The notes below the pieces were generated by a model that saw nothing but the letters and a program-made list of their open reading frames with translations, was not told the origin of the DNA and did no database searches. From Oscillospiraceae bacterium (GTDB lineage Bacteria; Bacillota; Clostridia; Oscillospirales; Acutalibacteraceae): 64,000 nt of DNA. Below, in pieces: positions 1 through 64,000 of this stretch (position 1 is the first letter of the stretch; each line of letters opens with the position of its first letter). The stretch spans positions 1-64,000 of the forward strand of contig CACYHA010000001.1 of the NCBI GenBank assembly GCA_902774035.1, read 5' to 3'. A program made the position numbers and the translations under genes.

Positions 1-915
1 GGTGGCGTTCCTGCCGACGTTCAGAATCATATCCATCAAATGGGGCCTGATTTCCGCCTTGAACTGATGGCGGTCAAGATCCTTGATGACGTCTGCAAGC
101 GCGACGACTGCGGAGTGCTTCGGCGGCTGCGAGGAGTGACCGCCCTTTGCGCTGATGCTGATTTCAATATCTGCGTAGCCTTTTTCGGCAACGCCGACGC
201 CGCACAGACACTTCTGACGGATGACCCCTTTCAAATTCACGGGGAGCATGGCGCCGCCTTCGTCTATGATGGAATCCAGATGGATCTCTCTTGCTTTCAG
301 CGTTTCCATGATCGATTTTGCGCCGCCGGTTTCGCTCATGGAGACTTCTTCGTCCTGACCGAACAGCAGATAAACGTCTCTTTCCGGCTCGAAGCCTTCG
401 GCAAGCAGGGCTTCAACCGCTTCCATCACACCGATCAGATGATTTTTCATATCAACAGCGCCGCGGCCCCAAAGGAATTCGCCGTCATTGAACCCGCTGA
501 AGGGCGGGTGGGTCCAGTCGTTTTCGGTGCCTTCCGAGATCGGGACAACGTCCTGATGCGAAAGCAGCGCGATCGGGTCAAGGTCGCTTTGTTTGCCCTT
601 CCAACGATAAATGAGGTTCGCTTCCTCAATGATTTCTTTCTCCAGCCGTTCGTGAACAAGGGGGAATGCCTCATCAAGGAAAGCGTGGAATCTGTCGAAC
701 TGTGAAAAATCGACTTTATCTTTTTCGGGATAGCTGACGGTGGGGATGGAAATTGCTTCGCTTAAATGTGCGCACGCTTTTTCAACGTCAACGGTTTCAG
801 CGGGCAATGCGCACAGGTCTTTCTTTTCCGGCTTGAACGCAGCCGCTCTGACCGCATGGATTGCGGCAAGTGCGCCGGAAGCGCCGAGAACGGAATACTT
901 CACTGCCTTTTTCAT
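1..915 (-). CDS. M20-family metallopeptidase (CPS1/PepV-like), 3' end beyond window
   Basis: The reading frame runs off the left edge, so only the first 305 codons are visible. It begins MKKAVKYSVLGASGALAAI, and a hydrophobic stretch at residues 8-26 probably anchors the protein. M20 di-zinc landmarks are present: SHQDVVP (His120), GRGAVDMK (Asp155) and DEE (Glu189-190). The family removes amino acids from di- or oligopeptides or N-acyl amino acids with two zinc ions; the length and the anchor fit the carboxypeptidase S/PM20D1 branch better than PepV. The ATG at 915 is preceded by an AAAGGCAGG-like ribosome site. The next gene upstream on the same strand starts at 2088 and ends 39 bp away, so the two may be cotranscribed. 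Substrate is unknown. Confidence 0.88.
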   Translation of the reverse strand, partial: MKKAVKYSVLGASGALAAIHAVRAAAFKPEKKDLCALPAETVDVEKACAHLSEAISIPTVSYPEKDKVDFSQFDRFHAFLDEAFPLVHERLEKEIIEEANLIYRWKGKQSDLDPIALLSHQDVVPISEGTENDWTHPPFSGFNDGEFLWGRGAVDMKNHLIGVMEAVEALLAEGFEPERDVYLLFGQDEEVSMSETGGAKSIMETLKAREIHLDSIIDEGGAMLPVNLKGVIRQKCLCGVGVAEKGYADIEISISAKGGHSSQPPKHSAVVALADVIKDLDRHQFKAEIRPHLMDMILNVGRNAT

Positions 916-954
916 ATACAAGCCTGCCTTTCGGTTTTGATCCGTGGTCGCCGT

Positions 955-2088
955 TCAGTGAGACCATTTGGTATCGGGGTACGCAGAATGATCGATCGAT
1001 TCATGCGCAAGCACTTTGCACGGTTCATGGACTTTGAACGTATAGATGTTCCTGTAATCCATATTGCCGACCAGTTTTATTGTGCCTGCGTCGGTGTTGT
1101 ATACCGCGCTCCACAATGCGTTTACGCTCCACGGATATTTGTCGTGTTTGTAATTCAGCTTCACATAAGAAAGCAAGTCCATGGCTTCCGGTTCCGAGAG
1201 AATGCCGTCTTTTGCGCGCAGAACTGCTTTGACCGCTTCGATGCGGTCCTCGCCGTGCTGTTCAATTTTGAAAGAGCCGATGTCCTTTGTCAGGCTGAAG
1301 TTCGCGGCATACTGCAGCTTGAGGCCGTCGTCTTCAAAAACAGAACCGGAAACGGGATATGCGGAATTGCCGCGCTCATAAACATGCAGCGTATGATCGA
1401 TATATTCGATGACGACGCTCCTGCCGCTTGCGTCAATGATCTGGTAATGATAATTCGTCCAGAGGGAATCATGCATGTTGTACTTTTGAAACAGAGCCAC
1501 GGCTTCGTCCACATCGGCGCAGGTGTCAAGCACGGCCCGGATCATCGCAGTCGTTGTGATGTCCTTTTTGCCGGGATCCTTTTGGTTGGTGGCTTTTGCT
1601 CTCAGTTGCGAAACAGCAATCGCAAGTCCCTTCTCGTTCATACCGTCCACGCAGCAATAGGGCGCCAGTAGCGCCCGGTACCTGTTGAGACGGTGAAGCC
1701 GCAGGGCGTTGCCGTAAGCCATAAAATTGGTGTCAGCGACGGAGACGGAAGCATATCCGCAATCGGGATGCGTCCAGACAACAAAGCAGGGTGCGGTTTT
1801 GAAATCAAAGTTCCTTGCCAGCAGATGATTCCCTTCCGCCGTAAATGCTTCAAATGTTGTGCAGCCCGCACCCTGATCCGTGCCGGGCTTGAACAAGCGC
1901 AGCCCGAACGTCAGAGCATCTGCCGCAAAGGCCGTCAATTCGCCGATTGAAGACACGCCCTTGTTCAAAAGCTCCGGCAGATGATAATCATTCCGGTAAT
2001 CCAGCAGATAGATATTGTTGTCCAGCTTCTTTACGGAACGCAGGGTCGCCGATTTGTTCTTTCTTGAGCTATGTAACCTTTGTATCAT
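955..2088 (-). CDS. Linear amide C-N hydrolase, choloylglycine hydrolase-like (Ntn superfamily)
   Basis: A 377-residue protein. The open frame extends further upstream, but the ATG at 2088 has an AAAGGGA ribosome site and gives MIQRLHSSRKNKS. The motif GAGCTTFEAF with a following NFDF is typical of the predicted choloylglycine-hydrolase/acyltransferase group (COG4927-like), where the cysteine is the nucleophile of an N-terminal-nucleophile fold. Here the Cys lies about 70 residues in, so either a propeptide is removed or the enzyme acts without that exposure. Members hydrolyse or transfer N-acyl groups (bile-salt amides, penicillin V, acyl amino acids). Being next to an M20 peptidase is consistent with metabolism of N-acyl amino acids, which is inference. 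It is not clearly a bile-salt hydrolase. Confidence 0.8.
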   Translation of the reverse strand: MIQRLHSSRKNKSATLRSVKKLDNNIYLLDYRNDYHLPELLNKGVSSIGELTAFAADALTFGLRLFKPGTDQGAGCTTFEAFTAEGNHLLARNFDFKTAPCFVVWTHPDCGYASVSVADTNFMAYGNALRLHRLNRYRALLAPYCCVDGMNEKGLAIAVSQLRAKATNQKDPGKKDITTTAMIRAVLDTCADVDEAVALFQKYNMHDSLWTNYHYQIIDASGRSVVIEYIDHTLHVYERGNSAYPVSGSVFEDDGLKLQYAANFSLTKDIGSFKIEQHGEDRIEAVKAVLRAKDGILSEPEAMDLLSYVKLNYKHDKYPWSVNALWSAVYNTDAGTIKLVGNMDYRNIYTFKVHEPCKVLAHESIDHSAYPDTKWSH

Positions 2089-2234
2089 TCGCAAATCCCT
2101 TTCTTGTTTGTTTTTCTCATTATACACCATTTTCACTGATTTTTCAACTCGCAGAGGCGTCTGGAATTCCGTGATTATTTGAATGAGCATCCTGTTGTGG
2201 CAAAAGAGGGGTTCTTCACGCTTTTCGGCGGCTC

Positions 2235-2263
2235 TCGACTTCAATTTTTTATCATGTTACAAT
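2235..2263 (+). promoter_or_regulatory. Possible promoter for the sialidase-like gene at 2310
   Basis: TCGACT (2235-2240) and TACAAT (2258-2263) are 17 bp apart, 46 bp before the start codon. The -35 box is poor, so this is tentative. Confidence 0.35.
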
Positions 2264-2309
2264 ACATCCGAACTATGATTTGCCTGTTTCATTAGAAAGG
2301 AGAAGACAT

Positions 2310-3641
2310 ATGTTTTCAAAGGTTAAAAAACCGGTTTCTGTAGTTCTGTGCCTTCTGCTTCTTGCTTTCTGCTTTTTCGCGCCCAGCGCATCGGCAGCTT
2401 CAACAAACCAATCCGAAAGCGGCATACAAAGCATATGGCAGAGATTTGTTGCTTTTTTCAATCGTCTGTTTCAAACCATTAAGGATCTTTTCCGCGGCAC
2501 AAAGCCGGAAAATCCGCCTGAGCCGCCTTCAGAACCGAAACCGCCTGCAGAACCCGAGCCTCTGACGGCAATCAAGATTATTTCGAGCGACAAGGTGTGC
2601 GAGCTGAAAACGAGCGAGAATAATCCGAGAAACAGCGAGGGAGATTTTGCGTTTCTTCCTGACGGCAGAATTCTGTTTGCATACAGCAAATATCGTTCAG
2701 GCACAGGCGATGACGATGATCCGTGCGACATTGCCGGAATGATTTCTTCAGACAAAGGAAGAACCTTTACCGAATTGCCGGAACTTCTTGCGCGCGCGTC
2801 CGAGCATAACACGGTGAATATCATGAACGTTTCTCTTGAGGTGCTCAAAGACGGCACAGTATGTCTGTTCTACCTTGTGAAGAACAGCGACGGTTCTCTC
2901 GAATCGAGCTATGTGATGCGAAAGAGCGAACTGGACACGCTCTCATTCGGCGAGCCTGTTGATGTGATTCCGAACATTCCGGGAGATTATTACGTTGTCA
3001 ACAACTGCAGAACGCAGCAACTGGCTGACGGGAGAATCATCGTTGCTGCGGCAAGACACCGGATTGACAATGTAAACGGCGCCAATCAAATGAGATATGT
3101 CGCTGAGGATGTTGTCTACATTTCGGACAAAAATGTTACGGGCTTTTCAAGATGCTCCGGTTTTATTTCGCTGGATCACGCGAACAGCACAACGGGTATG
3201 CAGGAACCGGGTATTCAGATCCTTCCCGACGGCTCTTACAGATTGTATGCAAGAACAGACCTTGGGTATCAGTATGAAAGCTTTTCACCGGACGGCATAA
3301 ACTGGACTTCACCCTTTCCGTCAAGCTTTGAATCTCCGGTTTCGCCGATGCTGATTGAAAGGAATCCTTATTCGGGACTCTATTACGCAATATGGAATCC
3401 GTACGCGTACGTGCCCGGCTCCGGTACAGGAAGCGGAAGGACAAGAACGCCGCTTGTTATTGCACAGAGCAGGGACGGAATCGCTTTCACCGATTTCACG
3501 GTTCTTGAGGACGACTCGGAATCAGGATTTTGTTATCCGGCGATCGGTTTTCTCAGTGAAAATGAAATGCTTGTTTCCTATTTGTTCGGACCGGCCAACA
3601 GGCTTGCCGAAACAAGAATAAGACGGTTGCGCGTAGAGTAG
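2310..3641 (+). CDS. Secreted BNR/Asp-box (sialidase-like) protein with amphipathic linker
   Basis: A 443-residue exported protein. ATG 2310 follows AAAGGAG; an upstream in-frame ATG at 2280 lacks a site. The signal peptide ends ...FFAPSASAA. Next comes an aromatic amphipathic helix (RFVAFFNRLFQTIKDLFRG, about residues 47-65), then a Pro/Glu-rich linker (residues 69-85), then a beta-propeller-like domain with the Asp-box SSDKGRTFTE near residue 150. It resembles exo-alpha-sialidases, but I do not see the FRIP arginine motif, so catalytic activity is uncertain and another glycan-binding or hydrolase role is possible. It lies in an AT-richer stretch than its neighbours. Compare the FRIP-containing sialidase at 27221-28666. 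Confidence 0.75.
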   Translation: MFSKVKKPVSVVLCLLLLAFCFFAPSASAASTNQSESGIQSIWQRFVAFFNRLFQTIKDLFRGTKPENPPEPPSEPKPPAEPEPLTAIKIISSDKVCELKTSENNPRNSEGDFAFLPDGRILFAYSKYRSGTGDDDDPCDIAGMISSDKGRTFTELPELLARASEHNTVNIMNVSLEVLKDGTVCLFYLVKNSDGSLESSYVMRKSELDTLSFGEPVDVIPNIPGDYYVVNNCRTQQLADGRIIVAAARHRIDNVNGANQMRYVAEDVVYISDKNVTGFSRCSGFISLDHANSTTGMQEPGIQILPDGSYRLYARTDLGYQYESFSPDGINWTSPFPSSFESPVSPMLIERNPYSGLYYAIWNPYAYVPGSGTGSGRTRTPLVIAQSRDGIAFTDFTVLEDDSESGFCYPAIGFLSENEMLVSYLFGPANRLAETRIRRLRVE

Positions 3642-3690
3642 CTTTCTTTTCAAAGGTGAATCGCCTGAAAAATGCAGGTGCAGATAAGCA

Positions 3691-3726
3691 TGAACAAGTC
3701 CAGTAAAAACGGACAATAGAAAAAAG
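3691..3726 (+). repeat. Left 36-bp inverted repeat
   Basis: Matches the reverse complement of 5152-5187 at 35 of 36 positions. The one difference is in the run after CCAGTAAAA. Confidence 0.85.
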
Positions 3727-3729
3727 AAC

Positions 3730-3765
3730 CCTCCTATGATACATGGAAGAAAGTATCATAGGAGG
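3730..3765 (+). promoter_or_regulatory. 13-bp perfect hairpin that contains a ribosome binding site
   Basis: CCTCCTATGATAC (3730-3742) pairs perfectly with GTATCATAGGAGG (3753-3765) across a 10-nt loop. The right arm contains the GGAGG lying 7 bp before the ATG of the mini-ORF at 3773, so the folded RNA would hide that site. It lies just inside the left inverted repeat. Confidence 0.6.
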
Positions 3766-3772
3766 AATTATT

Positions 3773-3823
3773 ATGGCAAGAGGATATCGACATATAGTTA
3801 CAGAGTTTTTTAAGGCCATTTGA
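3773..3823 (+). CDS. Possible 16-residue leader-type ORF
   Basis: ATG 3773 to TGA 3823 encodes MARGYRHIVTEFFKAI. Its ribosome site (GGAGG, 3761-3765) is strong but buried in the hairpin. It may be a leader peptide, or chance coding next to a palindrome. No function is proposed. Confidence 0.25.
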   Translation: MARGYRHIVTEFFKAI

Positions 3824-3988
3824 GGATTCGGGCGCACGATCAGCGGATTCAGAATATACGATAGCATTTTTGTGCAAAATTGCCTTTGCATCCTCTTGAA
3901 AAAAGGCGTATAATTTAAAAAGAACGTGTGGCAGATACTGCGTAAATCCAGTTACTTGCCGCACGTCTTGTTTTTTGAGGTGATATGT

Positions 3989-4486
3989 ATGTTTCAAGTG
4001 AACGATATTGTGGTGTATGGCGTCTTTGGCATCTGCAAAATCTGTGCGGTTGAGAAACACAGGTTTTCCGGTGAAAGCCGGGAATACTATGTTCTTCGCA
4101 GCGTTTATGATGACAAAAACACGTTTTATATTCCCGTTCAAAATGAAGAGGTAGTGAAAAAGTTGCGCAGACTATGCACAAAAGAAGAAATTGACTGCGT
4201 TTTATCGCACATCAACGATGAGAGGCCTGCATGGATCGAGAATGAAAGTCAACGCAGAGAAGCGTTTCATGAAATTATCAGGCGCGGAAATAAATGTGAA
4301 ATCATTGTTCTGATCAGAATGCTCCTTCAACACCGCAGAAAGGTGGTCTCTGCCAAAAAGAAGCCCCACTCCTCAGATGAGGATCTTTTGCATACCGCGG
4401 AAAAAATGCTTTATGAAGAGTTCGCCTATGTTCTCGGTGTGAAAAAAGAAGACGTGGCAGCATATATCAAAAAACGGATTCTCTGA
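3989..4486 (+). CDS. CarD/TRCF-RID-type transcription regulator
   Basis: A 165-residue protein. ATG 3989 follows GAGGTGAT; the frame is open further upstream without a better site. The N-terminus (MFQVNDIVVYGVFGICKI...YYVLRSVYDDKNTFYIPV) has the hydrophobic/Tyr-Gly pattern of the CarD_CdnL_TRCF RNA-polymerase-interacting domain, which binds the beta subunit and tunes open-complex stability. The C-terminal half is helical and basic, like the DNA-contacting part of CdnL. It sits inside the 36-bp inverted repeats and is AT-rich, so it may be an accessory copy rather than the housekeeping CarD. Targets cannot be read from the sequence. Confidence 0.8.
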   Translation: MFQVNDIVVYGVFGICKICAVEKHRFSGESREYYVLRSVYDDKNTFYIPVQNEEVVKKLRRLCTKEEIDCVLSHINDERPAWIENESQRREAFHEIIRRGNKCEIIVLIRMLLQHRRKVVSAKKKPHSSDEDLLHTAEKMLYEEFAYVLGVKKEDVAAYIKKRIL

Positions 4487-4827
4487 AATGCGCTCGCCAT
4501 TTTGACGAATCGAATCACAACGCCAACACAACTTTTTGAATTCAGTATGCTTTACAAAAAAATCAAAGGGTATTTTTAACGAAAAAAATATGAAAAACTT
4601 GCATCGCAAATCGCAAAAATGCCGAAAATCAAAAAAAGCATCATTTTAAACATGATTTTTCCGAAAAATAATGCTATAATCTAAGCGCAGGAACACCTGT
4701 AAAGAGAGTGCGTTCAGCCGATTGTTCGACGGCAGCCGAATATCCTGTTTCACAACGCTTGATCCTCCTCTCTGTATGACCGGCGCAGTCTTCTGCCGTA
4801 ACGATTGACGCCAAAGGAGGTGAGTAT
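4487..4827. other. AT-rich spacer with a promoter and long leader
   Basis: No gene is visible. A TATAAT at 4675-4680 lies 147 bp upstream of the gene at 4828, so that transcript would carry a long leader. An AT-rich run (about 4540-4670) precedes it, with no clear -35 at 17 bp. The leader contains small inverted repeats but no riboswitch I can recognise. Confidence 0.5.
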
Positions 4828-5076
4828 ATGAAGCGTGTCAAATCCGGTTGTATCCTTCAAACATTGACATTTTCGCAAAAAGCTGATCTTGGATTTCGTG
4901 AAGAACATGCGGCAAAAGTCAACCATGAAGAGTTTGAGCACTACAAAGCTATGCTTGAACGAGCAAAAACCAGGTATCATATTTTGGATACGACGGAACA
5001 AGAAGACGGTTCTTTGACTGTTCGCGTCAGAAAGCAACTCAATGACAAAACTGACGTATCCGAATACTTCAAGTAA
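4828..5076 (+). CDS. Conserved-looking 82-residue protein of unknown function
   Basis: Starts at ATG 4828 after an excellent AAAGGAGGTGAG site. The protein begins MKRVKSGCILQTLTFSQKAD and ends VRVRKQLNDKTDVSEYFK. It is charged and predicted cytosolic, with no membrane segment. From memory, similar short proteins occur in clostridial mobile elements near recombinases; I cannot confirm this here and assign no function. The gene lies inside the inverted-repeat-bounded segment and is followed by a hairpin at 5082-5122. Confidence 0.7.
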   Translation: MKRVKSGCILQTLTFSQKADLGFREEHAAKVNHEEFEHYKAMLERAKTRYHILDTTEQEDGSLTVRVRKQLNDKTDVSEYFK

Positions 5077-5081
5077 AAGCA

Positions 5082-5122
5082 AAGTGAACCAATTGGTGCG
5101 GACAGCACAGATTGGTTCACTT
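5082..5122 (+). terminator. Probable terminator hairpin
   Basis: AAGTGAACCAAT (5082-5093) pairs with ATTGGTTCACTT (5111-5122), a 12-bp perfect stem with a 17-nt loop. No long T run follows, so it could be an operator rather than a terminator. Confidence 0.45.
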
Positions 5123-5151
5123 CGTTCTTCCATCGTGTCTTAGGAGGGGGA

Positions 5152-5187
5152 CTTTTTTCTATTGTCCGATTTTACTGGACTTGTTCA
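5152..5187 (-). repeat. Right 36-bp inverted repeat
   Basis: Reverse complement of 3691-3726 with a single mismatch. Confidence 0.85.
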
Positions 5188-5263
5188 CAGGTCGCCGACG
5201 TCGTTCTTCGTTTTCGGTTGGTAACAAATGGGGTGAATCGATGTACCTGTAAATGAAGAAAAA

Positions 5264-7801
5264 TCAATCCTTTTTCTTTATAGCTATCATCAACCCTGCG
5301 GCAAGGACGAGAACGGACACGCCGATCCAGATCCAAAAGCTTGCTTCGGAGGACTTGCCAGTGCCGCCGCCCGATGGAAAGCTGCCGCCGTTTGGCATCG
5401 ACGGACGCGTACCACTGCTGCGCGGAGAGCTTTCTCCTTGCGCTTCCGGTTGCTCGGAGGGCTGCGATTTGGCTTCGGCTGCGTTGCCGGCGCTTTCGCC
5501 CTGATTTGGCGCGGTCGGCACGTCGCTTCTACTGCTGCGCTGAGCGCTCTCGTCCTGAGCTTCCGGCGTCCCGGATGTCTGCGTTTCGGCTGCGCTGTCG
5601 GGCCTCGTTGTGTCGCCGTTTTCGCTCTGGTTCGGTGCAGTCGGCGCACCGCCTCTTTTGCTGCTGCCGTCGCGGTCGGACGATCTGCGGATCGAAACGG
5701 TGTACTCTGAAAGGTCGATCTTGTTGCCGTCCTTGTCCGTTGCGGAAACAATCGCGGAAAGGTCGAGCTGCATCAGCTCTTTCATGTCCGTTTCGGAAAG
5801 CTTGACGGTTGTGCCGTCCGACAATGTGACGCTCTCAATGGAAACGTCTTTGCCGACGAGATCGGAGAGCGTCGTCTCTTTTCCGTCCTTGTCGGTCAGC
5901 GTGACCATGGAAGTGACATCGAACCGGCCGGAAAAGCCTTTGCCCATGCCGCCGCCCATCGTGCCCATGAGGGACAGATCCAGAGCGCCCGTTTCAACGG
6001 CGGTGTCGTCGCCGGAAAGCTGGCGGCTGACGGCTTCGGCACGCAGAGAAACGAACTTTGAAAGCGTCTCGACGCCCTTGGTGAAGTCTTCGGTCGTGCA
6101 GAATTTCGTCGGGTCCTTTTCCACATAAGGGCGAATCATTTCGGCGGTGTCTGCGATCAGGGTTTCCAGCTCGCCGTTTGCGAACCATTTTTCAAGGAAT
6201 TCCGAGAACAGAGCGTGATACTGCGCGGTATAGCTTTCATCGGAGAAGATCCAGCCGAGCATCGGGCGGTCGTCCATGCTGCCGCCGGAAAGCGGATTGT
6301 CGATGGAGGTGTTCACGGAGTCGGAAGCGTTGCCGCCCTGGAACGTGCCGAAGGCAAGGTTGTAATCCCAGGGGATCATGCCGAGCTTTCCGTCGCTCTC
6401 GTGCAGATAGTAATTGTGGATCATGGCGCCGGTGTAGCTGTCGCCGTTGCAGACGAAGTTGTGCACGACGAAGTAGCGAAGCACCTCGTCCGTGTCCAGA
6501 ACGTTTTCCAGATCCTCATACGCGCTGAGCTTTTTCAGCGACGCGATCAGCCGCACCTTGTCGGCTTTGGTCACCTTGGTCTTGGCGCTGTCGAAGATGT
6601 TGGAGTAGCTGTCCGGGTCGTCGTCGATGTATTTCAGCTTCACGTCGTCGCTGCCCATGCCGCCGAAGCCCAAGCGTTTGCCGCTGTCTTTGTCAGAGCT
6701 GTTTTTGTCGGAATCGTTCTTGTCAGAATCGTTCTTCTCAGAGGCGTTTGCGGCTGGGGAAGCGTTCTCTTCAGCCTGTGCGTCGCTCGTCGGCGGTTCG
6801 GCGCTTTGCGCATCGAAATCGAAGCCTTCAGGCGAGGCGGCGCCGTCCGGCATCTGACTGAAATCAAACCCTTCGGGCGGAGAAGCACCGTTCGGCATCT
6901 GACTGAAATCGAAGCCTTCGGGCAGTTCTTCGCCGTTCGGCATCCCGCCCGGGAAACCGCCGCCGAAGTCGGGCGGTTCGGGCATATCTCCGCCGCCGGG
7001 CATCTGTCCGCCGAAGGGAATGCTGCCGTTTCCGGTGTCGCTGTCCGACCGGCTTTCCTGCGGCTGCGTTGTTGCCTGCTGTTCCCGGGTTTCGCCGGTT
7101 TCGCTGTCTTCGTCGCTCTTGCTGCCGTCGAGGTCCAGATCGTCCATGTTGAAGTTTCTGCCGTTGCCGCGGCCGCCGCCGAAGCTCAGACTGTCCGGCT
7201 TATACAGTTCACCGAAATCGGCGCCGTAGTTGCGGGTGAGGAAGCTGTCCTCCACGCCCTCCACCGCCAGATACAATCCCCAGTCTTCGCCGTTCACCGT
7301 GAGATAAACGAAGGAGCAAAGCGGACTGTCCGCGCCGAACTCGTTCATCATCAGATAGACGAGATAATCCTTCATCATGGTGTTGTCCTGAATCAGATTG
7401 TTGAGGCAGAGCTTGTCGAGGCCGTCCAGCGAGCCCGCGTCGTCAAAGTGATCGAACTCCAGCTTGAAGCTGTAGCGCTGACTGCCGGAAGCTTTCACGG
7501 AAGAAAGCGACGTGTTGCCCTTGGCGCGGATGGCGGTGTTGGCGTGCTTGGCGCCGTCCACCACCACGGTGCAGGCGGCATACTCTTCGTTTTCGCAGCT
7601 TTCCAGAAAGCTGTCCCAGTCGTTCATCACAATGTCGATCTGATGCACATAGGAGGTATCGAAGATCGTTTTTTCATATTTCACGGCTTTGGTCAGCACG
7701 GAAAGACCGAGGGAGCCCGAACACGTGAACAGGATCGTTAGCGCAAGGACAACGGCAACAGCGGCAATACAAATTTTATCTATATGCTTGCTCGTTGACA
7801 T
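5264..7801 (-). CDS. cotH: CotH-family secreted/membrane protein kinase-like
   Basis: An 845-residue protein with an N-terminal membrane segment (residues 9-33) and a C-terminal one followed by KKKD, so the bulk lies outside the cell. CotH landmarks are present: AIRAKGNTSLSS, DYLVYLMMNEFG, GEDWGLYLAVEG and the IPWDYNLAFG motif after NGDSYTGAMIHNYYL. CotH proteins are atypical kinases, known from spore coats and often found in other surface contexts. A long low-complexity insert (roughly residues 215-370) has tandem PEGFDFSQMP units and DKND/DKNS runs. A Ser/Pro-rich C-terminal part repeats PTAPNQ. ATG 7801 follows AAGGAG. It is last in the VTC-DUF4956-CotH run, 12 bp after DUF4956, and probably acts with them in an uncharacterised surface pathway. 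Confidence 0.88.
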   Translation of the reverse strand: MSTSKHIDKICIAAVAVVLALTILFTCSGSLGLSVLTKAVKYEKTIFDTSYVHQIDIVMNDWDSFLESCENEEYAACTVVVDGAKHANTAIRAKGNTSLSSVKASGSQRYSFKLEFDHFDDAGSLDGLDKLCLNNLIQDNTMMKDYLVYLMMNEFGADSPLCSFVYLTVNGEDWGLYLAVEGVEDSFLTRNYGADFGELYKPDSLSFGGGRGNGRNFNMDDLDLDGSKSDEDSETGETREQQATTQPQESRSDSDTGNGSIPFGGQMPGGGDMPEPPDFGGGFPGGMPNGEELPEGFDFSQMPNGASPPEGFDFSQMPDGAASPEGFDFDAQSAEPPTSDAQAEENASPAANASEKNDSDKNDSDKNSSDKDSGKRLGFGGMGSDDVKLKYIDDDPDSYSNIFDSAKTKVTKADKVRLIASLKKLSAYEDLENVLDTDEVLRYFVVHNFVCNGDSYTGAMIHNYYLHESDGKLGMIPWDYNLAFGTFQGGNASDSVNTSIDNPLSGGSMDDRPMLGWIFSDESYTAQYHALFSEFLEKWFANGELETLIADTAEMIRPYVEKDPTKFCTTEDFTKGVETLSKFVSLRAEAVSRQLSGDDTAVETGALDLSLMGTMGGGMGKGFSGRFDVTSMVTLTDKDGKETTLSDLVGKDVSIESVTLSDGTTVKLSETDMKELMQLDLSAIVSATDKDGNKIDLSEYTVSIRRSSDRDGSSKRGGAPTAPNQSENGDTTRPDSAAETQTSGTPEAQDESAQRSSRSDVPTAPNQGESAGNAAEAKSQPSEQPEAQGESSPRSSGTRPSMPNGGSFPSGGGTGKSSEASFWIWIGVSVLVLAAGLMIAIKKKD

Positions 7802-7813
7802 GCGTACCGCTCC

Positions 7814-8485
7814 TTATCCCATATAGTCGCCGTTGTAGCTGACGAGCGCGGCGCTGCAGACGCCGTCCATCGCAGACAGGGCGTTGATGAAATCGGTGTT
7901 CTCGTCCTTCAGGCGCAGTTCCATGTTGACTTCCACCAGCCCGTTCTGCGCGGATTTGGATTTGACGACGCAGCGTTCCGTCTGGGTGCCGATATAGTTC
8001 ATGGCTGCGGTTTCGGCCTCATGATCCCTGCAGGAGAGCACAAGAATGAACGGGTTCTTGTGCGATTTCCTGTTGACAAAAATCAGCAGGATCAGACCGA
8101 TGATGACGGAGCCGACGACGGCCAGCGGGATCATGCCCGCGGCAAGGATGATGCCGACGGCGATGGACCAGAACAGGAAGGCGATGTCCAGCGGCTCCTT
8201 GATCGCGGTGCGGAAGCGGACGATGGAAAGGGCGCCGACCATGCCGAGCGACAGCACCACGTTGGACGTGACCGCCAGAATGACCTGCGAGGTGATCATG
8301 GTGAGGGCGATCAGCGTGACGCCGAAGGAAGCGGAATACATCACACCGCGATAGGTCTTCTTATACACAAAGAAGATGAACAGGCCGATGCCGAAGGCGA
8401 GCGCGAGGGTCAGCGCCATATCGAGCACGCTGACCTCGGCAATGTTTTCAAGAAAGCTGGATTTGAAGATGTCTTTGAAGGTCAT
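7814..8485 (-). CDS. DUF4956 membrane protein
   Basis: A 223-residue protein. Residues 1-130 hold about four hydrophobic helices, including MALTLALAFGIGLFIFFVY. The central LGMVGALSIVRFRTAIKEP segment is the signature of DUF4956, followed by a soluble C-terminal domain. The family is known mainly by its gene neighbourhood with VTC and CotH; no biochemical role is established to my knowledge. It lies between those two genes here: 37 bp after VTC and 12 bp before CotH on the same strand. An AGGAG ribosome site precedes ATG 8485. Confidence 0.88.
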   Translation of the reverse strand: MTFKDIFKSSFLENIAEVSVLDMALTLALAFGIGLFIFFVYKKTYRGVMYSASFGVTLIALTMITSQVILAVTSNVVLSLGMVGALSIVRFRTAIKEPLDIAFLFWSIAVGIILAAGMIPLAVVGSVIIGLILLIFVNRKSHKNPFILVLSCRDHEAETAAMNYIGTQTERCVVKSKSAQNGLVEVNMELRLKDENTDFINALSAMDGVCSAALVSYNGDYMG

Positions 8486-8522
8486 GATAAAAACTCCTAT
8501 CTGAAAAAATTTTTTCTTTGGT

Positions 8523-9194
8523 TCAGCCGTAGATGCGGCACTGCTGATATTTGGAAAAGGCGCTGACGCGGCGGTTCGGAACGCCGACGGCGTCGCGGAT
8601 GATGTCCGGCAAAAACTCGTCCCATTTCACTTCCAGGATGATGGGCGAATCTCCGGCGGGCAGCGTGAGGGTTTTCGGGTTCAGAAAATCGGTGCGCAGC
8701 ATCCCGGTGCGGATGTTGTAGTCGATCGTCACACGCACGTTGCCGGGGACATAGACAAAGGGGTCGCGCGTGTAATCCACGATCGTTTTCGGCCGCAGAC
8801 CCTGCGACTGCATCTTGGCATAAAGCTCCACGCAAAGCGGACGGTCACAGGACAACAGCCACGCAAGGTCTCCGTCCACAATGCGCTGCGCTTCTTCCGA
8901 GGAAAGGCGGCAGCTCTCCTTCAGGCACAGGCCGTTGAGCTTGCTTTTCTTTTCCAGCATGATATAGGATGTGTCGTCGTTGTAATAGCGGATGCGGAAC
9001 TTTTCGCGCGCGTTCACGCCGTCGATCTTTTCGCGCAGCGCCTTGTCGTTCGGGGAGTCAAAATAGAGGCTTCTGACGCGTTCGCCGCCGCCGGGCGCGT
9101 GTTTGTCCCACTGCATTACGACCGGAAGCCGGGAAAGCAGTGTCAGCCGGTCCAGGGTGTTGATCTCATGTTTCCATTCGTGTCGGTATTTCAT
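8523..9194 (-). CDS. VTC-domain (polyphosphate polymerase-type) protein
   Basis: A 223-residue soluble protein with the triphosphate-tunnel VTC domain. The N-terminus MKYRHEWKHEINTLD, then VRSLYFDSPNDKALREKIDGVNAREKFRIRYYN, and later IMLEKKSKLNGLCLKES and PIILEVKWDEFLPDII show the alternating basic and acidic strands that line the tunnel. Eukaryotic Vtc4 makes polyphosphate from ATP; bacterial VTC proteins in this gene order are not characterised and may use other NTPs. It is the first gene of the VTC-DUF4956-CotH run, and a GGAG-type site precedes ATG 9194. Upstream lies a 210-bp foldback element and then the two-component pair. Confidence 0.87.
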   Translation of the reverse strand: MKYRHEWKHEINTLDRLTLLSRLPVVMQWDKHAPGGGERVRSLYFDSPNDKALREKIDGVNAREKFRIRYYNDDTSYIMLEKKSKLNGLCLKESCRLSSEEAQRIVDGDLAWLLSCDRPLCVELYAKMQSQGLRPKTIVDYTRDPFVYVPGNVRVTIDYNIRTGMLRTDFLNPKTLTLPAGDSPIILEVKWDEFLPDIIRDAVGVPNRRVSAFSKYQQCRIYG

Positions 9195-9280
9195 CGGATC
9201 ATCTCCTTTCTGTCTTCAGATTATCCCCGCGAAGATTGAAATAAGATTGAAGAATCCTAAAAAAATGCAGCAAAACAAAA

Positions 9281-9491
9281 AAGGGGCTGCTGCATTTCGC
9301 GAAAAACGTCAAAGCAAATAAAAGAGAAAGCGCTTTCCACAGCGTGGTTCTGTGAGTTCAGCGCTTTCTTTCCTTTGTGTTTTTTCTAAAAAGTAAGATA
9401 ATACTTTGCTTTGACTCGACGTTTTTTCGCCCTCGGCGTACTTTTGTACAGCCTTCGGGCGAAGAAAACCGAAATGCAACAGCCCCTTCTT
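9281..9491. repeat. 210-bp nested foldback element between hisK and VTC genes
   Basis: AAGGGGCTGCTGCATTTCG (9281-9299) pairs with 9470-9488 with one mismatch. Inside are further nested palindromes: AAAGCAAA...TTTGCTTT, AGAAAGCGCT...AGCGCTTTCT, and a CGCCC...GGGCG hairpin near 9429-9461. Almost the whole 309-bp gap (9195-9503) is this structure. It resembles a MITE-like or attenuator-like palindrome; no ORF lies inside. Confidence 0.65.
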
Positions 9492-9503
9492 ACAGGTTGA
9501 ATC

Positions 9504-10787
9504 CTATTTTGCGACGGGGATCGAAACGGTAAAGATGGCTTTGCGGTCTTTATATGCCGCGCGGATCGTGCCGCCGTGCGCTTCGGTGACCGCCTTGGCG
9601 ATCGAAAGGCCCAAACCGTAATGTGCACCCGTTTCGGTCCGCGCTTTGTCGGTCCGATAGAACCGGTCAAACAAATGCGCCGTTTCTTCCGCTGTCAGTG
9701 CCGGCGCCGCATTGGAAACCCGCAGAACCGCCGTGTGCTTTTCAGGTCGGAGCGAAAGAGAGATCTCTTCGCCGCTGCCGTGCGACAGGGCGTTGTCGAG
9801 CAAAATCGAAACGAGCTGGCGCAGTTGGTTCGCGTTGCCCGCCGCGAAAAGGGCAGGCTCGATATCGGCTTCGATCCGTTTGCCGCTTTCAAACGCAAGG
9901 CTTTCAAACGGCAGCACCTCGCCGCTGACGAGCTGCGAGAGATCCAGCGTCTCCATCGGCAGGTCGCCGTTTTCCGCGTGGGAGAGGGTCAGCAGTTGCT
10001 TCACCAGATCCGACATGCGCTCGTTTTCATAGTCGATATTATCCAGCCACTCGCTGCCGCCGTTTTGCCGCCGCAGCAGCTCGCTGTTGGCGGAGATCAC
10101 GGCGATCGGGGTTTTCAGCTCGTGCCCGGCGTCGGAGACAAAGCGTTTTTGTCTTTTGTCGTTTTCTTCCAGCGGGCGCACGATCCGCCGGGCAATGAAG
10201 ATTGAGATCACGAACAGCGCCGCCAGCGTGACCGAACCGATCAAAAGCATGAGCTGCACCAGCATGACCTGGTTCCTGTTGCTGATCGTTCCGTCCAGCA
10301 TGGCGACGAGGGTATAGTCTTCTTTCTCCTCCACCAGATAGCTCATGCTGCCGACGGTCCCGCTGCGCTTTCCCTTTTTCCGCACAGACGCGGCAAGCTC
10401 CAGCAGGGATTCTTCGCTTTGCAGGTTCTCGTTGCCGTTTTGCACAGCCAGTACCGAGCCGTCCTGCGCGTAGGCAACGGAATAGAAGGTGGACAGCCGA
10501 AACGCTGGCTCGTTCTTTCGGAATCTGTCGTCCTCCGGCGGCATCGGCGGCGCGTTGCCCTCCTCGGGCGGCGCATCCGGTTTCCAATCGGGCGCACTGT
10601 CGTTTCCCGGCGCATCCGGCTTTTCGTCAAGGGTATATCTCTCGACATAAGTGCGCAGGATCTCTCTGTTTTCGCGCTGCAGCGCCAGATGGTTGGAAAC
10701 AACAATCGTGGTCAGCGCCACCGCCATCAGCGCAAGAAGCGAGCCGACAACAGCAAACACGATTCTTCGTTTTGTTTTATGAAACAT
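9504..10787 (-). CDS. Sensor histidine kinase (OmpR-partner type)
   Basis: A 427-residue protein. A membrane helix (residues 9-31) and a second (about 176-199) bracket an extracellular region with a Pro/Asp/Glu-rich stretch (residues 56-88). Then come a linker, the H-box FVSDAGHELKTP (His222), the N-box LLDNALSHGSG and G-boxes ending GAHYGLGLSIAK. It autophosphorylates and passes phosphate to the regulator at 10777-11460; the two genes overlap by 11 bp. Its stimulus is unknown. The position just upstream of VTC-DUF4956-CotH suggests these are targets. The C-terminus is followed by the foldback element. Confidence 0.92.
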   Translation of the reverse strand: MFHKTKRRIVFAVVGSLLALMAVALTTIVVSNHLALQRENREILRTYVERYTLDEKPDAPGNDSAPDWKPDAPPEEGNAPPMPPEDDRFRKNEPAFRLSTFYSVAYAQDGSVLAVQNGNENLQSEESLLELAASVRKKGKRSGTVGSMSYLVEEKEDYTLVAMLDGTISNRNQVMLVQLMLLIGSVTLAALFVISIFIARRIVRPLEENDKRQKRFVSDAGHELKTPIAVISANSELLRRQNGGSEWLDNIDYENERMSDLVKQLLTLSHAENGDLPMETLDLSQLVSGEVLPFESLAFESGKRIEADIEPALFAAGNANQLRQLVSILLDNALSHGSGEEISLSLRPEKHTAVLRVSNAAPALTAEETAHLFDRFYRTDKARTETGAHYGLGLSIAKAVTEAHGGTIRAAYKDRKAIFTVSIPVAK

Positions 10788-11460
10788 CCCGGCACCTCAT
10801 TTCGTAACCGATGCCGCGCAGGGCCTTGATCTCGCATTTTGAATCCACAAAGGCCAGCTTTTTGCGGGCAAAGGACATGTACACTTCCACATTGTTATAT
10901 TCGGCGTCGCTTTCATAGCCCCAGATCTTCAGCGCAATCTGTTCGCGCGTGAGCACCTGCCCCTGATTAGCGATCAGGTATTCCAGAATGCGCAGCTCCT
11001 TTTCGCCGAGCCGCACGCTTTTGCCGTTGGTGCATCTCAGCACGGCGCCTTTTGTGTCGAGCGTCAGATCGGCGAAGGAAAGGCCGCTGTCGTCGGCAGG
11101 CATGCCGCGCCGGGAAAGCGCACGCAGTCTTGCAAGCAGCTCGCGCGTCATAAAGGGCTTGGTCAGATAATCGTCCGCACCGCTGTCAAGTCCTTCCACT
11201 TTGTCGTCGAGCTCTCCCTTGGCAGTCAGCATCAGAATCGGCGTGCGGATGCCGGCTTTGCGCGCATTCTTCGCCACAGCGTAGCCGTTCATGCCGGGCA
11301 TCATCACATCGAGCACGATCAGATCGTAAATGCCGCTTTCGATCGCAAACAGCGCGTCTTCGCCGTTCTCGAACGCATCCACGTCGTAGCCTTCCTGACG
11401 CAGCAGCTCGCACAGCGCCCGGTTCATTCGTTTTTCGTCTTCCGCAAGCAAAACTTTCAT
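10777..11460 (-). CDS. OmpR-family response regulator
   Basis: A 227-residue protein. The start is ATG 11460 (MKVLLAEDEKRMNRAL); the frame is open upstream but gives non-homologous sequence. The receiver domain has the acidic pair at residues 8-9, the phospho-acceptor Asp51 in LIVLDVMMPG, and Lys in DYLTKPF. The winged-helix output domain includes ILEYLIANQGQVLTREQI and ends in the usual VYMSFARKKL...IKALRGIGYEMR. It is first in the operon with the kinase at 9504. No target box could be identified. Confidence 0.93.
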   Translation of the reverse strand: MKVLLAEDEKRMNRALCELLRQEGYDVDAFENGEDALFAIESGIYDLIVLDVMMPGMNGYAVAKNARKAGIRTPILMLTAKGELDDKVEGLDSGADDYLTKPFMTRELLARLRALSRRGMPADDSGLSFADLTLDTKGAVLRCTNGKSVRLGEKELRILEYLIANQGQVLTREQIALKIWGYESDAEYNNVEVYMSFARKKLAFVDSKCEIKALRGIGYEMRCRDVS

Positions 11461-11629
11461 GCAGCATCCCTCCGTTCGAGTGTGATTGTACGGACAAACA
11501 TTGAAAGAAGATTGAAAGTCGTCAGAATGAGAATGTTGAACACGGTGATTATGTGAATTATAGCACACAAAGCCTTGATTTTCAAGAAAAAACCTTGGAA
11601 TGCCTCCTGCACGAATCGATGAAAGTCAG

Positions 11630-11660
11630 CCGGACAGAGTTCAAAACGAACTCTGCCCGG
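11630..11660. terminator. Hairpin in the 11.5-11.8 kb gap
   Basis: CCGGACAGAGTTC (11630-11642) pairs with GAACTCTGCCCGG (11648-11660), one mismatch, 5-nt loop. No clear T-run follows, so it may be a remnant or an operator. Confidence 0.35.
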
Positions 11661-11752
11661 CCATTGTTCGGCGCTTTTCTCAATTCTTTCACCGAAAATT
11701 CTGTCATTTCCAACAAAAATTTCATTTTCCGTTTTTCCTGCCGCCAAACCTG

Positions 11753-11781
11753 TTGTCGCACGGGAAAAACTGTGATATAAT
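11753..11781 (+). promoter_or_regulatory. Promoter of pepF
   Basis: TTGTCG (11753-11758), 17-bp spacer, TATAAT (11776-11781), 44 bp before the start codon. Confidence 0.65.
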
Positions 11782-11824
11782 AATAAAAATATGATCCCGT
11801 GTTATGCAGAAGGAATGTGCTTGA

Positions 11825-13528
11825 ATGAAGTTTTCACAAATGCCCTATGTCCGCCCGAACGCCGAACAGGTGAAGAATGAGCTGCAGGCGCTGACTGCCG
11901 CGCTGAAAAACGCCGCGGACTTTGCTGCGGCCGAAACCGCCTTTTTGAAAAAGCAGGAGCTGGAAAAGCACGTTTCCACGCTGAGAAATCTGGCCTCCAT
12001 CCGCCATTCCATTGACACGCGTGACGCGTTTTACGACGCGGAAGAACAGTTTTTCAACAGCGTGATGCCGGAAATTCAGGAATTCGACCAGGCGTTCACC
12101 GCGGCGCTGCTGGAAAGCCCGTTCCGTTCCGACTTTGAAGCAAAATACGGCGCTGTCATGTTCCTCAACGCGCAGATCGAGCTGAAAACCTTTTCCCCCG
12201 CCATCATTTCCGAGCTGCAGCAGGAGAACGAGCTTGTGCAGGCCTACGAAAAGCTGATCGCCTCGGCGCAGATCCCCTTCGAGGGCAAAGCCTACACCAT
12301 TGCCCAGCTCGCTCCCTTCCGTCAGGACACCGACGACGCGCGCCGCCTTGCCGCCTGGAAAGCGGAGGGCGCGTGGTTCAAAGCGCACCAGGGCGAACTG
12401 GACGAGATCTATGACAAGCTGACCCGTCTGCGTCACACCATGGCGCAGAAGATGGGCTACGGAGATTATATCGAGCTGGGCTATTACCGCATGGGCCGCA
12501 ACTGCTACACAAAAGACGACGTGGAAACATTCCGCGCCGCCGTGGTGAAATATCTTGTGCCCGTGGCTGCCGAAGTTTACAAAGCGGCCGCCGAACGCCG
12601 CGGCAAAGCGTACCCGATGACATACAACGACAACGCGATCCTCTTTGCTTCGGGCGAAGCAAAGCCCACCGGCGCCCCGGATGAGATTTTGGAAGCCGGA
12701 CGCAAATTCTATCATGCGCTTTCCGACGAAACGGGGAAGTTCTTCGACACCATGCTGGACAACGAGCTGCTCGACGTGCTTTCCACCGAGGGCAAACAGA
12801 GCGGCGGCTACTGCACGGAGCTTCTGGATTACAGCGTGCCCTTTATCTTTGCCAACTTCAACGGCACCCGCGACGATGTGGAGACAGTGACCCACGAGGC
12901 CGGACACGCCTTTGCCGCGTGGAAGAACATCGACCGCGTCCCCATCTCCACCATCTGGCCCACCATGGAGGGCTGCGAAGTCCATTCCATGTCAATGGAG
13001 TTTTTCGCCTGGCCGTGGGCGGAGCTGTTTTTCGGCGACCGGACACGCAAATTCAAATACGGCCACCTCGCCGGGGCGCTGACCTTCATCCCCTACGGCA
13101 CAATGGTCGACCATTTTCAGCATGAGATCTACGCCCATCCCGACTGGACGCCGCGCGAACGCCACGCTTGCTGGAAGCATTTGCTCGGCATCTATCTTCC
13201 CTGGCAGAAGCTGGACGGCGAAATCCCGGTCTATGGCGAAGGCGAAGGCTGGCAGCGTCAGATGCACATCTATGCCTGTCCGTTCTATTATATCGACTAC
13301 TGCCTTGCGCAGACTGTGGCGCTGCAGTTCTGGGCAAAGATGCAGGAGGATTTCGACGGGGCGTGGAACACCTACCTCGCCTACACCGAACAGGGCGGCA
13401 GCGACGTGTTCACCGCGCTTTTGAAAAACGCGGGGCTGCAAAGCCCCTTTGACGAAAGCTGTCTGCGTTCCGTCTGCCAAAAGGCCCGCGACTGGCTTTT
13501 CGGCTTTGACCTTTCGGGGATCGCGTGA
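11825..13528 (+). CDS. pepF: Oligoendopeptidase F-type M3 metallopeptidase
   Basis: A 567-residue cytosolic zinc peptidase of full family length. HEAGH (about residue 357, in ETVTHEAGHAFAAW) supplies the two zinc histidines and the catalytic Glu. The third ligand Glu is in WPTMEGCEVHSMSMEFF. The C-terminal HIYACPFYYIDYCLAQ is typical of the M3B branch. It degrades short peptides in the cytosol. ATG 11825 has an AAGGAA site. Its TGA overlaps the ATG of a fragment of a peptide-transport permease (13528-13857), suggesting that an oligopeptide ABC operon once followed. Confidence 0.93.
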   Translation: MKFSQMPYVRPNAEQVKNELQALTAALKNAADFAAAETAFLKKQELEKHVSTLRNLASIRHSIDTRDAFYDAEEQFFNSVMPEIQEFDQAFTAALLESPFRSDFEAKYGAVMFLNAQIELKTFSPAIISELQQENELVQAYEKLIASAQIPFEGKAYTIAQLAPFRQDTDDARRLAAWKAEGAWFKAHQGELDEIYDKLTRLRHTMAQKMGYGDYIELGYYRMGRNCYTKDDVETFRAAVVKYLVPVAAEVYKAAAERRGKAYPMTYNDNAILFASGEAKPTGAPDEILEAGRKFYHALSDETGKFFDTMLDNELLDVLSTEGKQSGGYCTELLDYSVPFIFANFNGTRDDVETVTHEAGHAFAAWKNIDRVPISTIWPTMEGCEVHSMSMEFFAWPWAELFFGDRTRKFKYGHLAGALTFIPYGTMVDHFQHEIYAHPDWTPRERHACWKHLLGIYLPWQKLDGEIPVYGEGEGWQRQMHIYACPFYYIDYCLAQTVALQFWAKMQEDFDGAWNTYLAYTEQGGSDVFTALLKNAGLQSPFDESCLRSVCQKARDWLFGFDLSGIA

Positions 13529-13857
13529 TGCAGAACCAAAAGCCGCGCCGCATCTTCCACCACCTGATCCCGAACGTGATCCCGCAGCTCATTGTCATCT
13601 GCACGATGGATCTCGGTTCCACGATTCTGACGGAGGCCACCCTTTCCTTCCTCGGTCTCGGTGTCAAATTTCCGTTCGCCTCCTGGGGCAACATCGGCGC
13701 AGGCGTGGCGGCCGGCACGGTTTCTTCCGACTTGTTCGGCCCCTTACCGGCGCGTTCTCGAAATCTTTCGCAGCCTGTTGCGAGTCGGATAACACATGGA
13801 GTTTTCTTCTCCTCTTTTTGGAGAGGCATCGGAGGCTTCGGCTTCCAGCACCGTTAA
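13528..13857 (+). pseudogene. Fragment of an OppC/DppC-type permease
   Basis: Residues from about 13549 to 13698 read RIFHHLIPNVIPQ...ILTEATLSFLGLGV...SWGNI, which is the conserved EAA-loop-to-C-terminal part of oligopeptide ABC permeases. The N-terminal two thirds are missing, and the frame then drifts into unrelated sequence before stopping at 13857. The ATG overlaps the pepF stop. No partner ABC subunits are present in the window. This is a degenerate remnant and is unlikely to be functional. Confidence 0.75.
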
Positions 13858-13882
13858 AAAAGATGACAATCGCGAATTGCCT

Positions 13883-13955
13883 CTTTTTCACTTCTCAACC
13901 GGGGGTTGTGATACAGGTCAACATCCTGGTTATTGATTCTTTTGCTCATGTCTTG
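13883..13955 (+). promoter_or_regulatory. Operator-like repeat copy A, upstream of the small membrane protein
   Basis: CACTTCTCAACCGGGGGTTG followed by CAACATCCTGGTTATTGATT. It aligns with a second copy at 14358-14430 over about 75 bp. CAACC...GGTTG is a palindrome suited to a helix-turn-helix repressor. Confidence 0.5.
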
Positions 13956-14038
13956 TATGATGATGTTGAGATCAGACGAAAGAAGGTTTTCCGATGATCC
14001 CCAATACGAAAACAGACAGAGAGAAAGGATTGATTTGC

Positions 14039-14308
14039 ATGAAAAAGAAATTGACAATCATAGTTACGATTTGTACGCTCAGCGGCGTCGCCCTTGCCGT
14101 AATGATTCTGAAAGACAAACTGGTTTCTGTGCCGGAAGCAGCAGAGATTTTCGTTTTTCTGCTGATTACCCGTGTTGCTGTGATGCTGGGCAAGCGCCGT
14201 TCAAAGGAAGTCCCCGAAGAAGGAAATGCCCCGTTGCTTCCCCTGAAATGGTTCAACAACAGCAGATCCGTGCCGAAGAATCACGAACAAAACCTGCCGG
14301 CAGCATAA
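14039..14308 (+). CDS. Small single-span membrane protein of unknown function
   Basis: An 89-residue protein from ATG 14039 (site GAAAGGA). Two hydrophobic stretches are visible: ITIIVTICTLSGVALAVMIL-like at residues 5-23 and AAEIFVFLLITRVAVML at about 32-48. A polar Arg/Lys/Pro-rich tail follows. I recognise no family. Operator-like repeats stand before it (13883) and before the next gene start (14358), so it probably belonged to a small module regulated by the XRE protein whose remains follow at 14465. Confidence 0.5.
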   Translation: MKKKLTIIVTICTLSGVALAVMILKDKLVSVPEAAEIFVFLLITRVAVMLGKRRSKEVPEEGNAPLLPLKWFNNSRSVPKNHEQNLPAA

Positions 14309-14357
14309 CTTTAACCCGCCGGGCAGTCCGTTACAGGTCTGCCCGACGACTGCCTTT

Positions 14358-14430
14358 GCACTTCTCAACCGCCGGTTGATTTTTCACGCAACACCTCGGT
14401 GATTGATTTTTCATCTTTTTCCGATTATAA
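14358..14430 (+). promoter_or_regulatory. Operator-like repeat copy B plus promoter, upstream of the truncated XRE gene
   Basis: TCAACCGCCGGTTGA (14365-14379) is a perfect odd palindrome. A second imperfect site, CAACACCTCGGTGATTG, starts at 14389. TATAAT (14427-14432) follows. The arrangement duplicates that at 13883. Confidence 0.55.
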
Positions 14431-14462
14431 TAGAGTTGAAACAAAACCGAAGGAGCTGTTCT

Positions 14463-14603
14463 TTATGATATTGAGCATTGGCGAACGCATCCGCGCATTG
14501 CGCAGGGAGCGGGGGTTGACGCAGGACGAGGTCGCGCGGCGGCTCGGATCTCTTCGATCTCCCGTTCGGCTTCCTTGACATAGCCTTCGTCGTACTTGTC
14601 CAT
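14463..14603 (-). pseudogene. Possible inverted coding fragment abutting the broken XRE gene
   Basis: From ATG 14603 the minus strand reads MDKYDEGYVKEAEREIEEIR, a plausible helical protein segment, before entering antisense of the XRE remnant. No good ribosome site is present. It looks like the tail of another gene brought in by a rearrangement whose junction is near 14548; this is inference. Confidence 0.3.
14465..14578 (+). pseudogene. Truncated XRE-family HTH regulator
   Basis: ATG 14465 after GAAGGAG encodes MILSIGERIRALRRERGLTQ followed by DEVARRLG, the first two helices of a Cro/CI-type HTH. It then breaks into SLRSPVRLP and a stop. Only 37 codons remain, without the recognition helix, so DNA binding is not expected. 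The breakpoint near 14548 joins it to sequence reading on the opposite strand. Confidence 0.75.
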
Positions 14604-14611
14604 GGGGCGGC

Positions 14612-16177
14612 TCAGCGAACGGTGACCGCTTTCTTTGCAACGGCGCTGTTGCCGGTGTGGCCGGAATCGGGGCCGAAATTGTTCGTATAGGTGCAGATGC
14701 CCAGTTTCACGCTCTTGCCGATGATGTTGCCCTTGGCGGAGGCGTTGACGGTGAAGGTCTTGCCGGTGCCCTTGACCCAAACGGGGTAGCCGTTGCGGTC
14801 GGCGCCGGTGACCTTGATGCCCTGCATACCCTTCGGGGCGCTTTTCAGCGTGATGGTCAGCTTGTAGTTCGTGACGGCAATGTCATAGGCCGGATGCCAG
14901 TCGCCGTCGGATTCCCAATAGCCGTTCATGTGGATCTTGTCGCGTTTTGCGCCGCTGACCTTGATGGAGGCGATCTCCGGTGCGGATGCGATTGCGGTGG
15001 TGACGGGGATGGCCTTGGAATAGCCGCTCTTGGACGTGATGACGGTTTCGCCGTCGGCGGCGGAGATCGCCTTGACGAAGTTGACCGTTTTAAACTGATA
15101 GGCTGTCGCGGCCTTGAGTCCCTTGACGGTCATGTTCTTGCCGGCGGCAAAGGCTTTGCTGGACCACTTTTTCGCGCCGCTTGCCTTGTAATAGACGATG
15201 GTGCCGGAGCCGACCGCAGTTTTGGACGCGGATTTGTAGGCCTTGCCCAGCGCAACGGCGTTTTTGGTCGCGGCGACAGCGTTGCGGTCGAGCGCACCGG
15301 CCTTCGGCGCGTTCTGGAAGCTGACGGTGTGCTTTTCCTCGAAGTAGTTCAGGCTGCTTGCGTAATCTCTGTAGCCGGGCAGACCGTTGAACTGCGCGCC
15401 GCCGTGGTAATGCACGCTCACGGTGAAGTGGTTTGCGCCGTCCTGCAGATCGGCCAGCTTGATCGCGGTGGAGGTGGTTCCGTTCTTTTCGCTCAGAGAT
15501 TCGCCGACCCGGTTACCGTGGTAATCGGTGTAAAGATACATTGCGTAGAACAGGCTTTCGTCGCCGATTTTTTGCTTGATCTCGGTCTGAACGGTGGCCA
15601 CGCCGCCCTTGACGGCAGCGATCTTCACGGTCAGGGTGTAGAGCGTTGTGTCAAAGGTGACGGCGGTTCCGACCTTAAGATGCACCTTGTCGTAGTTGCT
15701 CGAGCTTTCCGTCACCCGGAAATTGTCGAGCCCGGCCTTGAGCGCGTCCCAGTCGCCGAGGACGGCGTTGGTTTTGTCGCTGAATTTCAGCGAGATGACG
15801 TTGCTCTTTTCGCCGAAGTCTTCGTTTTTGCCGATGAACTGGGCGTAGAAGTAGTAGGTGGTGCCGGGAACGGGTTTGCCGCCCTGTTCGAATTCCGTGA
15901 TGGCTGCGCTGTGCTTGGAACGGTCGGTGGTGGACCAGGCGACAAGCCAGTTGCTCTGGTCGGCGGAAACCATCACGCGCGAACCGGAAACGCTCATGCG
16001 CTCCATGTCGTCCAGCGCAGTCCACATCAGGTCAAATTCGCCGTCGCAGGCGCCGTCTTCCGCGTTCCAGCAATACAGACCCTTCGCGGCGGGGGTCCCG
16101 GCGGCAAAGGCGAATGCGGCGGTGGAGATCGTCATTACAAGCGCAAGCAGAAGCGCCAGTGTTTTTCTTGTTTTCAT
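14612..16177 (-). CDS. Large secreted protein, paralogue of 25112-26344
   Basis: A 521-residue protein with a signal peptide ending AFAFAAG. Its central region (DNFRVTESSSNYDKVHLKVG) and its C-terminal domain (NGYWESDGDWHPAYD, then SAPKGMQGIKVTG) are nearly the same as in the protein at 25112-26344. A middle part looks like a fibronectin-III-type module (GTIVYYKASGAKKW...LKAATAYQFK). This copy has an extra N-terminal domain of about 100 residues. No catalytic motif, lipobox or LPXTG is seen. Function is unknown; a surface or matrix role is likely. It is third in a run with the lipoprotein (24-bp gap) and the zinc-ribbon protein. Confidence 0.72.
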   Translation of the reverse strand: MKTRKTLALLLALVMTISTAAFAFAAGTPAAKGLYCWNAEDGACDGEFDLMWTALDDMERMSVSGSRVMVSADQSNWLVAWSTTDRSKHSAAITEFEQGGKPVPGTTYYFYAQFIGKNEDFGEKSNVISLKFSDKTNAVLGDWDALKAGLDNFRVTESSSNYDKVHLKVGTAVTFDTTLYTLTVKIAAVKGGVATVQTEIKQKIGDESLFYAMYLYTDYHGNRVGESLSEKNGTTSTAIKLADLQDGANHFTVSVHYHGGAQFNGLPGYRDYASSLNYFEEKHTVSFQNAPKAGALDRNAVAATKNAVALGKAYKSASKTAVGSGTIVYYKASGAKKWSSKAFAAGKNMTVKGLKAATAYQFKTVNFVKAISAADGETVITSKSGYSKAIPVTTAIASAPEIASIKVSGAKRDKIHMNGYWESDGDWHPAYDIAVTNYKLTITLKSAPKGMQGIKVTGADRNGYPVWVKGTGKTFTVNASAKGNIIGKSVKLGICTYTNNFGPDSGHTGNSAVAKKAVTVR

Positions 16178-16201
16178 AGTTGTATCCTCCTGTAAAACGC
16201 T

Positions 16202-16750
16202 TTACGCGGCGTGGATGTTCAGCGTTCCGATCACAGCCTCGATGTAAGGAAGCTGCGCCGGGTCTTCGGCAAAGAACGAGACCTTGACGCTCTGGACAGG
16301 ATCAAAGCCGCCCTCGGGCGCGATCGCCGGATCCAGCGCGGCAAAGTATTTGCCGCCAAACTGGCCGTTGCCGACATAGGTCGTCGCCTGGTAGGTGAAA
16401 TCGCCGAGCTTCTTTTCCGAGGTATTCACATCGGTGTAACCGTCGTTTGCAAGAACGGCTTCGTATTCGGCTTTTTCGCTTTCAAATTCCTCGTCGGAGT
16501 TGGCAAAGTTGAAGCTGACCCACCAGGTGCCGTCCAGCGCGTTGATGTAAAGCCCGTCTTTTTCGGCAACGGCTTCGTCATACTTCGCGTAGGCCCAGGA
16601 ATACAGCTTTGCGTCGGTCCAGTTGGATGTGTCGATGACGTACGACGGTGCGTCGGGCGTTTCGGGCGTTTCGGGTTTTCCGCAGCCGGAAAGCCCGAAC
16701 GCGGAGCAGATGAGGATCAGTGCGAGCAGAATCGAAATTGTTTTTTTCAT
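16202..16750 (-). CDS. Lipoprotein of unknown function
   Basis: A 182-residue protein. The N-terminus MKKTISILLALILICSAFGL with LSGC is a clear lipobox, so the mature protein is anchored to the outer face of the membrane at Cys23. A short PETPETPDAP linker follows, then a globular acidic domain with aromatic residues. No family is recognised. It lies between the zinc-ribbon gene and the large secreted protein on the same strand, with an AAAGGAG site before ATG 16750. Confidence 0.75.
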   Translation of the reverse strand: MKKTISILLALILICSAFGLSGCGKPETPETPDAPSYVIDTSNWTDAKLYSWAYAKYDEAVAEKDGLYINALDGTWWVSFNFANSDEEFESEKAEYEAVLANDGYTDVNTSEKKLGDFTYQATTYVGNGQFGGKYFAALDPAIAPEGGFDPVQSVKVSFFAEDPAQLPYIEAVIGTLNIHAA

Positions 16751-16792
16751 GGTGAAAACTCCTTTTCATTGTTTTTTTATTGCTTGCGCGGC

Positions 16793-17386
16793 TCAATATT
16801 CCTTAATGACCACGCAGTTTTCCGAAATCATTTTGCCGTCTTCGCGGGGTTCCACGGCAAGAAGCAGCCACGCGCCCACGCTGTCGGGCACATAGGTGTC
16901 CGCCGGCCGGTCGCTCAGCTCCAGATCCAGCGCTCCGCGCGTTGCTTCGGTGCAGTCGACGACCTTTGCGTCGAGCGAAACGCCTTCGCCGACCACGCGG
17001 ACGTCGTCGCCCCGTTTGAAATCGCCGAAGAGCACCGGTCCGTTCACGACCCGGGTGCCCCGATATTCTTCGGTGTATGCGGAAGGCGCGTCCTCGCAGA
17101 CGTCTTCGTAAGTGTCGGCCTTAAACACATACAGCGCGGCGTCCGGGTCTCCGTACCGGCTGAACTCCTGTGCGCGCGCCTCGGGTTCCGCCTCCTGCCA
17201 GCGCAGGATCATCTGTGCCGTTTCCGGCGACGCCTCATAGATCGTTTTCGGCCACCATTTGCTGACGGCGGCGGAGCATTTGTCGCAGATGGTTTCGTTG
17301 TTGTTCAGCATATCCGCATCCAGAAAGCCGAGCTTTCCGCCGCAGAGCGGGCAGGTTTTCTTTTCTTTTTTGCCAAAAAGTCCCAT
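16793..17386 (-). CDS. Zinc-ribbon (DUF4428-like) protein
   Basis: A 197-residue protein. The N-terminus MGLFGKKEKKTCPLCGGKLG and ETICDKCSA provide two CxxC pairs (Cys12/15 and about Cys34/37), a zinc ribbon like DUF4428. The rest is acidic and beta-rich: GPVLFGDFKRGDDVRVVG resembles a small barrel, followed by VVDCTEATRG. It is cytosolic with no signal peptide. Role unknown. ATG 17386 follows GGGAGG. A terminator at 17408-17447 separates it from the upstream regulator gene, so its promoter must lie in that short gap. Confidence 0.65.
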   Translation of the reverse strand: MGLFGKKEKKTCPLCGGKLGFLDADMLNNNETICDKCSAAVSKWWPKTIYEASPETAQMILRWQEAEPEARAQEFSRYGDPDAALYVFKADTYEDVCEDAPSAYTEEYRGTRVVNGPVLFGDFKRGDDVRVVGEGVSLDAKVVDCTEATRGALDLELSDRPADTYVPDSVGAWLLLAVEPREDGKMISENCVVIKEY

Positions 17387-17407
17387 AGCAATTCCTCCCG
17401 AAAAAGT

Positions 17408-17447
17408 AAAACAGGCATAATATCCTTGATGATATTATACCTGTTTT
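17408..17447 (-). terminator. Terminator of the LuxR-type regulator operon
   Basis: AAAACAGGCATAATATC (17408-17424) and GATATTATACCTGTTTT (17431-17447) form a 17-bp stem with one mismatch and a 6-nt loop. A T-run follows when read on the minus strand. Confidence 0.8.
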
Positions 17448-17462
17448 ATCTGCGGGTGACAA

Positions 17463-18107
17463 TTACCCGTTCTGGTAGTTTTCGTCCTGCCGAAGCTTCA
17501 TCACAACGCCCAGCCGCCGCGCTTCCACGGCGAGCTCCGTTCGGTTCTGCAGCCCGGTCTTTTTCAAAAGACGCTTGATATGAAACGCAACCGTGTCCTC
17601 GCTGATGAAAAGGCGGGCTGCAATTTCGCGGTTTCCGGCGCCGGTGGTCAGCTCGCGGAGAACTTCGATCTCCCGCGCGGAAAAATCGCCGACGGCGGCA
17701 TTGCCGAGCCGAACGGACGGACCGGCGTCGGGATAGACGCATTGGCCTGCCATGGTGCGGTCCATAATGTCGAGCAATTCCCGGCTCGCGCGTTTGTACC
17801 AGAAGCTTTCCACACCGATCTCTCTGGCACGGTCCATCCACGAGGCTTCGGGAATGGAGGTGATGATGATGATCTTGATCTCCGGCCGGTTTTGCTTGAT
17901 GCGGCGGGCAGCGTCCAGTCCGCTGGCGTCAAATTCGGTGCAGACGTCCATCAAAACGAGATCGATCTCGCCCAGGGAGCAGAGCGCCGGGGCGACGTCA
18001 GCGTTTTTCGTGGTGTGGACCACCCGGTATCGCTCGGAGCGGTTCACAGCTTCGCTCAGCAGTTCGAGTACCAGCTCCTGATCTTCCACAATCAATACGT
18101 TTGTCAT
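17463..18107 (-). CDS. NarL/FixJ-family (LuxR-type HTH) response regulator
   Basis: A 214-residue protein. The receiver domain has the phospho-acceptor Asp54 in DLVLMDVCTEFDASG and a Lys-containing SFWYKRAS near residue 105. The C-terminal HTH reads FSAREIEVLRELTTGAGNRE followed by IAARLFISEDTVAFHIKRLL, a good LuxR/GerE domain. It is translationally coupled to the histidine kinase upstream (4-bp overlap at 18104-18107) and last in a three-gene operon starting at 20856. A likely target is the divergent secreted-protein gene at 21108, whose upstream region has an 11-bp direct repeat. Confidence 0.92.
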   Translation of the reverse strand: MTNVLIVEDQELVLELLSEAVNRSERYRVVHTTKNADVAPALCSLGEIDLVLMDVCTEFDASGLDAARRIKQNRPEIKIIIITSIPEASWMDRAREIGVESFWYKRASRELLDIMDRTMAGQCVYPDAGPSVRLGNAAVGDFSAREIEVLRELTTGAGNREIAARLFISEDTVAFHIKRLLKKTGLQNRTELAVEARRLGVVMKLRQDENYQNG

Positions 18108-19339
18108 GTCGGGTCGTCTCCTTCGTAAGTCAGAGTCAGGGAAAACGCGGGACGGCTGCAGACGGTGATCCGCGCGGGCGTCTTTTGCGCCAGCTCGCGC
18201 AAATTGCCCAGACCGCCGCCTTCCGTGATCTCACCCTGCGGCGGCGTGCCGTCGTTTGTGATGACTGCGCCGTGCTGATCTGACCGGACGGTCAGTGTGG
18301 TCGCGTTTGCGTGGCGCAGCGCATTGGTCATGCATTCGCTCACCGCCGCGACGAGCAGCCGCGCCTGCGTTTTCTCTTTCGGAAATGTTCCGCTGAAGCA
18401 AAGCGTCATGCCGAGCGCTTTGGCCAGCGCTTCCAGCGTCTCCGGCGCTTTTTCGCGGTCTGTTTCCGGGGTCGCCGTCAGCTTGAACAGATCCTGCCAC
18501 CGCACGAGCAGCCGCTCTGTCTGCGTTTCATCGCAGGTTTCCGCGTTCTGGAGCGTGGAAATCAGCAAAATGTTCATTTCGTCGTGGAGTCTTGCCTTGC
18601 TGCGCAGCAGCTCTTTTTCGCGCACGACCGCGTCCAGCGAGCTGTGATACGCTTCGAGCTGTCGGTTCAGCTCCTGCAGTTCCGCATTCTGCTTTGAGAG
18701 CAGTCGGTTTTGCTCCCATTCCTGCGTCACATCGGTCGCCACGATTTCAAACAGGCGTTGTTTTCCGATTTGATTGTGGTAGCGTGTGAAGCTGAGCATA
18801 CGATCCGCGAAGGGGAGCAGCACACGGTCTTCGTTTCCGGCCTTTTCCGTCGTGTTTTGCAGCGTTTGCCAGAAACAGACGCCGCTGAACAGGTGCGTTC
18901 CGGTCAGCGTCTGCGCAATCCGATCCATGCGTTCGTTCACCTGATAAACTCTGCCGCTCTCATCATAAAAGCAGACGCCGGCAGTCAGGCGGTCGAAGCT
19001 CTCCTTGATCGACACGGCGGAAATGTGGCTGCGCTGCCAGGCCGTGATTCGAACCACAAGCACGGCGGCAACCACCGTCAGCAAAAGGTTGACGCACGCC
19101 GCGAGCCAAACGGGGCAGGTGTCGATCCGGTAAGACGGGGCGTTGTCTCCCGTGAAATAAATGTAGGCGCTCAGGTTTTGCCGATAGATATCAAACCCGG
19201 CGAACAGAACAAGCGAAAGCAGGAACGCCGCAGCCCGTTTTTGCAGCAGCAGACGGACGCAGACATAGACCAGCGCGAGGCAGACGATCAGCATCCAGAT
19301 CGACAGCACGCCGCGCAGGAAGGGATGGTAGAACAGCAT
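18104..19339 (-). CDS. Membrane sensor histidine kinase (NarL-partner type)
   Basis: A 411-residue protein. Three hydrophobic helices at residues 10-110 are followed by a PAS-like segment (AGVCFYDESGRVYQVNERMD) and a coiled coil. The dimerisation helix carries RLHDEMN, with the likely phospho-His. A short ATPase domain has the N-box SECMTNALRHA and the G-box GGGLGNLREL. The architecture fits the HisKA_3-like class that pairs with NarL regulators. It starts one base into the stop of the gene at 19339-20856 and overlaps the regulator by 4 bp, so the three are one unit. Confidence 0.87.
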   Translation of the reverse strand: MLFYHPFLRGVLSIWMLIVCLALVYVCVRLLLQKRAAAFLLSLVLFAGFDIYRQNLSAYIYFTGDNAPSYRIDTCPVWLAACVNLLLTVVAAVLVVRITAWQRSHISAVSIKESFDRLTAGVCFYDESGRVYQVNERMDRIAQTLTGTHLFSGVCFWQTLQNTTEKAGNEDRVLLPFADRMLSFTRYHNQIGKQRLFEIVATDVTQEWEQNRLLSKQNAELQELNRQLEAYHSSLDAVVREKELLRSKARLHDEMNILLISTLQNAETCDETQTERLLVRWQDLFKLTATPETDREKAPETLEALAKALGMTLCFSGTFPKEKTQARLLVAAVSECMTNALRHANATTLTVRSDQHGAVITNDGTPPQGEITEGGGLGNLRELAQKTPARITVCSRPAFSLTLTYEGDDPT

Positions 19340-20856
19340 TATGCTCCAACCTCCTTTTCCAGCGCAAGGCGCAGCGGCGTGGCGTCAAGCTGCAGGCTGA
19401 ACAGGATCGCGGAGTTGCTCTCCTCCATGCGGATGGAAACGGTTTTCAGCTTCGGCAGCTTTTCTTCCACGACCTTTTCAAATTCGTCGTATGCGTACAG
19501 CGCGGATTTTGCCGGCAAAGACGCCTCGGGCGCGGGAAAAACCGTCCCCTCGGTGCCGAGCTTTTCCAAATAGGAAAGCGATTCGCGAAAGGCAAGCTCC
19601 AGTTCCCGCAGCGGCACAAGGCCGCCCTTTGCCGCAAGCAGCATCAGGTTGGATTTCCGTTTGACAAAGGCGCCCAGCACGCAGACCTGCAGCAGATCGG
19701 ACGCACGGGATTGCGCATTTGTCTGCGAATGCTGCAGCAGACGTTCGATCCGGTGCATCTGCGGCTGCAGACTAGCGTTGACGGTTTCATAGATTGCGGT
19801 CTGCGCGGCGATCTGTTCGCGTTCCTCTTTCAGCGCGTTTTCGGCCTGCTGCAGCTTTGCGCGTTCGGCAAGCGCGGCGAGCGCGGCTTCCAGCGCTTCC
19901 TTCTGTTTTGTCACCGTGGTCATGTCCTTGAGCCAGGTGACCTTCCCGCCGGAGATCGGCTGTTCCTGGGCGGAAAAGACGCCGTCCGTCTGCTGCGGCA
20001 CGGTTTCATAAACAACCGCGCCGGTTCTGTCCTTGATCTTCGCGCAAAGATGCGAGGCGCGAAACAGCAGATCATAGCCGGTATTTGACGGGATCAGCCC
20101 GGTTTGCAGGCACGCCTCCCAATACCCGGCGACGCAGAAGCAAAACAACTCCGGCACATTCACCAGCCGCAGAAGCTGGAGATTTGTGGAATTATAAACG
20201 GCGGCCCCGACGAGGGAAAGCAGGATCACGCCCGCCGGCATCAGCGCCTGTCTGTAGCCTCGCTGCATCGCCGAAGCGCGGACGGTCAGCGCGAGCGCCG
20301 CACTGACGCAGCCGATGATCCAGGCCACCGCAAAACCATACAGGATCCCGTGGGAATACACCTGTTTCCACTGCGCAAAATCGGGCGCAAAGCGGAACGC
20401 AAGACTGTGAAAATCGTTCGTCAAAAATCCGGCGATCAGCAGTCCGGCAGGAAGAAACAGAAGGTTCCACGCGCGGCTCGGCCTTTCGTTGTCGGTTTTT
20501 CCGAGCCGAAGGGCGACCATCAGGCTCAGCAGCGGCAAAAGAAGCATCGGGATATAGTAGACGTACCAGAGCATTCTCTCCACGGTCTGGTTCAGGAAGA
20601 ACCGCGAATACTTAACCGTGCGCTCGAGTATGAACAGCAGCATCACCAGCCCGATGAGGACAAACATCCGCTGCGCCCACCGGTGGACGACACGGTACCG
20701 CGTCCAGAGCGTCCACGCGATGACAAAAACAGAATATACCATGGCGCTGGTAATGCTGATCGGTTTATCCCATGTGACGTTCGCAAAGATGCCGACAGCG
20801 AAAAACACAAGGAAGCATCCGATCGCAGCGATCCGGCTGCGCGTCTGTATGCGCAT
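19339..20856 (-). CDS. Seven-helix membrane sensor-like protein lacking a kinase core
   Basis: A 505-residue protein. ATG 20856 follows GGGAGG. Residues 8-250 contain about seven hydrophobic helices similar to the 7TM N-terminus of some histidine kinases. A soluble part has a coiled coil (about residues 320-370) and a kinase-like tail, with no H-box and no recognisable N- or G-boxes. It may sense ligand and form a complex with the kinase encoded next (18104-19339), to which it is coupled by a TAATG overlap. Function is inferred from position only. Confidence 0.7.
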   Translation of the reverse strand: MRIQTRSRIAAIGCFLVFFAVGIFANVTWDKPISITSAMVYSVFVIAWTLWTRYRVVHRWAQRMFVLIGLVMLLFILERTVKYSRFFLNQTVERMLWYVYYIPMLLLPLLSLMVALRLGKTDNERPSRAWNLLFLPAGLLIAGFLTNDFHSLAFRFAPDFAQWKQVYSHGILYGFAVAWIIGCVSAALALTVRASAMQRGYRQALMPAGVILLSLVGAAVYNSTNLQLLRLVNVPELFCFCVAGYWEACLQTGLIPSNTGYDLLFRASHLCAKIKDRTGAVVYETVPQQTDGVFSAQEQPISGGKVTWLKDMTTVTKQKEALEAALAALAERAKLQQAENALKEEREQIAAQTAIYETVNASLQPQMHRIERLLQHSQTNAQSRASDLLQVCVLGAFVKRKSNLMLLAAKGGLVPLRELELAFRESLSYLEKLGTEGTVFPAPEASLPAKSALYAYDEFEKVVEEKLPKLKTVSIRMEESNSAILFSLQLDATPLRLALEKEVGA

Positions 20857-20902
20857 AGGCGTCCTCCCTTCTGCAAAATCGTCCGTTGAATAAGCTGCTC
20901 TC

Positions 20903-20931
20903 ATTATAGCACACTCCGCCCGCCTTGTAAA
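20903..20931 (-). promoter_or_regulatory. Promoter of the 20856-17463 sensor/regulator operon
   Basis: Read on the minus strand: TTTACA (20931-20926), 17-bp spacer, TATAAT (20908-20903), about 45 bp before ATG 20856. Confidence 0.75.
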
Positions 20932-20940
20932 CCATGGAAA

Positions 20941-20972
20941 ATACCGCTCGTTTTCTCCCGCATACCGCTCGT
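20941..20972 (+). promoter_or_regulatory. 11-bp direct repeat, 21-bp period, between divergent promoters
   Basis: ATACCGCTCGT occurs at 20941-20951 and 20962-20972, identical and two helical turns apart. It lies just upstream of the -35 box at 20983, the usual place for an activator. The candidate binder is the LuxR-type regulator of the adjacent operon. Confidence 0.6.
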
Positions 20973-20982
20973 AGAAATCCTA

Positions 20983-21011
20983 TTGACATCCGTCCCGATC
21001 CGTTTTATAGT
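20983..21011 (+). promoter_or_regulatory. Promoter of the secreted-protein gene at 21108
   Basis: TTGACA (20983-20988), 17-bp spacer, TATAGT (21006-21011). The leader to the ATG is about 90 bases. Confidence 0.8.
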
Positions 21012-21107
21012 GAAAGCGTCAGGTAATCAGGGATTACTTGGAACCGCGCGGCAAAAGGCAGCGCGGCGTTCACAAAACAAAACAACACGAAGAAAGGATG
21101 TATCCCC

Positions 21108-22127
21108 ATGAAAACCAAAAAAGCACTTTCCGTTCTCCTTGCACTGGTCATGCTCCTGTCCGTCTGCGTATGCGGCGCCTCGGCAATGGTCATTGAAAGA
21201 CCCGAGGGCTTCGACGCCTTTGCGCAGCTCCACATTCCGCAGCATCTGCACATCTCCGTTGACCAAATCGACAAAACCGCGGGGTTCTTTTACGGAACCG
21301 CGACCTGGGATGCCGACGACCTTGTTTCCGAGGGCGAGTTTTATCCCGGCGTGCTGGTCAATAACGGATGGTTCCTTCCGAAATGCAGCCCCTTCCTGAC
21401 GATCGTGAAGCGCGGCGTCGGCGGCTGGATGGCGCCGGCAAAGGAGCAGGAAATCGATCCCTATGATCCCTATTACGACGTGGCAGACGGCGTCTGCACA
21501 AAACAGTTTATGATCAAACTGCTCGGCGACGAAGAAGAGATCGAAACATGGAACGACGGTTTGCCGATGTCCAACGGCGTCAAGCTCGGCAGTCAGCTCC
21601 GTTTTGTGATGACGGCGCTTGTGGAACTGGACGGCTACTTCGGTGAAACCCCGGAATGCGCTCCCGTGGAGTTCACGCTCACGGAAGACGCAGTCGGCAA
21701 GACTTTTACGGCAAACGGTGTACTTGACCCGTTCGCAGAAGACAAGGCGGCGTTTGACCAATACAAGGCCGACAAAGCCGCCGGTCTGGACGCGCTTGCA
21801 CTGGACGGCGACAGCGAAGCGAGCCTTGCGCTCATTGCTGCCGCAAAAGCGCAGATCGCGGCGCTGACCTTTGACGAAGACAAATCGCTCGACGAGAACA
21901 AGGCCGCCGTGGACGCGAAAGCCGCAGCCGTGACCGCGCAGCTCACAGCGGATCTCGAGGCGCAGCGCGCCGCCGAAGCAGAAGATCCGCAGCCGGAAGA
22001 TCCGGGCAATCAGGAAGAACCCGGCAGCTCCGGCAGCAGCGGAAACTTCTTCAGCAGACTGTGGAACCTCATCCGCGAGTTCTTTGCCCGCATCGCCGCG
22101 TTCTTCAGAAACCTGTTCCGCGGATAA
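21108..22127 (+). CDS. Secreted protein with coiled-coil region and C-terminal amphipathic tail
   Basis: A 339-residue protein. The signal peptide MKTKKALSVLLALVMLLSVC ends near GASA. A globular domain of about 180 residues (unrecognised) follows, then an Ala/Lys/Asp-rich helical region (about residues 208-290) resembling FIVAR-type bundles, then a Pro/Glu/Ser linker. It ends REFFARIAAFFRNLFRG, an aromatic-basic helix shared with other exported proteins in this window. The gene diverges from the three-gene sensor/regulator operon and has a good promoter with an 11-bp direct repeat, so it is a likely target. No enzymatic motif was found. Confidence 0.75.
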   Translation: MKTKKALSVLLALVMLLSVCVCGASAMVIERPEGFDAFAQLHIPQHLHISVDQIDKTAGFFYGTATWDADDLVSEGEFYPGVLVNNGWFLPKCSPFLTIVKRGVGGWMAPAKEQEIDPYDPYYDVADGVCTKQFMIKLLGDEEEIETWNDGLPMSNGVKLGSQLRFVMTALVELDGYFGETPECAPVEFTLTEDAVGKTFTANGVLDPFAEDKAAFDQYKADKAAGLDALALDGDSEASLALIAAAKAQIAALTFDEDKSLDENKAAVDAKAAAVTAQLTADLEAQRAAEAEDPQPEDPGNQEEPGSSGSSGNFFSRLWNLIREFFARIAAFFRNLFRG

Positions 22128-22220
22128 ACGTTCCGTCATTTGCGCAGAAACGGGCGGCACAGACACCTGCGCCGCCCCATAATGAAAACGAATCATCGGT
22201 CACCCGGAGGAGAGAGCTAC

Positions 22221-22436
22221 ATGAGTAAAAAATCTGTCGGCGGCATCTGCGCCGTCATCAGCATGGTCTCGGTTGCGGTGTTTTTGATCTGGGGGATGCT
22301 GGCGCATTCCTATGAGAACGCGTGGATCGTGTTTGTCATCAGCGGCATCGCCTGCGCCTCGGTCTCCATCATCAACCGCATCAAAACAGAAGAAGGAAAA
22401 GACAAAGAAAAGACCGACGGCAACAACAAGGAATAA
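22221..22436 (+). CDS. Small two-helix membrane protein
   Basis: A 71-residue protein from ATG 22221 (site GGAGGAGAG). Two membrane segments at about residues 6-27 and 34-51 are followed by a Lys/Glu-rich cytoplasmic tail. No family is recognised. It is the first gene of a unit with the LytTR regulator (23-bp gap) and the DUF3021 protein, so it probably belongs to that membrane-signalling module. Confidence 0.6.
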   Translation: MSKKSVGGICAVISMVSVAVFLIWGMLAHSYENAWIVFVISGIACASVSIINRIKTEEGKDKEKTDGNNKE

Positions 22437-22459
22437 GCAAAGGGAAGGAGTTGACGCCG

Positions 22460-22927
22460 ATGTCCCGGTATGACGTGACTGTCAGCTTTCGGGAGGATAA
22501 AACGCTGGATAACATTGAGATCCTGATCTCGGCGCCGGAGCGTTCGGCGCAGGTGGAGGAGCTGCTGGCGCAGTTTGCGCAAAAGCAGCAGTATCTCGAT
22601 CTGCCGACAGACGGCGGGCGGATCTTCCGCGTCAGGATCGACAGCATCATCCGCATCTACAGCCAGAACCGCAGCAACTATGTCTGTGTTGCCGACGAGA
22701 CCATTCGCACCTCGGCGTCGGTGAACGAGCTTGCGGAGCAACTGGATACCAGCGGTTTTCTGCGCATCTCGCGCTTCGAGATCATCAACCTCGCGAAGGC
22801 GGTGAACTTTGATTTTTCCATTGTCGGAGAACTCAAGATCAAGCTGGAGCAGGATCAGACCGCTTTCGCCTCCCGGCGTTATATCCCCGTGATCCGCGAC
22901 TACCTGAAAGGCGGTGAGAAACAATGA
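22460..22927 (+). CDS. LytTR-domain DNA-binding regulator
   Basis: A 155-residue protein. The C-terminal half contains the LytTR fold: GGRIFRVRIDSIIRIYSQNR, SVNELAEQL, FLRISRFEIINLAKAV and a final ASRRYIPVIRDYL. There is no receiver domain. Such short LytTR proteins are typically paired with a DUF3021 membrane protein that controls them; here that gene follows with a 4-bp overlap. The preferred sites are unknown. ATG 22460 is preceded by AAGGAG. Confidence 0.9.
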   Translation: MSRYDVTVSFREDKTLDNIEILISAPERSAQVEELLAQFAQKQQYLDLPTDGGRIFRVRIDSIIRIYSQNRSNYVCVADETIRTSASVNELAEQLDTSGFLRISRFEIINLAKAVNFDFSIVGELKIKLEQDQTAFASRRYIPVIRDYLKGGEKQ

Positions 22928-23352
22928 AACGACTTATCAAATATATGCTCGTCGGTTTTGCGGCAGGCGCCGCAATCGGCACGCTGATCGTGCTTTTCAT
23001 CTCCGGAGGTCATTTCTGTACACAGGTGCTTCTGGATCGCTTGGGCGGCAGTACCGCCGCGATCATCATCCAAACCGTACTTTCCGGTTTGATCGGCGCG
23101 GCGGGTTTCGGCGGCGTGCTGCTGTATGAGACCGATCTGCCCCTTGCCGCCGCTACGGTTTTGCATTTTTTGCTCATTGAAGCGGTCTTTCTGCCGTCTG
23201 CGCTGTTCCAGGGCTGGATCGAGTTCAAATTCTCGCAGATCGCCGTGATGATGCTGATACGGCTGGTTGCTTTCTTCATCGTTTGGCTGATCATGTTCTT
23301 CCGTTACAAACGTCTGACGAAAGAGCTGAACGACGAGATCAAAAAGCGCTGA
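22924..23352 (+). CDS. DUF3021 membrane protein
   Basis: A 142-residue protein with four hydrophobic segments: residues 8-27, about 44-62, 74-93 and 105-122, with a basic tail. The size, topology and fixed pairing with a short LytTR regulator identify DUF3021. In characterised pairs, the membrane protein acts as an inhibitor of the LytTR factor. It overlaps the regulator gene by 4 bp (ATGA). Confidence 0.85.
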   Translation: MKRLIKYMLVGFAAGAAIGTLIVLFISGGHFCTQVLLDRLGGSTAAIIIQTVLSGLIGAAGFGGVLLYETDLPLAAATVLHFLLIEAVFLPSALFQGWIEFKFSQIAVMMLIRLVAFFIVWLIMFFRYKRLTKELNDEIKKR

Positions 23353-23389
23353 AACCGAAAGGTGCACACGCAATCATAACAAAAGTACA

Positions 23390-23424
23390 CCGCCGCCCGG
23401 GAGACAGAAACTTTCGGACGGCGG
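23390..23424 (+). terminator. Terminator-like hairpin after DUF3021
   Basis: CCGCCGCCCG (23390-23399) pairs with CGGACGGCGG (23415-23424), one mismatch. The T-run starts only later, at about 23438. Confidence 0.45.
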
Positions 23425-23516
23425 CTTGTTTGCGGCTTTTTTTCCCGTCATCGGCGGGACAGTTCTTTGTTTCATAAAAGATGTGAGCGGATTTTGTCTT
23501 TTTTTTCTGCAAGCAC

Positions 23517-23546
23517 TTGACAAATCCTACCTGTTTTCAGTAAAAT
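23517..23546 (+). promoter_or_regulatory. Promoter of the rubrerythrin gene
   Basis: TTGACA (23517-23522), 18-bp spacer, TAAAAT (23541-23546), 49 bp before the start codon. Confidence 0.7.
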
Positions 23547-23594
23547 ATGATTAATCAAGCGCGTTCTGTTCGCGTATTTCAGGAGGATATCAGA

Positions 23595-24125
23595 ATGAAA
23601 AAGTATTATTGCCCCGTTTGCGGTTACGAGAGCGACGAGCCCATCGAAGTTTGCCCGATCTGCAAAGCGAAGATGAAGGTCCGTGAGGCGGAATCTCTTT
23701 CCTGGGCTGCCGAGCACATCGTCGGCGTCGCCAAGGATGTGGATCCCGAGATCCTGGAAGGCCTGCGCGCCAACTTCAACGGCGAATGCAGCGAGGTCGG
23801 CATGTATCTTGCCATGGCGCGTGTTGCGTTCCGCGAGGGCTACCCCGAAATCGGTCTGTATTGGGAAAAGGCCGCCTATGAAGAAGCGGAGCATGCCGCG
23901 AAGTTTGCGGAACTGCTGGGCGAAGTTGTGACCGACAGCACCAAAAAGAACCTTGAGATGCGCGTTGCCGCCGAAAACGGCGCGACGCAGGGCAAGACCG
24001 ACCTTGCCAAGAAAGCAAAGGAGCTCGGTTTGGATGCGATCCACGACACCGTGCATGAAATGGCCCGCGACGAAGCCAGACACGGCAAAGCCTTCAAGGG
24101 CCTGCTGGAGCGTTACTTCGGCTGA
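23595..24125 (+). CDS. Reverse rubrerythrin (rubredoxin domain first)
   Basis: A 176-residue protein. [20 protein letters not shown] with CPICKA places the Fe(Cys)4 rubredoxin-type domain at residues 1-30, ahead of the ferritin-like di-iron domain. The di-iron domain carries the expected ExxH motifs: [12 protein letters not shown] and [13 protein letters not shown]. Such proteins reduce hydrogen peroxide and oxygen in anaerobes with NADH-derived electrons, often through rubredoxin; a rubredoxin is encoded at 60434. ATG 23595 follows AGGAGG. The gene is monocistronic, with its own promoter and terminator. Confidence 0.93.
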
Positions 24126-24140
24126 ACAACCGAACAAACA

Positions 24141-24176
24141 AAAAAACGGTGCTGACAAGAGTCGGCGCCGTTTTTT
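24141..24176 (+). terminator. Terminator of rubrerythrin
   Basis: AAAACGGTGC... pairs with GGCGCCGTTTTTT around a loop of about 10 nt, with G-T pairing at one position. The T-run makes this a convincing intrinsic terminator. It faces the convergent gene ending at 24231. Confidence 0.85.
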
Positions 24177-24230
24177 GCTGTCACGTTTTGCCCGGAAGGG
24201 CAGGGGATTCGGCGGAACGCTCCGCCGGGA

Positions 24231-25007
24231 TCATTTGAACAGGCCCTTGAAGAATGCAACGATCCGATCAATGATGCTGCCGAACCAGTTGCCCAGACGG
24301 ATCAAAAAGCTGCCGACCGGAAGATTGGGGCCGAGCGTCGGGTCAAAACCGATCTCGCCCTCTGCTCTAAGCAGCGTGGGCAGACCGTTTTCCGCATACC
24401 GCTCCAGCATCATGGTGTGGACGTTCTCGCAAAGCTCCGCCGGGAGATAGACCTTCCCGTTTTCGTCGGACACAAAGGTGTGCGTCCCGTCAATGACCAT
24501 GGTTGCGCCGACGACGGGAACCTGCGTTTCCTCGCCGGTCGCCGGGTCGGTCTCGTTGCTGTAAAGATAAATGAAGCCTTCGTTCAACTGCTCGTGAAAG
24601 ATCGGCTTTTGGAAGCCGACGGCGCGATCGGCATAATACACCTCGATGCAGTCGCCGTTCTCCACCTGCTTTTTGTCCACCGGTGTGCTGCAATACGTCT
24701 CTTCGGGCCAGAGGTCATAGTACCAGCCGTCCGAGCCGCCGAAGGTTTTTTCCGTGTCGCCCTCGATCGAAACGATGCGGGCGCCGTCTTCCGTCTGCTG
24801 AACAACGACATCCAGCCCTGCGGCTTTCAGAACGTCCAGAACGCTCGAACCGGCCCGAACCGTCAGTTCACTGTCGTAGAGCGTTTTTTTGATCCCGTCG
24901 ACCGTGACGAAAACGAGAATGTCCTTGGCCGCAAAGGCGACGCTTGCGCAGGTGAACGCAATGAGCAGCGCCAGCAGGATCGAAAGGGTTTTTTTGAATG
25001 CTTTCAT
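24231..25007 (-). CDS. Secreted DUF4430 (transcobalamin-like) protein with amphipathic tail
   Basis: A 258-residue protein. The signal peptide ends SVAFAAKD. Residues 28-130 fit DUF4430: LTVRAGSSVLDVLKAAGLDV, SDGWYYDLWPEETYCSTPV and VENGDCIEVYYAD. That domain is found in cobalamin-binding C-terminal modules and many surface proteins, but its ligand here is unknown. A Thr-free beta segment follows with NETDPATGEETQVPVVGATM, resembling a carboxypeptidase-regulatory (prealbumin-like) module. It ends SIIDRIVAFFKGLFK, the FFxxL-type tail shared with other exported proteins here. It is immediately downstream of the sialidase remnant and the 25112 secreted protein. Confidence 0.75.
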   Translation of the reverse strand: MKAFKKTLSILLALLIAFTCASVAFAAKDILVFVTVDGIKKTLYDSELTVRAGSSVLDVLKAAGLDVVVQQTEDGARIVSIEGDTEKTFGGSDGWYYDLWPEETYCSTPVDKKQVENGDCIEVYYADRAVGFQKPIFHEQLNEGFIYLYSNETDPATGEETQVPVVGATMVIDGTHTFVSDENGKVYLPAELCENVHTMMLERYAENGLPTLLRAEGEIGFDPTLGPNLPVGSFLIRLGNWFGSIIDRIVAFFKGLFK

Positions 25008-25022
25008 AATGAAGGCGCCTTT

Positions 25023-25110
25023 TCATTTTTTCGATAAAAACGCGACCGTTCCGTCCCTGTGCAGGGGAAAAACGCGGTAGCTGATGTGCGCGTCTTCGGC
25101 TGCATGGAAC
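25023..25110 (-). pseudogene. Remnant of a sialidase C-terminus
   Basis: In the minus-strand frame entering from within the 25112 gene, the last residues read AAEDAHISYRVFPLHRDG then TVAFLSKK. They match the end of the intact sialidase at 27221 (EDEAAHISYRVFSLCDDG, TLAF). Only about 28 codons survive, between two complete genes. It is a duplication or recombination scar rather than a gene. Confidence 0.6.
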
Positions 25111-25111
25111 G

Positions 25112-26344
25112 TCAGCGAACCGTAACGTTCTTTTTCGCGGCGGGGCTGTAGCCGCTGTGGCCGGAATCCGCGCCGAACTTGTTCGCATAGGTGCAGATGG
25201 CGAGCTTCACATTTTTGCCGATGGCGTTGCCGGCTGCGGAGGCGTTGAGGGTGAAGGTCGAGCCTGTGCCCTTTGCCCAAAGGGGAAGTCCCGAGCTGTG
25301 GGCGCCGGTGACCTTGATGCCCTGCATACCCTTCGGCGCGCTCTTGAGCGTGATGGTGAGCTTATAGTTTGTCACGGTGTAATCATAGGCGGGATGCCAG
25401 TCGCCGTCGGACTCCCAATAGCCGTTGACGTGCACCTTTTTGGTCTGTGCGCCGGAAACCTTGATCGATTTGATCTCGGGCGCGGCGCCGAAGCCGGTGC
25501 GGACATTGAGCGCTTTCGAAAGGTCGCTCTTGGCCGTGCGCACGGTTTTGCCGTCTTCGGGCGAAAGCGATTTCACAAAATTGGCCGCTTTGAACTGATA
25601 CACCGTGCCGGCTTTGAGCTTTTTGACCGTCATGGGCTTGCCGCCGGCAAAGGTTTTGTTGCTCCACTTTTTCGCGTCCTTCGCTTTGTAGTAAAGGATC
25701 GTCCCGGAAGCGGTGACGCCGTTGGAATAGGATTTGTAGGCGGTGCCGACCGTGATCGCGTTCGTGGTTGCCTTGAGGTTCTTGCCGGTCAGCGCGATGT
25801 TGGGGACGTTCTGGAAATAGAAGGCGTGCCGTTCTTCAAAGTGGTTGATCTTGTCATCGTATTGCCGGAAGTTCGGCTCGTTGTTGAACTGGTAGCCGAT
25901 CTGGGAACGCACGGTGAAGCGGAAATAGCACACGCCGTCGCCGATTTGGCTGAGATCCACCGTGTTGGTGCTGACGCCGTTTTCGGCGCTGACGAAGTCG
26001 CCGTCCTCGCCGTCGCGGTAGCTGACGGCAAGATAGCTCACATAGAACATGTCGTCGTCGATTTTTTGTTTCATCACGGTCTGCACGGTGGCTTCGGCGC
26101 CCTTGATGGCGGCGAGCTTCACGGTCAGGGCATAGAGCGGTGTGTCAAAGGTCACGGCGGAGCCGACCTTGAGATGCACCTTGTCGTAGTTCGTGCCGGT
26201 TTCCTTGACGGAGAAGTTGTCGATCCCGGCGGTGAGCGCCGCCCATTTGTTCGCCGCGCCTGCCGGAATGGCGGCAAACGCCAGCGTGCTTGTCAGCAGC
26301 AGAACCGCCAGCAGAACGGAGAGTGTTTTTCTTGTGCGTTTCAT
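25112..26344 (-). CDS. Secreted protein, shorter paralogue of 14612-16177
   Basis: A 410-residue protein with a signal peptide ending AAIPAGAANK. It shares the whole series of modules with the 521-residue protein at 14612: DNFSVKETGTNYDKVHLKVG, a fibronectin-III-like segment (GTILYYKAKDAKKW), NGYWESDGDWHPAYD and SAPKGMQGIKVTG, ending TVR. It lacks the extra N-terminal domain of the longer copy. No anchoring motif or catalytic residues are visible. The AAGGAG site before ATG 26344 is good. The two loci, 9 kb apart, arose by duplication, and both flank damaged DNA. Confidence 0.72.
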   Translation of the reverse strand: MKRTRKTLSVLLAVLLLTSTLAFAAIPAGAANKWAALTAGIDNFSVKETGTNYDKVHLKVGSAVTFDTPLYALTVKLAAIKGAEATVQTVMKQKIDDDMFYVSYLAVSYRDGEDGDFVSAENGVSTNTVDLSQIGDGVCYFRFTVRSQIGYQFNNEPNFRQYDDKINHFEERHAFYFQNVPNIALTGKNLKATTNAITVGTAYKSYSNGVTASGTILYYKAKDAKKWSNKTFAGGKPMTVKKLKAGTVYQFKAANFVKSLSPEDGKTVRTAKSDLSKALNVRTGFGAAPEIKSIKVSGAQTKKVHVNGYWESDGDWHPAYDYTVTNYKLTITLKSAPKGMQGIKVTGAHSSGLPLWAKGTGSTFTLNASAAGNAIGKNVKLAICTYANKFGADSGHSGYSPAAKKNVTVR

Positions 26345-26598
26345 GATAAAAACTCCTTTTTTACTTTTTGGTAAAACACGAAGCGTCTGCGCATCGCTGC
26401 GCTCATGTTTTACGGTTCTATTATATCAGAGTTGACGGAAAAATCACATCGTTATTATTGTATAAAAAAACAAGGTGAATTTCAGCGCTTTCAACAAAGA
26501 CTTGCTTGCGCCGAAAGGGGAGAGGGCGGGAGGAGAAGCGATTTGCACAATTCGGCACTTCGGGATTTGTGCATTCCTACAAAATCGGCGAACACCCC
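26345..26598. other. Intergenic region upstream of the 25112 gene and the TipAS promoter
   Basis: On the minus strand, TATAAT lies at 26425-26420, followed by a leader in which GTAAAAC (about 26371) and GTTTTAC (about 26407) form a long hairpin before the ribosome site. The rest (26445-26598) shows no supported gene. Confidence 0.5.
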
Positions 26599-26629
26599 TT
26601 GACCCTGACGCGGCATCCTGGTTTATACT
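26599..26629 (+). promoter_or_regulatory. MerR-type promoter with 19-bp spacer
   Basis: TTGACC (26599-26604) and TATACT (26624-26629) are 19 bp apart. This over-long spacing is characteristic of promoters twisted into register by MerR-family activators. The spacer CTGACGCGGCATCCTGGTT retains part of a CCTGACG...CCTGG dyad. It now drives the TipAS remnant. Confidence 0.7.
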
Positions 26630-26637
26630 GTGGATGC

Positions 26638-26770
26638 AAGGCGATTCCGGACGCCCCCGGATTTGACAGAGAAACAGTTCTTTCTCGGCAGACGGAGCAT
26701 CTGACGCTGAAAAAGCGGCGCGCGTAGGCCGGGATCGCCCTTGTGAAAAAAACACAAAGGAGCAAACGCC
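26638..26770 (+). pseudogene. Remnant of the MerR/TipA coiled-coil linker
   Basis: KAIPDAPGFDRE then TVLSRQTEHLTLKKRR matches the C-terminal part of a MerR HTH domain and its dimerisation helix (usually ...FDRexxLxxQxexLtlKKxR). It is followed by a TAG and a frame slip. The next bases still resemble LIALVKKTQ. All of the DNA-binding winged helix is missing: the remnant begins 9 bp after the -10 box. A deletion removed about 65-70 codons. Confidence 0.7.
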
Positions 26771-27172
26771 ATGGATAGGACGCCGTTTGACAACAACGAG
26801 ATCGAAGAATATGCCGCGCAGGCCAGGGCGAAATGGGGCGATACGAAGGCATATGCCGAATACGCGGAAAAGAGCAAAGGCCGCACCGCACAGGAAGAAA
26901 AGGAACTCGCAGGTGAGCTGACGGCTGTTTTTACGCAGTTCGGCGCCCTGCGCGAAAAGGCCGACGACAGCGACGAGGCCGTGGCGCTGGTGCAAAAGCT
27001 GCAAGCCTGCATCACGAAGCATTGCTATACCTGCACCTTGGAGATTCTTGCTTCTCTCGGACAGATGTACACCGAGGACGACGCGTTCAGGCGGAACATC
27101 GACAAGGCCGGCGGCGAAGGAACCGCCGCGTTTGTGCGCCGCGCGATCGAGGCATATTGCGCGGCAAAATGA
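26771..27172 (+). CDS. Standalone TipAS (antibiotic-recognition) domain protein
   Basis: A 133-residue, alpha-helical, globin-like TipAS domain: NEIEEYAAQARAKWGDTKAY, EEKELAGELTAVF, and Cys-containing CITKHCYTC then GQMYTEDDAFRRNID. In Streptomyces, TipA is a MerR regulator activated by thiostrepton-like peptides, and TipAS is the same domain made from an internal start. Here the HTH half has been lost (see 26638) but the ATG has an AAAGGAG site 8 bp upstream, so the sensing domain may still be made and could act as a drug sink. Equally, it may be dying. Confidence 0.82.
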   Translation: MDRTPFDNNEIEEYAAQARAKWGDTKAYAEYAEKSKGRTAQEEKELAGELTAVFTQFGALREKADDSDEAVALVQKLQACITKHCYTCTLEILASLGQMYTEDDAFRRNIDKAGGEGTAAFVRRAIEAYCAAK

Positions 27173-27192
27173 TCGGCAGTTGCAAAGAAGAA

Positions 27193-27222
27193 GGGGCTGT
27201 TTTCAGAACAGCCCCCTTTTTT
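27193..27222 (+). terminator. Terminator after TipAS
   Basis: GGGGCTGTT (27193-27201) pairs with AACAGCCCC (27207-27215), followed by CTTTTTT. It overlaps the 3' end of the convergent sialidase gene. Confidence 0.75.
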
Positions 27223-28666
27223 ATGCTTTTGCGCCGTCTGCAAATGCAAGCGTTCCGTCGTCGCACAGGGAGAAAACGCGGTAGCTGATGTGCGCGGCCT
27301 CGTCTTCAAACAGAAGCGCGAAGCTGCCGTCGGAAAGCTCCGTGAGACACGAATAAGCGAAGAACCCTTTCCCGAGCCGGTTCGTTTTGATCCAACGGAT
27401 CTTCCCGTCGGCTTCCAGGAGCCCGACCCGGAGCACGCCGTCGGCGCGGCGCAGGAGATTCGACCCCATGGAAGCCAGAACCACCGGCTTTCCGTCGATC
27501 GTCTTCGAGGTGTTGATGAACGACACCATGCAGTTTTTTGTGCCGAACAGACGCAGCACCGCTTTGGCCTTTGACCAGCTAACGCCGCCGTCCGTGCTGT
27601 CGCAGCATCCCACAAAGTGCGATTTGTTGCGGGAAAACATGCGCAGCCGTCCGTCTGGCAGGGCAATGATCTGGGATTCGCTGGTTTTTCGCAGCAGCAG
27701 GCTGTGACGCACGTCTTCGCCGCGCTGCCAGGTCTTTCCGCCGTCGTCGGAATAGATCGTCAGCGCGTGTTCCCGTCCGTTTTCGTTGGAATACACCGGG
27801 AAAATCAGCCGCTCATGCCCGCAAAAGGAAAAGCGGATCCCGCGGCCGGGACAGACGCCGAGAAAAGCTTCCGCCTCGTGCTTGACCATCGGATTCAGCA
27901 GGGCGGGGGCGCTCCAGGTCTTTCCGCCGTCGTCGCTGTGCCGCAGGCATAAAAACGGCGTGGGGAACACATGAAGCTCGGAGGCGGCGAAAAAGACGCT
28001 TTGCGCAACGGTTTTTCCCGTTGGCGCATCCGCGTCCCCGCGCTGCGCAAGGGTGCAGGGGACGCCGTCCCGATACAGACGGTATTCCCGGTCAACGCTG
28101 TACGCGGTCTCCCTGTCTTCCTCCATTACCGGGGCAAAACCGCCGGAAAAATCTCCGATATGATAGCGGTAGTCCGCGCTCTCTCTTTCCGCGAGGGCGA
28201 TGCGGCTTTTTCCGCCGACGGAAAGGCAGCCGCTGCCTTTTTGCGCATTCAGGTAGCCCGTGCCGGAAAGAAACAGGTCGCACAGCATAAAAACGCGGCC
28301 GCTTTCGCTTTGCAAAAGCGCGGAATCAATGTAAGCGGCGCTCTCGCTGCTCCCGGCGCCTTCGGCGTAATCCTCCAGCCGGTTCGGCACACTGTAACTC
28401 CAGCGACCGTAACCGTCGGGTGAGACCGCGGCGGCAATGTCGAGATTTTGCGGCGCGTCTTTTCCGTGGTTCCAGCGCAGATCCGCTGCGGCGAGCACGC
28501 TGCCGTCCTGCAGGGTCAGCAGCGCGGGAATGCGGAACTTTTCGCAAAACAGCGTTCCGCGTTCAAAGGGGTTGCTGCAATCGGCCGCCGCAGCGCAGGC
28601 GAACGGGAGCGAAACCGGCAGCAGCGCGCTCAAAAAGAGCGACAGGATGCGGACAAATCGTTTCAT
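27221..28666 (-). CDS. Secreted exo-alpha-sialidase (GH33-like)
   Basis: A 481-residue protein with a signal peptide ending ACAAAADC. The arginine motif KFRIPALLTLQDGSVLAAAD (FRIP, the first of three sialic-acid-binding Arg) lies at about residues 43-47. Three Asp-boxes follow (SDDGGKTWSA, SDDGGKTWQR, STDGGVSWSK), typical of the six-bladed GH33 propeller. It should release terminal sialic acids from host mucins at the cell surface or outside. No nan catabolic genes are in the window. ATG 28666 follows AAGGAG; the longer open frame upstream lacks a signal. Its last 28 codons were duplicated at 25023-25110. Confidence 0.88.
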   Translation of the reverse strand: MKRFVRILSLFLSALLPVSLPFACAAAADCSNPFERGTLFCEKFRIPALLTLQDGSVLAAADLRWNHGKDAPQNLDIAAAVSPDGYGRWSYSVPNRLEDYAEGAGSSESAAYIDSALLQSESGRVFMLCDLFLSGTGYLNAQKGSGCLSVGGKSRIALAERESADYRYHIGDFSGGFAPVMEEDRETAYSVDREYRLYRDGVPCTLAQRGDADAPTGKTVAQSVFFAASELHVFPTPFLCLRHSDDGGKTWSAPALLNPMVKHEAEAFLGVCPGRGIRFSFCGHERLIFPVYSNENGREHALTIYSDDGGKTWQRGEDVRHSLLLRKTSESQIIALPDGRLRMFSRNKSHFVGCCDSTDGGVSWSKAKAVLRLFGTKNCMVSFINTSKTIDGKPVVLASMGSNLLRRADGVLRVGLLEADGKIRWIKTNRLGKGFFAYSCLTELSDGSFALLFEDEAAHISYRVFSLCDDGTLAFADGAKA

Positions 28667-28765
28667 AACAGGTCTCCTTCGGATTGCATCGGTTCTCCGT
28701 GTGATTGTACCACAGATTTTGAAAAAAGGGAAGAGGGCGCCGAAAAAACGGCAGACAAATGGCCG

Positions 28766-28829
28766 TTCACTCCCTCGAAACCGCTTTTCACTCCAAAACC
28801 GCTGCAATTTCCCCGCTTTGTGTTATGCT
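28766..28829 (+). promoter_or_regulatory. LytTR site and promoter upstream of the LytTR operon
   Basis: TTCACTCC at 28766-28773 and 28787-28794 (21-bp period) lies upstream of TATGCT at 28824-28829. The second octamer to -10 distance is 37 bp. A second possible promoter lies downstream (TTGCGT 28851-28856, 17 bp, TATACT 28874-28879), so there may be two starts. This suggests autoregulation by the regulator at 28914. Confidence 0.75.
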
Positions 28830-28913
28830 GGATCCGCAAACGAAGCCCGCTTGCGTTGCGGCAGCAAGTATGCTATACTGAACACAGAACCGAACCCAAA
28901 AGGAGGGACCCTT

Positions 28914-29609
28914 ATGAGAGTTGCATTGCTGGACGACGAAGCCGCCGTCACGGCGGAACTGGATCAACTGATCCACGCCTACGCCTTTGCCCGCGATTAC
29001 GACATTCAGTGCGAGCGCTTCATCGACGGCCGTGATCTGCTGAATAGCGGAAAGTTCGACCTGTACTTTCTGGATTTCTGCATGGATACCATGAACGGAA
29101 TCGAGGTCGCGCAGGCGCTTAAGGAAAAATACAGCCACGCCGTCACGATCTGCTACCTGACCAACTATGACGCCGTTGCTGCCGAAATTATCAATCGGGG
29201 CATCCACGCCGAAGGATTTTTGAAAAAGCCCGTGGATCCCGATCAGCTCACGGAAAAGCTCGATCAGTTTTTTCGCATGTCGTTCTTCAACCGGCTGGAG
29301 CTGCGGCAGGGCAAGCGCTTCCAGACCCTTTACGCGCAGGATATCCTCTATGTGGAGGCTGACAACAAGCAGGTGCGATTCCATCTGTTCGACGGCGTCC
29401 AGTCGTTTAATTATCTCCTGCGCGAGGTGGAAAAGCTGTTGCCCGCAGGCCTGTTTTACCGTGTTTCGCGCTCGTTCCTCGTCAATCTGCAGTACGTCGA
29501 TTCCTACGACGCAAAAAGTGTCACGCTGAAAAACGGCGAGACTCTGCCGCTGAAGTCAAAGGATTTTCAAAAGACCTATCATAATTTCATGTTCCTGTTC
29601 AACCATTGA
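28914..29609 (+). CDS. LytTR-family response regulator (AgrA/ComE-type)
   Basis: A 231-residue protein from ATG 28914, with an AAAGGAGGG site. The receiver domain has acidic residues DDE (7-9), phospho-Asp54 in YFLDFCMDTMNGIE and Lys in GFLKKPVDP. The LytTR DNA-binding domain follows (FQTLYAQDILYVEADNKQVR, LREVEKLLPAGLFYRVSRSF, LPLKSKDFQKTYHNF). It is translated ahead of a GHKL-type kinase (16-bp gap) and has a paired octamer site in its own promoter. Two further identical-architecture sites precede the genes at 31080 and 39051. Confidence 0.93.
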   Translation: MRVALLDDEAAVTAELDQLIHAYAFARDYDIQCERFIDGRDLLNSGKFDLYFLDFCMDTMNGIEVAQALKEKYSHAVTICYLTNYDAVAAEIINRGIHAEGFLKKPVDPDQLTEKLDQFFRMSFFNRLELRQGKRFQTLYAQDILYVEADNKQVRFHLFDGVQSFNYLLREVEKLLPAGLFYRVSRSFLVNLQYVDSYDAKSVTLKNGETLPLKSKDFQKTYHNFMFLFNH

Positions 29610-29625
29610 GAGAGGAGGCGATCCA

Positions 29626-30981
29626 ATGCTTGCCATTTCCGATCTTATCCGGCGCTCACCGGTGCTTTATGCGCTGATCTCCATGCTGGATAACTATGTT
29701 TTGATTGCGGGCTGCGCGTTTTTTGCGGTCTGTCTGTTCCATCTGAACCTGCGGCAAAAGGCCTGGCCCTATGTGACGTGCGCCCTGCTTTGCACCTTTT
29801 GCGGCACGGCGGAGCCTTTTTTGCTGGGCGCGTCGGATCTTGCGCTGCTTCTCTGGTCGGGCGTGACCCTTGCGCTGCCGTTCGTGTGCATGGCGCTGAT
29901 CTTTCAGCGTCCCGGCCTGTGGAAGGCGATGCTCACCGCGGCGGGCTACACCTTTATCGAAGCGCTGCGCTTTCTCGTGCTGCTGGTTTTCTTCGGCTTT
30001 GATAACGACAACCGCAACGACGCGCTGGAACTGGTCGTCGGCTTCCTTGTCGATGTTTCGGTCTTCCTGCTGCTGTTTTTGGTGCTCACACGCGTCGCCA
30101 GACGGCGCACGGTGTATGTGAACGTCACACGCGACGGCGCGATCCTGTTTTTGCTGATGGTCTTCACGGTTGCGGTCTTCATGTCCTCGCTGCTGCTGAT
30201 CGGCCCGGCCTATTCCGAGACCCGGCAGACCGAATTTGCCTTTTTGCTGCTGAACATTCCTGCCCTGACCGCAACGGTCACCTTTGCGCTGGTGCGCCTG
30301 TTCCGGATGCGCAGCGAATCGGAAAACTACAAAAAGCAGCTTTCGATGCAGATCCGCCAGTTTGAATGGATGGAGCACATGGTGGAGGATGTGCGTATGT
30401 TCCGCCACGATTTTCCGAAAAAGATGCGCCCGCTGATCGCCTATCTCGACGAAGACAGGCCCGATGAGGCCCGCGAGATGGCGCAGCAGTTCAGCGACTT
30501 TGTCGAAACCACCGGCGAACGCTTCCACACCGGGAACTACCGGCTCGACACCGTGCTGTTCTGCGAGCAGCAGATCGCGCAGCGCGACGGCATCACGCTC
30601 GACGTTTCCTTCGACACGGTGTTCCCGCCCGAGGGGATCGACCCCGACGACATCTACACGATCTTCCCCAACGCCCTCGACAACGCGATTGAGGCCACCC
30701 GCAAAGCGCAGGGGGAAAAGGTCATCACCTTCCGTTGCCGCTGCGCAAAGCAGACCGTTTACATCACGATCCGCAACCCGCTGGCAGCCGACGTGAAAAT
30801 GAAGGATGGCCTGCCCCAGACGACAAAGACCGACAGGGCCGCCCACGGCTACGGCTTCCGCTCGATCAAAAAAGCCGCCGCGAAGTACGGCGACGACAAC
30901 GTGAGCTTTTCGGCGGAAAACGGCATATTCGAGCTGCGGATCTTCCTCAATGTGCCGGAAACAGATAGTTCACTCCCTTGA
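29626..30981 (+). CDS. Membrane histidine kinase (AgrC-like, GHKL class)
   Basis: A 451-residue protein with about six membrane helices (residues 20-230) followed by the cytoplasmic kinase. MFRHDFPKK supplies the phospho-His near residue 264. The ATP-binding domain has FPNALDNAIEATRKAQG (N-box) and RAAHGYGFRSIKKAAAKYG (G-box). This class usually senses peptides or membrane stress. It is the second gene of the LytTR operon. Its final codons contain the first TTCACTCC octamer of the site that serves the next gene, 31080. Confidence 0.9.
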   Translation: MLAISDLIRRSPVLYALISMLDNYVLIAGCAFFAVCLFHLNLRQKAWPYVTCALLCTFCGTAEPFLLGASDLALLLWSGVTLALPFVCMALIFQRPGLWKAMLTAAGYTFIEALRFLVLLVFFGFDNDNRNDALELVVGFLVDVSVFLLLFLVLTRVARRRTVYVNVTRDGAILFLLMVFTVAVFMSSLLLIGPAYSETRQTEFAFLLLNIPALTATVTFALVRLFRMRSESENYKKQLSMQIRQFEWMEHMVEDVRMFRHDFPKKMRPLIAYLDEDRPDEAREMAQQFSDFVETTGERFHTGNYRLDTVLFCEQQIAQRDGITLDVSFDTVFPPEGIDPDDIYTIFPNALDNAIEATRKAQGEKVITFRCRCAKQTVYITIRNPLAADVKMKDGLPQTTKTDRAAHGYGFRSIKKAAAKYGDDNVSFSAENGIFELRIFLNVPETDSSLP

Positions 30982-31032
30982 AACGGCTTTTCACTCCAAA
31001 AGTGAAACAAATCAAACATTTTGTGCTATCAT
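30969..31032 (+). promoter_or_regulatory. LytTR site and promoter upstream of the 31080 gene
   Basis: TTCACTCC at 30969-30976 and 30990-30997 (21-bp period) with TATCAT at 31027-31032; octamer to -10 is 37 bp. The first octamer overlaps the kinase stop codon. Confidence 0.78.
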
Positions 31033-31079
31033 CAAAAAGCAAAGTCCAAATCCTATTTTTATGAAGGAGATGTGTGAAA

Positions 31080-34022
31080 ATGAAGAAAACCATATCCATC
31101 CTGTTGACGCTCCTGCTTTTGATCGGCATCGTGCCCTTGGCGCCTGTTGCGGCGACAGACGATAACGACCTGTTCCGCCTTTCCGGCACCTGCGGCGAGA
31201 ACATCACCTGGACGCTGGAGAACGGCACGCTGACTGTTTCCGGCGAAGGCGCGATCGAAGCGCAGACGCGCGAAAAAACGCAGACGCAAGTCGTTTGGAA
31301 CGGCGAAACGCGAAAATTCGAAGTCAAAACCGAACGTGAACAGGTCAGCTTCTATCCGTGGGATGAAGTGCTTGAGCTGGATCAAAGTCAGTTCTTTGAA
31401 AATGACGCGGACGCGATTCACTGGGTCGAAGAAGATCTGTCCAACTTTGAGGACTATTACCTCAAATACTTGAATACGGCGCATACGCTGGTGATCGAAG
31501 AGGACATCACTTCCGTCGGCGCCAGCGCGTTCGGCCAGTTCGCGTTTGAAAGCATCTACCTTCCGTCCACCTTGCAGTCTGTCGGTGAATGGGCGTTTTA
31601 TTTGGGATATACCGATCACCTGTATGTCAAGAATCCGTCAATGACCTTCGGAGGAAACGGCTTGCGTGTGGGCGGTTGGCATGACGAACAGAATGCCGCG
31701 CCCACGTGGTATACCTCAAGAGAATCCGCGTTTGAAACGCTTTATTGCAGTGAGGATTTCATCACCGCAGGTACGCTTGAAGTTTTGAGCGACGAGGGTT
31801 TGGACGCTCTGTTGGGCGCTGTTGCGCTGACGGACGGCTACGGCGACGCGGACTATTATGATTATGTGATGCAGCCTTGGGCAAAATACGGCGTCAACAC
31901 CCCGCAGGAGCTTGCGGCAAAGATGGTCGAAATCTTTAACGACAAGCTCGGCACGTCCTACGCTTCGGCGGATGAGATTCTTGTTCAGGCGCCGGCTTGC
32001 ACCTGCGAGACCTGCGACCATCACACGGCGCTGGAATGCAAATATGCCGGCTGCGCATGCTGCGGCTGCAAAAACGGCGACTATCATCCTGCCGACGATG
32101 AAAGAATCCTCTATGTCTATACAGACGATTTCTATACGACCTTCTGGACGGCGTATGATGCCGCGTGGGACAGCGCGTCGCTGTCGGAAAACTTTTTGAA
32201 CTTCCCGCTCGGTCAAGCGCCGCAGGGCGAATACATCAACGGCGACGCATCCGCTGTGTACGACCTCATTCCCGCACCGTGGCTGACCGTGCACGGCTAT
32301 GCCGGCTCCACCGCGCAGTTCGCAGCCGAAACGAGCGGCGTGAACTTTGTGCCGCTGGCCTTCGGCGGAACCTACGGCGACATCACCTGGTCGCTCGAAG
32401 ACGGCGTGCTGACCGTCGGCGGCAGAGGCGAGATCGTTCCCGCAACCCGCGTTGTGCCGTATGAAGCCGCCCCGGGCGAAGTCGGCGAATGGAACGAAGA
32501 ACTCGGCGATTATGACCCCGCGCCCACGACCCAAACGGAGGAATACTTTCCGTGGAACGAAGCATTTGACTTGGCTGTCGGCGGAGAGATCGGCGTTCCC
32601 GGATTCCAATTTGAAGAACCGTTCATCGAACTCGGTCTTGCGGATGCAGCAGAAGTGTTACAGGCAATGCTCAGCACCGTTCACACCATCGTGATCGGCG
32701 AAGGCATCACCGGCATCCGCGATTACGAGACCTTCAACATGTTCCTGCCGCAAACGGTGGTGCTTCCCTCCACCTTCGGTTCTTCGCCCACGGCGCAGTA
32801 TTTCATGGAAGAAGGCGCCTTGGACTGCAGTTTCATTCAGGATATTTATATCAACAATCCGCAGGTGGATATGGACCGGCTTCATATCGAGCTTTCCGGC
32901 TTCCAGGGCGAGAGCAGCCCGTTCGCCTCTGCTGACGATCTGGTCGACTATGCGCAGGAATTGTTCCGCGCAAGCTACAGATCCGAAGGCTTCTATACGA
33001 TCACCGGGTTCCTGTATGAGATCTTCTGCCTGAAAAACGGCTATGCCTATGAACTCACCGGCATGGAAATGACCGAAGACGAAGTGCTTGCAAAGCTTGA
33101 CGAATCCGTTGCCTTCTGGAACGAACATGCGCGCACGAACTATACGTCTGTGGATGAACTTGTTGCGGGGATCATCGAACTGATGAACGGACAGTTTTGC
33201 ATGAGCTTCACTACTCTGGATGAGATGTTTGTCGGCCCGCCGATCCCGGAATCCGACGGTGCAGTTTTTCCGCGGCAAAGCGCGGCGCTGACCGAAGCGT
33301 GGAACGCTTACGCGCAAACGGAAATCGAACCCTATGTGCAGGCGATCTACGGCGAAACCATGTTCGGCAGCTACTTCCTCGGCAACGCCCCGGTCGACCT
33401 CTTTGATCGCAACATGGAACCGCACACCGTTCCGCTGGTTCCCTCTCCCTGGATCACCATCCACGGCTATGCCGGTTCCACGGCCGAAACCGCGGCGGCA
33501 ACGAGCGGCGTGAACTTCGCGCCCCTTTGCCCGACGGACTACACCCACACCGTGACGGAAAAAGCCGAAGTCCCTGCCACCTGCACGGAAGCGGGCCACA
33601 CCGCCGGCTGGTACTGCGCGGACTGTGAACAGTATCTCACCGGGGAAGCGGTCGGCGCAACAGGCCATGCGCACACCCGTACCGTTGCCGCGACCGAACC
33701 CACGCGCAGAGTCCACGGCTTCACCGAAGGCGTCTTCTGCGACGACTGTCAGACGTACATCTCCGGCCACGAGGTGATCCACAACCAGCTCGGCTCCAGA
33801 CACGTGGTCAAACCCGCAACCGAGACTGAGGAGGGTGAAGTGGAGATCGTCTGCACCGTCTGCGGCGAAACCGGACTCTATGCACTCGACAAGCTCGAAC
33901 CGGAACCCGAGCAGGGAGATTCCGACAGCAGCGGAAACCCGGTTCTGGATTTCTTCCGCCAGCTTGCCAACGGGATCATGAGCTTCTTCCTGCGCCTGAT
34001 CAAATGGCTCGGCAAAAAGTAA
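31080..34022 (+). CDS. Very large secreted repeat protein with Cys-rich insert and amphipathic tail
   Basis: A 980-residue protein. The likely start is ATG 31080 (AAGGAG 10 bp upstream); an in-frame GTG at 31074 is too close to the site. After the signal peptide, two large homologous modules follow. Each opens GDITWSLEDGVLTVGG-like and contains a BspA-type leucine-rich stretch (HTIVIGEGITGIRDYETF; VLPSTF). Each ends HGYAGSTA..SGVNF. Module 1 has a Cys-dense insert (CTCETCDHH..CKYAGCACCGC), possibly a metal or disulfide knot. A Cys/His-pair region (CADCEQYL, CDDCQTYI, CTVCGETG) follows, resembling repeated zinc-ribbon-like modules common in gut Clostridia surface proteins. The end GIMSFFLRLIKWLGKK is an FFxxL-type tail. 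LytTR-regulated by site architecture. Confidence 0.78.
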   Translation: MKKTISILLTLLLLIGIVPLAPVAATDDNDLFRLSGTCGENITWTLENGTLTVSGEGAIEAQTREKTQTQVVWNGETRKFEVKTEREQVSFYPWDEVLELDQSQFFENDADAIHWVEEDLSNFEDYYLKYLNTAHTLVIEEDITSVGASAFGQFAFESIYLPSTLQSVGEWAFYLGYTDHLYVKNPSMTFGGNGLRVGGWHDEQNAAPTWYTSRESAFETLYCSEDFITAGTLEVLSDEGLDALLGAVALTDGYGDADYYDYVMQPWAKYGVNTPQELAAKMVEIFNDKLGTSYASADEILVQAPACTCETCDHHTALECKYAGCACCGCKNGDYHPADDERILYVYTDDFYTTFWTAYDAAWDSASLSENFLNFPLGQAPQGEYINGDASAVYDLIPAPWLTVHGYAGSTAQFAAETSGVNFVPLAFGGTYGDITWSLEDGVLTVGGRGEIVPATRVVPYEAAPGEVGEWNEELGDYDPAPTTQTEEYFPWNEAFDLAVGGEIGVPGFQFEEPFIELGLADAAEVLQAMLSTVHTIVIGEGITGIRDYETFNMFLPQTVVLPSTFGSSPTAQYFMEEGALDCSFIQDIYINNPQVDMDRLHIELSGFQGESSPFASADDLVDYAQELFRASYRSEGFYTITGFLYEIFCLKNGYAYELTGMEMTEDEVLAKLDESVAFWNEHARTNYTSVDELVAGIIELMNGQFCMSFTTLDEMFVGPPIPESDGAVFPRQSAALTEAWNAYAQTEIEPYVQAIYGETMFGSYFLGNAPVDLFDRNMEPHTVPLVPSPWITIHGYAGSTAETAAATSGVNFAPLCPTDYTHTVTEKAEVPATCTEAGHTAGWYCADCEQYLTGEAVGATGHAHTRTVAATEPTRRVHGFTEGVFCDDCQTYISGHEVIHNQLGSRHVVKPATETEEGEVEIVCTVCGETGLYALDKLEPEPEQGDSDSSGNPVLDFFRQLANGIMSFFLRLIKWLGKK

Positions 34023-34113
34023 GCGGCAGGAAACCGATTGCGTGAATCATCGGTCACATGGGAATCATCAGGGCGTGTTGCGGAAGAAATCGGCAGCACG
34101 CCTTTTTTCTCTC

Positions 34114-34253
34114 GCACGGCTGTGCCGTGCGGAAGGCGGCGGCGGGACCGCGCAGCCCCGGCTGCGCGGTTCGTGTGCGCATTTGCGCACACGAACGCCT
34201 CGTGCATCGCACGAGGCGTCCCGCCGCCGCTCCCCGCGCAGCGAAGCTGCGCG
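34114..34253. repeat. Cloverleaf-type palindromic element A
   Basis: The outer stem GCGGCGGCGGGAC (34136-34148) pairs with 34218-34230, perfect over 13 bp. Three hairpins lie inside: 34148-34169, 34170-34195 and 34196-34218. Flanking hairpins lie at 34114-34130 and 34235-34253. The rest of the gap (34023-34113, 34254-34299) has no gene. Confidence 0.75.
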
Positions 34254-34299
34254 AAAAAAGGCGTTGCCGCCTGCCTCCGGCCAGTTTTACGGAAAACGC

Positions 34300-34328
34300 T
34301 TGTGTTTCGAAGCGGTTTGTGTTATGAT
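34300..34328 (+). promoter_or_regulatory. Promoter of the amidase gene
   Basis: TTGTGT (34300-34305), 17 bp, TATGAT (34323-34328), 32 bp before the start codon. Confidence 0.55.
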
Positions 34329-34360
34329 AAAACATAAAGAAGACTTGAGGAGGACTGCGT

Positions 34361-35461
34361 ATGAAACGCTTTTTGTCTGTTTTCCTTGCAATTTTGCTTT
34401 TGTTCACCACTGTGTCGATCCTGACGCCCGGAGTTTCCGCAACGGCTGCGGCGGGGGACAGCTCAAACACAACTGTGTTCGATCGTGTGACGCAAAGCCT
34501 TCGCACGGCGTTTTTGCGCTTTTTCGAATGGCTGCGCTCCCTTTTTTCGCGTAAAACCGCGCCGGAGGAGATCGAGATCGACACGCCGCCCGAAACCTCG
34601 GCTGCGCCGACGACAACGACCGCGCCGCCCGAAAGCGACCCCTCGGTGATCTGCGACTCCCGGCCGTCCGATCCGACGGAGGGCACAAGCGCCGAAACGA
34701 CCCTCCCCGCGACGGAGACCCTCGCTTTCCGCGCCGACTGGGAATACGCTTCCTTTTCCGCGATCCACACCGGAAGCGTGACGCTTTACCGCTCGCAGGC
34801 CGCGCAGCGCAAGGGCAGGACGGTTTGCGTCAACGCCGGTCACGGCACAAAAGACGGCGACACGCAGTTCACGCTCTGCCACCCGGACGGGTCGCCGAAG
34901 GTCACCGGCGGCAGCACGGCTGCCGGAGCGATTCAGGCGACCGCAGTTGGCGGCGGCACAACGATGCTTGACGGAACGCCCGAGGCGCAGGTCACGCTTT
35001 CGCTGGCGCTGCTGGTGAAGGAAAAGCTCCTTGCCGCGGGCTATGACGTGCTGATGATCCGCGAAAGCGACGACGTGCAGCTCGACAACATTGCGCGAAC
35101 GGTTTTCGCCAACAACTGCGCCGATTGCCACATCGCCCTGCACTATGATTCTTCCACGAACGACAAGGGTCTGTTTTATTGCGGCGTGCCGGATGTGGAA
35201 TCCTATCGGAACATGGAGCCGGTGAAGTCGCATTTTGAAGCACACACCGCCTTGGGCGAAGCCCTGCTGCAGGGCGCGCGCGACGCCGGAGTCAAGATCT
35301 ACCGCACCGGCAGAACGGACATCGACCTCACCCAGACGTCCTATTCCACCGTGCCTTCCGTCGATCTCGAGGTCGGCGACCGCGGCTCCGACTACGGCGC
35401 GGCGGCGCAGGGCAAAATCGCCGACGGCATTGTACGCGGCGTAAATGCGTTTTTCGGATAA
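34361..35461 (+). CDS. Secreted N-acetylmuramoyl-L-alanine amidase (Amidase_3)
   Basis: A 366-residue protein. The signal peptide ends PGVSATAAA. It is followed by TAFLRFFEWLRSLFSRK (residues 49-65), an aromatic amphipathic helix like those in other exported proteins here, and a Thr/Pro/Glu linker (residues 66-120). The zinc amidase domain shows VCVNAGHG (His161), PEAQVTLSLAL (Glu ligand), IALHYDSS (second His) and a C-terminal SVDLEVGD. It cleaves the amide between MurNAc and the stem peptide. There is no SH3 or SPOR wall-binding domain, so the helix may be its surface association device. Monocistronic. Confidence 0.88.
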   Translation: MKRFLSVFLAILLLFTTVSILTPGVSATAAAGDSSNTTVFDRVTQSLRTAFLRFFEWLRSLFSRKTAPEEIEIDTPPETSAAPTTTTAPPESDPSVICDSRPSDPTEGTSAETTLPATETLAFRADWEYASFSAIHTGSVTLYRSQAAQRKGRTVCVNAGHGTKDGDTQFTLCHPDGSPKVTGGSTAAGAIQATAVGGGTTMLDGTPEAQVTLSLALLVKEKLLAAGYDVLMIRESDDVQLDNIARTVFANNCADCHIALHYDSSTNDKGLFYCGVPDVESYRNMEPVKSHFEAHTALGEALLQGARDAGVKIYRTGRTDIDLTQTSYSTVPSVDLEVGDRGSDYGAAAQGKIADGIVRGVNAFFG

Positions 35462-35494
35462 AAACGTGTAATATCACTGATTTAGACATTTCAC

Positions 35495-35523
35495 TTGCCT
35501 TTTCCGCTCCTTTGTGCTACAAT
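35495..35523 (+). promoter_or_regulatory. Promoter of the oxidoreductase gene
   Basis: TTGCCT (35495-35500), 17 bp, TACAAT (35518-35523), 32 bp before ATG 35556. Confidence 0.5.
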
Positions 35524-35555
35524 CATTTCATCAACAACGCAAAGGAGCGATCATT

Positions 35556-36734
35556 ATGCAATCTGTCCGTATCGGCATCGTCGGCTTCGGCAATCAGGGC
35601 AGCGCCTATGTCAAGCACATCCATCTGGAAAAGAAGATCGAGGGCGCGGTCATTGCCGCCGTGTGCGACGTCAACGCCGCCAAGCTCGACGCCCAGTGCG
35701 AAAAATTCGGCCTTTCCTGCCCGAAGTTCACCTCTCATGAGGCGCTGTTCCAAAGCGGCGAGGTGGACGCCGTGATCATCACCACTCCCCACTACTTCCA
35801 CCCGCCGATCGCCATCGACGCGATGAAAGCCGGACTGCATGTGCTCTCCGACAAGCCCGCCGGCGTCTATACCAAGCAGGTCAAAGAAATGATCGCCGAA
35901 GCGGGCAGGCACCCCGACCTTGTGTTCGGCATGATGTTCAACCAGCGCACGAACGAGGCCTACCGCAAAATGCGCGCCATGATCGCCGAAGGCGACCTCG
36001 GCGATGTCAAGCGCGTGAACTGGATCATCACCGACTGGTACCGCTCGCAGTCCTATTACGATTCCGGCGCCTGGCGTGCCACCTGGCGAGGCGAGGGCGG
36101 CGGCGTGCTGTTCAATCAGGCGCCCCATCAGCTCGATCTTCTGCCGTGGATCGTCGGCATGATGCCCGTTAAAATGCAGGCGCACTGCCACTTCGGCAAA
36201 TGGCACGACATTGAGACCGAGGACGACGTGACGGCCTACATGGAATTTCCCAACGGCGCGACCGGCGTATTTGTGACGACCACCGGCGATTTCCCCGGCA
36301 CGAACCGGCTGGAGATCCTCGGCACCAAGGGCAAGCTCGTTTGCGAAAAGGGCGAAAAGCTGACCTTCTTTGAAAGCGAGGTCGACGAACGTGAGTTCAA
36401 CCGCACCTACAAGGGCGGCTTCGGCACGCCGAAAATGACCGAGACCGTGCTGATCGAAAAGGCCGAAGCCAGGCAGCACGTCGCGATTTTGCAAAACTTT
36501 GCGGACGCGATCCGCGGCCTTGCCCCGCTGCAGGTGCCGGGCGTCGAGGGCATCAACGGCGTGGAGATGATGGACGCCATGCTGCTTTCGCAGTGGCTCG
36601 GAACGATGGTCGATATGCCGATCGACGACGATCTCTACCTCGCCGAGCTCGACAAACGCCGCGCAAGCGGAAAGCCGCTGGCACAAGAGAGCGGCACGGT
36701 GCTTGACACCGCCGGAACCTACGGCTCAAAATAA
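35556..36734 (+). CDS. Gfo/Idh/MocA-family NAD(P) oxidoreductase
   Basis: A 392-residue protein. The start at ATG 35556 follows AAAGGAG. The N-terminal Rossmann signature VRIGIVGFGNQGSAY with the following CDVN gives NAD(P) binding. EALFQSG..AVIITTPHYFH and HVLSDKPAGVYT (the EKP-like dKP motif) identify the Gfo/Idh/MocA family. HQLDLLPWIVG contains the usual catalytic-site His. These enzymes oxidise or reduce sugars, inositols or amino sugars; the substrate cannot be assigned. It converges with a GH127 arabinofuranosidase gene across a shared terminator, so a role in plant-glycan sugar conversion is plausible but not shown. Confidence 0.9.
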   Translation: MQSVRIGIVGFGNQGSAYVKHIHLEKKIEGAVIAAVCDVNAAKLDAQCEKFGLSCPKFTSHEALFQSGEVDAVIITTPHYFHPPIAIDAMKAGLHVLSDKPAGVYTKQVKEMIAEAGRHPDLVFGMMFNQRTNEAYRKMRAMIAEGDLGDVKRVNWIITDWYRSQSYYDSGAWRATWRGEGGGVLFNQAPHQLDLLPWIVGMMPVKMQAHCHFGKWHDIETEDDVTAYMEFPNGATGVFVTTTGDFPGTNRLEILGTKGKLVCEKGEKLTFFESEVDEREFNRTYKGGFGTPKMTETVLIEKAEARQHVAILQNFADAIRGLAPLQVPGVEGINGVEMMDAMLLSQWLGTMVDMPIDDDLYLAELDKRRASGKPLAQESGTVLDTAGTYGSK

Positions 36735-36750
36735 AAACATCAAAGCAAGG

Positions 36751-36784
36751 GGCGACGCAGATCATCCAATCTGCGTCGCCTTTT
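36751..36784. terminator. Bidirectional terminator between oxidoreductase and GH127
   Basis: GGCGACGCAGAT (36751-36762) pairs with ATCTGCGTCGCC (36769-36780), 12-bp perfect stem, 6-nt loop, then TTTT. Confidence 0.85.
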
Positions 36785-36885
36785 GCGCCGCAGCGGGACC
36801 ACCGCGCTGCGCGCGGTGAAAAAGGGCGCTGCGCGCCCTTTTTGCGCGGCCTGCGGCCGCGCGTCCCGCCGCGGCTGCCGCGAAG
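36785..36885. repeat. Cloverleaf-type palindromic element C
   Basis: The outer stem GCCGCAGCGGGAC (36787-36799) pairs with 36863-36875, one mismatch in 13 bp. Three arms lie inside: 36800-36818 (CACCGCG/CGCGGTG), 36819-36843 (AAAAAGGGCG/CGCCCTTTTT) and 36844-36862. This is the same plan as the element at 34114. Confidence 0.75.
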
Positions 36886-36908
36886 AGCCGCAAATTTTCC
36901 TGATTATC

Positions 36909-38747
36909 TTATTCCGCCCGGATCCAGACGGCCATATCTGTCTCGCCCCGGTTGGCAAAGGCATAGTAGGGGATGAACGTGACCGGAACTTCCCTGCGTG
37001 CGGCGGATTGTCCGTCGGAATAAAGCGGTGCGCTCTCGTCTTCGCTGCTTGCCGTGCCGCGGAACGTGATCACGTTCGCGCCGAATTTCGCGTCAAAGCG
37101 CAGCTCCGGTGTGCTGCCTGCGTCAACGATCAGGTCGAACAGTGCGCCCTTGTTGTCGATTTTCTCCAGACAGTAGACCAGCGGCCCGTACATCAGGGCG
37201 GCCTTGCCCGCGTCGGCGCGCACAGCCGGATGGGCGTGGACGAAGGTCGGCACCATCTCGAATTCGACGCAAAGTGTAAAGCTGTTGCTGTCGATGTTGA
37301 ATGCCGCATAGCCGCGCTGCATCGTGTGCGGGGCGGAAAAGGCGCTTTTTTTGCACCAGCCGGGCACGCGGATCAGAAGGCGTTTTCCCTTTGCGCCGGT
37401 GAGCGTGAGGCGGATCGTTCCGTCCAGCGGATAGTTTGTTTCCATCCGGAGCTTTGCGCCGCCGATGTCCGCGCTGCAGTTTGCGAACTGGTTCACAAGG
37501 ATCGCGTCGGCTCCGGCGGAAAAGACGCTGCTGCCGAGCGCGGCGTAATACCGCGTGACGTTCGGCGGGCAGCAGGAGCAGTCGAAAACCTCCAGCCGCT
37601 GCGTGATCGGCAGACGCTCGCTGTCGTTCACGCTGGTGTGACGCGCGCGGTCGGGGAGATTAATCTCCAGCGGATTCTCATAGAAAAACGCTTTGCCGTC
37701 CAGCGACAGCCCGGCCAGCACGCCGTTGTAAAGCTCGCGCTCCACCGTGTCGGCGTATTTGCTGTCAAGGTCGATCTCCTTCATCCGGTCGGCGAACATG
37801 GAAAGGGCGATCGACGCGCAGGTCTCGGCATAGGCGGTGTCGTTCGGCAAATCGTAGGGGAGGGTGAAGGCTTCGCCCATGTGGCTTGAGCCGATCCCGC
37901 CGGTGAGGTACATCTTTTTACGCGTAATATCATCGAACAGAGCGCGGCACGCTTCCAGCAGGGCTTTGTCGCCGGTTTCTTTGGCTGCGTCCGCCATCGC
38001 GCTGTATAGATAGCACGCGCGCACGGAATGACCCATGGCTTCGCGCTGTTCCCTGACGGGCAGATGCGACTGGTTGTAGTTCGACTTGCACCAGCCGATG
38101 TCGTTTTCCTCTTTTTTCCCCCGCTCGTTCAAAAAGAACATGGCAAGATCCAGATATTTTTTGTCGTGCCGCAGCCGATAGAGCTTGAAAAGCGCCAGCT
38201 CGATCTCCTCGTGTCCGGGCGTCATAAATCCTGCCGAATGCTCCACACAGAAAACGCGGATCACAAGGTCGATGTAGCGCTCGAGCAGCTTCAGCAGACG
38301 GTCGCGTCCGGTGGCGTTGAAATAGGCGACGCCGGCCTCGATCAGGTGGCCGAGGCAGTACAGCTCATGGTGGTCACGGTTGCGAAAGCGTTCCTTCGGC
38401 GCAACCACGGTGTGATAGATGTTGAAATAGCCGTCCTCCCGCTGGTGCTGTTCGATGCAGTCGATGATGTGCTCGATCTGCGATTGCAGCTCGTCGTTCG
38501 GCGCCTTTTGCAGCAAAAACGCCGCGCTTTCCATCCATTTCGCAATGTCGGAATCCCAGAAGATGTGGGGCTTCGGGATGTCGCTGCCCTCGGTCCAGTC
38601 AAATTCGAACGCGCGGAAGCGTCCGGTGTCCGCAAAGCGGTCGCGCACGGAAAAGATCGTCACATCGCGGATGAGCTTCTGCTTGTCTGCCCAAAATCCG
38701 CCGGTGATATCAACTTTTGAAAAATCAACGGAAGAAAACTGATCCAT
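36909..38747 (-). CDS. GH127 beta-L-arabinofuranosidase-type glycoside hydrolase
   Basis: A 612-residue cytosolic protein (no signal) of family length. FSKVDITGGFWADKQKLIRD then GRFRAFEFDW...PKPHIFWDSDIAKW and HHELYCLGHLIEAGVAYF are typical of the (alpha/alpha)6 barrel. The CCPPN motif in DCSCCPPNVTRYYA provides the zinc-binding cysteines, including the catalytic cysteine used by HypBA1-like enzymes, and GGIGSSHMGEAF matches the active-site loop. It should remove beta-L-arabinofuranose from plant glycans taken up as oligosaccharides. No transporter is adjacent. ATG 38747 follows GAGGTG. Another arabinan-active gene (GH43) is at 49307. Confidence 0.88.
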   Translation of the reverse strand: MDQFSSVDFSKVDITGGFWADKQKLIRDVTIFSVRDRFADTGRFRAFEFDWTEGSDIPKPHIFWDSDIAKWMESAAFLLQKAPNDELQSQIEHIIDCIEQHQREDGYFNIYHTVVAPKERFRNRDHHELYCLGHLIEAGVAYFNATGRDRLLKLLERYIDLVIRVFCVEHSAGFMTPGHEEIELALFKLYRLRHDKKYLDLAMFFLNERGKKEENDIGWCKSNYNQSHLPVREQREAMGHSVRACYLYSAMADAAKETGDKALLEACRALFDDITRKKMYLTGGIGSSHMGEAFTLPYDLPNDTAYAETCASIALSMFADRMKEIDLDSKYADTVERELYNGVLAGLSLDGKAFFYENPLEINLPDRARHTSVNDSERLPITQRLEVFDCSCCPPNVTRYYAALGSSVFSAGADAILVNQFANCSADIGGAKLRMETNYPLDGTIRLTLTGAKGKRLLIRVPGWCKKSAFSAPHTMQRGYAAFNIDSNSFTLCVEFEMVPTFVHAHPAVRADAGKAALMYGPLVYCLEKIDNKGALFDLIVDAGSTPELRFDAKFGANVITFRGTASSEDESAPLYSDGQSAARREVPVTFIPYYAFANRGETDMAVWIRAE

Positions 38748-38863
38748 AGTTGCACCTCGATTGTTTCAGGATGATAAAAATATACCATGATTTCGGTTAA
38801 AATGCAAGGTGGTTTAGCTTTCCCGGCTTTGCTTTTTTGCTGCGGAGGAGCGTGATGCATCGT

Positions 38864-38927
38864 TTCGTTCCCTGTTTTGCGCATTTCGTTCCCTGCAGAT
38901 TGAAAAAAGAAAAAAGCTTGCTATAAT
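38864..38927 (+). promoter_or_regulatory. LytTR-like site and promoter upstream of the 39051 lipoprotein
   Basis: TTCGTTCC at 38864-38871 and 38885-38892 (21-bp period), TATAAT at 38922-38927; octamer to -10 is 37 bp. The bases differ from the other two sites (TTCACTCC) at positions 4 and 5 only. The remainder of the 38748-39050 gap carries the GH127 promoter side and a 120-base leader, with no gene. Confidence 0.65.
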
Positions 38928-39050
38928 GTCAATGTGAAAAAGGCGGAAATGAAACAAATCAAATTGTATTTGAAGGAGATGCAGAGAGCTGTTTCACCCA
39001 AGACTTTTTTCAAAAAAACATCAGAAACTACAAATGGGAAGGGAAAAACT

Positions 39051-39722
39051 ATGAAAAGAATTCTTGCGATTTTTTTAGTGGCAATCATGTGCGTATCGTT
39101 GACTGCTTGCGGCGGAAAGAAGAAGAAAGCATTCGAAGCATCAAAGGCGGCATATGATAACATCAATACCGCATATGAGATCTCCGAACAGTTCAGTGAA
39201 GATATCTATGAAGCCTGGCGTTTGGGAATCTATGATAAGGATAAACTCATCGAAAACGGAATCAAGTATTTGGATGCAGAGCTTCATTTGAGCGAGAGCG
39301 AGCTTGAACAGGGCTTGATCTATTCCTATGCCGAAGGACTGGGGAAAGACGTTTCAGAGCTTTCTGAGACAGAGAAGAGTAATCTGATCAATTATCAGTC
39401 TGTCGTTTTCACCACGGCAAAGAGTGAAATGTTCAGCTTTTGCGTACATATGGTTCGAGGGGCATACACAGTCAACGGAAAGATTGAAGAAATCCAGGCC
39501 GCTTTGGATCAAGCCAAGGCGCAGATGAAAGAATTAAGCGATAAGTTCTCTGACTATGAGCATTATCCAAGCCTTAAAGGATTCTACACAACAACGAGCG
39601 CTCTTTTTGATTTCTGCCAGAATCCGGAAGGCTCTTTCGAACAAGTCATACAGACAATTAACAACTACAGGAACGAAGCACGGGATTATATGAATGATTT
39701 GAAGTATATTTTTGAGGGGTAA
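39051..39722 (+). CDS. Lipoprotein of unknown function, likely LytTR target
   Basis: A 223-residue protein. ATG 39051 follows GGGAAGGG; the longer open frame upstream lacks a site and a signal. MKRILAIFLVAIMCVSLTAC gives a lipobox at Cys20, followed by GGKKKK. The mature part is strongly helical and charged: KKKAFEASKAAYDNINTAYE, ALDQAKAQMKELSDKFSD. I recognise no family; such lipoproteins often form membrane-anchored helical bundles. It is AT-rich compared with neighbours. Its promoter has the same architecture as the two LytTR sites at 28766 and 30969. Confidence 0.7.
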   Translation: MKRILAIFLVAIMCVSLTACGGKKKKAFEASKAAYDNINTAYEISEQFSEDIYEAWRLGIYDKDKLIENGIKYLDAELHLSESELEQGLIYSYAEGLGKDVSELSETEKSNLINYQSVVFTTAKSEMFSFCVHMVRGAYTVNGKIEEIQAALDQAKAQMKELSDKFSDYEHYPSLKGFYTTTSALFDFCQNPEGSFEQVIQTINNYRNEARDYMNDLKYIFEG

Positions 39723-39746
39723 AAAAGAACTGTTGTTAAACTCGAA

Positions 39747-39781
39747 AAACTGCTGCGGCTGATTGCCCGCGGCGGTTTTTT
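39747..39781 (+). terminator. Terminator after the lipoprotein gene
   Basis: AAAACTGCTGCGG pairs with CCGCGGCGGTTTT through two G-T pairs, followed by a T-run. Confidence 0.7.
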
Positions 39782-39834
39782 TCTGCTCGCTAACTGCAAA
39801 CTGCTGACACCGAACAGCTAACCGCTGAAACACC

Positions 39835-39863
39835 TTGACAAACCCCGCCGTTCCTCGTATAAT
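39835..39863 (+). promoter_or_regulatory. Promoter of the PRTase-comEC-holA-rnmV-ispF run
   Basis: TTGACA (39835-39840), 17 bp, TATAAT (39858-39863), a consensus sigma-A promoter 37 bp before the first ATG. Confidence 0.85.
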
Positions 39864-39900
39864 AAAACCGTATTTGAATTGAAAAACGGAGGCGCTTCCA

Positions 39901-40437
39901 ATGAAAACCCATGAAATGAAAATTGCCGGTCTGACCCGTTATCTGCCCGTTTGCCCGGTGAACGAACATCTGGACATTGCGGGCTTTGTGATCCTCGGCG
40001 ACGTGGAGATCACGATCGCCTGCGCGGCGGAGCTTTTGAAAAAGTGCCCGGACTTCGATTTCATCGTGACCGCCGAGGCCAAGGGGATCCCCCTTGCCTA
40101 TGAGATGGCGCGGCAGAGCGGCAAGCCCTATCTTGTCTGCCGCAAGGGCGCAAAGCTTTATATGACGGATCCCGTGTCCATCACCGTCCGTTCGATCACC
40201 ACGGCGCGGATCCAGACCCTCTTTCTTGACAGTACCGAGGGCGAACGCATCCGCGGCAAGCGTGTGCTTGTTCTCGACGATGTGATCTCCACCGGCGAAT
40301 CGCTGAAAGCGATCGAAGCGCTGATCAATCAGTTCGACGCGAACATCGTCGGCAGAGCCGCCATCCTTGCGGAAGGCGACGCCGCAAAGCGCGACGACAT
40401 CATCTTCCTCGAGCCGTTGCCGCTGTTCTTTAAATAA
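39901..40437 (+). CDS. Type I phosphoribosyltransferase (Apt-like)
   Basis: A 178-residue protein. The PRPP-binding loop is VLVLDDVISTGESLKAIE (about residues 121-138), the hallmark of type I PRTases. The Rossmann-like core FDFIVTAEAKGIPLAYEMAR and YLVCRKGAKLY matches adenine/xanthine PRTases more than HGPRT. It would salvage a purine base with PRPP. Some relatives in Clostridia lack an adenine hood and may have other substrates, so I leave out a gene symbol. It is first in the run and ends 5 bp before comEC. Confidence 0.85.
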   Translation: MKTHEMKIAGLTRYLPVCPVNEHLDIAGFVILGDVEITIACAAELLKKCPDFDFIVTAEAKGIPLAYEMARQSGKPYLVCRKGAKLYMTDPVSITVRSITTARIQTLFLDSTEGERIRGKRVLVLDDVISTGESLKAIEALINQFDANIVGRAAILAEGDAAKRDDIIFLEPLPLFFK

Positions 40438-40442
40438 GCGTC

Positions 40443-42593
40443 ATGCGGCGCGGGAAAAACCGGAACATCCACGGTCTGCGGCGGCCGCTTGCTGCCGCAG
40501 GCTTTGCGTTGTTTGCGGTTCTGACCGCCCTTTCGCTTTCGGAGTCGGTTCGCGCGGCCGTGGCGCTTTCGGTGATCGCTGGCGGCGTCCTGTTGTTTGC
40601 GCTTTTCTTCTGCGGGCGACCCCTTCGGCTTTGCATCTGCTGCGGTGCTGCGCTGGTCGGGTGCCTGCTGTTTCTTTTTTCCTCGGCCTTTGTTTCGGCG
40701 CCTGCCCGTGCCGCGGCGGGGGAGAATGTCGGCGTCTGTGCAAAGGTGCTCTCGTTCCCTGAGCCTTCGGCGAACCGCAAACGATATTATGTTTCCGCCC
40801 GCATCACGGCGAACGGTGCGCGCGTTCCGGGAAAGGTCCGTCTGTCGCTGCCTGCCGGCGAAACGCGGCAATGCGATTTTGCGGCCGATCTGGAACCCGG
40901 CGACACCGTGACCTTTTCCGGCACGCTTTATGTGCTTGGCGGCGTAAATGCTGCCGTGCGCCGCTCGTTTCAAAGCCGCCGTCTGTTTTTGGGCGCCTAT
41001 CCCACAAAGGCGGCAACGCGGAATCCGGCGGGAAAGAGGCCGCTTTGGGCGCGGTTTCTCTCTTTGCGGCAAGCGGCGATCACCGCACTGCATACGCGCT
41101 TTCCCGGTGATGCCGGCGGATTGTTGATCTCGCTGCTCTTTGGCGAAAAACGCTTTCTTTCCGGCGAATCCTATCGTGCTTTGCGCGTTGCCGGCGCCGC
41201 GCATCTGCTGGCGGTATCCGGTCTGCATCTGTCGATCTGGGTGCTCGGTTTGTTCTCGATTCTGCGGCGGCGCGGCGTTTCGCTGCGGCTGGCGTCGCTC
41301 CTGTGTATGGGCGTAACGCTGCTCGTGATGTCTTTCGCGCTGTTCACCGGTTCGGTGCTTCGCGCCGGTTTCATGCTGCTGCTGTATCTTCTCGGCGGCA
41401 TCCTGCGCCGCGAGAGCGACGGCCTCAACAGTCTGGGCTTTGCCGTGATTGTCTGTCTGCTGCTTGATCCCTTTCTCGCCGGAAATGTCGGCTTTCTGCT
41501 TTCCGTGCTTTCCACGGCGGCGATCTTTCTGTTCGCGTTTCCGCTGTCTGAAAAGTGGATGTCGCGGTTTGAAACGAAACGGCCGAAGCTGCGTCGGATG
41601 GTCTGCGCCGTGTGCGAATCCGTCTGCGTGAGCGTTTCCGTCACAGCGGTGACCGCGCCGATCCTGATCTACTTCTTCGGTTCGGTCTCGCTTGTCGGCG
41701 TGCTGACCAATCTGCTGTTCCTTCCGCTGACAACGCCGCTTTTGCTTTGCGCCGGCGCGAGTTTGCTGCTGGGCGGTTTGCCGTTTCTCGGCGCGGCTGT
41801 CTGCGGCCTGACACGCCTGTTTGCGCTCCTGGTGCTGAAGATCGCCTTTGGCGTTTCTTCGCTGCCTTTTGCCGCGCTTTCCGCGGAAAAGATCTACGCC
41901 GTCCCGGCTTTGCTCTGCACGGCCTGTCTTTGCGTTCTTCTGTGGCTGCCGCAAAGCCGTTTGCGCACCCGAAAACGACGTTCCGTCGGCGCCGCTGCCG
42001 CGGTGCTGTTTGCGTCGGTCGTCTGCGTCTGCGCGGTTTATGAGGCGGGTACGGCGCGGTTTGTGATGCTGCAGGCCGGGGAGGGGAGCTGCGTCTGTCT
42101 CAGACAGGGGAACGAGGCGGCCCTTCTGCGGTTCGACTGCGGCGCCTATGAAGCCGACCTTGCCATGGATACGCTGGAAGAAAGCGGTGTGCGCCTTCGC
42201 TTCGCCGTTCTCACCGGCAGCGAAAACGACGCCGCTCTGTGCAGCCGCCTGCAGCCCGAAAAAGTCTTTGTGCGCGGCGGCAAAAACACCGTGCCGGATC
42301 CCTTTGCGGCCGCTTTGTGCGGCGAAGACCGCGTTTCCTTCGCCGGCTTTCAGGTGCGATTGCTGGCGGACGGCGTGCTGCTGGAGGGACGCGGACAAAG
42401 ATTCTTCCTTTCCGACCGAAATACCCTTGCACTTTCCTCGATTTCAGGTATAATACATACAGATGCTGCCGCGTCTGCGTTTTCAACGGCGCAGGACACC
42501 TTGGTCCTTGCGGTCGGGAAAAACGGCAGTCTGCGTTTGCGAGGTGAAAACGATTGGCACATTTTGATGAAAAAGAACTCCGCCGCCACCTGA
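40443..42593 (+). CDS. comEC: ComEC/Rec2-type DNA-uptake membrane protein, degenerate C-terminal domain
   Basis: A 716-residue protein. An N-terminal OB-like segment is followed by about ten membrane helices in the Competence domain: RVAGAAHLLAVSGLHLSIWV, LRAGFMLLLYLLGGILRRES and ILIYFFGSVSLVGVLTNLLF. The C-terminal region (from about residue 535) has the metallo-beta-lactamase fold position but not the HxHxDH motif: where VLTHPHADH is expected it reads AVLTGSENDAAL. The nuclease-like function is therefore probably lost, although channel function could persist. No other competence genes are nearby. It overlaps holA by 40 bp, a conserved firmicute arrangement. Confidence 0.9.
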   Translation: MRRGKNRNIHGLRRPLAAAGFALFAVLTALSLSESVRAAVALSVIAGGVLLFALFFCGRPLRLCICCGAALVGCLLFLFSSAFVSAPARAAAGENVGVCAKVLSFPEPSANRKRYYVSARITANGARVPGKVRLSLPAGETRQCDFAADLEPGDTVTFSGTLYVLGGVNAAVRRSFQSRRLFLGAYPTKAATRNPAGKRPLWARFLSLRQAAITALHTRFPGDAGGLLISLLFGEKRFLSGESYRALRVAGAAHLLAVSGLHLSIWVLGLFSILRRRGVSLRLASLLCMGVTLLVMSFALFTGSVLRAGFMLLLYLLGGILRRESDGLNSLGFAVIVCLLLDPFLAGNVGFLLSVLSTAAIFLFAFPLSEKWMSRFETKRPKLRRMVCAVCESVCVSVSVTAVTAPILIYFFGSVSLVGVLTNLLFLPLTTPLLLCAGASLLLGGLPFLGAAVCGLTRLFALLVLKIAFGVSSLPFAALSAEKIYAVPALLCTACLCVLLWLPQSRLRTRKRRSVGAAAAVLFASVVCVCAVYEAGTARFVMLQAGEGSCVCLRQGNEAALLRFDCGAYEADLAMDTLEESGVRLRFAVLTGSENDAALCSRLQPEKVFVRGGKNTVPDPFAAALCGEDRVSFAGFQVRLLADGVLLEGRGQRFFLSDRNTLALSSISGIIHTDAAASAFSTAQDTLVLAVGKNGSLRLRGENDWHILMKKNSAAT

Positions 42594-43591
42594 AGGAGGG
42601 CGCTCTGCTGCGCGCTTATCTTTTCTGCGGCGACGAGGATTATCTCAAACAGAATTACACGATGCTCCTGTGCGATCAGGCGACGGAAGAAGCCTTCCGC
42701 GCTTTGAACTTTGACCGGTTTGAGGGCAAAAGCGCCGATTTGCGCGATGTGTTTGACCGGGCGGCGACGATGCCGATGATGAGCGCGCGGCGCTGCATCC
42801 TTGTGGACGACTATCCGCTGGACAGTCTGAACGAAAAGGCGCTCAAAACACTGGCGGAATCTCTGGACGCTTTGCCCGATACCTCGGTCGTCGTCTTCCG
42901 CCAGATGCAGGCGGGCCTCGGAAAAAACGCCAAAAAGCTCATGTCGATGTTCGAGAAGGCGGGGGCGGTGTGCGAACTGAACCGCCGCAAGGGGCAGGAG
43001 CTGCTGAAACCGCTGGTCGCCGCTGCGGCAAAGCGCGGCTGCACCCTTTCTCCTGCTATGGCGCAATATCTCGCCTCCTGTGTCGGCGACGATTTCAACG
43101 TCCTGCTGGCGGAGCTTTCCAAAATCTGCGCCTACGTCGGCGGAGAGATCACGAAGGAACACATCGACCTGCTGGCGGTCAAAACGCTGGACGCGCGTGT
43201 CTATGACCTCACGCGGGCACTGATGCAGCACGACTACGAAAAAGCCCACCGTGTGCTGGATATCCTGCTGACGCTGCGCACGGAGCCGAACTTCATCCTC
43301 GGCACGATCATCTCCTGCTTTGTGGACCTTTACCGTGTGAAGGTCGCGCTGGTCTGTCGCGGTTCGACTTCGCCGCTGACGGAGGTCTTCAACTATAAAA
43401 ACCGCGCCTTTGCGCTGAATTATACCGCCCGCGACGCCGCAAAGCTCAGTCTGCCGCAGATTCGCGCCTGCCTCAAGGAGCTGCAGAAGGCCGATCTCAA
43501 GCTGAAAAGCACCGGCGACAGCGGCGTCCTGATTCTGGAAACGCTGATGGTGCGCCTGCTGCTGGTCATGAACGGAGAGACAAAATGCTGA
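42554..43591 (+). CDS. holA: DNA polymerase III subunit delta
   Basis: A 345-residue clamp-loader subunit. AYLFCGDEDYLKQNYTMLLC and AALNFDRFEGKSADLRDVFD match the delta N-terminus. The clamp-contact loop is followed by PKKSGAVCELNR-type and GDDFNVLLAELSKICAYVGG regions of domain II. The start codon is TTG at 42554, supported by GAGGTG 7 bp upstream and by the absence of a nearby in-frame ATG. The start lies inside the 3' end of comEC. It acts at the replication fork to load the sliding clamp. The next gene, rnmV, overlaps by 7 bp. Confidence 0.93.
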   Translation: MAHFDEKELRRHLKEGALLRAYLFCGDEDYLKQNYTMLLCDQATEEAFRALNFDRFEGKSADLRDVFDRAATMPMMSARRCILVDDYPLDSLNEKALKTLAESLDALPDTSVVVFRQMQAGLGKNAKKLMSMFEKAGAVCELNRRKGQELLKPLVAAAAKRGCTLSPAMAQYLASCVGDDFNVLLAELSKICAYVGGEITKEHIDLLAVKTLDARVYDLTRALMQHDYEKAHRVLDILLTLRTEPNFILGTIISCFVDLYRVKVALVCRGSTSPLTEVFNYKNRAFALNYTARDAAKLSLPQIRACLKELQKADLKLKSTGDSGVLILETLMVRLLLVMNGETKC

Positions 43592-44166
43592 AGCTGAAGG
43601 AAGCCGTGATCGTCGAGGGCAAGTATGACGCGATCCGGCTGGCGAATGTGGTGGATGCGCTGATCCTGACCACGGAGGGCTTCGGCATCTTCAAAGACAG
43701 GGAAAAGCAGGCGCTTTTGCGCCGCCTTGCGAAAACGAGGGGCATCATCGTACTCACGGACAGCGATTCCGCCGGTTTTCTCATCCGCGCCTTTCTGCGC
43801 TCCGCTGTGCCTGAGGGCGAGGTGAAGCACGTCTATATCCCCGACGTTTTCGGAAAAGAAAAGCGCAAGACCGCCCCGGGCGCGGAGGGCAAGCTCGGCG
43901 TGGAGGGTATCGCTGAGGACGTTTTGCTCGAAGCGTTCCGCAAAAGCGGCGTCACTGCCGAAGAAAGCGCGGCGCCCCGGGAACCGATCACCAACCTCGA
44001 TCTCTATGAAGCCGGTCTCTCCGGCCGGGAAAACAGCCGCGAAAAGCGAAAAAAGCTGCTGCAAAAGCTCAGTCTGCCCGAACGGCTTTCCACAGGCAAT
44101 CTGCTGAAGCTGCTCAACTGTTTTGTGAGCAGAGACGAATTTCTGGAACTTGTAAAGGAGCTTTGA
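43585..44166 (+). CDS. rnmV: Ribonuclease M5
   Basis: A 193-residue Toprim-domain endonuclease that trims 5S rRNA precursor in Gram-positive bacteria. [17 protein letters not shown] gives the Toprim Glu; [15 protein letters not shown] carries the DxD motif. [20 protein letters not shown] is typical of RNase M5. The C-terminal half after KSGVTAEE includes the variable RNA-binding portion. It overlaps the holA 3' end by 7 bp and is followed after 1 bp by ispF. rRNA genes are not in this window. Confidence 0.93.
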
Positions 44167-44167
44167 T

Positions 44168-44665
44168 ATGAGAATCGGACACGGCTACGATGTGCACCGT
44201 CTGACCGAGGGGAGAGATCTCATTCTCGGCGGCGTTCGGATTCCGTTTGAAAAGGGTCTGCTCGGCCATTCCGACGCGGACGTGCTGCTGCACGCAGTTG
44301 CGGACGCTCTGCTCGGCGCGGCGGCAAAGGGCGACATCGGGGTGCTTTTTCCCGATAACGACCCTGCGTTTGCGGGCGCGGACAGCCTGCTGCTGCTGCA
44401 AAGGGTCGTGCTCACGGTGAACGCCGCCGGTTTTTGCGTGTCAAACATCGACTGCACCGTGCTTTGCCAAAAGCCGAAGCTGCGCCCTTATATCGACGAG
44501 ATGCGCCGGAACATCGCCGGCGTTTGCGGCGTGGACGTTTCCTGCGTCAGCGTCAAAGCGACCACGGAAGAAGGACTCGGCTTCACCGGAGCGGGCGAGG
44601 GCATCGCCGCCCACTGCGTCTGCCTGCTGGAAGCGGCCGCGCCGCAGCCGTTAGGTAATCGGTAG
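44168..44665 (+). CDS. ispF: 2-C-methyl-D-erythritol 2,4-cyclodiphosphate synthase
   Basis: A 165-residue MEP-pathway enzyme. [11 protein letters not shown] and [20 protein letters not shown] contain the zinc ligands Asp8, His10 and His42. [10 protein letters not shown] and the C-terminal [20 protein letters not shown] are complete. It converts CDP-methylerythritol 2-phosphate to the cyclic diphosphate on the way to isoprenoids. Its presence shows the organism makes isoprenoids by the MEP route. The other MEP genes are elsewhere. ATG 44168 lies directly after the rnmV stop. Confidence 0.95.
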
Positions 44666-44678
44666 TCCAAACTTTTCC

Positions 44679-44728
44679 TTGACAATTTACCTTCGCTGAG
44701 CTATAATATGAAATTGAAATTCAATTTC
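44679..44728 (+). promoter_or_regulatory. Promoter with Fur/Zur-type palindromic operator
   Basis: TTGACA (44679-44684), 17 bp, TATAAT (44702-44707). A 9-1-9 palindrome GAAATTGAAATTCAATTTC (44710-44728) sits on the transcription start, so the adjacent Fur-family protein would block its own operon. Confidence 0.85.
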
Positions 44729-44747
44729 GTTTTGAGAGGGTGAAACG

Positions 44748-45176
44748 ATGGCAGGCAACACCTATCGAACCAGACAGAAAGAAACGATCCTGGACTGTCT
44801 GCAGCAAAACGCCGAACAGGCGCTGACCGTTGACGAGATCACGGAGCGCATCGGCCGCGCAGGGGAAAAGGTCGGCCGCACCACGGTCTACCGTTTCATG
44901 GAGACTCTGCTCGGGGAAGGCAGGGTCCGCAAGTTCACGGATCCCGCCGGGAAGGGCGCGGCGTTTCAGTATGTGCCCGACCCCACGGACTGCGAGCGGC
45001 ACATGCATCTGAAGTGTTCCGCCTGCGGAAAGTATATCCATCTGGACTGCAAAACCATGCAGCAGGTCAACGCCCATATTTTTGCCGACCATCAATTTCG
45101 GGTCGACAATTCGAAATCCTTGCTTGTCGGCCTGTGCGCGGACTGCATGAAGGAGGGTCGGCATGGCTCTGATTGA
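44748..45176 (+). CDS. Fur-family metalloregulator (Zur-like)
   Basis: A 142-residue protein. The winged helix reads TRQKETILDCLQQN...TVDEITERI...VGRTTVYRFMETLLGEGRV. The C-terminal metal/dimer domain has ERHMHLKCSACGKYIHLDC and LCADCMK; two CxxC pairs form the structural zinc site, and CERHMHLKC with the later His residues forms the sensory site. Gene order with a zinc/manganese-type ABC transporter, 14-bp overlap with znuC, and the operator in its promoter support a zinc-responsive repressor. PerR or Mur roles cannot be excluded from sequence alone. Confidence 0.88.
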   Translation: MAGNTYRTRQKETILDCLQQNAEQALTVDEITERIGRAGEKVGRTTVYRFMETLLGEGRVRKFTDPAGKGAAFQYVPDPTDCERHMHLKCSACGKYIHLDCKTMQQVNAHIFADHQFRVDNSKSLLVGLCADCMKEGRHGSD

Positions 45177-45870
45177 ATGCAAAAACGTCGCGCTGGGCTA
45201 TGAACATCAACTGGTCGCCACAGATATCAACTTTCAGGTTGAAAACGGCGACTTTTTGTGCATCGTCGGCGAAAACGGCAGCGGAAAGAGCACGCTGGTC
45301 AAAGCCATTCTCGGACTCAAGGAGACCTACAGCGGCCACCTGCATCTCGGCGACGGTCTGCTGAAAAAGCAGATCGGCTATTTGCCGCAGCAGACAACGG
45401 CGCAAAAGGACTTTCCGGCCAGCGTGTCCGAGGTCGTGCTCTCCGGGTGCCTGCCCGGGAAAAAGGGCATCTTTTACAGCCGGGAACAGCGCAGACGCGC
45501 CGAGGAGAATATGCAAAAACTCGACATTCTCCCACTGAAAAGCAAGTGCTACCGCGAGCTTTCCGGCGGCCAGCAGCAGCGTGTGCTTCTGGCGCGGGCG
45601 CTTTGCAGCACGGAAAAGCTCCTGCTGCTCGACGAGCCGGTCACCGGGCTGGATCCGCTGGTGACGGCGGAGTTTTACAGCCTGATCGCGAAGATCAACC
45701 GGGAATTCGGCATCACGGTGCTGATGGTCAGCCACGATCTGGCCTCCTGCCTGGGGCTTGCGACCCACATTCTGCATATGCACGGCGGGGGCGCGTTCTT
45801 CGGCACGGTGGAGGCTTACCGTCAAAGCGACATCTACCGGCAGTTTGCGGAGGGCAGCAGCCATGCGTGA
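45163..45870 (+). CDS. znuC: Zinc/manganese ABC transporter ATPase
   Basis: A 235-residue ATPase. Walker A GENGSGKST (residues 38-46 region), signature ELSGGQQQRVLLARAL, Walker B LLLLDEPVTGLD and H-loop VSHDLA are all intact. It belongs to the cluster 9 family that powers Zn or Mn uptake. It overlaps the regulator upstream by 14 bp and the fused permease/binding protein downstream by 8 bp, so the three are one transcript. Confidence 0.92.
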   Translation: MALIECKNVALGYEHQLVATDINFQVENGDFLCIVGENGSGKSTLVKAILGLKETYSGHLHLGDGLLKKQIGYLPQQTTAQKDFPASVSEVVLSGCLPGKKGIFYSREQRRRAEENMQKLDILPLKSKCYRELSGGQQQRVLLARALCSTEKLLLLDEPVTGLDPLVTAEFYSLIAKINREFGITVLMVSHDLASCLGLATHILHMHGGGAFFGTVEAYRQSDIYRQFAEGSSHA

Positions 45871-47638
45871 GTTGATCTTATTCTTTACGACCCACGCCTT
45901 CATGCAGCGTGCGCTGCTGGTTGGCGTGCTGATCTCCCTTTGCTGCGCACTGCTCGGCGTCAGTCTGGTGCTCAAACGCTTTTCCATGATCGGCGACGGG
46001 CTGTCCCATGTGGGCTTCGGCGCGCTGGCCATTGCCTGCGCAGCGAATGTCGCGCCGCTGTATTTTTCGATCCCCATCGTGATCGCCGCGGCCTTTCTGC
46101 TGCTGGCGATGAACGAGCGGGGGAGACTCAAGGGCGACGCCGCAATCGCGCTGATCTCCACCGGGGCGCTGGCGGTCGGCGTGATGGTCACGTCGATGAC
46201 GACCGGCATGAATGTGGATATCTATAACTATATGTTCGGCAGTATCCTTGCCATGAGCCGCGGCGACGTGGTGCTGTCTGTGGTTCTTTCCGCGGCAGTC
46301 ATCGTCCTGTTCTGCGTGTTTTACGAGGAGATCTTTGCCGTGACCTTTGACGAGAGCTTTGCCAAAGCGACCGGCACCCGCGTGAACGCCTATAACCTTT
46401 TGATCGCCCTGCTCACTGCGGTGACCATCGTGGTCGGGATGCGCATGATGGGCGCACTGCTGATCTCCAGTCTCATCATCTTCCCGACCGTCACGTCCAT
46501 GCGCGTGTGCAAAAGCTTCAAGCGTGTGGTGCTGACAAGCGTTGCCGTTTCCGTGCTGTGCTTTGTGCTCGGTCTGGTCGTTTCCGTGCGGTTTGAAGCG
46601 CCGACAGGCGCAAGCGTGGTCTGCGTGAACATCTTTTTCCTGGCCATGTTTTCGCTGCTCGGCGCGGTGCTGAATCTGCCGAGGCGCTCGAGGCTGTTTC
46701 CGTTTCGCCGCGCTCTGGCGGCTGTGATCGCCCTTTTGCTGGTCTGCGGCGCTGCGCTGCCGTTCTTCGGCGGGGCGAAAACGAGTAAACGGGAAAAGCT
46801 TTCCGTGGTCGCAACGTCGTTTGCGCCCTATGACTTTGCCCGGGCGGTCTGCGGAAAAAACGCGGATGTGACGATGCTGCTTTCTCCCGGCGAGGAGATC
46901 CACACCTTTGAACCCACGCCGAACGACCTTGTGCTGCTGGAGCAGTGCGACGTGTTTATATACGGCGGCGGGGAGTCCGACGCCTGGGCGGATGAGATTC
47001 TGGCTTCCCTTGAAGACGCCGACAAGCAGATCGTGCGCATGATGGATGTGGTCGAGCTGCAGCAGGAACAGACGCTGGAAGGCATGGAGGGCGAAGAGGA
47101 AGCGGACGAAGCTTATGACGAACATGTCTGGACGTCGGTGTATGGCGCACAGAAAATCATCGCCGCCGTCTGCGACGCCGTCTGCAAAAAAGATGCGGCC
47201 CACGCGGAAAGCTACCGTGCAAACGCAGCGGCCTACAGCGCAAAGCTCCAAACGCTGGACGAGGCGTTCTTTGCGCTCGCCGAAAAAACGCGGGGACAGC
47301 ATTTCATCGTCGGCGACCGTTTCCCGTTCCAATATTTCATGAACCGCTACGGCTTTTCCTTCTTTGCCGCTTTTCCCGGCTGCTCTGCGGAAAACGACGC
47401 GAACCCGGCTACGGTCGGCTTCCTCGCTGACAAAGCGAGGGCGGAGGGGATCCCCGTGATCTTCAAGGTGGATCTCAGCAGCGGCGCTGTGGCGCAGACC
47501 ATTGCCGAGGCCGCCGGCTGCCGGGTGGAAACCCTGTATTCCTGCCACGTGATCTCCGCCGAAGATTTTGAAAGCGGCGAGACATATCTCACCTTGATGG
47601 AAAGAAACCTTTTTGCATTAGATGCAGCCATCGTGTAA
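45863..47638 (+). CDS. Fused ABC permease (ZnuB-type) and substrate-binding protein (ZnuA-type)
   Basis: A 591-residue protein. Residues 1-290 are a complete ABC-3 permease: LVLKRFSMIGDGLSHVGFGA, VGMRMMGALLISSLIIFPT and about eight membrane helices. Residues about 293-310 form an extra helix (ALAAVIALLLVCGAALPFF). From about residue 320 the cluster A-I binding protein follows: KLSVVATSFAPYDFARAVCG, GEEIHTFEPTPNDLVLLEQC (first metal His), DEHVWTSV (second His) and HFIVGDRFPFQYFMNRYG (third site). The usual His-rich loop is replaced by acidic EEEADEAYDEH. The binding domain is thus tethered to its own permease by the extra helix. No separate znuA is needed. Confidence 0.9.
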   Translation: MRELILFFTTHAFMQRALLVGVLISLCCALLGVSLVLKRFSMIGDGLSHVGFGALAIACAANVAPLYFSIPIVIAAAFLLLAMNERGRLKGDAAIALISTGALAVGVMVTSMTTGMNVDIYNYMFGSILAMSRGDVVLSVVLSAAVIVLFCVFYEEIFAVTFDESFAKATGTRVNAYNLLIALLTAVTIVVGMRMMGALLISSLIIFPTVTSMRVCKSFKRVVLTSVAVSVLCFVLGLVVSVRFEAPTGASVVCVNIFFLAMFSLLGAVLNLPRRSRLFPFRRALAAVIALLLVCGAALPFFGGAKTSKREKLSVVATSFAPYDFARAVCGKNADVTMLLSPGEEIHTFEPTPNDLVLLEQCDVFIYGGGESDAWADEILASLEDADKQIVRMMDVVELQQEQTLEGMEGEEEADEAYDEHVWTSVYGAQKIIAAVCDAVCKKDAAHAESYRANAAAYSAKLQTLDEAFFALAEKTRGQHFIVGDRFPFQYFMNRYGFSFFAAFPGCSAENDANPATVGFLADKARAEGIPVIFKVDLSSGAVAQTIAEAAGCRVETLYSCHVISAEDFESGETYLTLMERNLFALDAAIV

Positions 47639-47676
47639 TCAGCGATTACTTTTCAAGTAATGATTTGGAGGTACCC

Positions 47677-48234
47677 ATGAATCTGCTCCCGACAGCCATC
47701 CCCGATGTGAAGCTTCTTGCGCCGCGCGTGTTCGGCGACGATCGCGGCTGGTTCTATGAATCCTACAACGCCGAGGTTCTCGGATCGCTCGGCATCGACG
47801 TGGCCTTTGTGCAGGACAATCGCAGCTTTTCCGCCAAAAAAGGAACGCTGCGCGGTCTGCATTTTCAAAAGGCGCCCCACGCGCAGAGCAAGCTCCTGTT
47901 CTGCACCCGCGGAGAGATCCTGGATGTCGCCGTGGATCTTCGCCGGGGATCGCCGACCTATCTGCGGCATGTTGCCGTGCGGCTCTCTGCCGAAAACAAG
48001 CAGATGCTCTTTTTGCCGAAAGGCTTTGCGCACGGCTTTTTGACGCTGACGGACGACGTGGAGGTGTTCTATAAGGTGGACGCCCTCTACTGTCCGGAAA
48101 GCGACCGCAGCATCCGCTTTGACGATCCGCAGATCGCCGTCCCCTGGGGAATCAGCGATCCGACACTTTCCGAAAAAGACAAAAACGCGCCGCTTCTGGC
48201 AGACAGCGACGTGAATTTTACCTATGGAGATTGA
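47677..48234 (+). CDS. rmlC: dTDP-4-dehydrorhamnose 3,5-epimerase
   Basis: A 185-residue cupin. RVFGDDRGWFYESYNAEVL, GTLRGLHFQKAPHAQSKLL (catalytic His) and FLPKGFAHGFLTL (second His region) match RmlC. It epimerises C3 and C5 of dTDP-4-keto-6-deoxyglucose. ATG 47677 has a GGAGG site. The gene follows the zinc transporter by 38 bp and precedes rmlD by 3 bp. rmlA and rmlB are not in the window, so dTDP-rhamnose synthesis must be completed elsewhere. Confidence 0.92.
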   Translation: MNLLPTAIPDVKLLAPRVFGDDRGWFYESYNAEVLGSLGIDVAFVQDNRSFSAKKGTLRGLHFQKAPHAQSKLLFCTRGEILDVAVDLRRGSPTYLRHVAVRLSAENKQMLFLPKGFAHGFLTLTDDVEVFYKVDALYCPESDRSIRFDDPQIAVPWGISDPTLSEKDKNAPLLADSDVNFTYGD

Positions 48235-48237
48235 ACG

Positions 48238-49083
48238 ATGATACTTGTTACAGGCGCAAAAGGGCAGCTCGGCGGCGACGTATGCGCCCTGCTTGACGCG
48301 CAGGGTCGGCCCTGCCTCGGGATCGATGCGGAAGAGCTCGACATCACCGACGAGGCGGCCGTGGCGGCGTTTTTTGCTGCGCACCCCGAAATTGACAGTG
48401 TGATCCACTGCGCGGCCTATACCGCAGTGGACAGGGCGGAGGACGACGCGGAGCGCTGCTTTGCCGTGAACGCAAACGGCACGGAAAACCTCGCCAAAAA
48501 CGCGGCGGCCTGCAAGTTCCTTTATGTCAGCACAGATTATGTGTTCGGCGCGGTTGACGAGGAACCGCTGGAAATCGACACGGTCAAGGCGCCGTCGTGC
48601 ATCTACGGCAAGACGAAGCTGCTCGGTGAAGACGCGGTACGGCAGTACTGCAGCCGCTTTTTCATCGTGCGCACCTCCGGCGTGTTCGGCGAAAAAAACA
48701 CCAACTTCATTGCGACGATCCTGCGCCTGAGCGAGACTCATGCTTCCCTACGTGTGGTGAACGATCAGTTCGGCGCGCCGACGTATTCCGCGGATCTTGC
48801 CGCGCTGCTCGTCGAGATGATCTCCACGGAGCGTTACGGCATCTACCACGCGGCAAATACCGGCGAGTGCACCTGGGCCCAGCTTGCCCGGTACGTGCTT
48901 TCCCTTTGCGGAAAAGAGACAGAGGTCGAACCTGTTTCCACGGCAGACTATGGCGCGAGAGCAAGACGGCCGCTGAATTCCCGGTTTTCTTTCCGCTCGC
49001 TGGATGAAAACGGGTTTTCCCGTCTGCGCCCCTGGGAGCAGGCGGTGCGCGCCTATCTCTCCGCCATCGGCGCGTTGCGGTAA
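48238..49083 (+). CDS. rmlD: dTDP-4-dehydrorhamnose reductase
   Basis: A 281-residue extended SDR. ILVTGAKGQLGGDVCALL gives the NAD(P) glycine motif. CAAYTAVDRAEDD, FLYVSTDYVFGA and the YxxxK pair (CIYGKTKLLGED) are intact. NDQFGAPTYSADLA is characteristic of RmlD. It completes dTDP-L-rhamnose for cell-wall polysaccharides. It starts 3 bp after rmlC. Its 3' end is followed directly by a palindromic element. Confidence 0.93.
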   Translation: MILVTGAKGQLGGDVCALLDAQGRPCLGIDAEELDITDEAAVAAFFAAHPEIDSVIHCAAYTAVDRAEDDAERCFAVNANGTENLAKNAAACKFLYVSTDYVFGAVDEEPLEIDTVKAPSCIYGKTKLLGEDAVRQYCSRFFIVRTSGVFGEKNTNFIATILRLSETHASLRVVNDQFGAPTYSADLAALLVEMISTERYGIYHAANTGECTWAQLARYVLSLCGKETEVEPVSTADYGARARRPLNSRFSFRSLDENGFSRLRPWEQAVRAYLSAIGALR

Positions 49084-49084
49084 C

Positions 49085-49233
49085 GCGGCGGCGGGGCCGT
49101 GCGCCGCAGGCGCACGCGCAAGGGGCGTTCTCACGTTCGGAAAAACGACGCACTGCTTGAAGGTGCGTTTTTTTCTTGTCTTTGCGGTGGTTTCCCCCTT
49201 GCGAAAGCGCGAAGCGCTTTGCCCCGCCGCCGC
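49085..49233. repeat. Cloverleaf-type palindromic element D
   Basis: The outer stem GCGGCGGCGGGGC (49085-49097) pairs perfectly with 49221-49233. The first arm is CGTGCGCC/GGCGCACG (49098-49116). A nested CGCAAGGGG/CCCCTTGCG pair and an AAAGCGC/GCGCTTT arm near 49201-49221 complete it. It is longer and less regular than elements A-C. Confidence 0.65.
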
Positions 49234-49260
49234 TTTGCGCGTTTCAAAAAAAAGCAAAAA

Positions 49261-49297
49261 ACGACAGGCAACCAAAGCGGCTGCCTGTCGTTTTTTA
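49261..49297. terminator. Terminator between rmlD and the GH43 gene
   Basis: ACGACAGGCA (49261-49270) pairs with TGCCTGTCGT (49282-49291), followed by TTTTTT on the plus strand and by an A/T-rich run on the other, so it may serve both genes. Confidence 0.8.
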
Positions 49298-49306
49298 TGT
49301 CGGTTT

Positions 49307-51490
49307 TCAGTTTTCCTTCAGAATCACCCGCGCCAGCTTGATGGCCAGCTTGTCGATTTGCGCCTGGGTTGGGTTGCCCTCGATCTTTTTCAGCGCGCGG
49401 CGATAGGAGGCTGCGGTCTCCTCGTCCGCCTGGGCGAGCAGATAATCAAAGGTGTTCGTGTAAAGACCCATCTTGGAAGAAAAGTTCTTTTTGCCCCAGA
49501 CGACGTTTCCGTTTTCGGCGGTGCCGGTGAAGGTCAGAACGCCGGTGGAAAGCTCCCAGTCCCAGCAAAGCATCGGCGTAACGGTGTAGGTGTCGCCGTC
49601 CAGCAAAAGCTCAAACGTGCCGTTGACGTTGGCGGAAAAATGCAGTCGGTTGGCTTTTGTGCCGCGGGAGATGTTCTTTTCGCTGATCGCGATGGTGTCG
49701 ATGATGGAAACTGTCTGCGAATGGTTGCAGACCATTTTTCCGATTTCGATGTCCTCGTTGCGTTCAAAGACCACCACGTCCCAGTTGCCGTACATATGCT
49801 TGGTCGTGACATTTTCGCTCGTGGTTTCGCCGGCGTAGGCTTCCGGAAGCGCGGCAGGCCAGCCGTCCAGCCCCCAGAGCAATCGGCGGACCTCCAGCGA
49901 GGGCGCGGCGTCCACGTCCAGCTCGGCGTTTTTGGCGGCGTTCGTTCCGGTGCTGAGAACGCCTTCGACCTTGAAGTAGATCTCGGAGTGGGAGCCGAGG
50001 AACCATTCGCCGTTTTCAGCGCGGAAAACGGTCGGGCTGCCGGGCGAAGCCTTGCCGACATTGGTGTAGGAAACGCCGCCGCTGTTGCTCTTGTCAAAAT
50101 TGTAGCCGCAAAGCAGAGGCAGACCCTTTGTGTACTGGTTGCGCACGCTGCTGTTTTCGAAACGTCCCATCTCGTGATCCACGGGGTCGGTGTAGGGGCC
50201 GGTCACGACCCTGGAACGCGCCACGCGGATACTCTGGTTGCGCTCCGGCACACCGTAGGTCATCAGCAGGTAATAGTAGCCGGTGTCCTCCTGATAGATC
50301 ACGTCTGCGCCGGAGATCACGCTGCCGTGGTTTTTATCCTTGCCGGAAACCGAACCCGGATCGGCGAGCAGCGTGCCGGAACGCAGGGGCTTTTTGCTGT
50401 GGGCAACGGAGATGAGGTCGCCGGACTGATTGATGGGCGAATTCTCTTTGATCAGCCCGGTTTTCGGATCCAGCTCCACAAGGTAAACGGCGCCGGAGAG
50501 CTTGTTTTTGCCGAAATAGCCGCCGTAGACCATATACAGCCCGCCGTCCGCTCCTTCAAAAACGCCCGGATGCACGGCGTTGGCCTTGCTGTTTTTGTCG
50601 TCGCTGCAGGTGGAGATCACCAGACCGCAGTCCTTCCATTTCTTGCCGGCGATCGCGCCTTCCAGATCCGTTGTGGAGACACAGAAAATGGCGGATTCGT
50701 TCTGGTTTTCCTCTTTGGAAAGCGAGAAGTAGAGATAGGTCGTTTTGCCCCATTGGATCACGTCCGGCGCAAGGACTTTGCGGTTGTTCGTGGGGGAAGA
50801 ATACTTCAGGTCGGCTTCGTAGCCGTGTTTCTTTGCCCAGGCATTGACGCTTTTGAACTGGCTGAAATCAAGTGCCAGCGCGGCGTCGTCGGTGATCACG
50901 GTGTCAAAATAATTCGTCTTTCCCGTCCAGTTGATGAGATCCTTGGAATGGACCACATAGTTGTCGGAGGCAAAGGCGTAATAATACTTGCTCTCCTTGT
51001 CATAGAGGATGGCGGGGTCGGAGAGGTTATAAGCGCCGAGAGAACCGAGATAGGGGGTGTTGTTGGTTGCCGAGATCTTCGGGGCGCGGACATTGCCGCC
51101 TGGGGAGCTGACGGTGCTCTCTCCCGGCGGCGTGACTCGCTCAAAAGTGGCGACGATGCTCATTTTTTTGGTCACATGCGTTTTGTATTGCAGCATGGAC
51201 ACCTGGTCGGTCACATCTTCGCCGTTGACGATCAGACGGGCAAGGTCATAGTAGCGCTTGGCGTTGCGCTCGGGGTTGATGTTGACGGTCAGCGGCTGGT
51301 TGTATTTGCAGATCACGCGGTACTTGTTGTCTTCGCCGTCGGTGTTCAGAGAGTCCACGGTCAGCACGCCGCCGCCGAAGCTTTCAATGAAGACTACATA
51401 GTCGTTCATGAACAGATAACGGCCGAGAAATCCCGCCGCGCCGACAAGCAGAAGAATGGTCAAAAAGGTAAAGAACAAAAACTTTTTCAT
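49307..51490 (-). CDS. Membrane-anchored GH43-type (arabinanase-like) protein
   Basis: A 727-residue protein. An N-terminal hydrophobic segment (MKKFLFFTFLTILLLVGAAG) without a clear cleavage site suggests a membrane anchor. A beta-rich domain (residues 30-120, FIESFGGGVLTVDSL) precedes the five-bladed GH43 propeller: YNLSDPAILYDKESKYYYAF with the catalytic base Asp in SDPA, KVLAPDVIQWGKTTYLYFSL with the pKa-tuning Asp, and SGADVIYQEDTGYYYLL. A C-terminal beta-sandwich and a helical tail follow. Arabinan endo- or exo-hydrolysis is likely but xylosidase or galactan activity is possible. Overlaps nothing; the DUF4364 gene lies 18 bp upstream on the same strand. Confidence 0.8.
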   Translation of the reverse strand: MKKFLFFTFLTILLLVGAAGFLGRYLFMNDYVVFIESFGGGVLTVDSLNTDGEDNKYRVICKYNQPLTVNINPERNAKRYYDLARLIVNGEDVTDQVSMLQYKTHVTKKMSIVATFERVTPPGESTVSSPGGNVRAPKISATNNTPYLGSLGAYNLSDPAILYDKESKYYYAFASDNYVVHSKDLINWTGKTNYFDTVITDDAALALDFSQFKSVNAWAKKHGYEADLKYSSPTNNRKVLAPDVIQWGKTTYLYFSLSKEENQNESAIFCVSTTDLEGAIAGKKWKDCGLVISTCSDDKNSKANAVHPGVFEGADGGLYMVYGGYFGKNKLSGAVYLVELDPKTGLIKENSPINQSGDLISVAHSKKPLRSGTLLADPGSVSGKDKNHGSVISGADVIYQEDTGYYYLLMTYGVPERNQSIRVARSRVVTGPYTDPVDHEMGRFENSSVRNQYTKGLPLLCGYNFDKSNSGGVSYTNVGKASPGSPTVFRAENGEWFLGSHSEIYFKVEGVLSTGTNAAKNAELDVDAAPSLEVRRLLWGLDGWPAALPEAYAGETTSENVTTKHMYGNWDVVVFERNEDIEIGKMVCNHSQTVSIIDTIAISEKNISRGTKANRLHFSANVNGTFELLLDGDTYTVTPMLCWDWELSTGVLTFTGTAENGNVVWGKKNFSSKMGLYTNTFDYLLAQADEETAASYRRALKKIEGNPTQAQIDKLAIKLARVILKEN

Positions 51491-51508
51491 AGCATACCCG
51501 CCTTTCCG

Positions 51509-52075
51509 TTATTCCACCGTGAGCGCGGAAATGATGTTCGAATAGATCGCGACCGCGTTCGCATAGAAATTGCGCTTCACCGTCTCGATCTGTCCCTCGT
51601 CGGCGACATAGACCTTGAGCGCGAGCAATTCGGTGTCCATGTCATTGATGGTGAACGAGACATGAAAGCCGTGGGCGAGCTTTGTGACCTCCACCCGGCT
51701 CTCGCGTTTGACCCGTTCCCGGGCAAGCACCTGCAGAGCCGCAGACATCGCTTTTTCCCGCACGGAGCGCGGCAGGGAGCGCTCGATGGCCGCAACGTCG
51801 AACATGAGCTTCCCCGGCAGAGTCATCAGCTCCGTGTCGCCCGAAAGCTCGCTGAGCACGCTGCCGTTTTTGACCAGCTCGCTGAGCGCCTGGTTCACCT
51901 CAAAATAGTTGGCGACGGGATATTCCTGCAGGATCTCGTTGATCTGGCTGCGGGAAAGAGGCTGCCGCAGCGTTTTGAGCAGATAGCAGATGAGCAGCTT
52001 GATCTCCGGAGAGGTGGTCAGTCCGCCGGGAACAACGCCTTCGCTGAATGTGTTTTTTTCCTGATCCATAGTCAA
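51509..52075 (-). CDS. DUF4364 protein
   Basis: A 188-residue protein typical of Clostridia. The N-terminal winged-helix-like part reads IKLLICYLLKTLRQPLSRSQ then INEILQEYPVANYFEVNQAL. The rest (ERVKRESRVEVTKLAHGFHV, AVAIYSNIISALT) is the conserved DUF4364 C-terminus. A DNA-binding role is suspected for the family but not demonstrated. It is cotranscribed with the GH43-type gene downstream (18-bp gap). No promoter could be fixed, although the AT-rich gap above it holds several candidates. Confidence 0.85.
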   Translation of the reverse strand: MTMDQEKNTFSEGVVPGGLTTSPEIKLLICYLLKTLRQPLSRSQINEILQEYPVANYFEVNQALSELVKNGSVLSELSGDTELMTLPGKLMFDVAAIERSLPRSVREKAMSAALQVLARERVKRESRVEVTKLAHGFHVSFTINDMDTELLALKVYVADEGQIETVKRNFYANAVAIYSNIISALTVE

Positions 52076-52421
52076 ACTTCCTTGTCGTTTCCTCAGTTTC
52101 TGTTATTTCATTTTATCATAGCATAATTCAGAAAGAAAAGAAAGCGGTTTTCCCAAAAAATATTTGAAAAATTTCAAAAAAAAATTTGGAGTTTTTTTTG
52201 AAAATGTTTTCCCCCAATCCTTGAATTCCGGATTCTAGGTGTAAATTATTTGATGTGATCGATAAGAATCATAATTTAAAATAAAGGATGTGAATCAATC
52301 AGAGACTGACAGTCTCAACTGTACCTTGAAAATTGAAAAAACTTGAGAAACTGCGCACGGGATATGCGTCGCGAAAAAGAGAAAATCAGGAGCTGCGAAA
52401 CGAAAGAAAGGATGTGGCGTT
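52076..52421. other. AT-rich divergent intergenic region
   Basis: No gene. Long A and T runs occur at 52155-52215, a TAAAAT-like -10 near 52277, and a leader with CTGACAGTCTCAACTG (about 52305-52320). The composition change starts here and marks the left edge of the accessory operon 52422-56846. Confidence 0.5.
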
Positions 52422-53033
52422 ATGAAATACACGAAGCATGAAGAAAAGATGAAACGCATGGCGGATTTTCTGAAGGATTACGGCCTCACGGGAAGGATCA
52501 TCCATGTTCTTCATACCAAAGGCGAGACCAATGAATGCCTGTGGGGCGGCGAGATTCGGGAAATGCGGGTGGAAGCGGAAACGTCCCGCTTTCTTGTGGC
52601 AACCGTTTTGCCTCACCGCAACGGCGCGGGCGGAAATGTGTCGCGACCCTATAGAATCACGCTGGATAAAAACCTGATCTTGTTTCAAAAAGATCGCGAT
52701 TTCATCAATATCGGTACGCTGAAGCTCGAAACATTCATCGTGAGCACGCAAAGGACGCTGCCTATCAAGGTCTGCAACGTGAGTCCGTCAAGAATCTTGA
52801 AGCTCGTCAATGAATACGGAAAAATCACTGAATTTGAAAAACTCAAAACCTATAAGTTTTCGATTGACGATACGGAGCAGGAATTCTATTTGGTTCGCTC
52901 CGTGAAAGAGGATTCAGGCGCTACGTTTTTCCTGAAAGAGATCGGCCCAAATCGTTATGAAAGCCTGAAACCGGGAGAAGCAACAAGAATTCTTGAAAAA
53001 ATATCAAATAAAATGCTGAAAAACGCTTCTTGA
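52422..53033 (+). CDS. Unknown protein, first gene of the accessory operon
   Basis: A 203-residue, charged, cytosolic protein (MKYTKHEEKMKRMADFLKDY). AT-rich and lacking recognisable domains. Its N-terminal MKRMADFLKDYGLTGRIIHV faintly resembles EAIAQMKAWGIDPEIIHDF of the next gene (KxxGLxxxIIHxF), which may indicate shared ancestry. The middle has VSRPYRITLDKNLILFQKDR, beta-rich. ATG 52422 follows GAAAGGA. The next gene starts 138 bp downstream, so it may be separately expressed. Confidence 0.65.
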   Translation: MKYTKHEEKMKRMADFLKDYGLTGRIIHVLHTKGETNECLWGGEIREMRVEAETSRFLVATVLPHRNGAGGNVSRPYRITLDKNLILFQKDRDFINIGTLKLETFIVSTQRTLPIKVCNVSPSRILKLVNEYGKITEFEKLKTYKFSIDDTEQEFYLVRSVKEDSGATFFLKEIGPNRYESLKPGEATRILEKISNKMLKNAS

Positions 53034-53171
53034 TTGACAGGACAGATGATGAAACGGAACAAGAGCGTGTATAGATCAACAAAAGCAACGGCGAAAGCAC
53101 TTCTCTTCGAGCGTGTGGATTGAAGATGAAGTTTTTGAATGAAATAATTAAACCATGAAAGGAGTTTTAAC

Positions 53172-53585
53172 ATGGAAATCACTTTGAAAGAAAAGAAAAC
53201 AGAGGCCATAGCGCAGATGAAAGCCTGGGGGATTGACCCCGAGATCATCCACGACTTTCAGCAGACCGATCTTGTGTCGGTCTGCGAGGCGGCAGGCGAT
53301 ACGTTCTGCCGCGCCGACGGCAGCGACCTGCAGCGCATCCGCTTTGTGGAGCGGATGTTCGGTGTGCTGGTTTATCTGGTCGTTCGGTCCGAAACATCTC
53401 TCGGCAAACAGGACGTTTACCTGTATGTCAGCAGCAGTCTGAATGATTGGGAGATGCAGCACAGTGACCGCAAAAAGGGGATGCAGATCTGCTACGTTTA
53501 CAACTATGACGAACCGGACTTTTCCGAGATCGGTTCCGTCGGACTGAGACCGACGCCGCAGGGCGGTCTGGTGCGCACGTGGTAA
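53172..53585 (+). CDS. Unknown protein (mobile-element-type family suspected)
   Basis: A 137-residue cytosolic protein, ATG 53172 after AAAGGAG. N-terminal KTEAIAQMKAWGIDPEIIHD, a middle beta-hairpin region (FGVLVYLVVRSETSLGKQDV, YLYVSSSLNDWEM) and a C-terminal CYVYNYDEPDFSEIGSVGLR then PTPQGGLVRTW. From memory, short proteins ending in FSEFGS(I/V)G...GGLVR are common in clostridial conjugative elements and phages; this is not verified here. It precedes the ClpP paralogue by 42 bp. Confidence 0.65.
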   Translation: MEITLKEKKTEAIAQMKAWGIDPEIIHDFQQTDLVSVCEAAGDTFCRADGSDLQRIRFVERMFGVLVYLVVRSETSLGKQDVYLYVSSSLNDWEMQHSDRKKGMQICYVYNYDEPDFSEIGSVGLRPTPQGGLVRTW

Positions 53586-53627
53586 AAGACGCAAAAATCT
53601 ATCTGAAACAGAAAAGGAGGTCGTTCC

Positions 53628-54212
53628 ATGACAACGATGGTCAAAAGCAGCAACGGCATCACGCTGGTGCCGGAGGAGGCGCGGCTGCTCGCGCAGCGCA
53701 AGCTTTTCATTGAAGGCGAGATCACGTCGGCTTCGGCGTGCGCCTTTGTCCGGCAGATCATGATCCTGCTGGCAGAGGACAAAGAACAGCCGATTGATAT
53801 CTTCATCAACTCTCCGGGCGGCGAAGTCAACGCGGGAATGCTCATCTATGACACGCTGAAGAGCCTGAAAACGCCAACAAATCTTTATTGCCTCGGGATG
53901 GCGGCCTCCATGGCGGCCATTCTCCTGGCTGCCGGCGAAAAGGGGCGCCGCTTTGTTTTGCCCCATTCCAAGGTCATGATCCACGAACCGCTGATTTCCG
54001 GCGGCGTCGGAGGCAGTGCAACGTCGATCCAGCGCACCGCCGAATCTATCATGGAGACCAGACGGATCTCTGTGGAACTGCTTGCCAATGACACCGGCAA
54101 AAGCACAGACGAGATCGAAAAGGCAATTTCGTTCGATAATTTCATGAATGCGCAGGAGGCGGTCGATTTCGGCCTTTGCGACGCGATTGTGCCGCTGCCT
54201 CTGCTCGGATAA
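53628..54212 (+). CDS. ClpP-family serine protease paralogue in an accessory operon
   Basis: A 194-residue ClpP fold with an intact catalytic triad: Ser94 in LGMAASMAAILLAAG, His119 in LPHSKVMIHEPL, and Asp170 in SFDNFMNAQEAVDFGL. The oxyanion-side INSPGGEVNAG is also present. Unlike the housekeeping clpP it has no clpX/tig context; it lies between an unknown protein and a VirD4-like ATPase (20-bp gap). It may work with a partner ATPase encoded elsewhere or with its neighbour, or may be a TepA-like protease as found in some clostridial conjugative elements. ATG 53628 follows AGGAGG. Confidence 0.88.
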   Translation: MTTMVKSSNGITLVPEEARLLAQRKLFIEGEITSASACAFVRQIMILLAEDKEQPIDIFINSPGGEVNAGMLIYDTLKSLKTPTNLYCLGMAASMAAILLAAGEKGRRFVLPHSKVMIHEPLISGGVGGSATSIQRTAESIMETRRISVELLANDTGKSTDEIEKAISFDNFMNAQEAVDFGLCDAIVPLPLLG

Positions 54213-54232
54213 ATCAAAAGGAGGAATGATAA

Positions 54233-55480
54233 ATGGATAAAGTCATTCTCGGACAGGGCTGCTGCCTGGAGGACGAAATCGGCGGTTTTCGCCCGAACAA
54301 CAACCAGGTTGTTGTGGGCTGCAGCGGCACAGGCAAAACGATGTCGGTATTGCTTCCGACGATCCTGCAGATGCAGGAGAGCAGCATGATCGCAACCTAT
54401 TCCAAAGCGGGCGAGGCGCGCAAGGTCGCCGCCTTTCTCGCTGCCGGCGGCTATGACGTCGGCGTTGTCGACCTTGTTGAACCGGGGCTCAGCACGGTCG
54501 GCTTCGATCCGCTGCAGTACACCGCGTCCTACCTCGATGTGGACGAACTGGCAACGAGCATCGTGCTTGCGAATCCGGAAAACAACGACCCGAAAAATGT
54601 CTATTGGAACGACAGCTCCATCACGCTGCTCAGCGCCCTGATCAGCGCCACGCTGATGGAAAAAAAGAACCCGTCCATGGCCGATGTGCTGGATATGTTC
54701 GACAAGCTGCGGATCACCGAGAGCGGCAGAGGGATCACCACGACCCTCGATTCCACGTTTGATTCTCTCGAGGTCCGCGCCCCCGCGTGCCCCGCCGTTT
54801 CCGGCTTCAACGATTTCCGCCAGCTTCCGTATGCGACCGCGGGCTGCGTGCGCGACACGCTGGCAAAGGCGATCCGCCGGATGTTCCCCGAACCGATCCG
54901 CCGCTTCATGCGCGAGCGGAAAACGCTCGATTTTCGAAGGATTGCCAACGAACGGCACGCGCTGATCGTGATCACCTCGCCGGTGAACACTTCCCTCTAC
55001 TTTTTTGCGAATCTGCTGTTTTCAACGGCGATCAAGCAGCTTCTGGAATACGCGGAAAGCTGCCCGGACCAAAAGCTGCCGAACCCCGTGCGCCTGCTCT
55101 TTGACGATTTTGCCTGCGCCGCGAAGGTCAACGAGTTCAGCCGCCATATTGCCATCTTTCGTGCCGCTCAGATCAGTGCCATGCTGCTGATCCAGAGCGA
55201 AAGCCAGCTCAACAGCCTTTACGGCGACGACGAGGCGACGACGATCCTGAACAACTGCTCGACCTATGTCTATTTTCCCGGCGGTATGGATCTGACGACC
55301 TGCAGGAACATCTCTCAGAGGCTGGATGTGCCGATGGCCGACGTGATGTACGCGCCGCCCGGTCAGGTGATCATTATGCAGTCCGGAAAAAAGCCGGTCG
55401 TCACGCAGCGCTATGATACGCCGCAGAGCCCGGAGTACCGCTTCTTCCAAAAGCTGAACAATGAAGGCTCGCTGCGATGA
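54233..55480 (+). CDS. VirD4/TraG-type coupling ATPase lacking its membrane domain
   Basis: A 415-residue AAA-type protein. Walker A GCSGTGKT (residues 29-36) occurs within 30 residues of the start, and the C-terminal half has TraG/VirD4 features: ERHALIVITSPVNTSLYFFA, RLLFDDFACAAKV (Walker-B-like, Asp291-Asp292 rather than Asp-Glu), QSESQLNSLYGDDEATTILN and YFPGGMDLTTC. Normal coupling proteins begin with two membrane helices; none is present. No relaxase, VirB4 or other type IV secretion gene is near. ATG 54233 has an AGGAGG site. The stop overlaps the next start by 4 bp (ATGA). Confidence 0.85.
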   Translation: MDKVILGQGCCLEDEIGGFRPNNNQVVVGCSGTGKTMSVLLPTILQMQESSMIATYSKAGEARKVAAFLAAGGYDVGVVDLVEPGLSTVGFDPLQYTASYLDVDELATSIVLANPENNDPKNVYWNDSSITLLSALISATLMEKKNPSMADVLDMFDKLRITESGRGITTTLDSTFDSLEVRAPACPAVSGFNDFRQLPYATAGCVRDTLAKAIRRMFPEPIRRFMRERKTLDFRRIANERHALIVITSPVNTSLYFFANLLFSTAIKQLLEYAESCPDQKLPNPVRLLFDDFACAAKVNEFSRHIAIFRAAQISAMLLIQSESQLNSLYGDDEATTILNNCSTYVYFPGGMDLTTCRNISQRLDVPMADVMYAPPGQVIIMQSGKKPVVTQRYDTPQSPEYRFFQKLNNEGSLR

Positions 55481-55653
55481 ACGTCAAAAAAAAGAATGCG
55501 GAGGATTCCGCCCTGCAAAGGCACAAAGCCTTTGCGCAAAGCCTTTATGAAAGCGGCCGCGGCTTGGACGAGGATGAGCTGCGCAGATGGCTCGAAGAAC
55601 TTGAAACCGAACTGAAGTCTTTGAAAAAGAAGAAAGGAACGGGAAACACATGA
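55477..55653 (+). CDS. Small charged helical protein (58 residues)
   Basis: ATG 55477 overlaps the stop of the ATPase gene, and its own stop overlaps the next start (ATGA both times). The product is Lys/Glu-rich with a C-terminal helix: DEDELRRWLEELETELKSL. It is probably a small partner of the neighbouring ATPase or membrane protein; no family is recognised. The double coupling argues that it is real despite its size. Confidence 0.7.
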   Translation: MNVKKKNAEDSALQRHKAFAQSLYESGRGLDEDELRRWLEELETELKSLKKKKGTGNT

Positions 55654-56846
55654 AAAAGATCAACAATCTCCTTGATGTCGACGAGTATATCTTTTGGAGT
55701 CTGGCCGCGACATTGTCTCCGTATCTGCTTTTTATCAACACAGCGTTTCAAACGCTTCCGGGTTGCTCCAAATCTACATCAAAGCTCATGTTGTGTCTTC
55801 TGATCGCGGCTTTCTTCGGGCTCGGATTTTTCTTCTCTTCCAGTCGGCATCGCGACTGTATGCATATTTTTGTGTTTGCGGTCTTGCCGTACGGTGTGTT
55901 CACTCTCTGGGCGTATTGGAACTGCTTTCCGGTGTTGTTTCCTGTCGTCCTCGGAATTACCGCAGCACTCTCTGCTGGATTCGTTGTGCTTCGGATGACC
56001 CGAAAAATTCAGAACCCGCAGAAGCGCAAGCGGATCATCCGCAATCGGTTGCGCCAGTCCTTTTGGGGAACGCAGGTCATTTCCTCGTTTGCCCTTGCCT
56101 GTATCGTTGCCGTCTTGTGTGTTGCAAACCTGTTCGGGTTTGCCCCTGCTCTGATGCACTCGAAAAAAGGTGTTCCGGATCCGAACGGCTCTTATTCCAT
56201 CGAAGCGCAGCTTGAAAACCTCGGTGGAATGCGCAATGAGGTGTGGGAGACGCTGAACGATGATGAGCGGTTGGAGCTGCTGCAGCTCATTGCGGATATC
56301 GAAGCGCAGAATCTTGGTCTGCCGAAGCGGCTGGAGGTCTTTTTCGGCGAGGCGGATAAGGAAGTATTTGCTTATTACACCGACAACCAAAAAAGGATCT
56401 GTGTCAACGAGATGTATTTTCACGATGTGCCCGGTGAAAGAATGATCGAAACGATTTGTCACGAGACCTATCATGGCTACGAGCGGTGTCTGATCGACGC
56501 CTATCAATCCGTTCCGCAAGAGAGCCGAAATCTGCTTGATCTCCGTGCCGCAGAAAAGTACATTGCTGAATTCAAAGACTATAAAGACGTGAGCGAAGAC
56601 TTTGAGGCGTATTACATGCAGGCCTGTGAGGAGGATGCGAGGGATTACGGCAAGGAGCGTTCGCAAATCTATCTTTACATGATTCACTGGTACTTCGATG
56701 ACTATGCCGCTGAACCGACGCAGGAAGACGAAAACGAAGCGGCAGAAGATCCTGTCGCGATCGATGATAAGGATATCGAAGTGCTGTTTTCGGAAAGATC
56801 GGACTATATCCCGAAAGAAGCAGAGATTCATTTTGAAGATTATTAA
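55650..56846 (+). CDS. Membrane protein with an HExxH zinc-protease-like motif
   Basis: A 398-residue protein. Five hydrophobic helices lie at about residues 14-32, 46-62, 70-87, 89-110 and 140-165, with a basic loop KRKRIIRNRLRQS. A C-terminal soluble domain (from about 185) carries CHETYHGYER: His271, Glu272 and His275 form an HExxH motif that could bind zinc, with Glu-rich helices after it (FEAYYMQACEEDARDYGKER) that could supply the third ligand. It resembles a gluzincin-type protease tethered to the membrane, but no family is recognised. It ends the accessory operon, AT-rich like the first gene, and is followed by a 21-bp-stem terminator. Confidence 0.7.
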   Translation: MKKINNLLDVDEYIFWSLAATLSPYLLFINTAFQTLPGCSKSTSKLMLCLLIAAFFGLGFFFSSSRHRDCMHIFVFAVLPYGVFTLWAYWNCFPVLFPVVLGITAALSAGFVVLRMTRKIQNPQKRKRIIRNRLRQSFWGTQVISSFALACIVAVLCVANLFGFAPALMHSKKGVPDPNGSYSIEAQLENLGGMRNEVWETLNDDERLELLQLIADIEAQNLGLPKRLEVFFGEADKEVFAYYTDNQKRICVNEMYFHDVPGERMIETICHETYHGYERCLIDAYQSVPQESRNLLDLRAAEKYIAEFKDYKDVSEDFEAYYMQACEEDARDYGKERSQIYLYMIHWYFDDYAAEPTQEDENEAAEDPVAIDDKDIEVLFSERSDYIPKEAEIHFEDY

Positions 56847-56858
56847 CCGCTGCGTTTT

Positions 56859-56910
56859 GCCGCCCTTGGGGCTCCTTCCGCAAGGAAGGAGCCCCAAGGG
56901 CGGCTTTTTT
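56859..56910 (+). terminator. Strong terminator of the accessory operon
   Basis: A perfect 21-bp stem, 56859-56879 with 56884-56904, 4-nt loop GCAA, then TTTTTT. Unusually long for a terminator. Confidence 0.92.
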
Positions 56911-56933
56911 GTTTAACCTTCAAGCTTCCGCCC

Positions 56934-56962
56934 TTGACAATCGCTTTTCTTTCGGATAGAAT
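56934..56962 (+). promoter_or_regulatory. Promoter of the HAD/CsoR pair
   Basis: TTGACA (56934-56939), 17 bp, TAGAAT (56957-56962). Confidence 0.75.
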
Positions 56963-56991
56963 ATGAGATAATCGGAGAAAGGGGAGATCAC

Positions 56992-57708
56992 ATGCCGCCG
57001 ACGTACACCACGATCCTGTTTGACGCGGACGATACGCTGCTCGATTTTCACAAGGCGGAACGCACGGCGCTGCGGCAGGTGCTGCTTTTCTTCGGCGTGA
57101 TTCCGACTGACGGGATGATGGATCGTTACAGCGAGATCAATGCCGCGCTCTGGCACGCCTTTGAACGCGGCGAGGTCACCAAAGAGGACATCAAAAACGA
57201 ACGCTACCGCCGCCTGTTTGCGGAATTCGGCGTGGGACAGGGCGTCGACACCCGCGCGGTCAACGACCGTTATCTGGAGTTCCTTTCGCAGGGCGGTTAT
57301 CTCATCGAGGGCGCCGAGACGCTTTGCCGCTCGCTGAAAGCGGCGGGGTTCGACCTTTATATCATCACGAACGGTATTCCGCGCACGCAGCGGCTGCGGC
57401 TGGAACACAGCGGGCTTTTGCCGCTGTTTTCCGATGTGTTTGTTTCGGAGGCCATCGGTGCGCAAAAGCCGTTTCCCGCGTTTTTTGATTTCGTTCTGGC
57501 GCATATCCCCGAGCAAGACCCGCGGCGTGTGCTTGTTGTCGGCGATTCCCTCGGTTCCGATATCCAGGGCGCGGCGAACGCGGGGCTGGACTGTGTCTGG
57601 TTCAACCCGAAAGAAAACAAAAACGACCGGGCGCTGCCCGTGACGCAGGAAGTGAAGACGCTTTCGGCGCTCGCGGCGTGGCTCGGTGTGAGAATGAAAG
57701 AACAGTGA
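56992..57708 (+). CDS. HAD-family phosphatase, YjjG-like nucleotidase
   Basis: A 238-residue protein. Motif I ILFDADDTLLDF has the nucleophile and acid Asp pair (aspartates 11 and 13). Motif II is YIITNGIPRTQ; motif III is the Lys in IGAQKPFPAFF; and motif IV is VVGDSLGSDIQGA. The helical cap (residues 17-100) is of the YjjG/YfnB type, which dephosphorylates pyrimidine or modified nucleoside monophosphates. Exact substrate unknown. ATG 56992 follows AAAGGGGAG. The CsoR-type gene starts 8 bp after the stop. Confidence 0.85.
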   Translation: MPPTYTTILFDADDTLLDFHKAERTALRQVLLFFGVIPTDGMMDRYSEINAALWHAFERGEVTKEDIKNERYRRLFAEFGVGQGVDTRAVNDRYLEFLSQGGYLIEGAETLCRSLKAAGFDLYIITNGIPRTQRLRLEHSGLLPLFSDVFVSEAIGAQKPFPAFFDFVLAHIPEQDPRRVLVVGDSLGSDIQGAANAGLDCVWFNPKENKNDRALPVTQEVKTLSALAAWLGVRMKEQ

Positions 57709-57716
57709 GGCGTAAA

Positions 57717-58058
57717 ATGGAACAGGAACACAAGCACGAGCACACCCATGTGCTGGAGGACGGAACCGTCGTTACCCATGCGCACGGTCATACACATACC
57801 CATCAGAGCACGAAGCTTGTGCTCGACCGTCTTGCCCGCGCCACCGGCCACCTCAAAAAGGTACGGCAGATGGTGGAGGACGGCGTGGACTGCAGCGAGG
57901 TGCTCATTCAGCTCGCTGCGGTGAAGTCTGCCATCAACAACACCGGCAAGCTCATTTTGAAGGATCATATCGAGCACTGTCTTGTGGATGCGATCGAATG
58001 CGGCGACACTGCGGCGATCGAGGAACTGAAAAAGGCTATCGATCAGTTTATGAAGTGA
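57717..58058 (+). CDS. CsoR/RcnR-family metal-responsive repressor with His-rich N-terminus
   Basis: A 113-residue protein. The DUF156 helical core reads LDRLARATGHLKKVRQMVED. The ligand triad is Cys in GVDCSEVLIQL with His and Cys in KDHIEHCL, the C-H-C pattern of CsoR (copper) members. It has an unusual His-rich tail (about residues 4-29) with HKHEHTH and HAHGHTHTH. RcnR-like nickel/cobalt proteins also use extra His ligands, so the metal cannot be fixed. It is coupled to the HAD gene. No copper or nickel exporter is present in the window. Confidence 0.87.
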   Translation: MEQEHKHEHTHVLEDGTVVTHAHGHTHTHQSTKLVLDRLARATGHLKKVRQMVEDGVDCSEVLIQLAAVKSAINNTGKLILKDHIEHCLVDAIECGDTAAIEELKKAIDQFMK

Positions 58059-58085
58059 TTGCGCTTTCTGCGTTCTGAATGAAAA

Positions 58086-58111
58086 AACCGCCCCTTCGGG
58101 CGGTCTTTTTT
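58086..58111. terminator. Bidirectional terminator between the CsoR gene and a convergent membrane pair
   Basis: ACCGCCC pairs with GGGCGGT around TTCG, with an A-run before and a T-run after it. Confidence 0.85.
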
Positions 58112-58115
58112 GTTG

Positions 58116-58421
58116 TCACTTTTTCAAACGGCTTTTTACAACGCCTTTCGGATCTCTGATGAGTAAAACGACGATCCAGATTACAAGTGCAAGAGCGATC
58201 ACGGAAAGGCCGAGGAAGCTGTCGTTGATCATATCTTCGAGCGCCGGAGTGAAATACTCCGCTTTCAGCTCGACATATTCGAACACGGCGTCTACGAGCC
58301 ACATCAGCGACGCGCCCCAGAACATCCAACACAAAAGGCCGAGGTTCATCGTTTTATCGTTTTTCTGATACCAGATTGCTGTTGTGATGACGGCAGCGAA
58401 AACGGTCAGCAAAAGTGTCAT
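58116..58421 (-). CDS. Small multi-helix membrane protein
   Basis: A 101-residue protein. Hydrophobic segments at about residues 3-20, 27-47 and 68-88 are separated by an acidic loop (VELKAEYFTPALEDMINDS), with a basic end (VVKSRLKK). No family is recognised. It is the second gene of a pair, overlapping the gene at 58418 by 4 bp (ATGA), so the products probably act together. Confidence 0.65.
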   Translation of the reverse strand: MTLLLTVFAAVITTAIWYQKNDKTMNLGLLCWMFWGASLMWLVDAVFEYVELKAEYFTPALEDMINDSFLGLSVIALALVIWIVVLLIRDPKGVVKSRLKK

Positions 58422-58840
58422 GCCGCTGCCTCCGCGGTCTGCTGCGCCGGACGCTTTTCAATGATCCGTGCGGCGATGACCATGCCGACCCAAACGACTG
58501 TAACAAGCAAGGCCATGGTGACGCCGACCGTACCCATTTCGCCAAGCATTTCCGCAACGGCGTCAGGCCCTTCGGTCGCCGCTGTCAGGAAGGGGAAGAA
58601 GGGCTGCACCTCACCGTGCCACAAATGCTCGAACGCAAGCAGCACCACGCCGCCCCAAAGCAGACTTGCCAGCCAGAACAGCTTCTGCGAAAAGCCGCGT
58701 TTGCCTTCTTCCGCAGCAGTCTTGCTGGAAGGAACGCCCTGCAGCTTCGGCAGCGCCTTTTTTTCTTCGGTCTTTTTGAGGATGATGGCGGCAGCCGTCA
58801 CAACGATGGCCTCCGCGCCGGGAACCAGAAAACATGCCAT
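58418..58840 (-). CDS. Membrane protein beginning with a PxAEAxVV segment
   Basis: A 140-residue protein. The start MACFLVPGAEAIVVTAAAII contains a Cys and Glu within the first helix. Three further hydrophobic segments lie at about 52-70, 78-97 and 105-125, with charged loops between. I recall similar short membrane proteins in Firmicutes without function. The AAGGAG site before ATG 58840 is good. It forms a unit with 58116. No metal-transport motif is visible despite the neighbouring metalloregulator. Confidence 0.65.
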   Translation of the reverse strand: MACFLVPGAEAIVVTAAAIILKKTEEKKALPKLQGVPSSKTAAEEGKRGFSQKLFWLASLLWGGVVLLAFEHLWHGEVQPFFPFLTAATEGPDAVAEMLGEMGTVGVTMALLVTVVWVGMVIAARIIEKRPAQQTAEAAA

Positions 58841-58993
58841 AACAATGATCTCCTTTTTGTTTTTTTTACTATTTTAGCACAGTGAAGCGAAAGAAGCAAG
58901 CCCCCATGGGGGATACTCCCCGCAAAAAAATGCGGATCGCGTCCTTTGTGAAAGCTGCAGCGGTTTTCCTGCTGCTTTTGTGAATCTTGCACA

Positions 58994-59044
58994 TTGACAG
59001 GCGGTTTTGCGTTTGCTATAATAAAGCTAATGATTATTAGCTTT
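58994..59044 (+). promoter_or_regulatory. Promoter with TetR-type operator
   Basis: TTGACA (58994-58999), 17 bp, TATAAT (59017-59022). A palindrome AAAGCTAATGATTATTAGCT(TT) spans 59023-59044 with one mismatch and covers the start point. It should bind the TetR protein it precedes. Confidence 0.82.
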
Positions 59045-59056
59045 CGGAGGAGCGTT

Positions 59057-59650
59057 ATGCGTCAATCCAACACCAAGCAAACCATTTTGACCGAAGCGGT
59101 CAAGCTTTTTGCCCAAAAGGGCTACACGGCCGTAACGGTTGAAATGATCGCCGCGGCGGTGGGAATCAAAGCGCCGTCCCTTTATAAGCACTTCAAAAGC
59201 AAGCAGGAGATTTTTCAGTCTGTGTTGCGTGAAATGGAGCGGCGGGACGCGGAAAACGCCGCCGGATTCTCGTTGCCCACGGAGTCTGTTGAGACTGCGC
59301 CGCAGACTTATGCGGACGTTAGCGTTCCGGCGTTTATGGAATACTGCAAATGGCAGTTCCGCTATTGGACAGAGGATCCTTTTGCGAGCGAATTCCGAAA
59401 AATGCTGACGGTCGAGCAGTATGAAAACGCTGAAATGAACGCGCTCTATCATCAATATCTCGGCGCCGGACCACTGCAGTACACGGAAGATCTTTTGCAC
59501 TCTTCGTCACGGGCGCTGGCGCTATACGGGCCGATGCATATGCTTTACGGCGTCTATGACCGGGCGGCGGATAAACCGGCTGTTTTCGCGTTGCTGCAAA
59601 CGCATCTTGCACAATGGTACGCATTCTTTTTTGAAGAGAAAGGAGAATAA
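59057..59650 (+). CDS. TetR-family repressor
   Basis: A 197-residue protein from ATG 59057 (site GGAGGAG). The HTH reads NTKQTILTEAVKLFAQKGYT then AVTVEMIAAAVGIKAPSLYK then HFKSKQEIFQSV, a textbook TetR N-terminus. The C-terminal ligand domain has aromatic residues (YCKWQFRYWTEDPFASEF, GPMHMLYGVYD). It controls its own promoter through the palindrome at 59023. The methyltransferase gene follows after 3 bp, so it is in the same transcript. Confidence 0.9.
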   Translation: MRQSNTKQTILTEAVKLFAQKGYTAVTVEMIAAAVGIKAPSLYKHFKSKQEIFQSVLREMERRDAENAAGFSLPTESVETAPQTYADVSVPAFMEYCKWQFRYWTEDPFASEFRKMLTVEQYENAEMNALYHQYLGAGPLQYTEDLLHSSSRALALYGPMHMLYGVYDRAADKPAVFALLQTHLAQWYAFFFEEKGE

Positions 59651-59653
59651 ACA

Positions 59654-60376
59654 ATGAATTATCCGCTGAGTGAAAAATACAATACGCCCGCTTTGATGGC
59701 GAAAATTATGGGCCCGAACCCGCTGAAGCTGGAGGAGGAGCTGCTGCGCAGCCATGAGATCCCGGTCGGCGCGACCGTCTGCGATCTCGGCAGCGGTCAG
59801 GGGCTGACAAGCGTGTTCCTCGCGAAAGAGTACGGGTTTAAGGTTTACGCTGCCGACCTGTGGAGCGACCCGGAGGAAAACCGCGCTTTCTTTGCGTCTC
59901 TGGGGTTGACCGAGGAGCAGATCATCTCGGTAAAAGCCGATGCGATTGCGCTTCCGTTTGCACAGGACTTTTTTGACGCTGTGGTGTCCGCGGATTCTTA
60001 TAATTATTTTGGCCGCGATCCCGCATATCTGGACGCGCATCTGCTGCCGTTCGTGAAACCTGCCGGTCTGATCTATATAACCGTGCCGGGCATGAAGCGC
60101 GACATGCACAACAAACTTCCGCCGGAGCTGCTGCTGTCCTGGACGCCCGAGCAGCTTGACTATCTCCACGATACGGCCTACTGGAAAAACATCGTAAGTC
60201 GGTGCAAAGGCGCAGATGTGCTCTGTGTGGAAGAGATGGAATCGAATGAGGAGGTCTGGGCAGACTGGCTGCGTCAGGAAAATCCATATGCGGTCGGCGA
60301 CCGAAAGGCGATGGAGGCCGGCGGCGGACGGTACTTGAATTTTATTCGGATCGTTTTGAAAAAGCATTCGGCTTGA
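59654..60376 (+). CDS. SAM-dependent methyltransferase (class I)
   Basis: A 240-residue protein. Motif I VCDLGSGQGLTSVFLAK and the following acidic VYAADLWSD bind SAM; VKADAIALPFAQDFFDAVVS is motif II and LLPFVKPAGLIYITVPGM the later strand. It resembles UbiE/small-molecule methyltransferases, with a Cys/Asn-rich tail. The substrate is unknown; a TetR operon suggests it responds to or modifies a small compound. The rubredoxin promoter lies within its last codons. Confidence 0.88.
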   Translation: MNYPLSEKYNTPALMAKIMGPNPLKLEEELLRSHEIPVGATVCDLGSGQGLTSVFLAKEYGFKVYAADLWSDPEENRAFFASLGLTEEQIISVKADAIALPFAQDFFDAVVSADSYNYFGRDPAYLDAHLLPFVKPAGLIYITVPGMKRDMHNKLPPELLLSWTPEQLDYLHDTAYWKNIVSRCKGADVLCVEEMESNEEVWADWLRQENPYAVGDRKAMEAGGGRYLNFIRIVLKKHSA

Positions 60377-60401
60377 CAACTGTCTGTCTTCATGGTAGAA
60401 T
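60373..60401 (+). promoter_or_regulatory. Promoter of the rubredoxin gene
   Basis: TTGACA (60373-60378), 17 bp, TAGAAT (60396-60401). It overlaps the stop codon of the methyltransferase. Confidence 0.78.
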
Positions 60402-60433
60402 GTGGATAAGAAAATACGAAAGGAGCCTTTGCT

Positions 60434-60586
60434 ATGTACGAATGTCCCTGCGGCTATGTGTATGATCCGGCAGTCGGCGATCCCGACGGCGGTATCGCGC
60501 CCGGCACCGCGTTTGAAGACATCCCGGAGGATTGGGTCTGCCCGATCTGCGGCCTGGGCAAGGATATGTTCACGCCGGCCGACTGA
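60434..60586 (+). CDS. Rubredoxin with a CxC first iron pair
   Basis: Only 50 residues: [12 protein letters not shown], then [20 protein letters not shown] and GKDMFTPAD. The standard family has CxxCGY for the first pair, but here it is CPCGY (Cys4 and Cys6), one residue shorter. The second pair is the normal CPICG. I recall such sequences in clostridial rubredoxins, so the iron site is probably still formed. It carries single electrons to peroxide-reducing proteins such as the rubrerythrin at 23595. ATG 60434 has an AAAGGAG site. Its terminator follows. Confidence 0.9.
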
Positions 60587-60603
60587 GGTGAAATCGATCT
60601 GAA

Positions 60604-60632
60604 AAACGGATCCGCGCTGCGGGTCCGTTTTT
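60604..60632 (+). terminator. Rubredoxin terminator
   Basis: AAACGGATCCGCG... pairs with CGGGTCCGTTT, then a run of T. Confidence 0.8.
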
Positions 60633-60633
60633 T

Positions 60634-60791
60634 TGCGCACGGCAACGCCGTGCGCAGTTGCGGCGGCGGAACGCCCCGTGCAGTACACGGGGCTGCGCGG
60701 GGCGCATCCGCGCCCCGCGCCCGTGCGGCGGCTGCGCCGCCGCACGGTTCCGCCGCCGCCTTTTTTTGCCGCAAAGCGCAGCTTTGCGGCA
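60634..60791. repeat. Cloverleaf-type palindromic element B
   Basis: The outer stem GCGGCGGCGGAAC (60660-60672) pairs perfectly with 60747-60759. Three arms follow: GCCCCGTG/CACGGGGC, GCGCGGGGCG/CGCCCCGCGC and CCGTGCGGCGG/CCGCCGCACGG. A hairpin precedes it (60634-60656) and another follows (60767-60791), exactly as in element A. Confidence 0.77.
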
Positions 60792-60818
60792 AAAAGTGTT
60801 TGGTTTGCAAATTTCTTC

Positions 60819-60847
60819 TTGCAAATGCCGAAGAAACGCGCTATAAT
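60819..60847 (+). promoter_or_regulatory. Promoter of the GH13 gene
   Basis: TTGCAA (60819-60824), 17 bp, TATAAT (60842-60847), 33 bp before the start codon. Confidence 0.65.
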
Positions 60848-60880
60848 AGATACTGAGAAAATATGGAAAGGAGCATACAA

Positions 60881-62764
60881 ATGAAACTGACACTCGACAG
60901 CACCCTGCACGATGTCCTACAAACCCCCGTCGGCAGCGATCTTGTCGCCATGGTCGGCTATCATGCAGGCATCCCCGACGCGGTGCTGTATAACCCCGTT
61001 GTCGGAAAGATCAAGCTGAAAACGATCTCAAAGCTGCTGGGCGACAAGCTGCCTGCGGCGACAATGGAGCACCTTTGCAGGCTTTTGGGTTACACGGCGG
61101 AAAAGGTTGTCACGAAGGACGAGACCGATCCGAAATGGTGGAAGGAATCCGTGATCTATCAGATCTATCCGCGTTCCTTCTGCGATTCCAACGGCGACGG
61201 CATCGGCGATCTGCAGGGGATCATTTCAAAGCTCGATTATCTGAAAGATCTCGGTGTGGACGTGATCTGGGTCAGCCCGATCTACGATTCTCCGAACGAC
61301 GATATGGGCTACGATATCCGCGATTACCGCAAGATCATGACAGAGTTCGGCTCCATGGAGGATTTCGACGAGATGCTGGCCGAGATCCATAAGCGCGGGA
61401 TGCGCCTTGTGATGGATCTCGTGGTGAACCACACTTCCGATGAGCATGAATGGTTCCAAAAAGCGCTCGCAGGAGACAAAAAGTATAAGGACTACTATAT
61501 TTTCCGCAAAGGAAAAGGTCCCGGCGTTCCGCCGAACAACTGGACGAGTCTGTTTTCCGGCCCGGCGTGGAACTATTATCCCGAGCTGGACGAATGGGCG
61601 CTGCACCTGTTCTCCACCAAGCAGATGGATCTCAACTGGGAGAATCCCGACGTGCGCGCCGATGTGGCGGACATGGTCTGCTGGTGGCTGGAAAAGGGTG
61701 TGGACGGCTTCCGTATGGACGTGATCAACATGATCTCCAAGACCCATGACCTGCCCGACGGCAACGCGCTGGTCGGCGAGGTCATCGGCTACGGCGGCGA
61801 ACATTATTTCTGGGGTCCGCGCCTGCAGGAATACCTGCATGAGCTGAACCAAAACGCGTTTGCAAAGTTTCCGGATTCCTTCTGCGTCGGCGAGACCGGC
61901 GGCATCGGCGTCGAGATGGCGAAGTATCTCATCGACGATTCCCGTGAGGAGATCCGCGAAACCTTCCTGTTCGATCAGCTCGAAAACCCGGGCAAGGAGC
62001 GCTGGAGCGATTATCAGTACGATCTGAAGTACCTCAAGAAGCTCTTTACGAAATACCAGCTCGCCCTGCACGGCTCTTCCTGGCCGACCCTCGTTGTGGA
62101 AAACCACGACAATCCGCGTATGACCAGCAAGGTGAACCCCGATCCGCTCTATCGCAAACCGCTCAGCAAGCTCATCGGCGCCATGCTGCTCACCGGCCGC
62201 GGCACGCCCTACATCTTTGAGGGCGAAGAACTCGGCATGATGAACTGCGATTTCCGCAATATGTCCGAGATCCGCGACGTGGAATCCATCAACAAATACG
62301 CAGCACTCCTTCAAAAGGGCAAAACCCCCGCGCAGGCGTGGAAGACCATCCTTGCCGGTTCCCGCGACCACGGCAGAACGCCGATGTGCTGGAGCACCGC
62401 AAAGAACGCCGGCTTCACCACCGGTACGCCGTGGATCCGTGTCAACGGCGATTACAAGCAGTGCAACGCCGAAACCGAGCTTGCCGACCGCACCAGCGTG
62501 CTGAACTATTTCAAAGCGCTGATCGCTCTGCGCAGGGAGCATAAGGATATCCTTGTTTACGGCGACTTCCTGCCGCTGAAAACGAACGATCAGACCTTCT
62601 GCCTCTACAGAGAAGGGGACAGCGGAAGGTTCTATATCGAAATGAACCTGACAAAAGACAGGTGTGCTCGTCCGCGTCCGGCGGAAGGCAGCCTGCTGCT
62701 TTCGAATTATCCGGGACTCGGCTCTGTGCTGCGCCCCTACGAAGTCAACATTTACCGCGTATAA
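60881..62764 (+). CDS. GH13 alpha-glucosidase-type enzyme with N-terminal extension
   Basis: A 627-residue protein, ATG 60881 after AAAGGAG. GH13 oligo-1,6-glucosidase/trehalose-6-phosphate-hydrolase landmarks: WWKESVIYQIYPRSFCDSNG, VMDLVVNHTSDEH (region I), GVDGFRMDVINMIS (nucleophile Asp), FCVGETGG (acid-base Glu) and VVENHDNPRM (third Asp). An extra 75-residue helical N-terminus (MKLTLDSTLHDVLQTPVGSD...LKTISKLLGDKLPA) is not part of the GH13 fold. It should hydrolyse alpha-1,4 or 1,6 glucosides in the cytosol. The phosphosugar mutase gene follows by 21 bp, fitting use of the released glucose. Confidence 0.88.
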   Translation: MKLTLDSTLHDVLQTPVGSDLVAMVGYHAGIPDAVLYNPVVGKIKLKTISKLLGDKLPAATMEHLCRLLGYTAEKVVTKDETDPKWWKESVIYQIYPRSFCDSNGDGIGDLQGIISKLDYLKDLGVDVIWVSPIYDSPNDDMGYDIRDYRKIMTEFGSMEDFDEMLAEIHKRGMRLVMDLVVNHTSDEHEWFQKALAGDKKYKDYYIFRKGKGPGVPPNNWTSLFSGPAWNYYPELDEWALHLFSTKQMDLNWENPDVRADVADMVCWWLEKGVDGFRMDVINMISKTHDLPDGNALVGEVIGYGGEHYFWGPRLQEYLHELNQNAFAKFPDSFCVGETGGIGVEMAKYLIDDSREEIRETFLFDQLENPGKERWSDYQYDLKYLKKLFTKYQLALHGSSWPTLVVENHDNPRMTSKVNPDPLYRKPLSKLIGAMLLTGRGTPYIFEGEELGMMNCDFRNMSEIRDVESINKYAALLQKGKTPAQAWKTILAGSRDHGRTPMCWSTAKNAGFTTGTPWIRVNGDYKQCNAETELADRTSVLNYFKALIALRREHKDILVYGDFLPLKTNDQTFCLYREGDSGRFYIEMNLTKDRCARPRPAEGSLLLSNYPGLGSVLRPYEVNIYRV

Positions 62765-62785
62765 TCATTTTCAGGAGGAACTGCT

Positions 62786-64000
62786 ATGAACGATATCCAT
62801 GCACTTTATGACCTTTGGAAAAAGAACGCAACGGCCGATCCCGACCTGATCGAGGAGCTGAACGCCGTGGAGGGCAGCGAGGACGAGATCCTCGACCGCT
62901 TCTTTAAAAACCTCGAATTCGGCACGGGCGGTCTGCGCGGCGTCATCGGCGCCGGAACGAACCGTATGAACGTCTACACCGTCGGCCAGGCGACCCAGGG
63001 CCTTGCAACCTATCTGAACACCACCTATGACGCGCCCTCCGTGGCCATCGCCTACGATTCGCGCATCAAGTCCGAAAAATTCGCAAGGTTTGCCGCCGGT
63101 GTGCTGGCCGCAAACGACATCAAGGTCTATATCTATCCGGAGTTGGTTCCCACGCCGATGCTCTCCTTCGCGGTGCGCTATTTCTCCTGCAAGGGCGGCA
63201 TCATCCTCACCGCCAGCCACAATCCGGCCAAGTATAACGGCTACAAGTGCTATGACCCCAAGGGCTACCAGATGACCGACGAGGCTGCTGCCGAAACCTA
63301 CGGCTATATCCAGCAGACCGACATGTTCACCGGCATCAAAACGATGGACTTTGACGCGGGCGTGGAAAGCGGAAAGATCGAATACATCGGCGCCGAGGTC
63401 GTGGAAGCGTTCTACAAAGAGGTGGAAAAAGCCTGCCTGTCCAAGGAGATCTGCGCGTCCAGCGGCCTGAAGGTGATCTATACGCCGCTCAACGGCACGG
63501 GCAACAAGCACGTGCGCGAGATGCTGCGCCGGATCGGCATCGCAGAGGTCCGCGTGGTCAAAGAGCAGGAGCTGCCCGACGGCAACTTCCCGACCTGCCC
63601 CTATCCGAACCCGGAGATCCGCCAGGTCTTTGAATGCGGCCTTTCCATGACGGAAGACTTCCCGGCTGATCTGCTGCTCGCCACCGACCCGGACTGCGAC
63701 CGTGTGGGCATCGCCGTGAGGACCGCCGACGGATACAAGCTGATGAGCGGCAACGAGGTCGGTGTGCTGCTGACGGATTATCTGCTCACCCGCAGAAGCG
63801 AGCTCGGATTGCTGCCGAAGGATCCCGTGGTCATCAAATCCTTCGTCACGACCGACCTTGTGACCGCCGTTGCAAAGGAATTCGGCGCCTCTGTGGTCAA
63901 TCTGCTCACCGGCTTCAAATACATCGGCGAATATATGACGATGCTGGAAGCAAAGGGCGAAGCGCAGCGGTTTATTGTCGGTATGGAAGAAAGCTACGGC
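62786..64000 (+). CDS. Phosphoglucomutase/phosphomannomutase, 3' end beyond window
   Basis: The 405 visible codons start at ATG 62786 (AGGAGG) and run off the right edge. EFGTGGLRGVIGAGTNRMN then the phospho-Ser loop ILTASHNPAKYNGYK (TASHNP), the metal-binding DPDCDRVGIAV (Asp-x-Asp-x-Asp), the SGNEVGVLL sugar motif and GMEESYG near the end match the PgcA/alpha-PGM group. It interconverts glucose 1- and 6-phosphate, linking glycan breakdown by the neighbouring GH13 enzyme to glycolysis and nucleotide-sugar supply. About 150 more codons are expected. Confidence 0.93.
   Translation, partial: MNDIHALYDLWKKNATADPDLIEELNAVEGSEDEILDRFFKNLEFGTGGLRGVIGAGTNRMNVYTVGQATQGLATYLNTTYDAPSVAIAYDSRIKSEKFARFAAGVLAANDIKVYIYPELVPTPMLSFAVRYFSCKGGIILTASHNPAKYNGYKCYDPKGYQMTDEAAAETYGYIQQTDMFTGIKTMDFDAGVESGKIEYIGAEVVEAFYKEVEKACLSKEICASSGLKVIYTPLNGTGNKHVREMLRRIGIAEVRVVKEQELPDGNFPTCPYPNPEIRQVFECGLSMTEDFPADLLLATDPDCDRVGIAVRTADGYKLMSGNEVGVLLTDYLLTRRSELGLLPKDPVVIKSFVTTDLVTAVAKEFGASVVNLLTGFKYIGEYMTMLEAKGEAQRFIVGMEESYG

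Follow-up and report, generated by a model that had tools for sequence, protein, structure and literature searches.

Octamer repeats of 21-bp period upstream of LytTR/GHKL modules and secreted-protein genes: three promoters probably divided between two regulons

The 64,000-nucleotide stretch of DNA analysed here (the window) carries three promoters preceded by the same arrangement, a pair of octamers of the form TTC(A/G)(C/T)TCC. The genes behind them encode a LytTR regulator with its kinase, a secreted protein, and a lipoprotein. Do these promoters answer to one regulator? The original prediction placed all three in a single regulon governed by the LytTR regulator at 28914. The features concerned, in positions of the window, are:

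28766..28794, plus strand: operator pair TTCACTCC, 13 bp, TTCACTCC (ACT class), upstream of the LytTR regulator-kinase operon, with a putative autoregulatory role
28824..28829, plus strand: -10 hexamer TATGCT with TGn in front, 37 bp past the second octamer
28914..29609, plus strand: LytTR response regulator of 231 aa (receiver and LytTR domains; residue 151 is Asn)
29626..30981, plus strand: GHKL (HATPase_c_5) sensor kinase of 451 aa, N-terminal half hydrophobic
30969..30997, plus strand: operator pair TTCACTCC, 13 bp, TTCACTCC (ACT class)
31027..31032, plus strand: -10 hexamer TATCAT with TGn in front
31080..34022, plus strand: secreted output protein of 980 aa, with a signal-peptide-like N-terminus and an aromatic C-terminal tail
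38864..38892, plus strand: operator pair TTCGTTCC, 13 bp, TTCGTTCC (GTT class), the type that heads the genes of a paralogous regulator on contig C32
38900..38905, plus strand: TTGAAA, a fair -35 element, with a 16-bp spacer to TATAAT
38922..38927, plus strand: -10 hexamer TATAAT with TGn in front
39051..39722, plus strand: lipoprotein of 223 aa with the lipobox-like LTAC

The predicted geometry is exact at all three sites: the octamers recur with a 21-bp period and the -10 hexamer lies 37 bp after the second octamer, preceded by TGn in 3/3 cases. Read directly, the octamers are TTCACTCC at 28766-28773 and 28787-28794, TTCACTCC at 30969-30976 and 30990-30997, and TTCGTTCC at 38864-38871 and 38885-38892. 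The 28766 and 30969 sites, which bracket the regulator-kinase operon, have the same octamers and the same flanks and agree at 11 of 13 spacer positions; the distal octamer of the 30969 site falls within the final codons of the kinase (gene end at 30981). The -35 element is poor at both ACT promoters and fair at 38864 (TTGAAA) and on C32 (TTGACT; C-numbers denote contigs of the same assembly).

The available text of PMC6193735 describes LytTR operons with 9-bp repeats mostly 12 bp apart and often 10 bp upstream of -35, and that of PMC4847170 gives operator spacers of 11-13 bp. The window sites, with their 21-bp period and a -10 shortly downstream, fit this layout of paired 9-11-bp repeats separated by 11-13 bp near a promoter. 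Period and promoter distance thus match the published geometry, and the earlier identification of the sites as LytTR-type operators appears sound. The form found in an outer clade of regulators, ACCGTTCATTCC, suggests that the octamer covers positions 5-12 of the usual LytTR repeat; +38 from the octamer would then be +42 from the repeat. In the ACCGTTCAT register of G033y, a -10 at +37/38 from the octamer falls at +41/42. The value 42 equals 9 + 10 + 6 + 17, i.e. the layout given in the available text of PMC6193735 with a 17-bp promoter spacer.

We searched the assembly (2,295,736 bases, 85% complete) with the pattern and, as a control, with the pattern read backwards. The genome search that had been proposed as a check returned five exact octamer pairs, three of them in the window and the others on C17 and C29, and none for the reversed control. 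When TATNNT was required at +37 and up to three mismatches were allowed, the three window sites were found at 0 mismatches and one C35 site at 3; at +38, C29 (1 mismatch), C32 (2) and sites on C6 and C17 (3 each) were found, and the control gave 0 in both searches. The best full-geometry matches are therefore the three window sites, C29 and C32, the three others needing 3 mismatches. Without the -10, the pair at two mismatches gave 23 matches in the whole assembly vs. 11 for the control, and at three mismatches inside the window it was at chance level (9 found, 7.86 expected). The signal thus resides in the exact matches and the full geometry. We examined the exact ACT pair of C17 as an additional ACT target but dropped it: it is reversed, about 100 bp from the promoter, and has no promoter in register.

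The exact pair occurs in 19 of 118 genomes, the window's own included. Twelve of the 34 genomes of the genus carry it, at 55 sites in total, vs. 7 of 84 non-genus genomes with one site each; the reversed control gave 4 matches in 3 of the 118 genomes. At 51 of the 55 genus sites a -10 matching at least 4/6 lies at +37/38 (6.1% expected), and at 39 it matches at least 5/6 (0.8% expected); TGn is present in 26 of the 51. By a crude heuristic, 8 of the 55 sites precede a related LytTR regulator, 34 precede signal-peptide-like proteins and 13 precede others or are unassigned, a tally to be read with the facts that 16 of 56 window ORFs also pass as signal-peptide-like, that one regulator site (G022:C68:20480) was missed and would make the regulator count 9, and that 38864 sits among the 13 with its start misplaced. 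Named relatives of the regulator come from metagenome-assembled Clostridia/Ruminococcaceae, many record titles naming goat, sheep or buffalo rumen or omasum and one genome horse faeces; the source bacterium is uncultured and probably gut-dwelling. Among the matches listed in a literature search, titles and opening lines of abstracts held no report of such a LytTR operator family in rumen Clostridia.

Many related regulators carry a repeat of this period upstream of their own genes. Of 105 regulators gathered, we excluded 20 duplicates, 4 whose upstream DNA was short and 2 fragments; the remaining 79 are mutually related and not independent. In a test that presumes no motif, 35 of the 79 had a 9-bp repeat matching at least 8/9 at spacing 21 between -190 and -50, vs. 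0-4 at the other spacings from 11 to 41. A half-site plus -10 model, fitted on the same upstreams that it scores, placed 59 of 79 above the 99% level of shuffled upstreams and 20 not. The half-sites are varied, including TTCACTCC, TTCGTTCC, TTCATTCC, TTCGCGCC, TTCACACC and TTTACTCC beside the outer-clade form. Of 51 LytTR regulator loci from other genera of the family, 37 could be used, and among these the 21-bp repeat did not rise above background (2/37 at 8/9 vs. 0-3 at other spacings), so the feature seems to belong to this regulator expansion. The possibility that the pairs are chance or compositional repeats without regulatory function could appeal to the loose searches, with their 9 vs. 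7.86 in the window and 23 vs. 11 in the genome. The five exact pairs against none in the control, the -10 in register at nearly all genus sites and a repeat peak at spacing 21 only all speak against it, and we reject it as extremely improbable.

The pattern TTC(A/G)(C/T)TCC merges two operators: the pairs at 28766, 30969 and C17 are TTCACTCC, and those at 38864 and C29 are TTCGTTCC. In each of the five exact sites of this genome both octamers have the same central triplet, ACT/ACT or GTT/GTT, with 0 mixed pairs. The genome holds six LytTR matches. The next best site, a TTTGTTCC/TTCGTTCC pair, lies immediately upstream of one of them, the paralogous regulator on C32. Behind that regulator come a GHKL kinase and a secreted protein of 1231 aa, which has BspA-type LRR repeats and a transglutaminase-like domain. 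The flanks divide in the same way: at the GTT sites (38864, C29 and C32) T stands before and C after each octamer, and the promoter-linked ACT sites (28766 and 30969) have G..C around the distal and T..A around the proximal octamer. The 38864 and C29 sites agree with the C32 operator at 15/16 positions and with the 28914 operator at 12/16; conversely, the 30969 site is a 16/16 match to the 28914 operator and an 11/16 match to the C32 operator. By this agreement the lipoprotein is better assigned to the C32 regulator, and on operator sequence its promoter at 38864 most likely belongs to that second regulon. The single-regulon claim thus survives in part: the regulator operon and the 980-aa protein do share the TTCACTCC operator, but the lipoprotein site fits the C32 operator better.

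Distribution across the genus points the same way. All 6 genus genomes that have a C32-type regulator (at least 81% identity) contain GTT/GTT pairs, as does 1 of the 28 that lack one (Fisher P = 5e-6 over the 34 genomes, relatedness ignored); in the one exception, G009, GTT/GTT pairs were found with no C32-type regulator in an assembly that is 87% complete. A single regulon, in which the 28914 regulator accepts A/G and C/T as the two central bases and governs the lipoprotein promoter along with the other two, would account for the identical geometry at the three sites, for the 6 of 8 octamer bases in common and for the mixed half-sites seen in some relatives' own operators and targets. It leaves aside the purity of the five exact pairs, the second regulator headed by a GTT-type operator, the co-occurrence of GTT/GTT pairs with C32-type regulators and the agreement of the 38864 flanks with C32 and C29 in both halves, and we consider it unlikely.

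Do the classes overlap nevertheless? The mixed halves are found in the own operators of L206 and L207, which combine ACT-like and GTT-like halves (TTTACTCC/TTCGTTCC), and G019 has ATT/ACT targets; such mixing makes cross-binding between the two classes plausible. Regulons might then overlap, with one main regulator per promoter, paralogues that cross-bind and 38864 integrating two signals. Half-site degeneracy in relatives and the precedent of ComE/BlpR cross-binding in pneumococcus (described in the available text of PMC4739728) favour such an arrangement, but within this genome the classes are clean in octamers and flanks alike, and we regard it as improbable, more so than a single regulon. 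Matching of sites to regulators elsewhere in the genus is variable. G012 has two sets of three targets each, one set identical at 16/16 positions to the operator of one regulator and the other identical at 16/16 to the asymmetric operator of a second; targets in G011 and G009 match poorly. Over 42 sites, agreement with the regulators of the same genome was modest, 14.67 vs. 14.21 in genome-shuffled sets, with 63 of 2000 shuffles equally high and one of the 42 sites (G022:C68:20480) being a regulator's own.

The layout is repeated a third time on C6, with a regulator (C6:191561), a GHKL kinase and a secreted protein; the regulator is preceded by CCGTTTATC/CCGTTTATC and the output gene by CCGTTCATC/CCGTTCATC. 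A search with the C6 operator gave 5 matches. Two of them sit in promoter position at C6; the remaining three are reached only with 3 mismatches, where the control too yields 2.

We therefore favour, as the probable explanation, several paralogous LytTR/GHKL modules, each reading its own variant of the 21-bp-period repeat at the standard LytTR activation position, with the window sites divided between two regulons. Sequences, positions, statistics, family membership and co-occurrence are what was observed; binding, activation, signal and insulation are deduced from them. The 28914 regulator would activate its own operon (28766) and the adjacent secreted-protein gene (30969) through TTCACTCC pairs; the C32 paralogue would activate its own genes, the C29 gene for a secreted von Willebrand-domain protein and the lipoprotein gene (38864) through TTCGTTCC-type pairs; and the C6 module would use CCGTTTATC/CCGTTCATC pairs. 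In each case the kinase would phosphorylate its regulator, two regulators would occupy both half-sites on one DNA face just upstream of the -35 region, and the bound regulators would help RNA polymerase, giving positive feedback and induction of the surface or secreted proteins.

Which residue might distinguish the operators? We scanned the variable columns of 47 regulators in the 28914 clade, a post hoc comparison of many columns and base positions, and residue 151 (28914 numbering) was conspicuous for base 5 of the distal half-site. Among the 59 regulators with a called operator, this base is C with Asp (25/25) and Asn (9/9) and T with Gly (11/12), Lys (8/8), Glu (3/3), Arg (1) and Ala (1). 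In-sample, the rule is right for 58/59 distal halves (34/34 for Asp/Asn-C, 24/25 for the others-T); with sequences of at least 70% identity excluded from training it is right for 56/59, compared with 51 by the next columns and 35 by a constant answer of C. At the proximal half-site it is weaker (48/59, next column 47). Residue 151 has only 4-5 changes on the tree, and independent pairs are too few for a statistical comparison. Additional cases judged by eye are divided: L228 and C6 agree, G011d agrees only via the targets of its own genome, and L232, G005y and G021y contradict the rule at the distal half. The residue occupies the turn that joins predicted strands 144-150 and 153-158. It aligns to the loop of AgrA that precedes the contact residue His169, three residues ahead of the position matched to that histidine. 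This histidine was placed via the alignment and FFRCHNS at 196-202 in the available text of PMC4227749. As a tentative proposal, residue 151 may set half-site base 5 (C for Asp/Asn, T for Gly/Lys/Glu) and so split duplicated modules into regulons that deploy different tail-bearing secreted proteins.

The proteins fit known families. The 28914 regulator has a receiver domain (PF00072, 52.8 bits) followed by a LytTR domain (PF04397, 57.8 bits), both above cut-off; its best fold match is full-length ComE, with AgrA LytTR structures among the best. The kinases are of the AgrC/ComD type, AgrC being a GHKL-type kinase: each gene adjoins its regulator and matches PF14501 (75 bits in the window, 85.4 on C32 and 82.2 on C6). 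The 980-aa protein has an LRR_5 match under the Pfam cut-off. A Pfam profile search of the lipoprotein gave no match, and its relatives are weak or partial, in 7 of 34 genus genomes at E 0.001 including the window's own, the best other at 27% identity.

LytTR geometry, LytTR regulators, GHKL kinases, 21-bp repeats, autoregulation and paralogues with diverged repeats are already known. According to the available text of PMC6193735, the LytTR regulatory systems (LRS; HdrRM, BrsRM and relatives) also have LytTR regulators with own operons headed by 9-bp direct repeats mostly 12 bp apart and upstream of a promoter, and five paralogues with diverged repeats in one genome; their partner, however, is an inhibitory membrane protein, whereas 28914 has a receiver, adjoins a GHKL kinase and belongs with secreted outputs. 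AgrA/AgrC of Staphylococcus aureus likewise pairs a LytTR regulator with a sensor kinase, and two direct repeats lie upstream of P2/P3 (available text of PMC4227749), but the half-site differs. No AgrB (PF04647) match was obtained at E 0.001 in the assembly, which is 85% complete, though the search lacked a positive control, as none of the 14 control genomes passes the cut-off; it gives no support for Agr membership. ComE/ComD and BlpR/BlpH of pneumococcus are paralogous systems in one cell, and blp promoters have 9-bp tandem repeats and an extended -10 (available text of PMC4739728); those systems govern competence and bacteriocins and cross-induce, whereas here the targets are secreted-protein genes and the operator classes look more separate. 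In E. coli YpdA/YpdB, a LytTR regulator acts on a two-copy direct repeat (available text of PMC4847170), but with a LytS-type kinase, another half-site and a single reported target gene.

What is new is the large paralogue set, with operators diverged alongside their regulators and heading secreted-protein genes, together with the reassignment of the lipoprotein, most likely, to a second regulon and paralogue-specific operators with a candidate specificity residue. LytTR sites have a common layout and no shared consensus, as the available text of PMC4847170 states, which makes matching of regulator to target from sequence difficult. Many paralogues with an operator before their own gene make both the assignment and the recognition code testable, and they connect particular sensor systems with a set of secreted proteins made by uncultured Clostridia of the gut. 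The locus also carries a warning that a degenerate pattern such as TTC(A/G)(C/T)TCC can fuse two regulons. Elsewhere in the window, a separate LytTR-DUF3021 gene pair lies at 22424-23352.

Many of the secreted proteins encoded behind these operators (paired TTC(A/G)(C/T)TCC octamers with a 21-bp period) carry a short aromatic amphipathic C-terminal tail, such as DFFRQLANGIMSFFLRLIKWLGKK, frequently with a basic end. Tails were found in the following proteins.

Window 33900-34022, end of the secreted 980-aa output protein
L013, a listed locus on contig C29
Twenty-two other listed targets in genus genomes
L017, the output protein on C32, the contig with a paralogous LytTR regulator

At least four F/W within the last 30 residues were present in 24 of 35 listed targets (41 target rows, 6 of them excluded after viewing), compared to 9 of 55 window ORFs. 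The aromatic tail is possibly a retention or sorting signal.

Five sites of the GTT/GTT operator class precede genes whose products are related; these begin with a zinc-ribbon-like motif (CSCG..FCTNCG), and the heuristic detected no signal peptide in them. Three of the five sites lie about 5-6 kb downstream of the C32-type regulator.

G001:C4:61259
G009:C114:5653
G022:C30:2491
G022:C68:14522
G028:C41:32252

An exact TTCACTCC pair occurs elsewhere in the window's own assembly.

G000 contig C17:13596-13624, reversed orientation

Roughly 100 bp separate it from a downstream TTGACT/TATAAT promoter, whose gene encodes a 1404-aa secreted protein. Because of its reversed orientation and this distance, the pair does not fit an operator of standard geometry.

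Two window genes are divergent from operator-linked genes.

27221-28807, minus strand, BNR-repeat protein gene, adjoining the regulator gene
36909-38747, minus strand, GH127 beta-L-arabinofuranosidase gene, divergent from the lipoprotein gene

Before the regulator gene (28914), an extra -10 with TGn (TGCTATACT) was observed at 28869-28879, 50 bp 3' of the operator-linked -10, and may represent a basal promoter. G019a and G015a contain a sequence resembling it. At 22424-23352, a DUF3021 protein follows a LytTR protein in which no receiver domain was matched; this couple is an LRS-like pair, apart from the operator-linked regulators.
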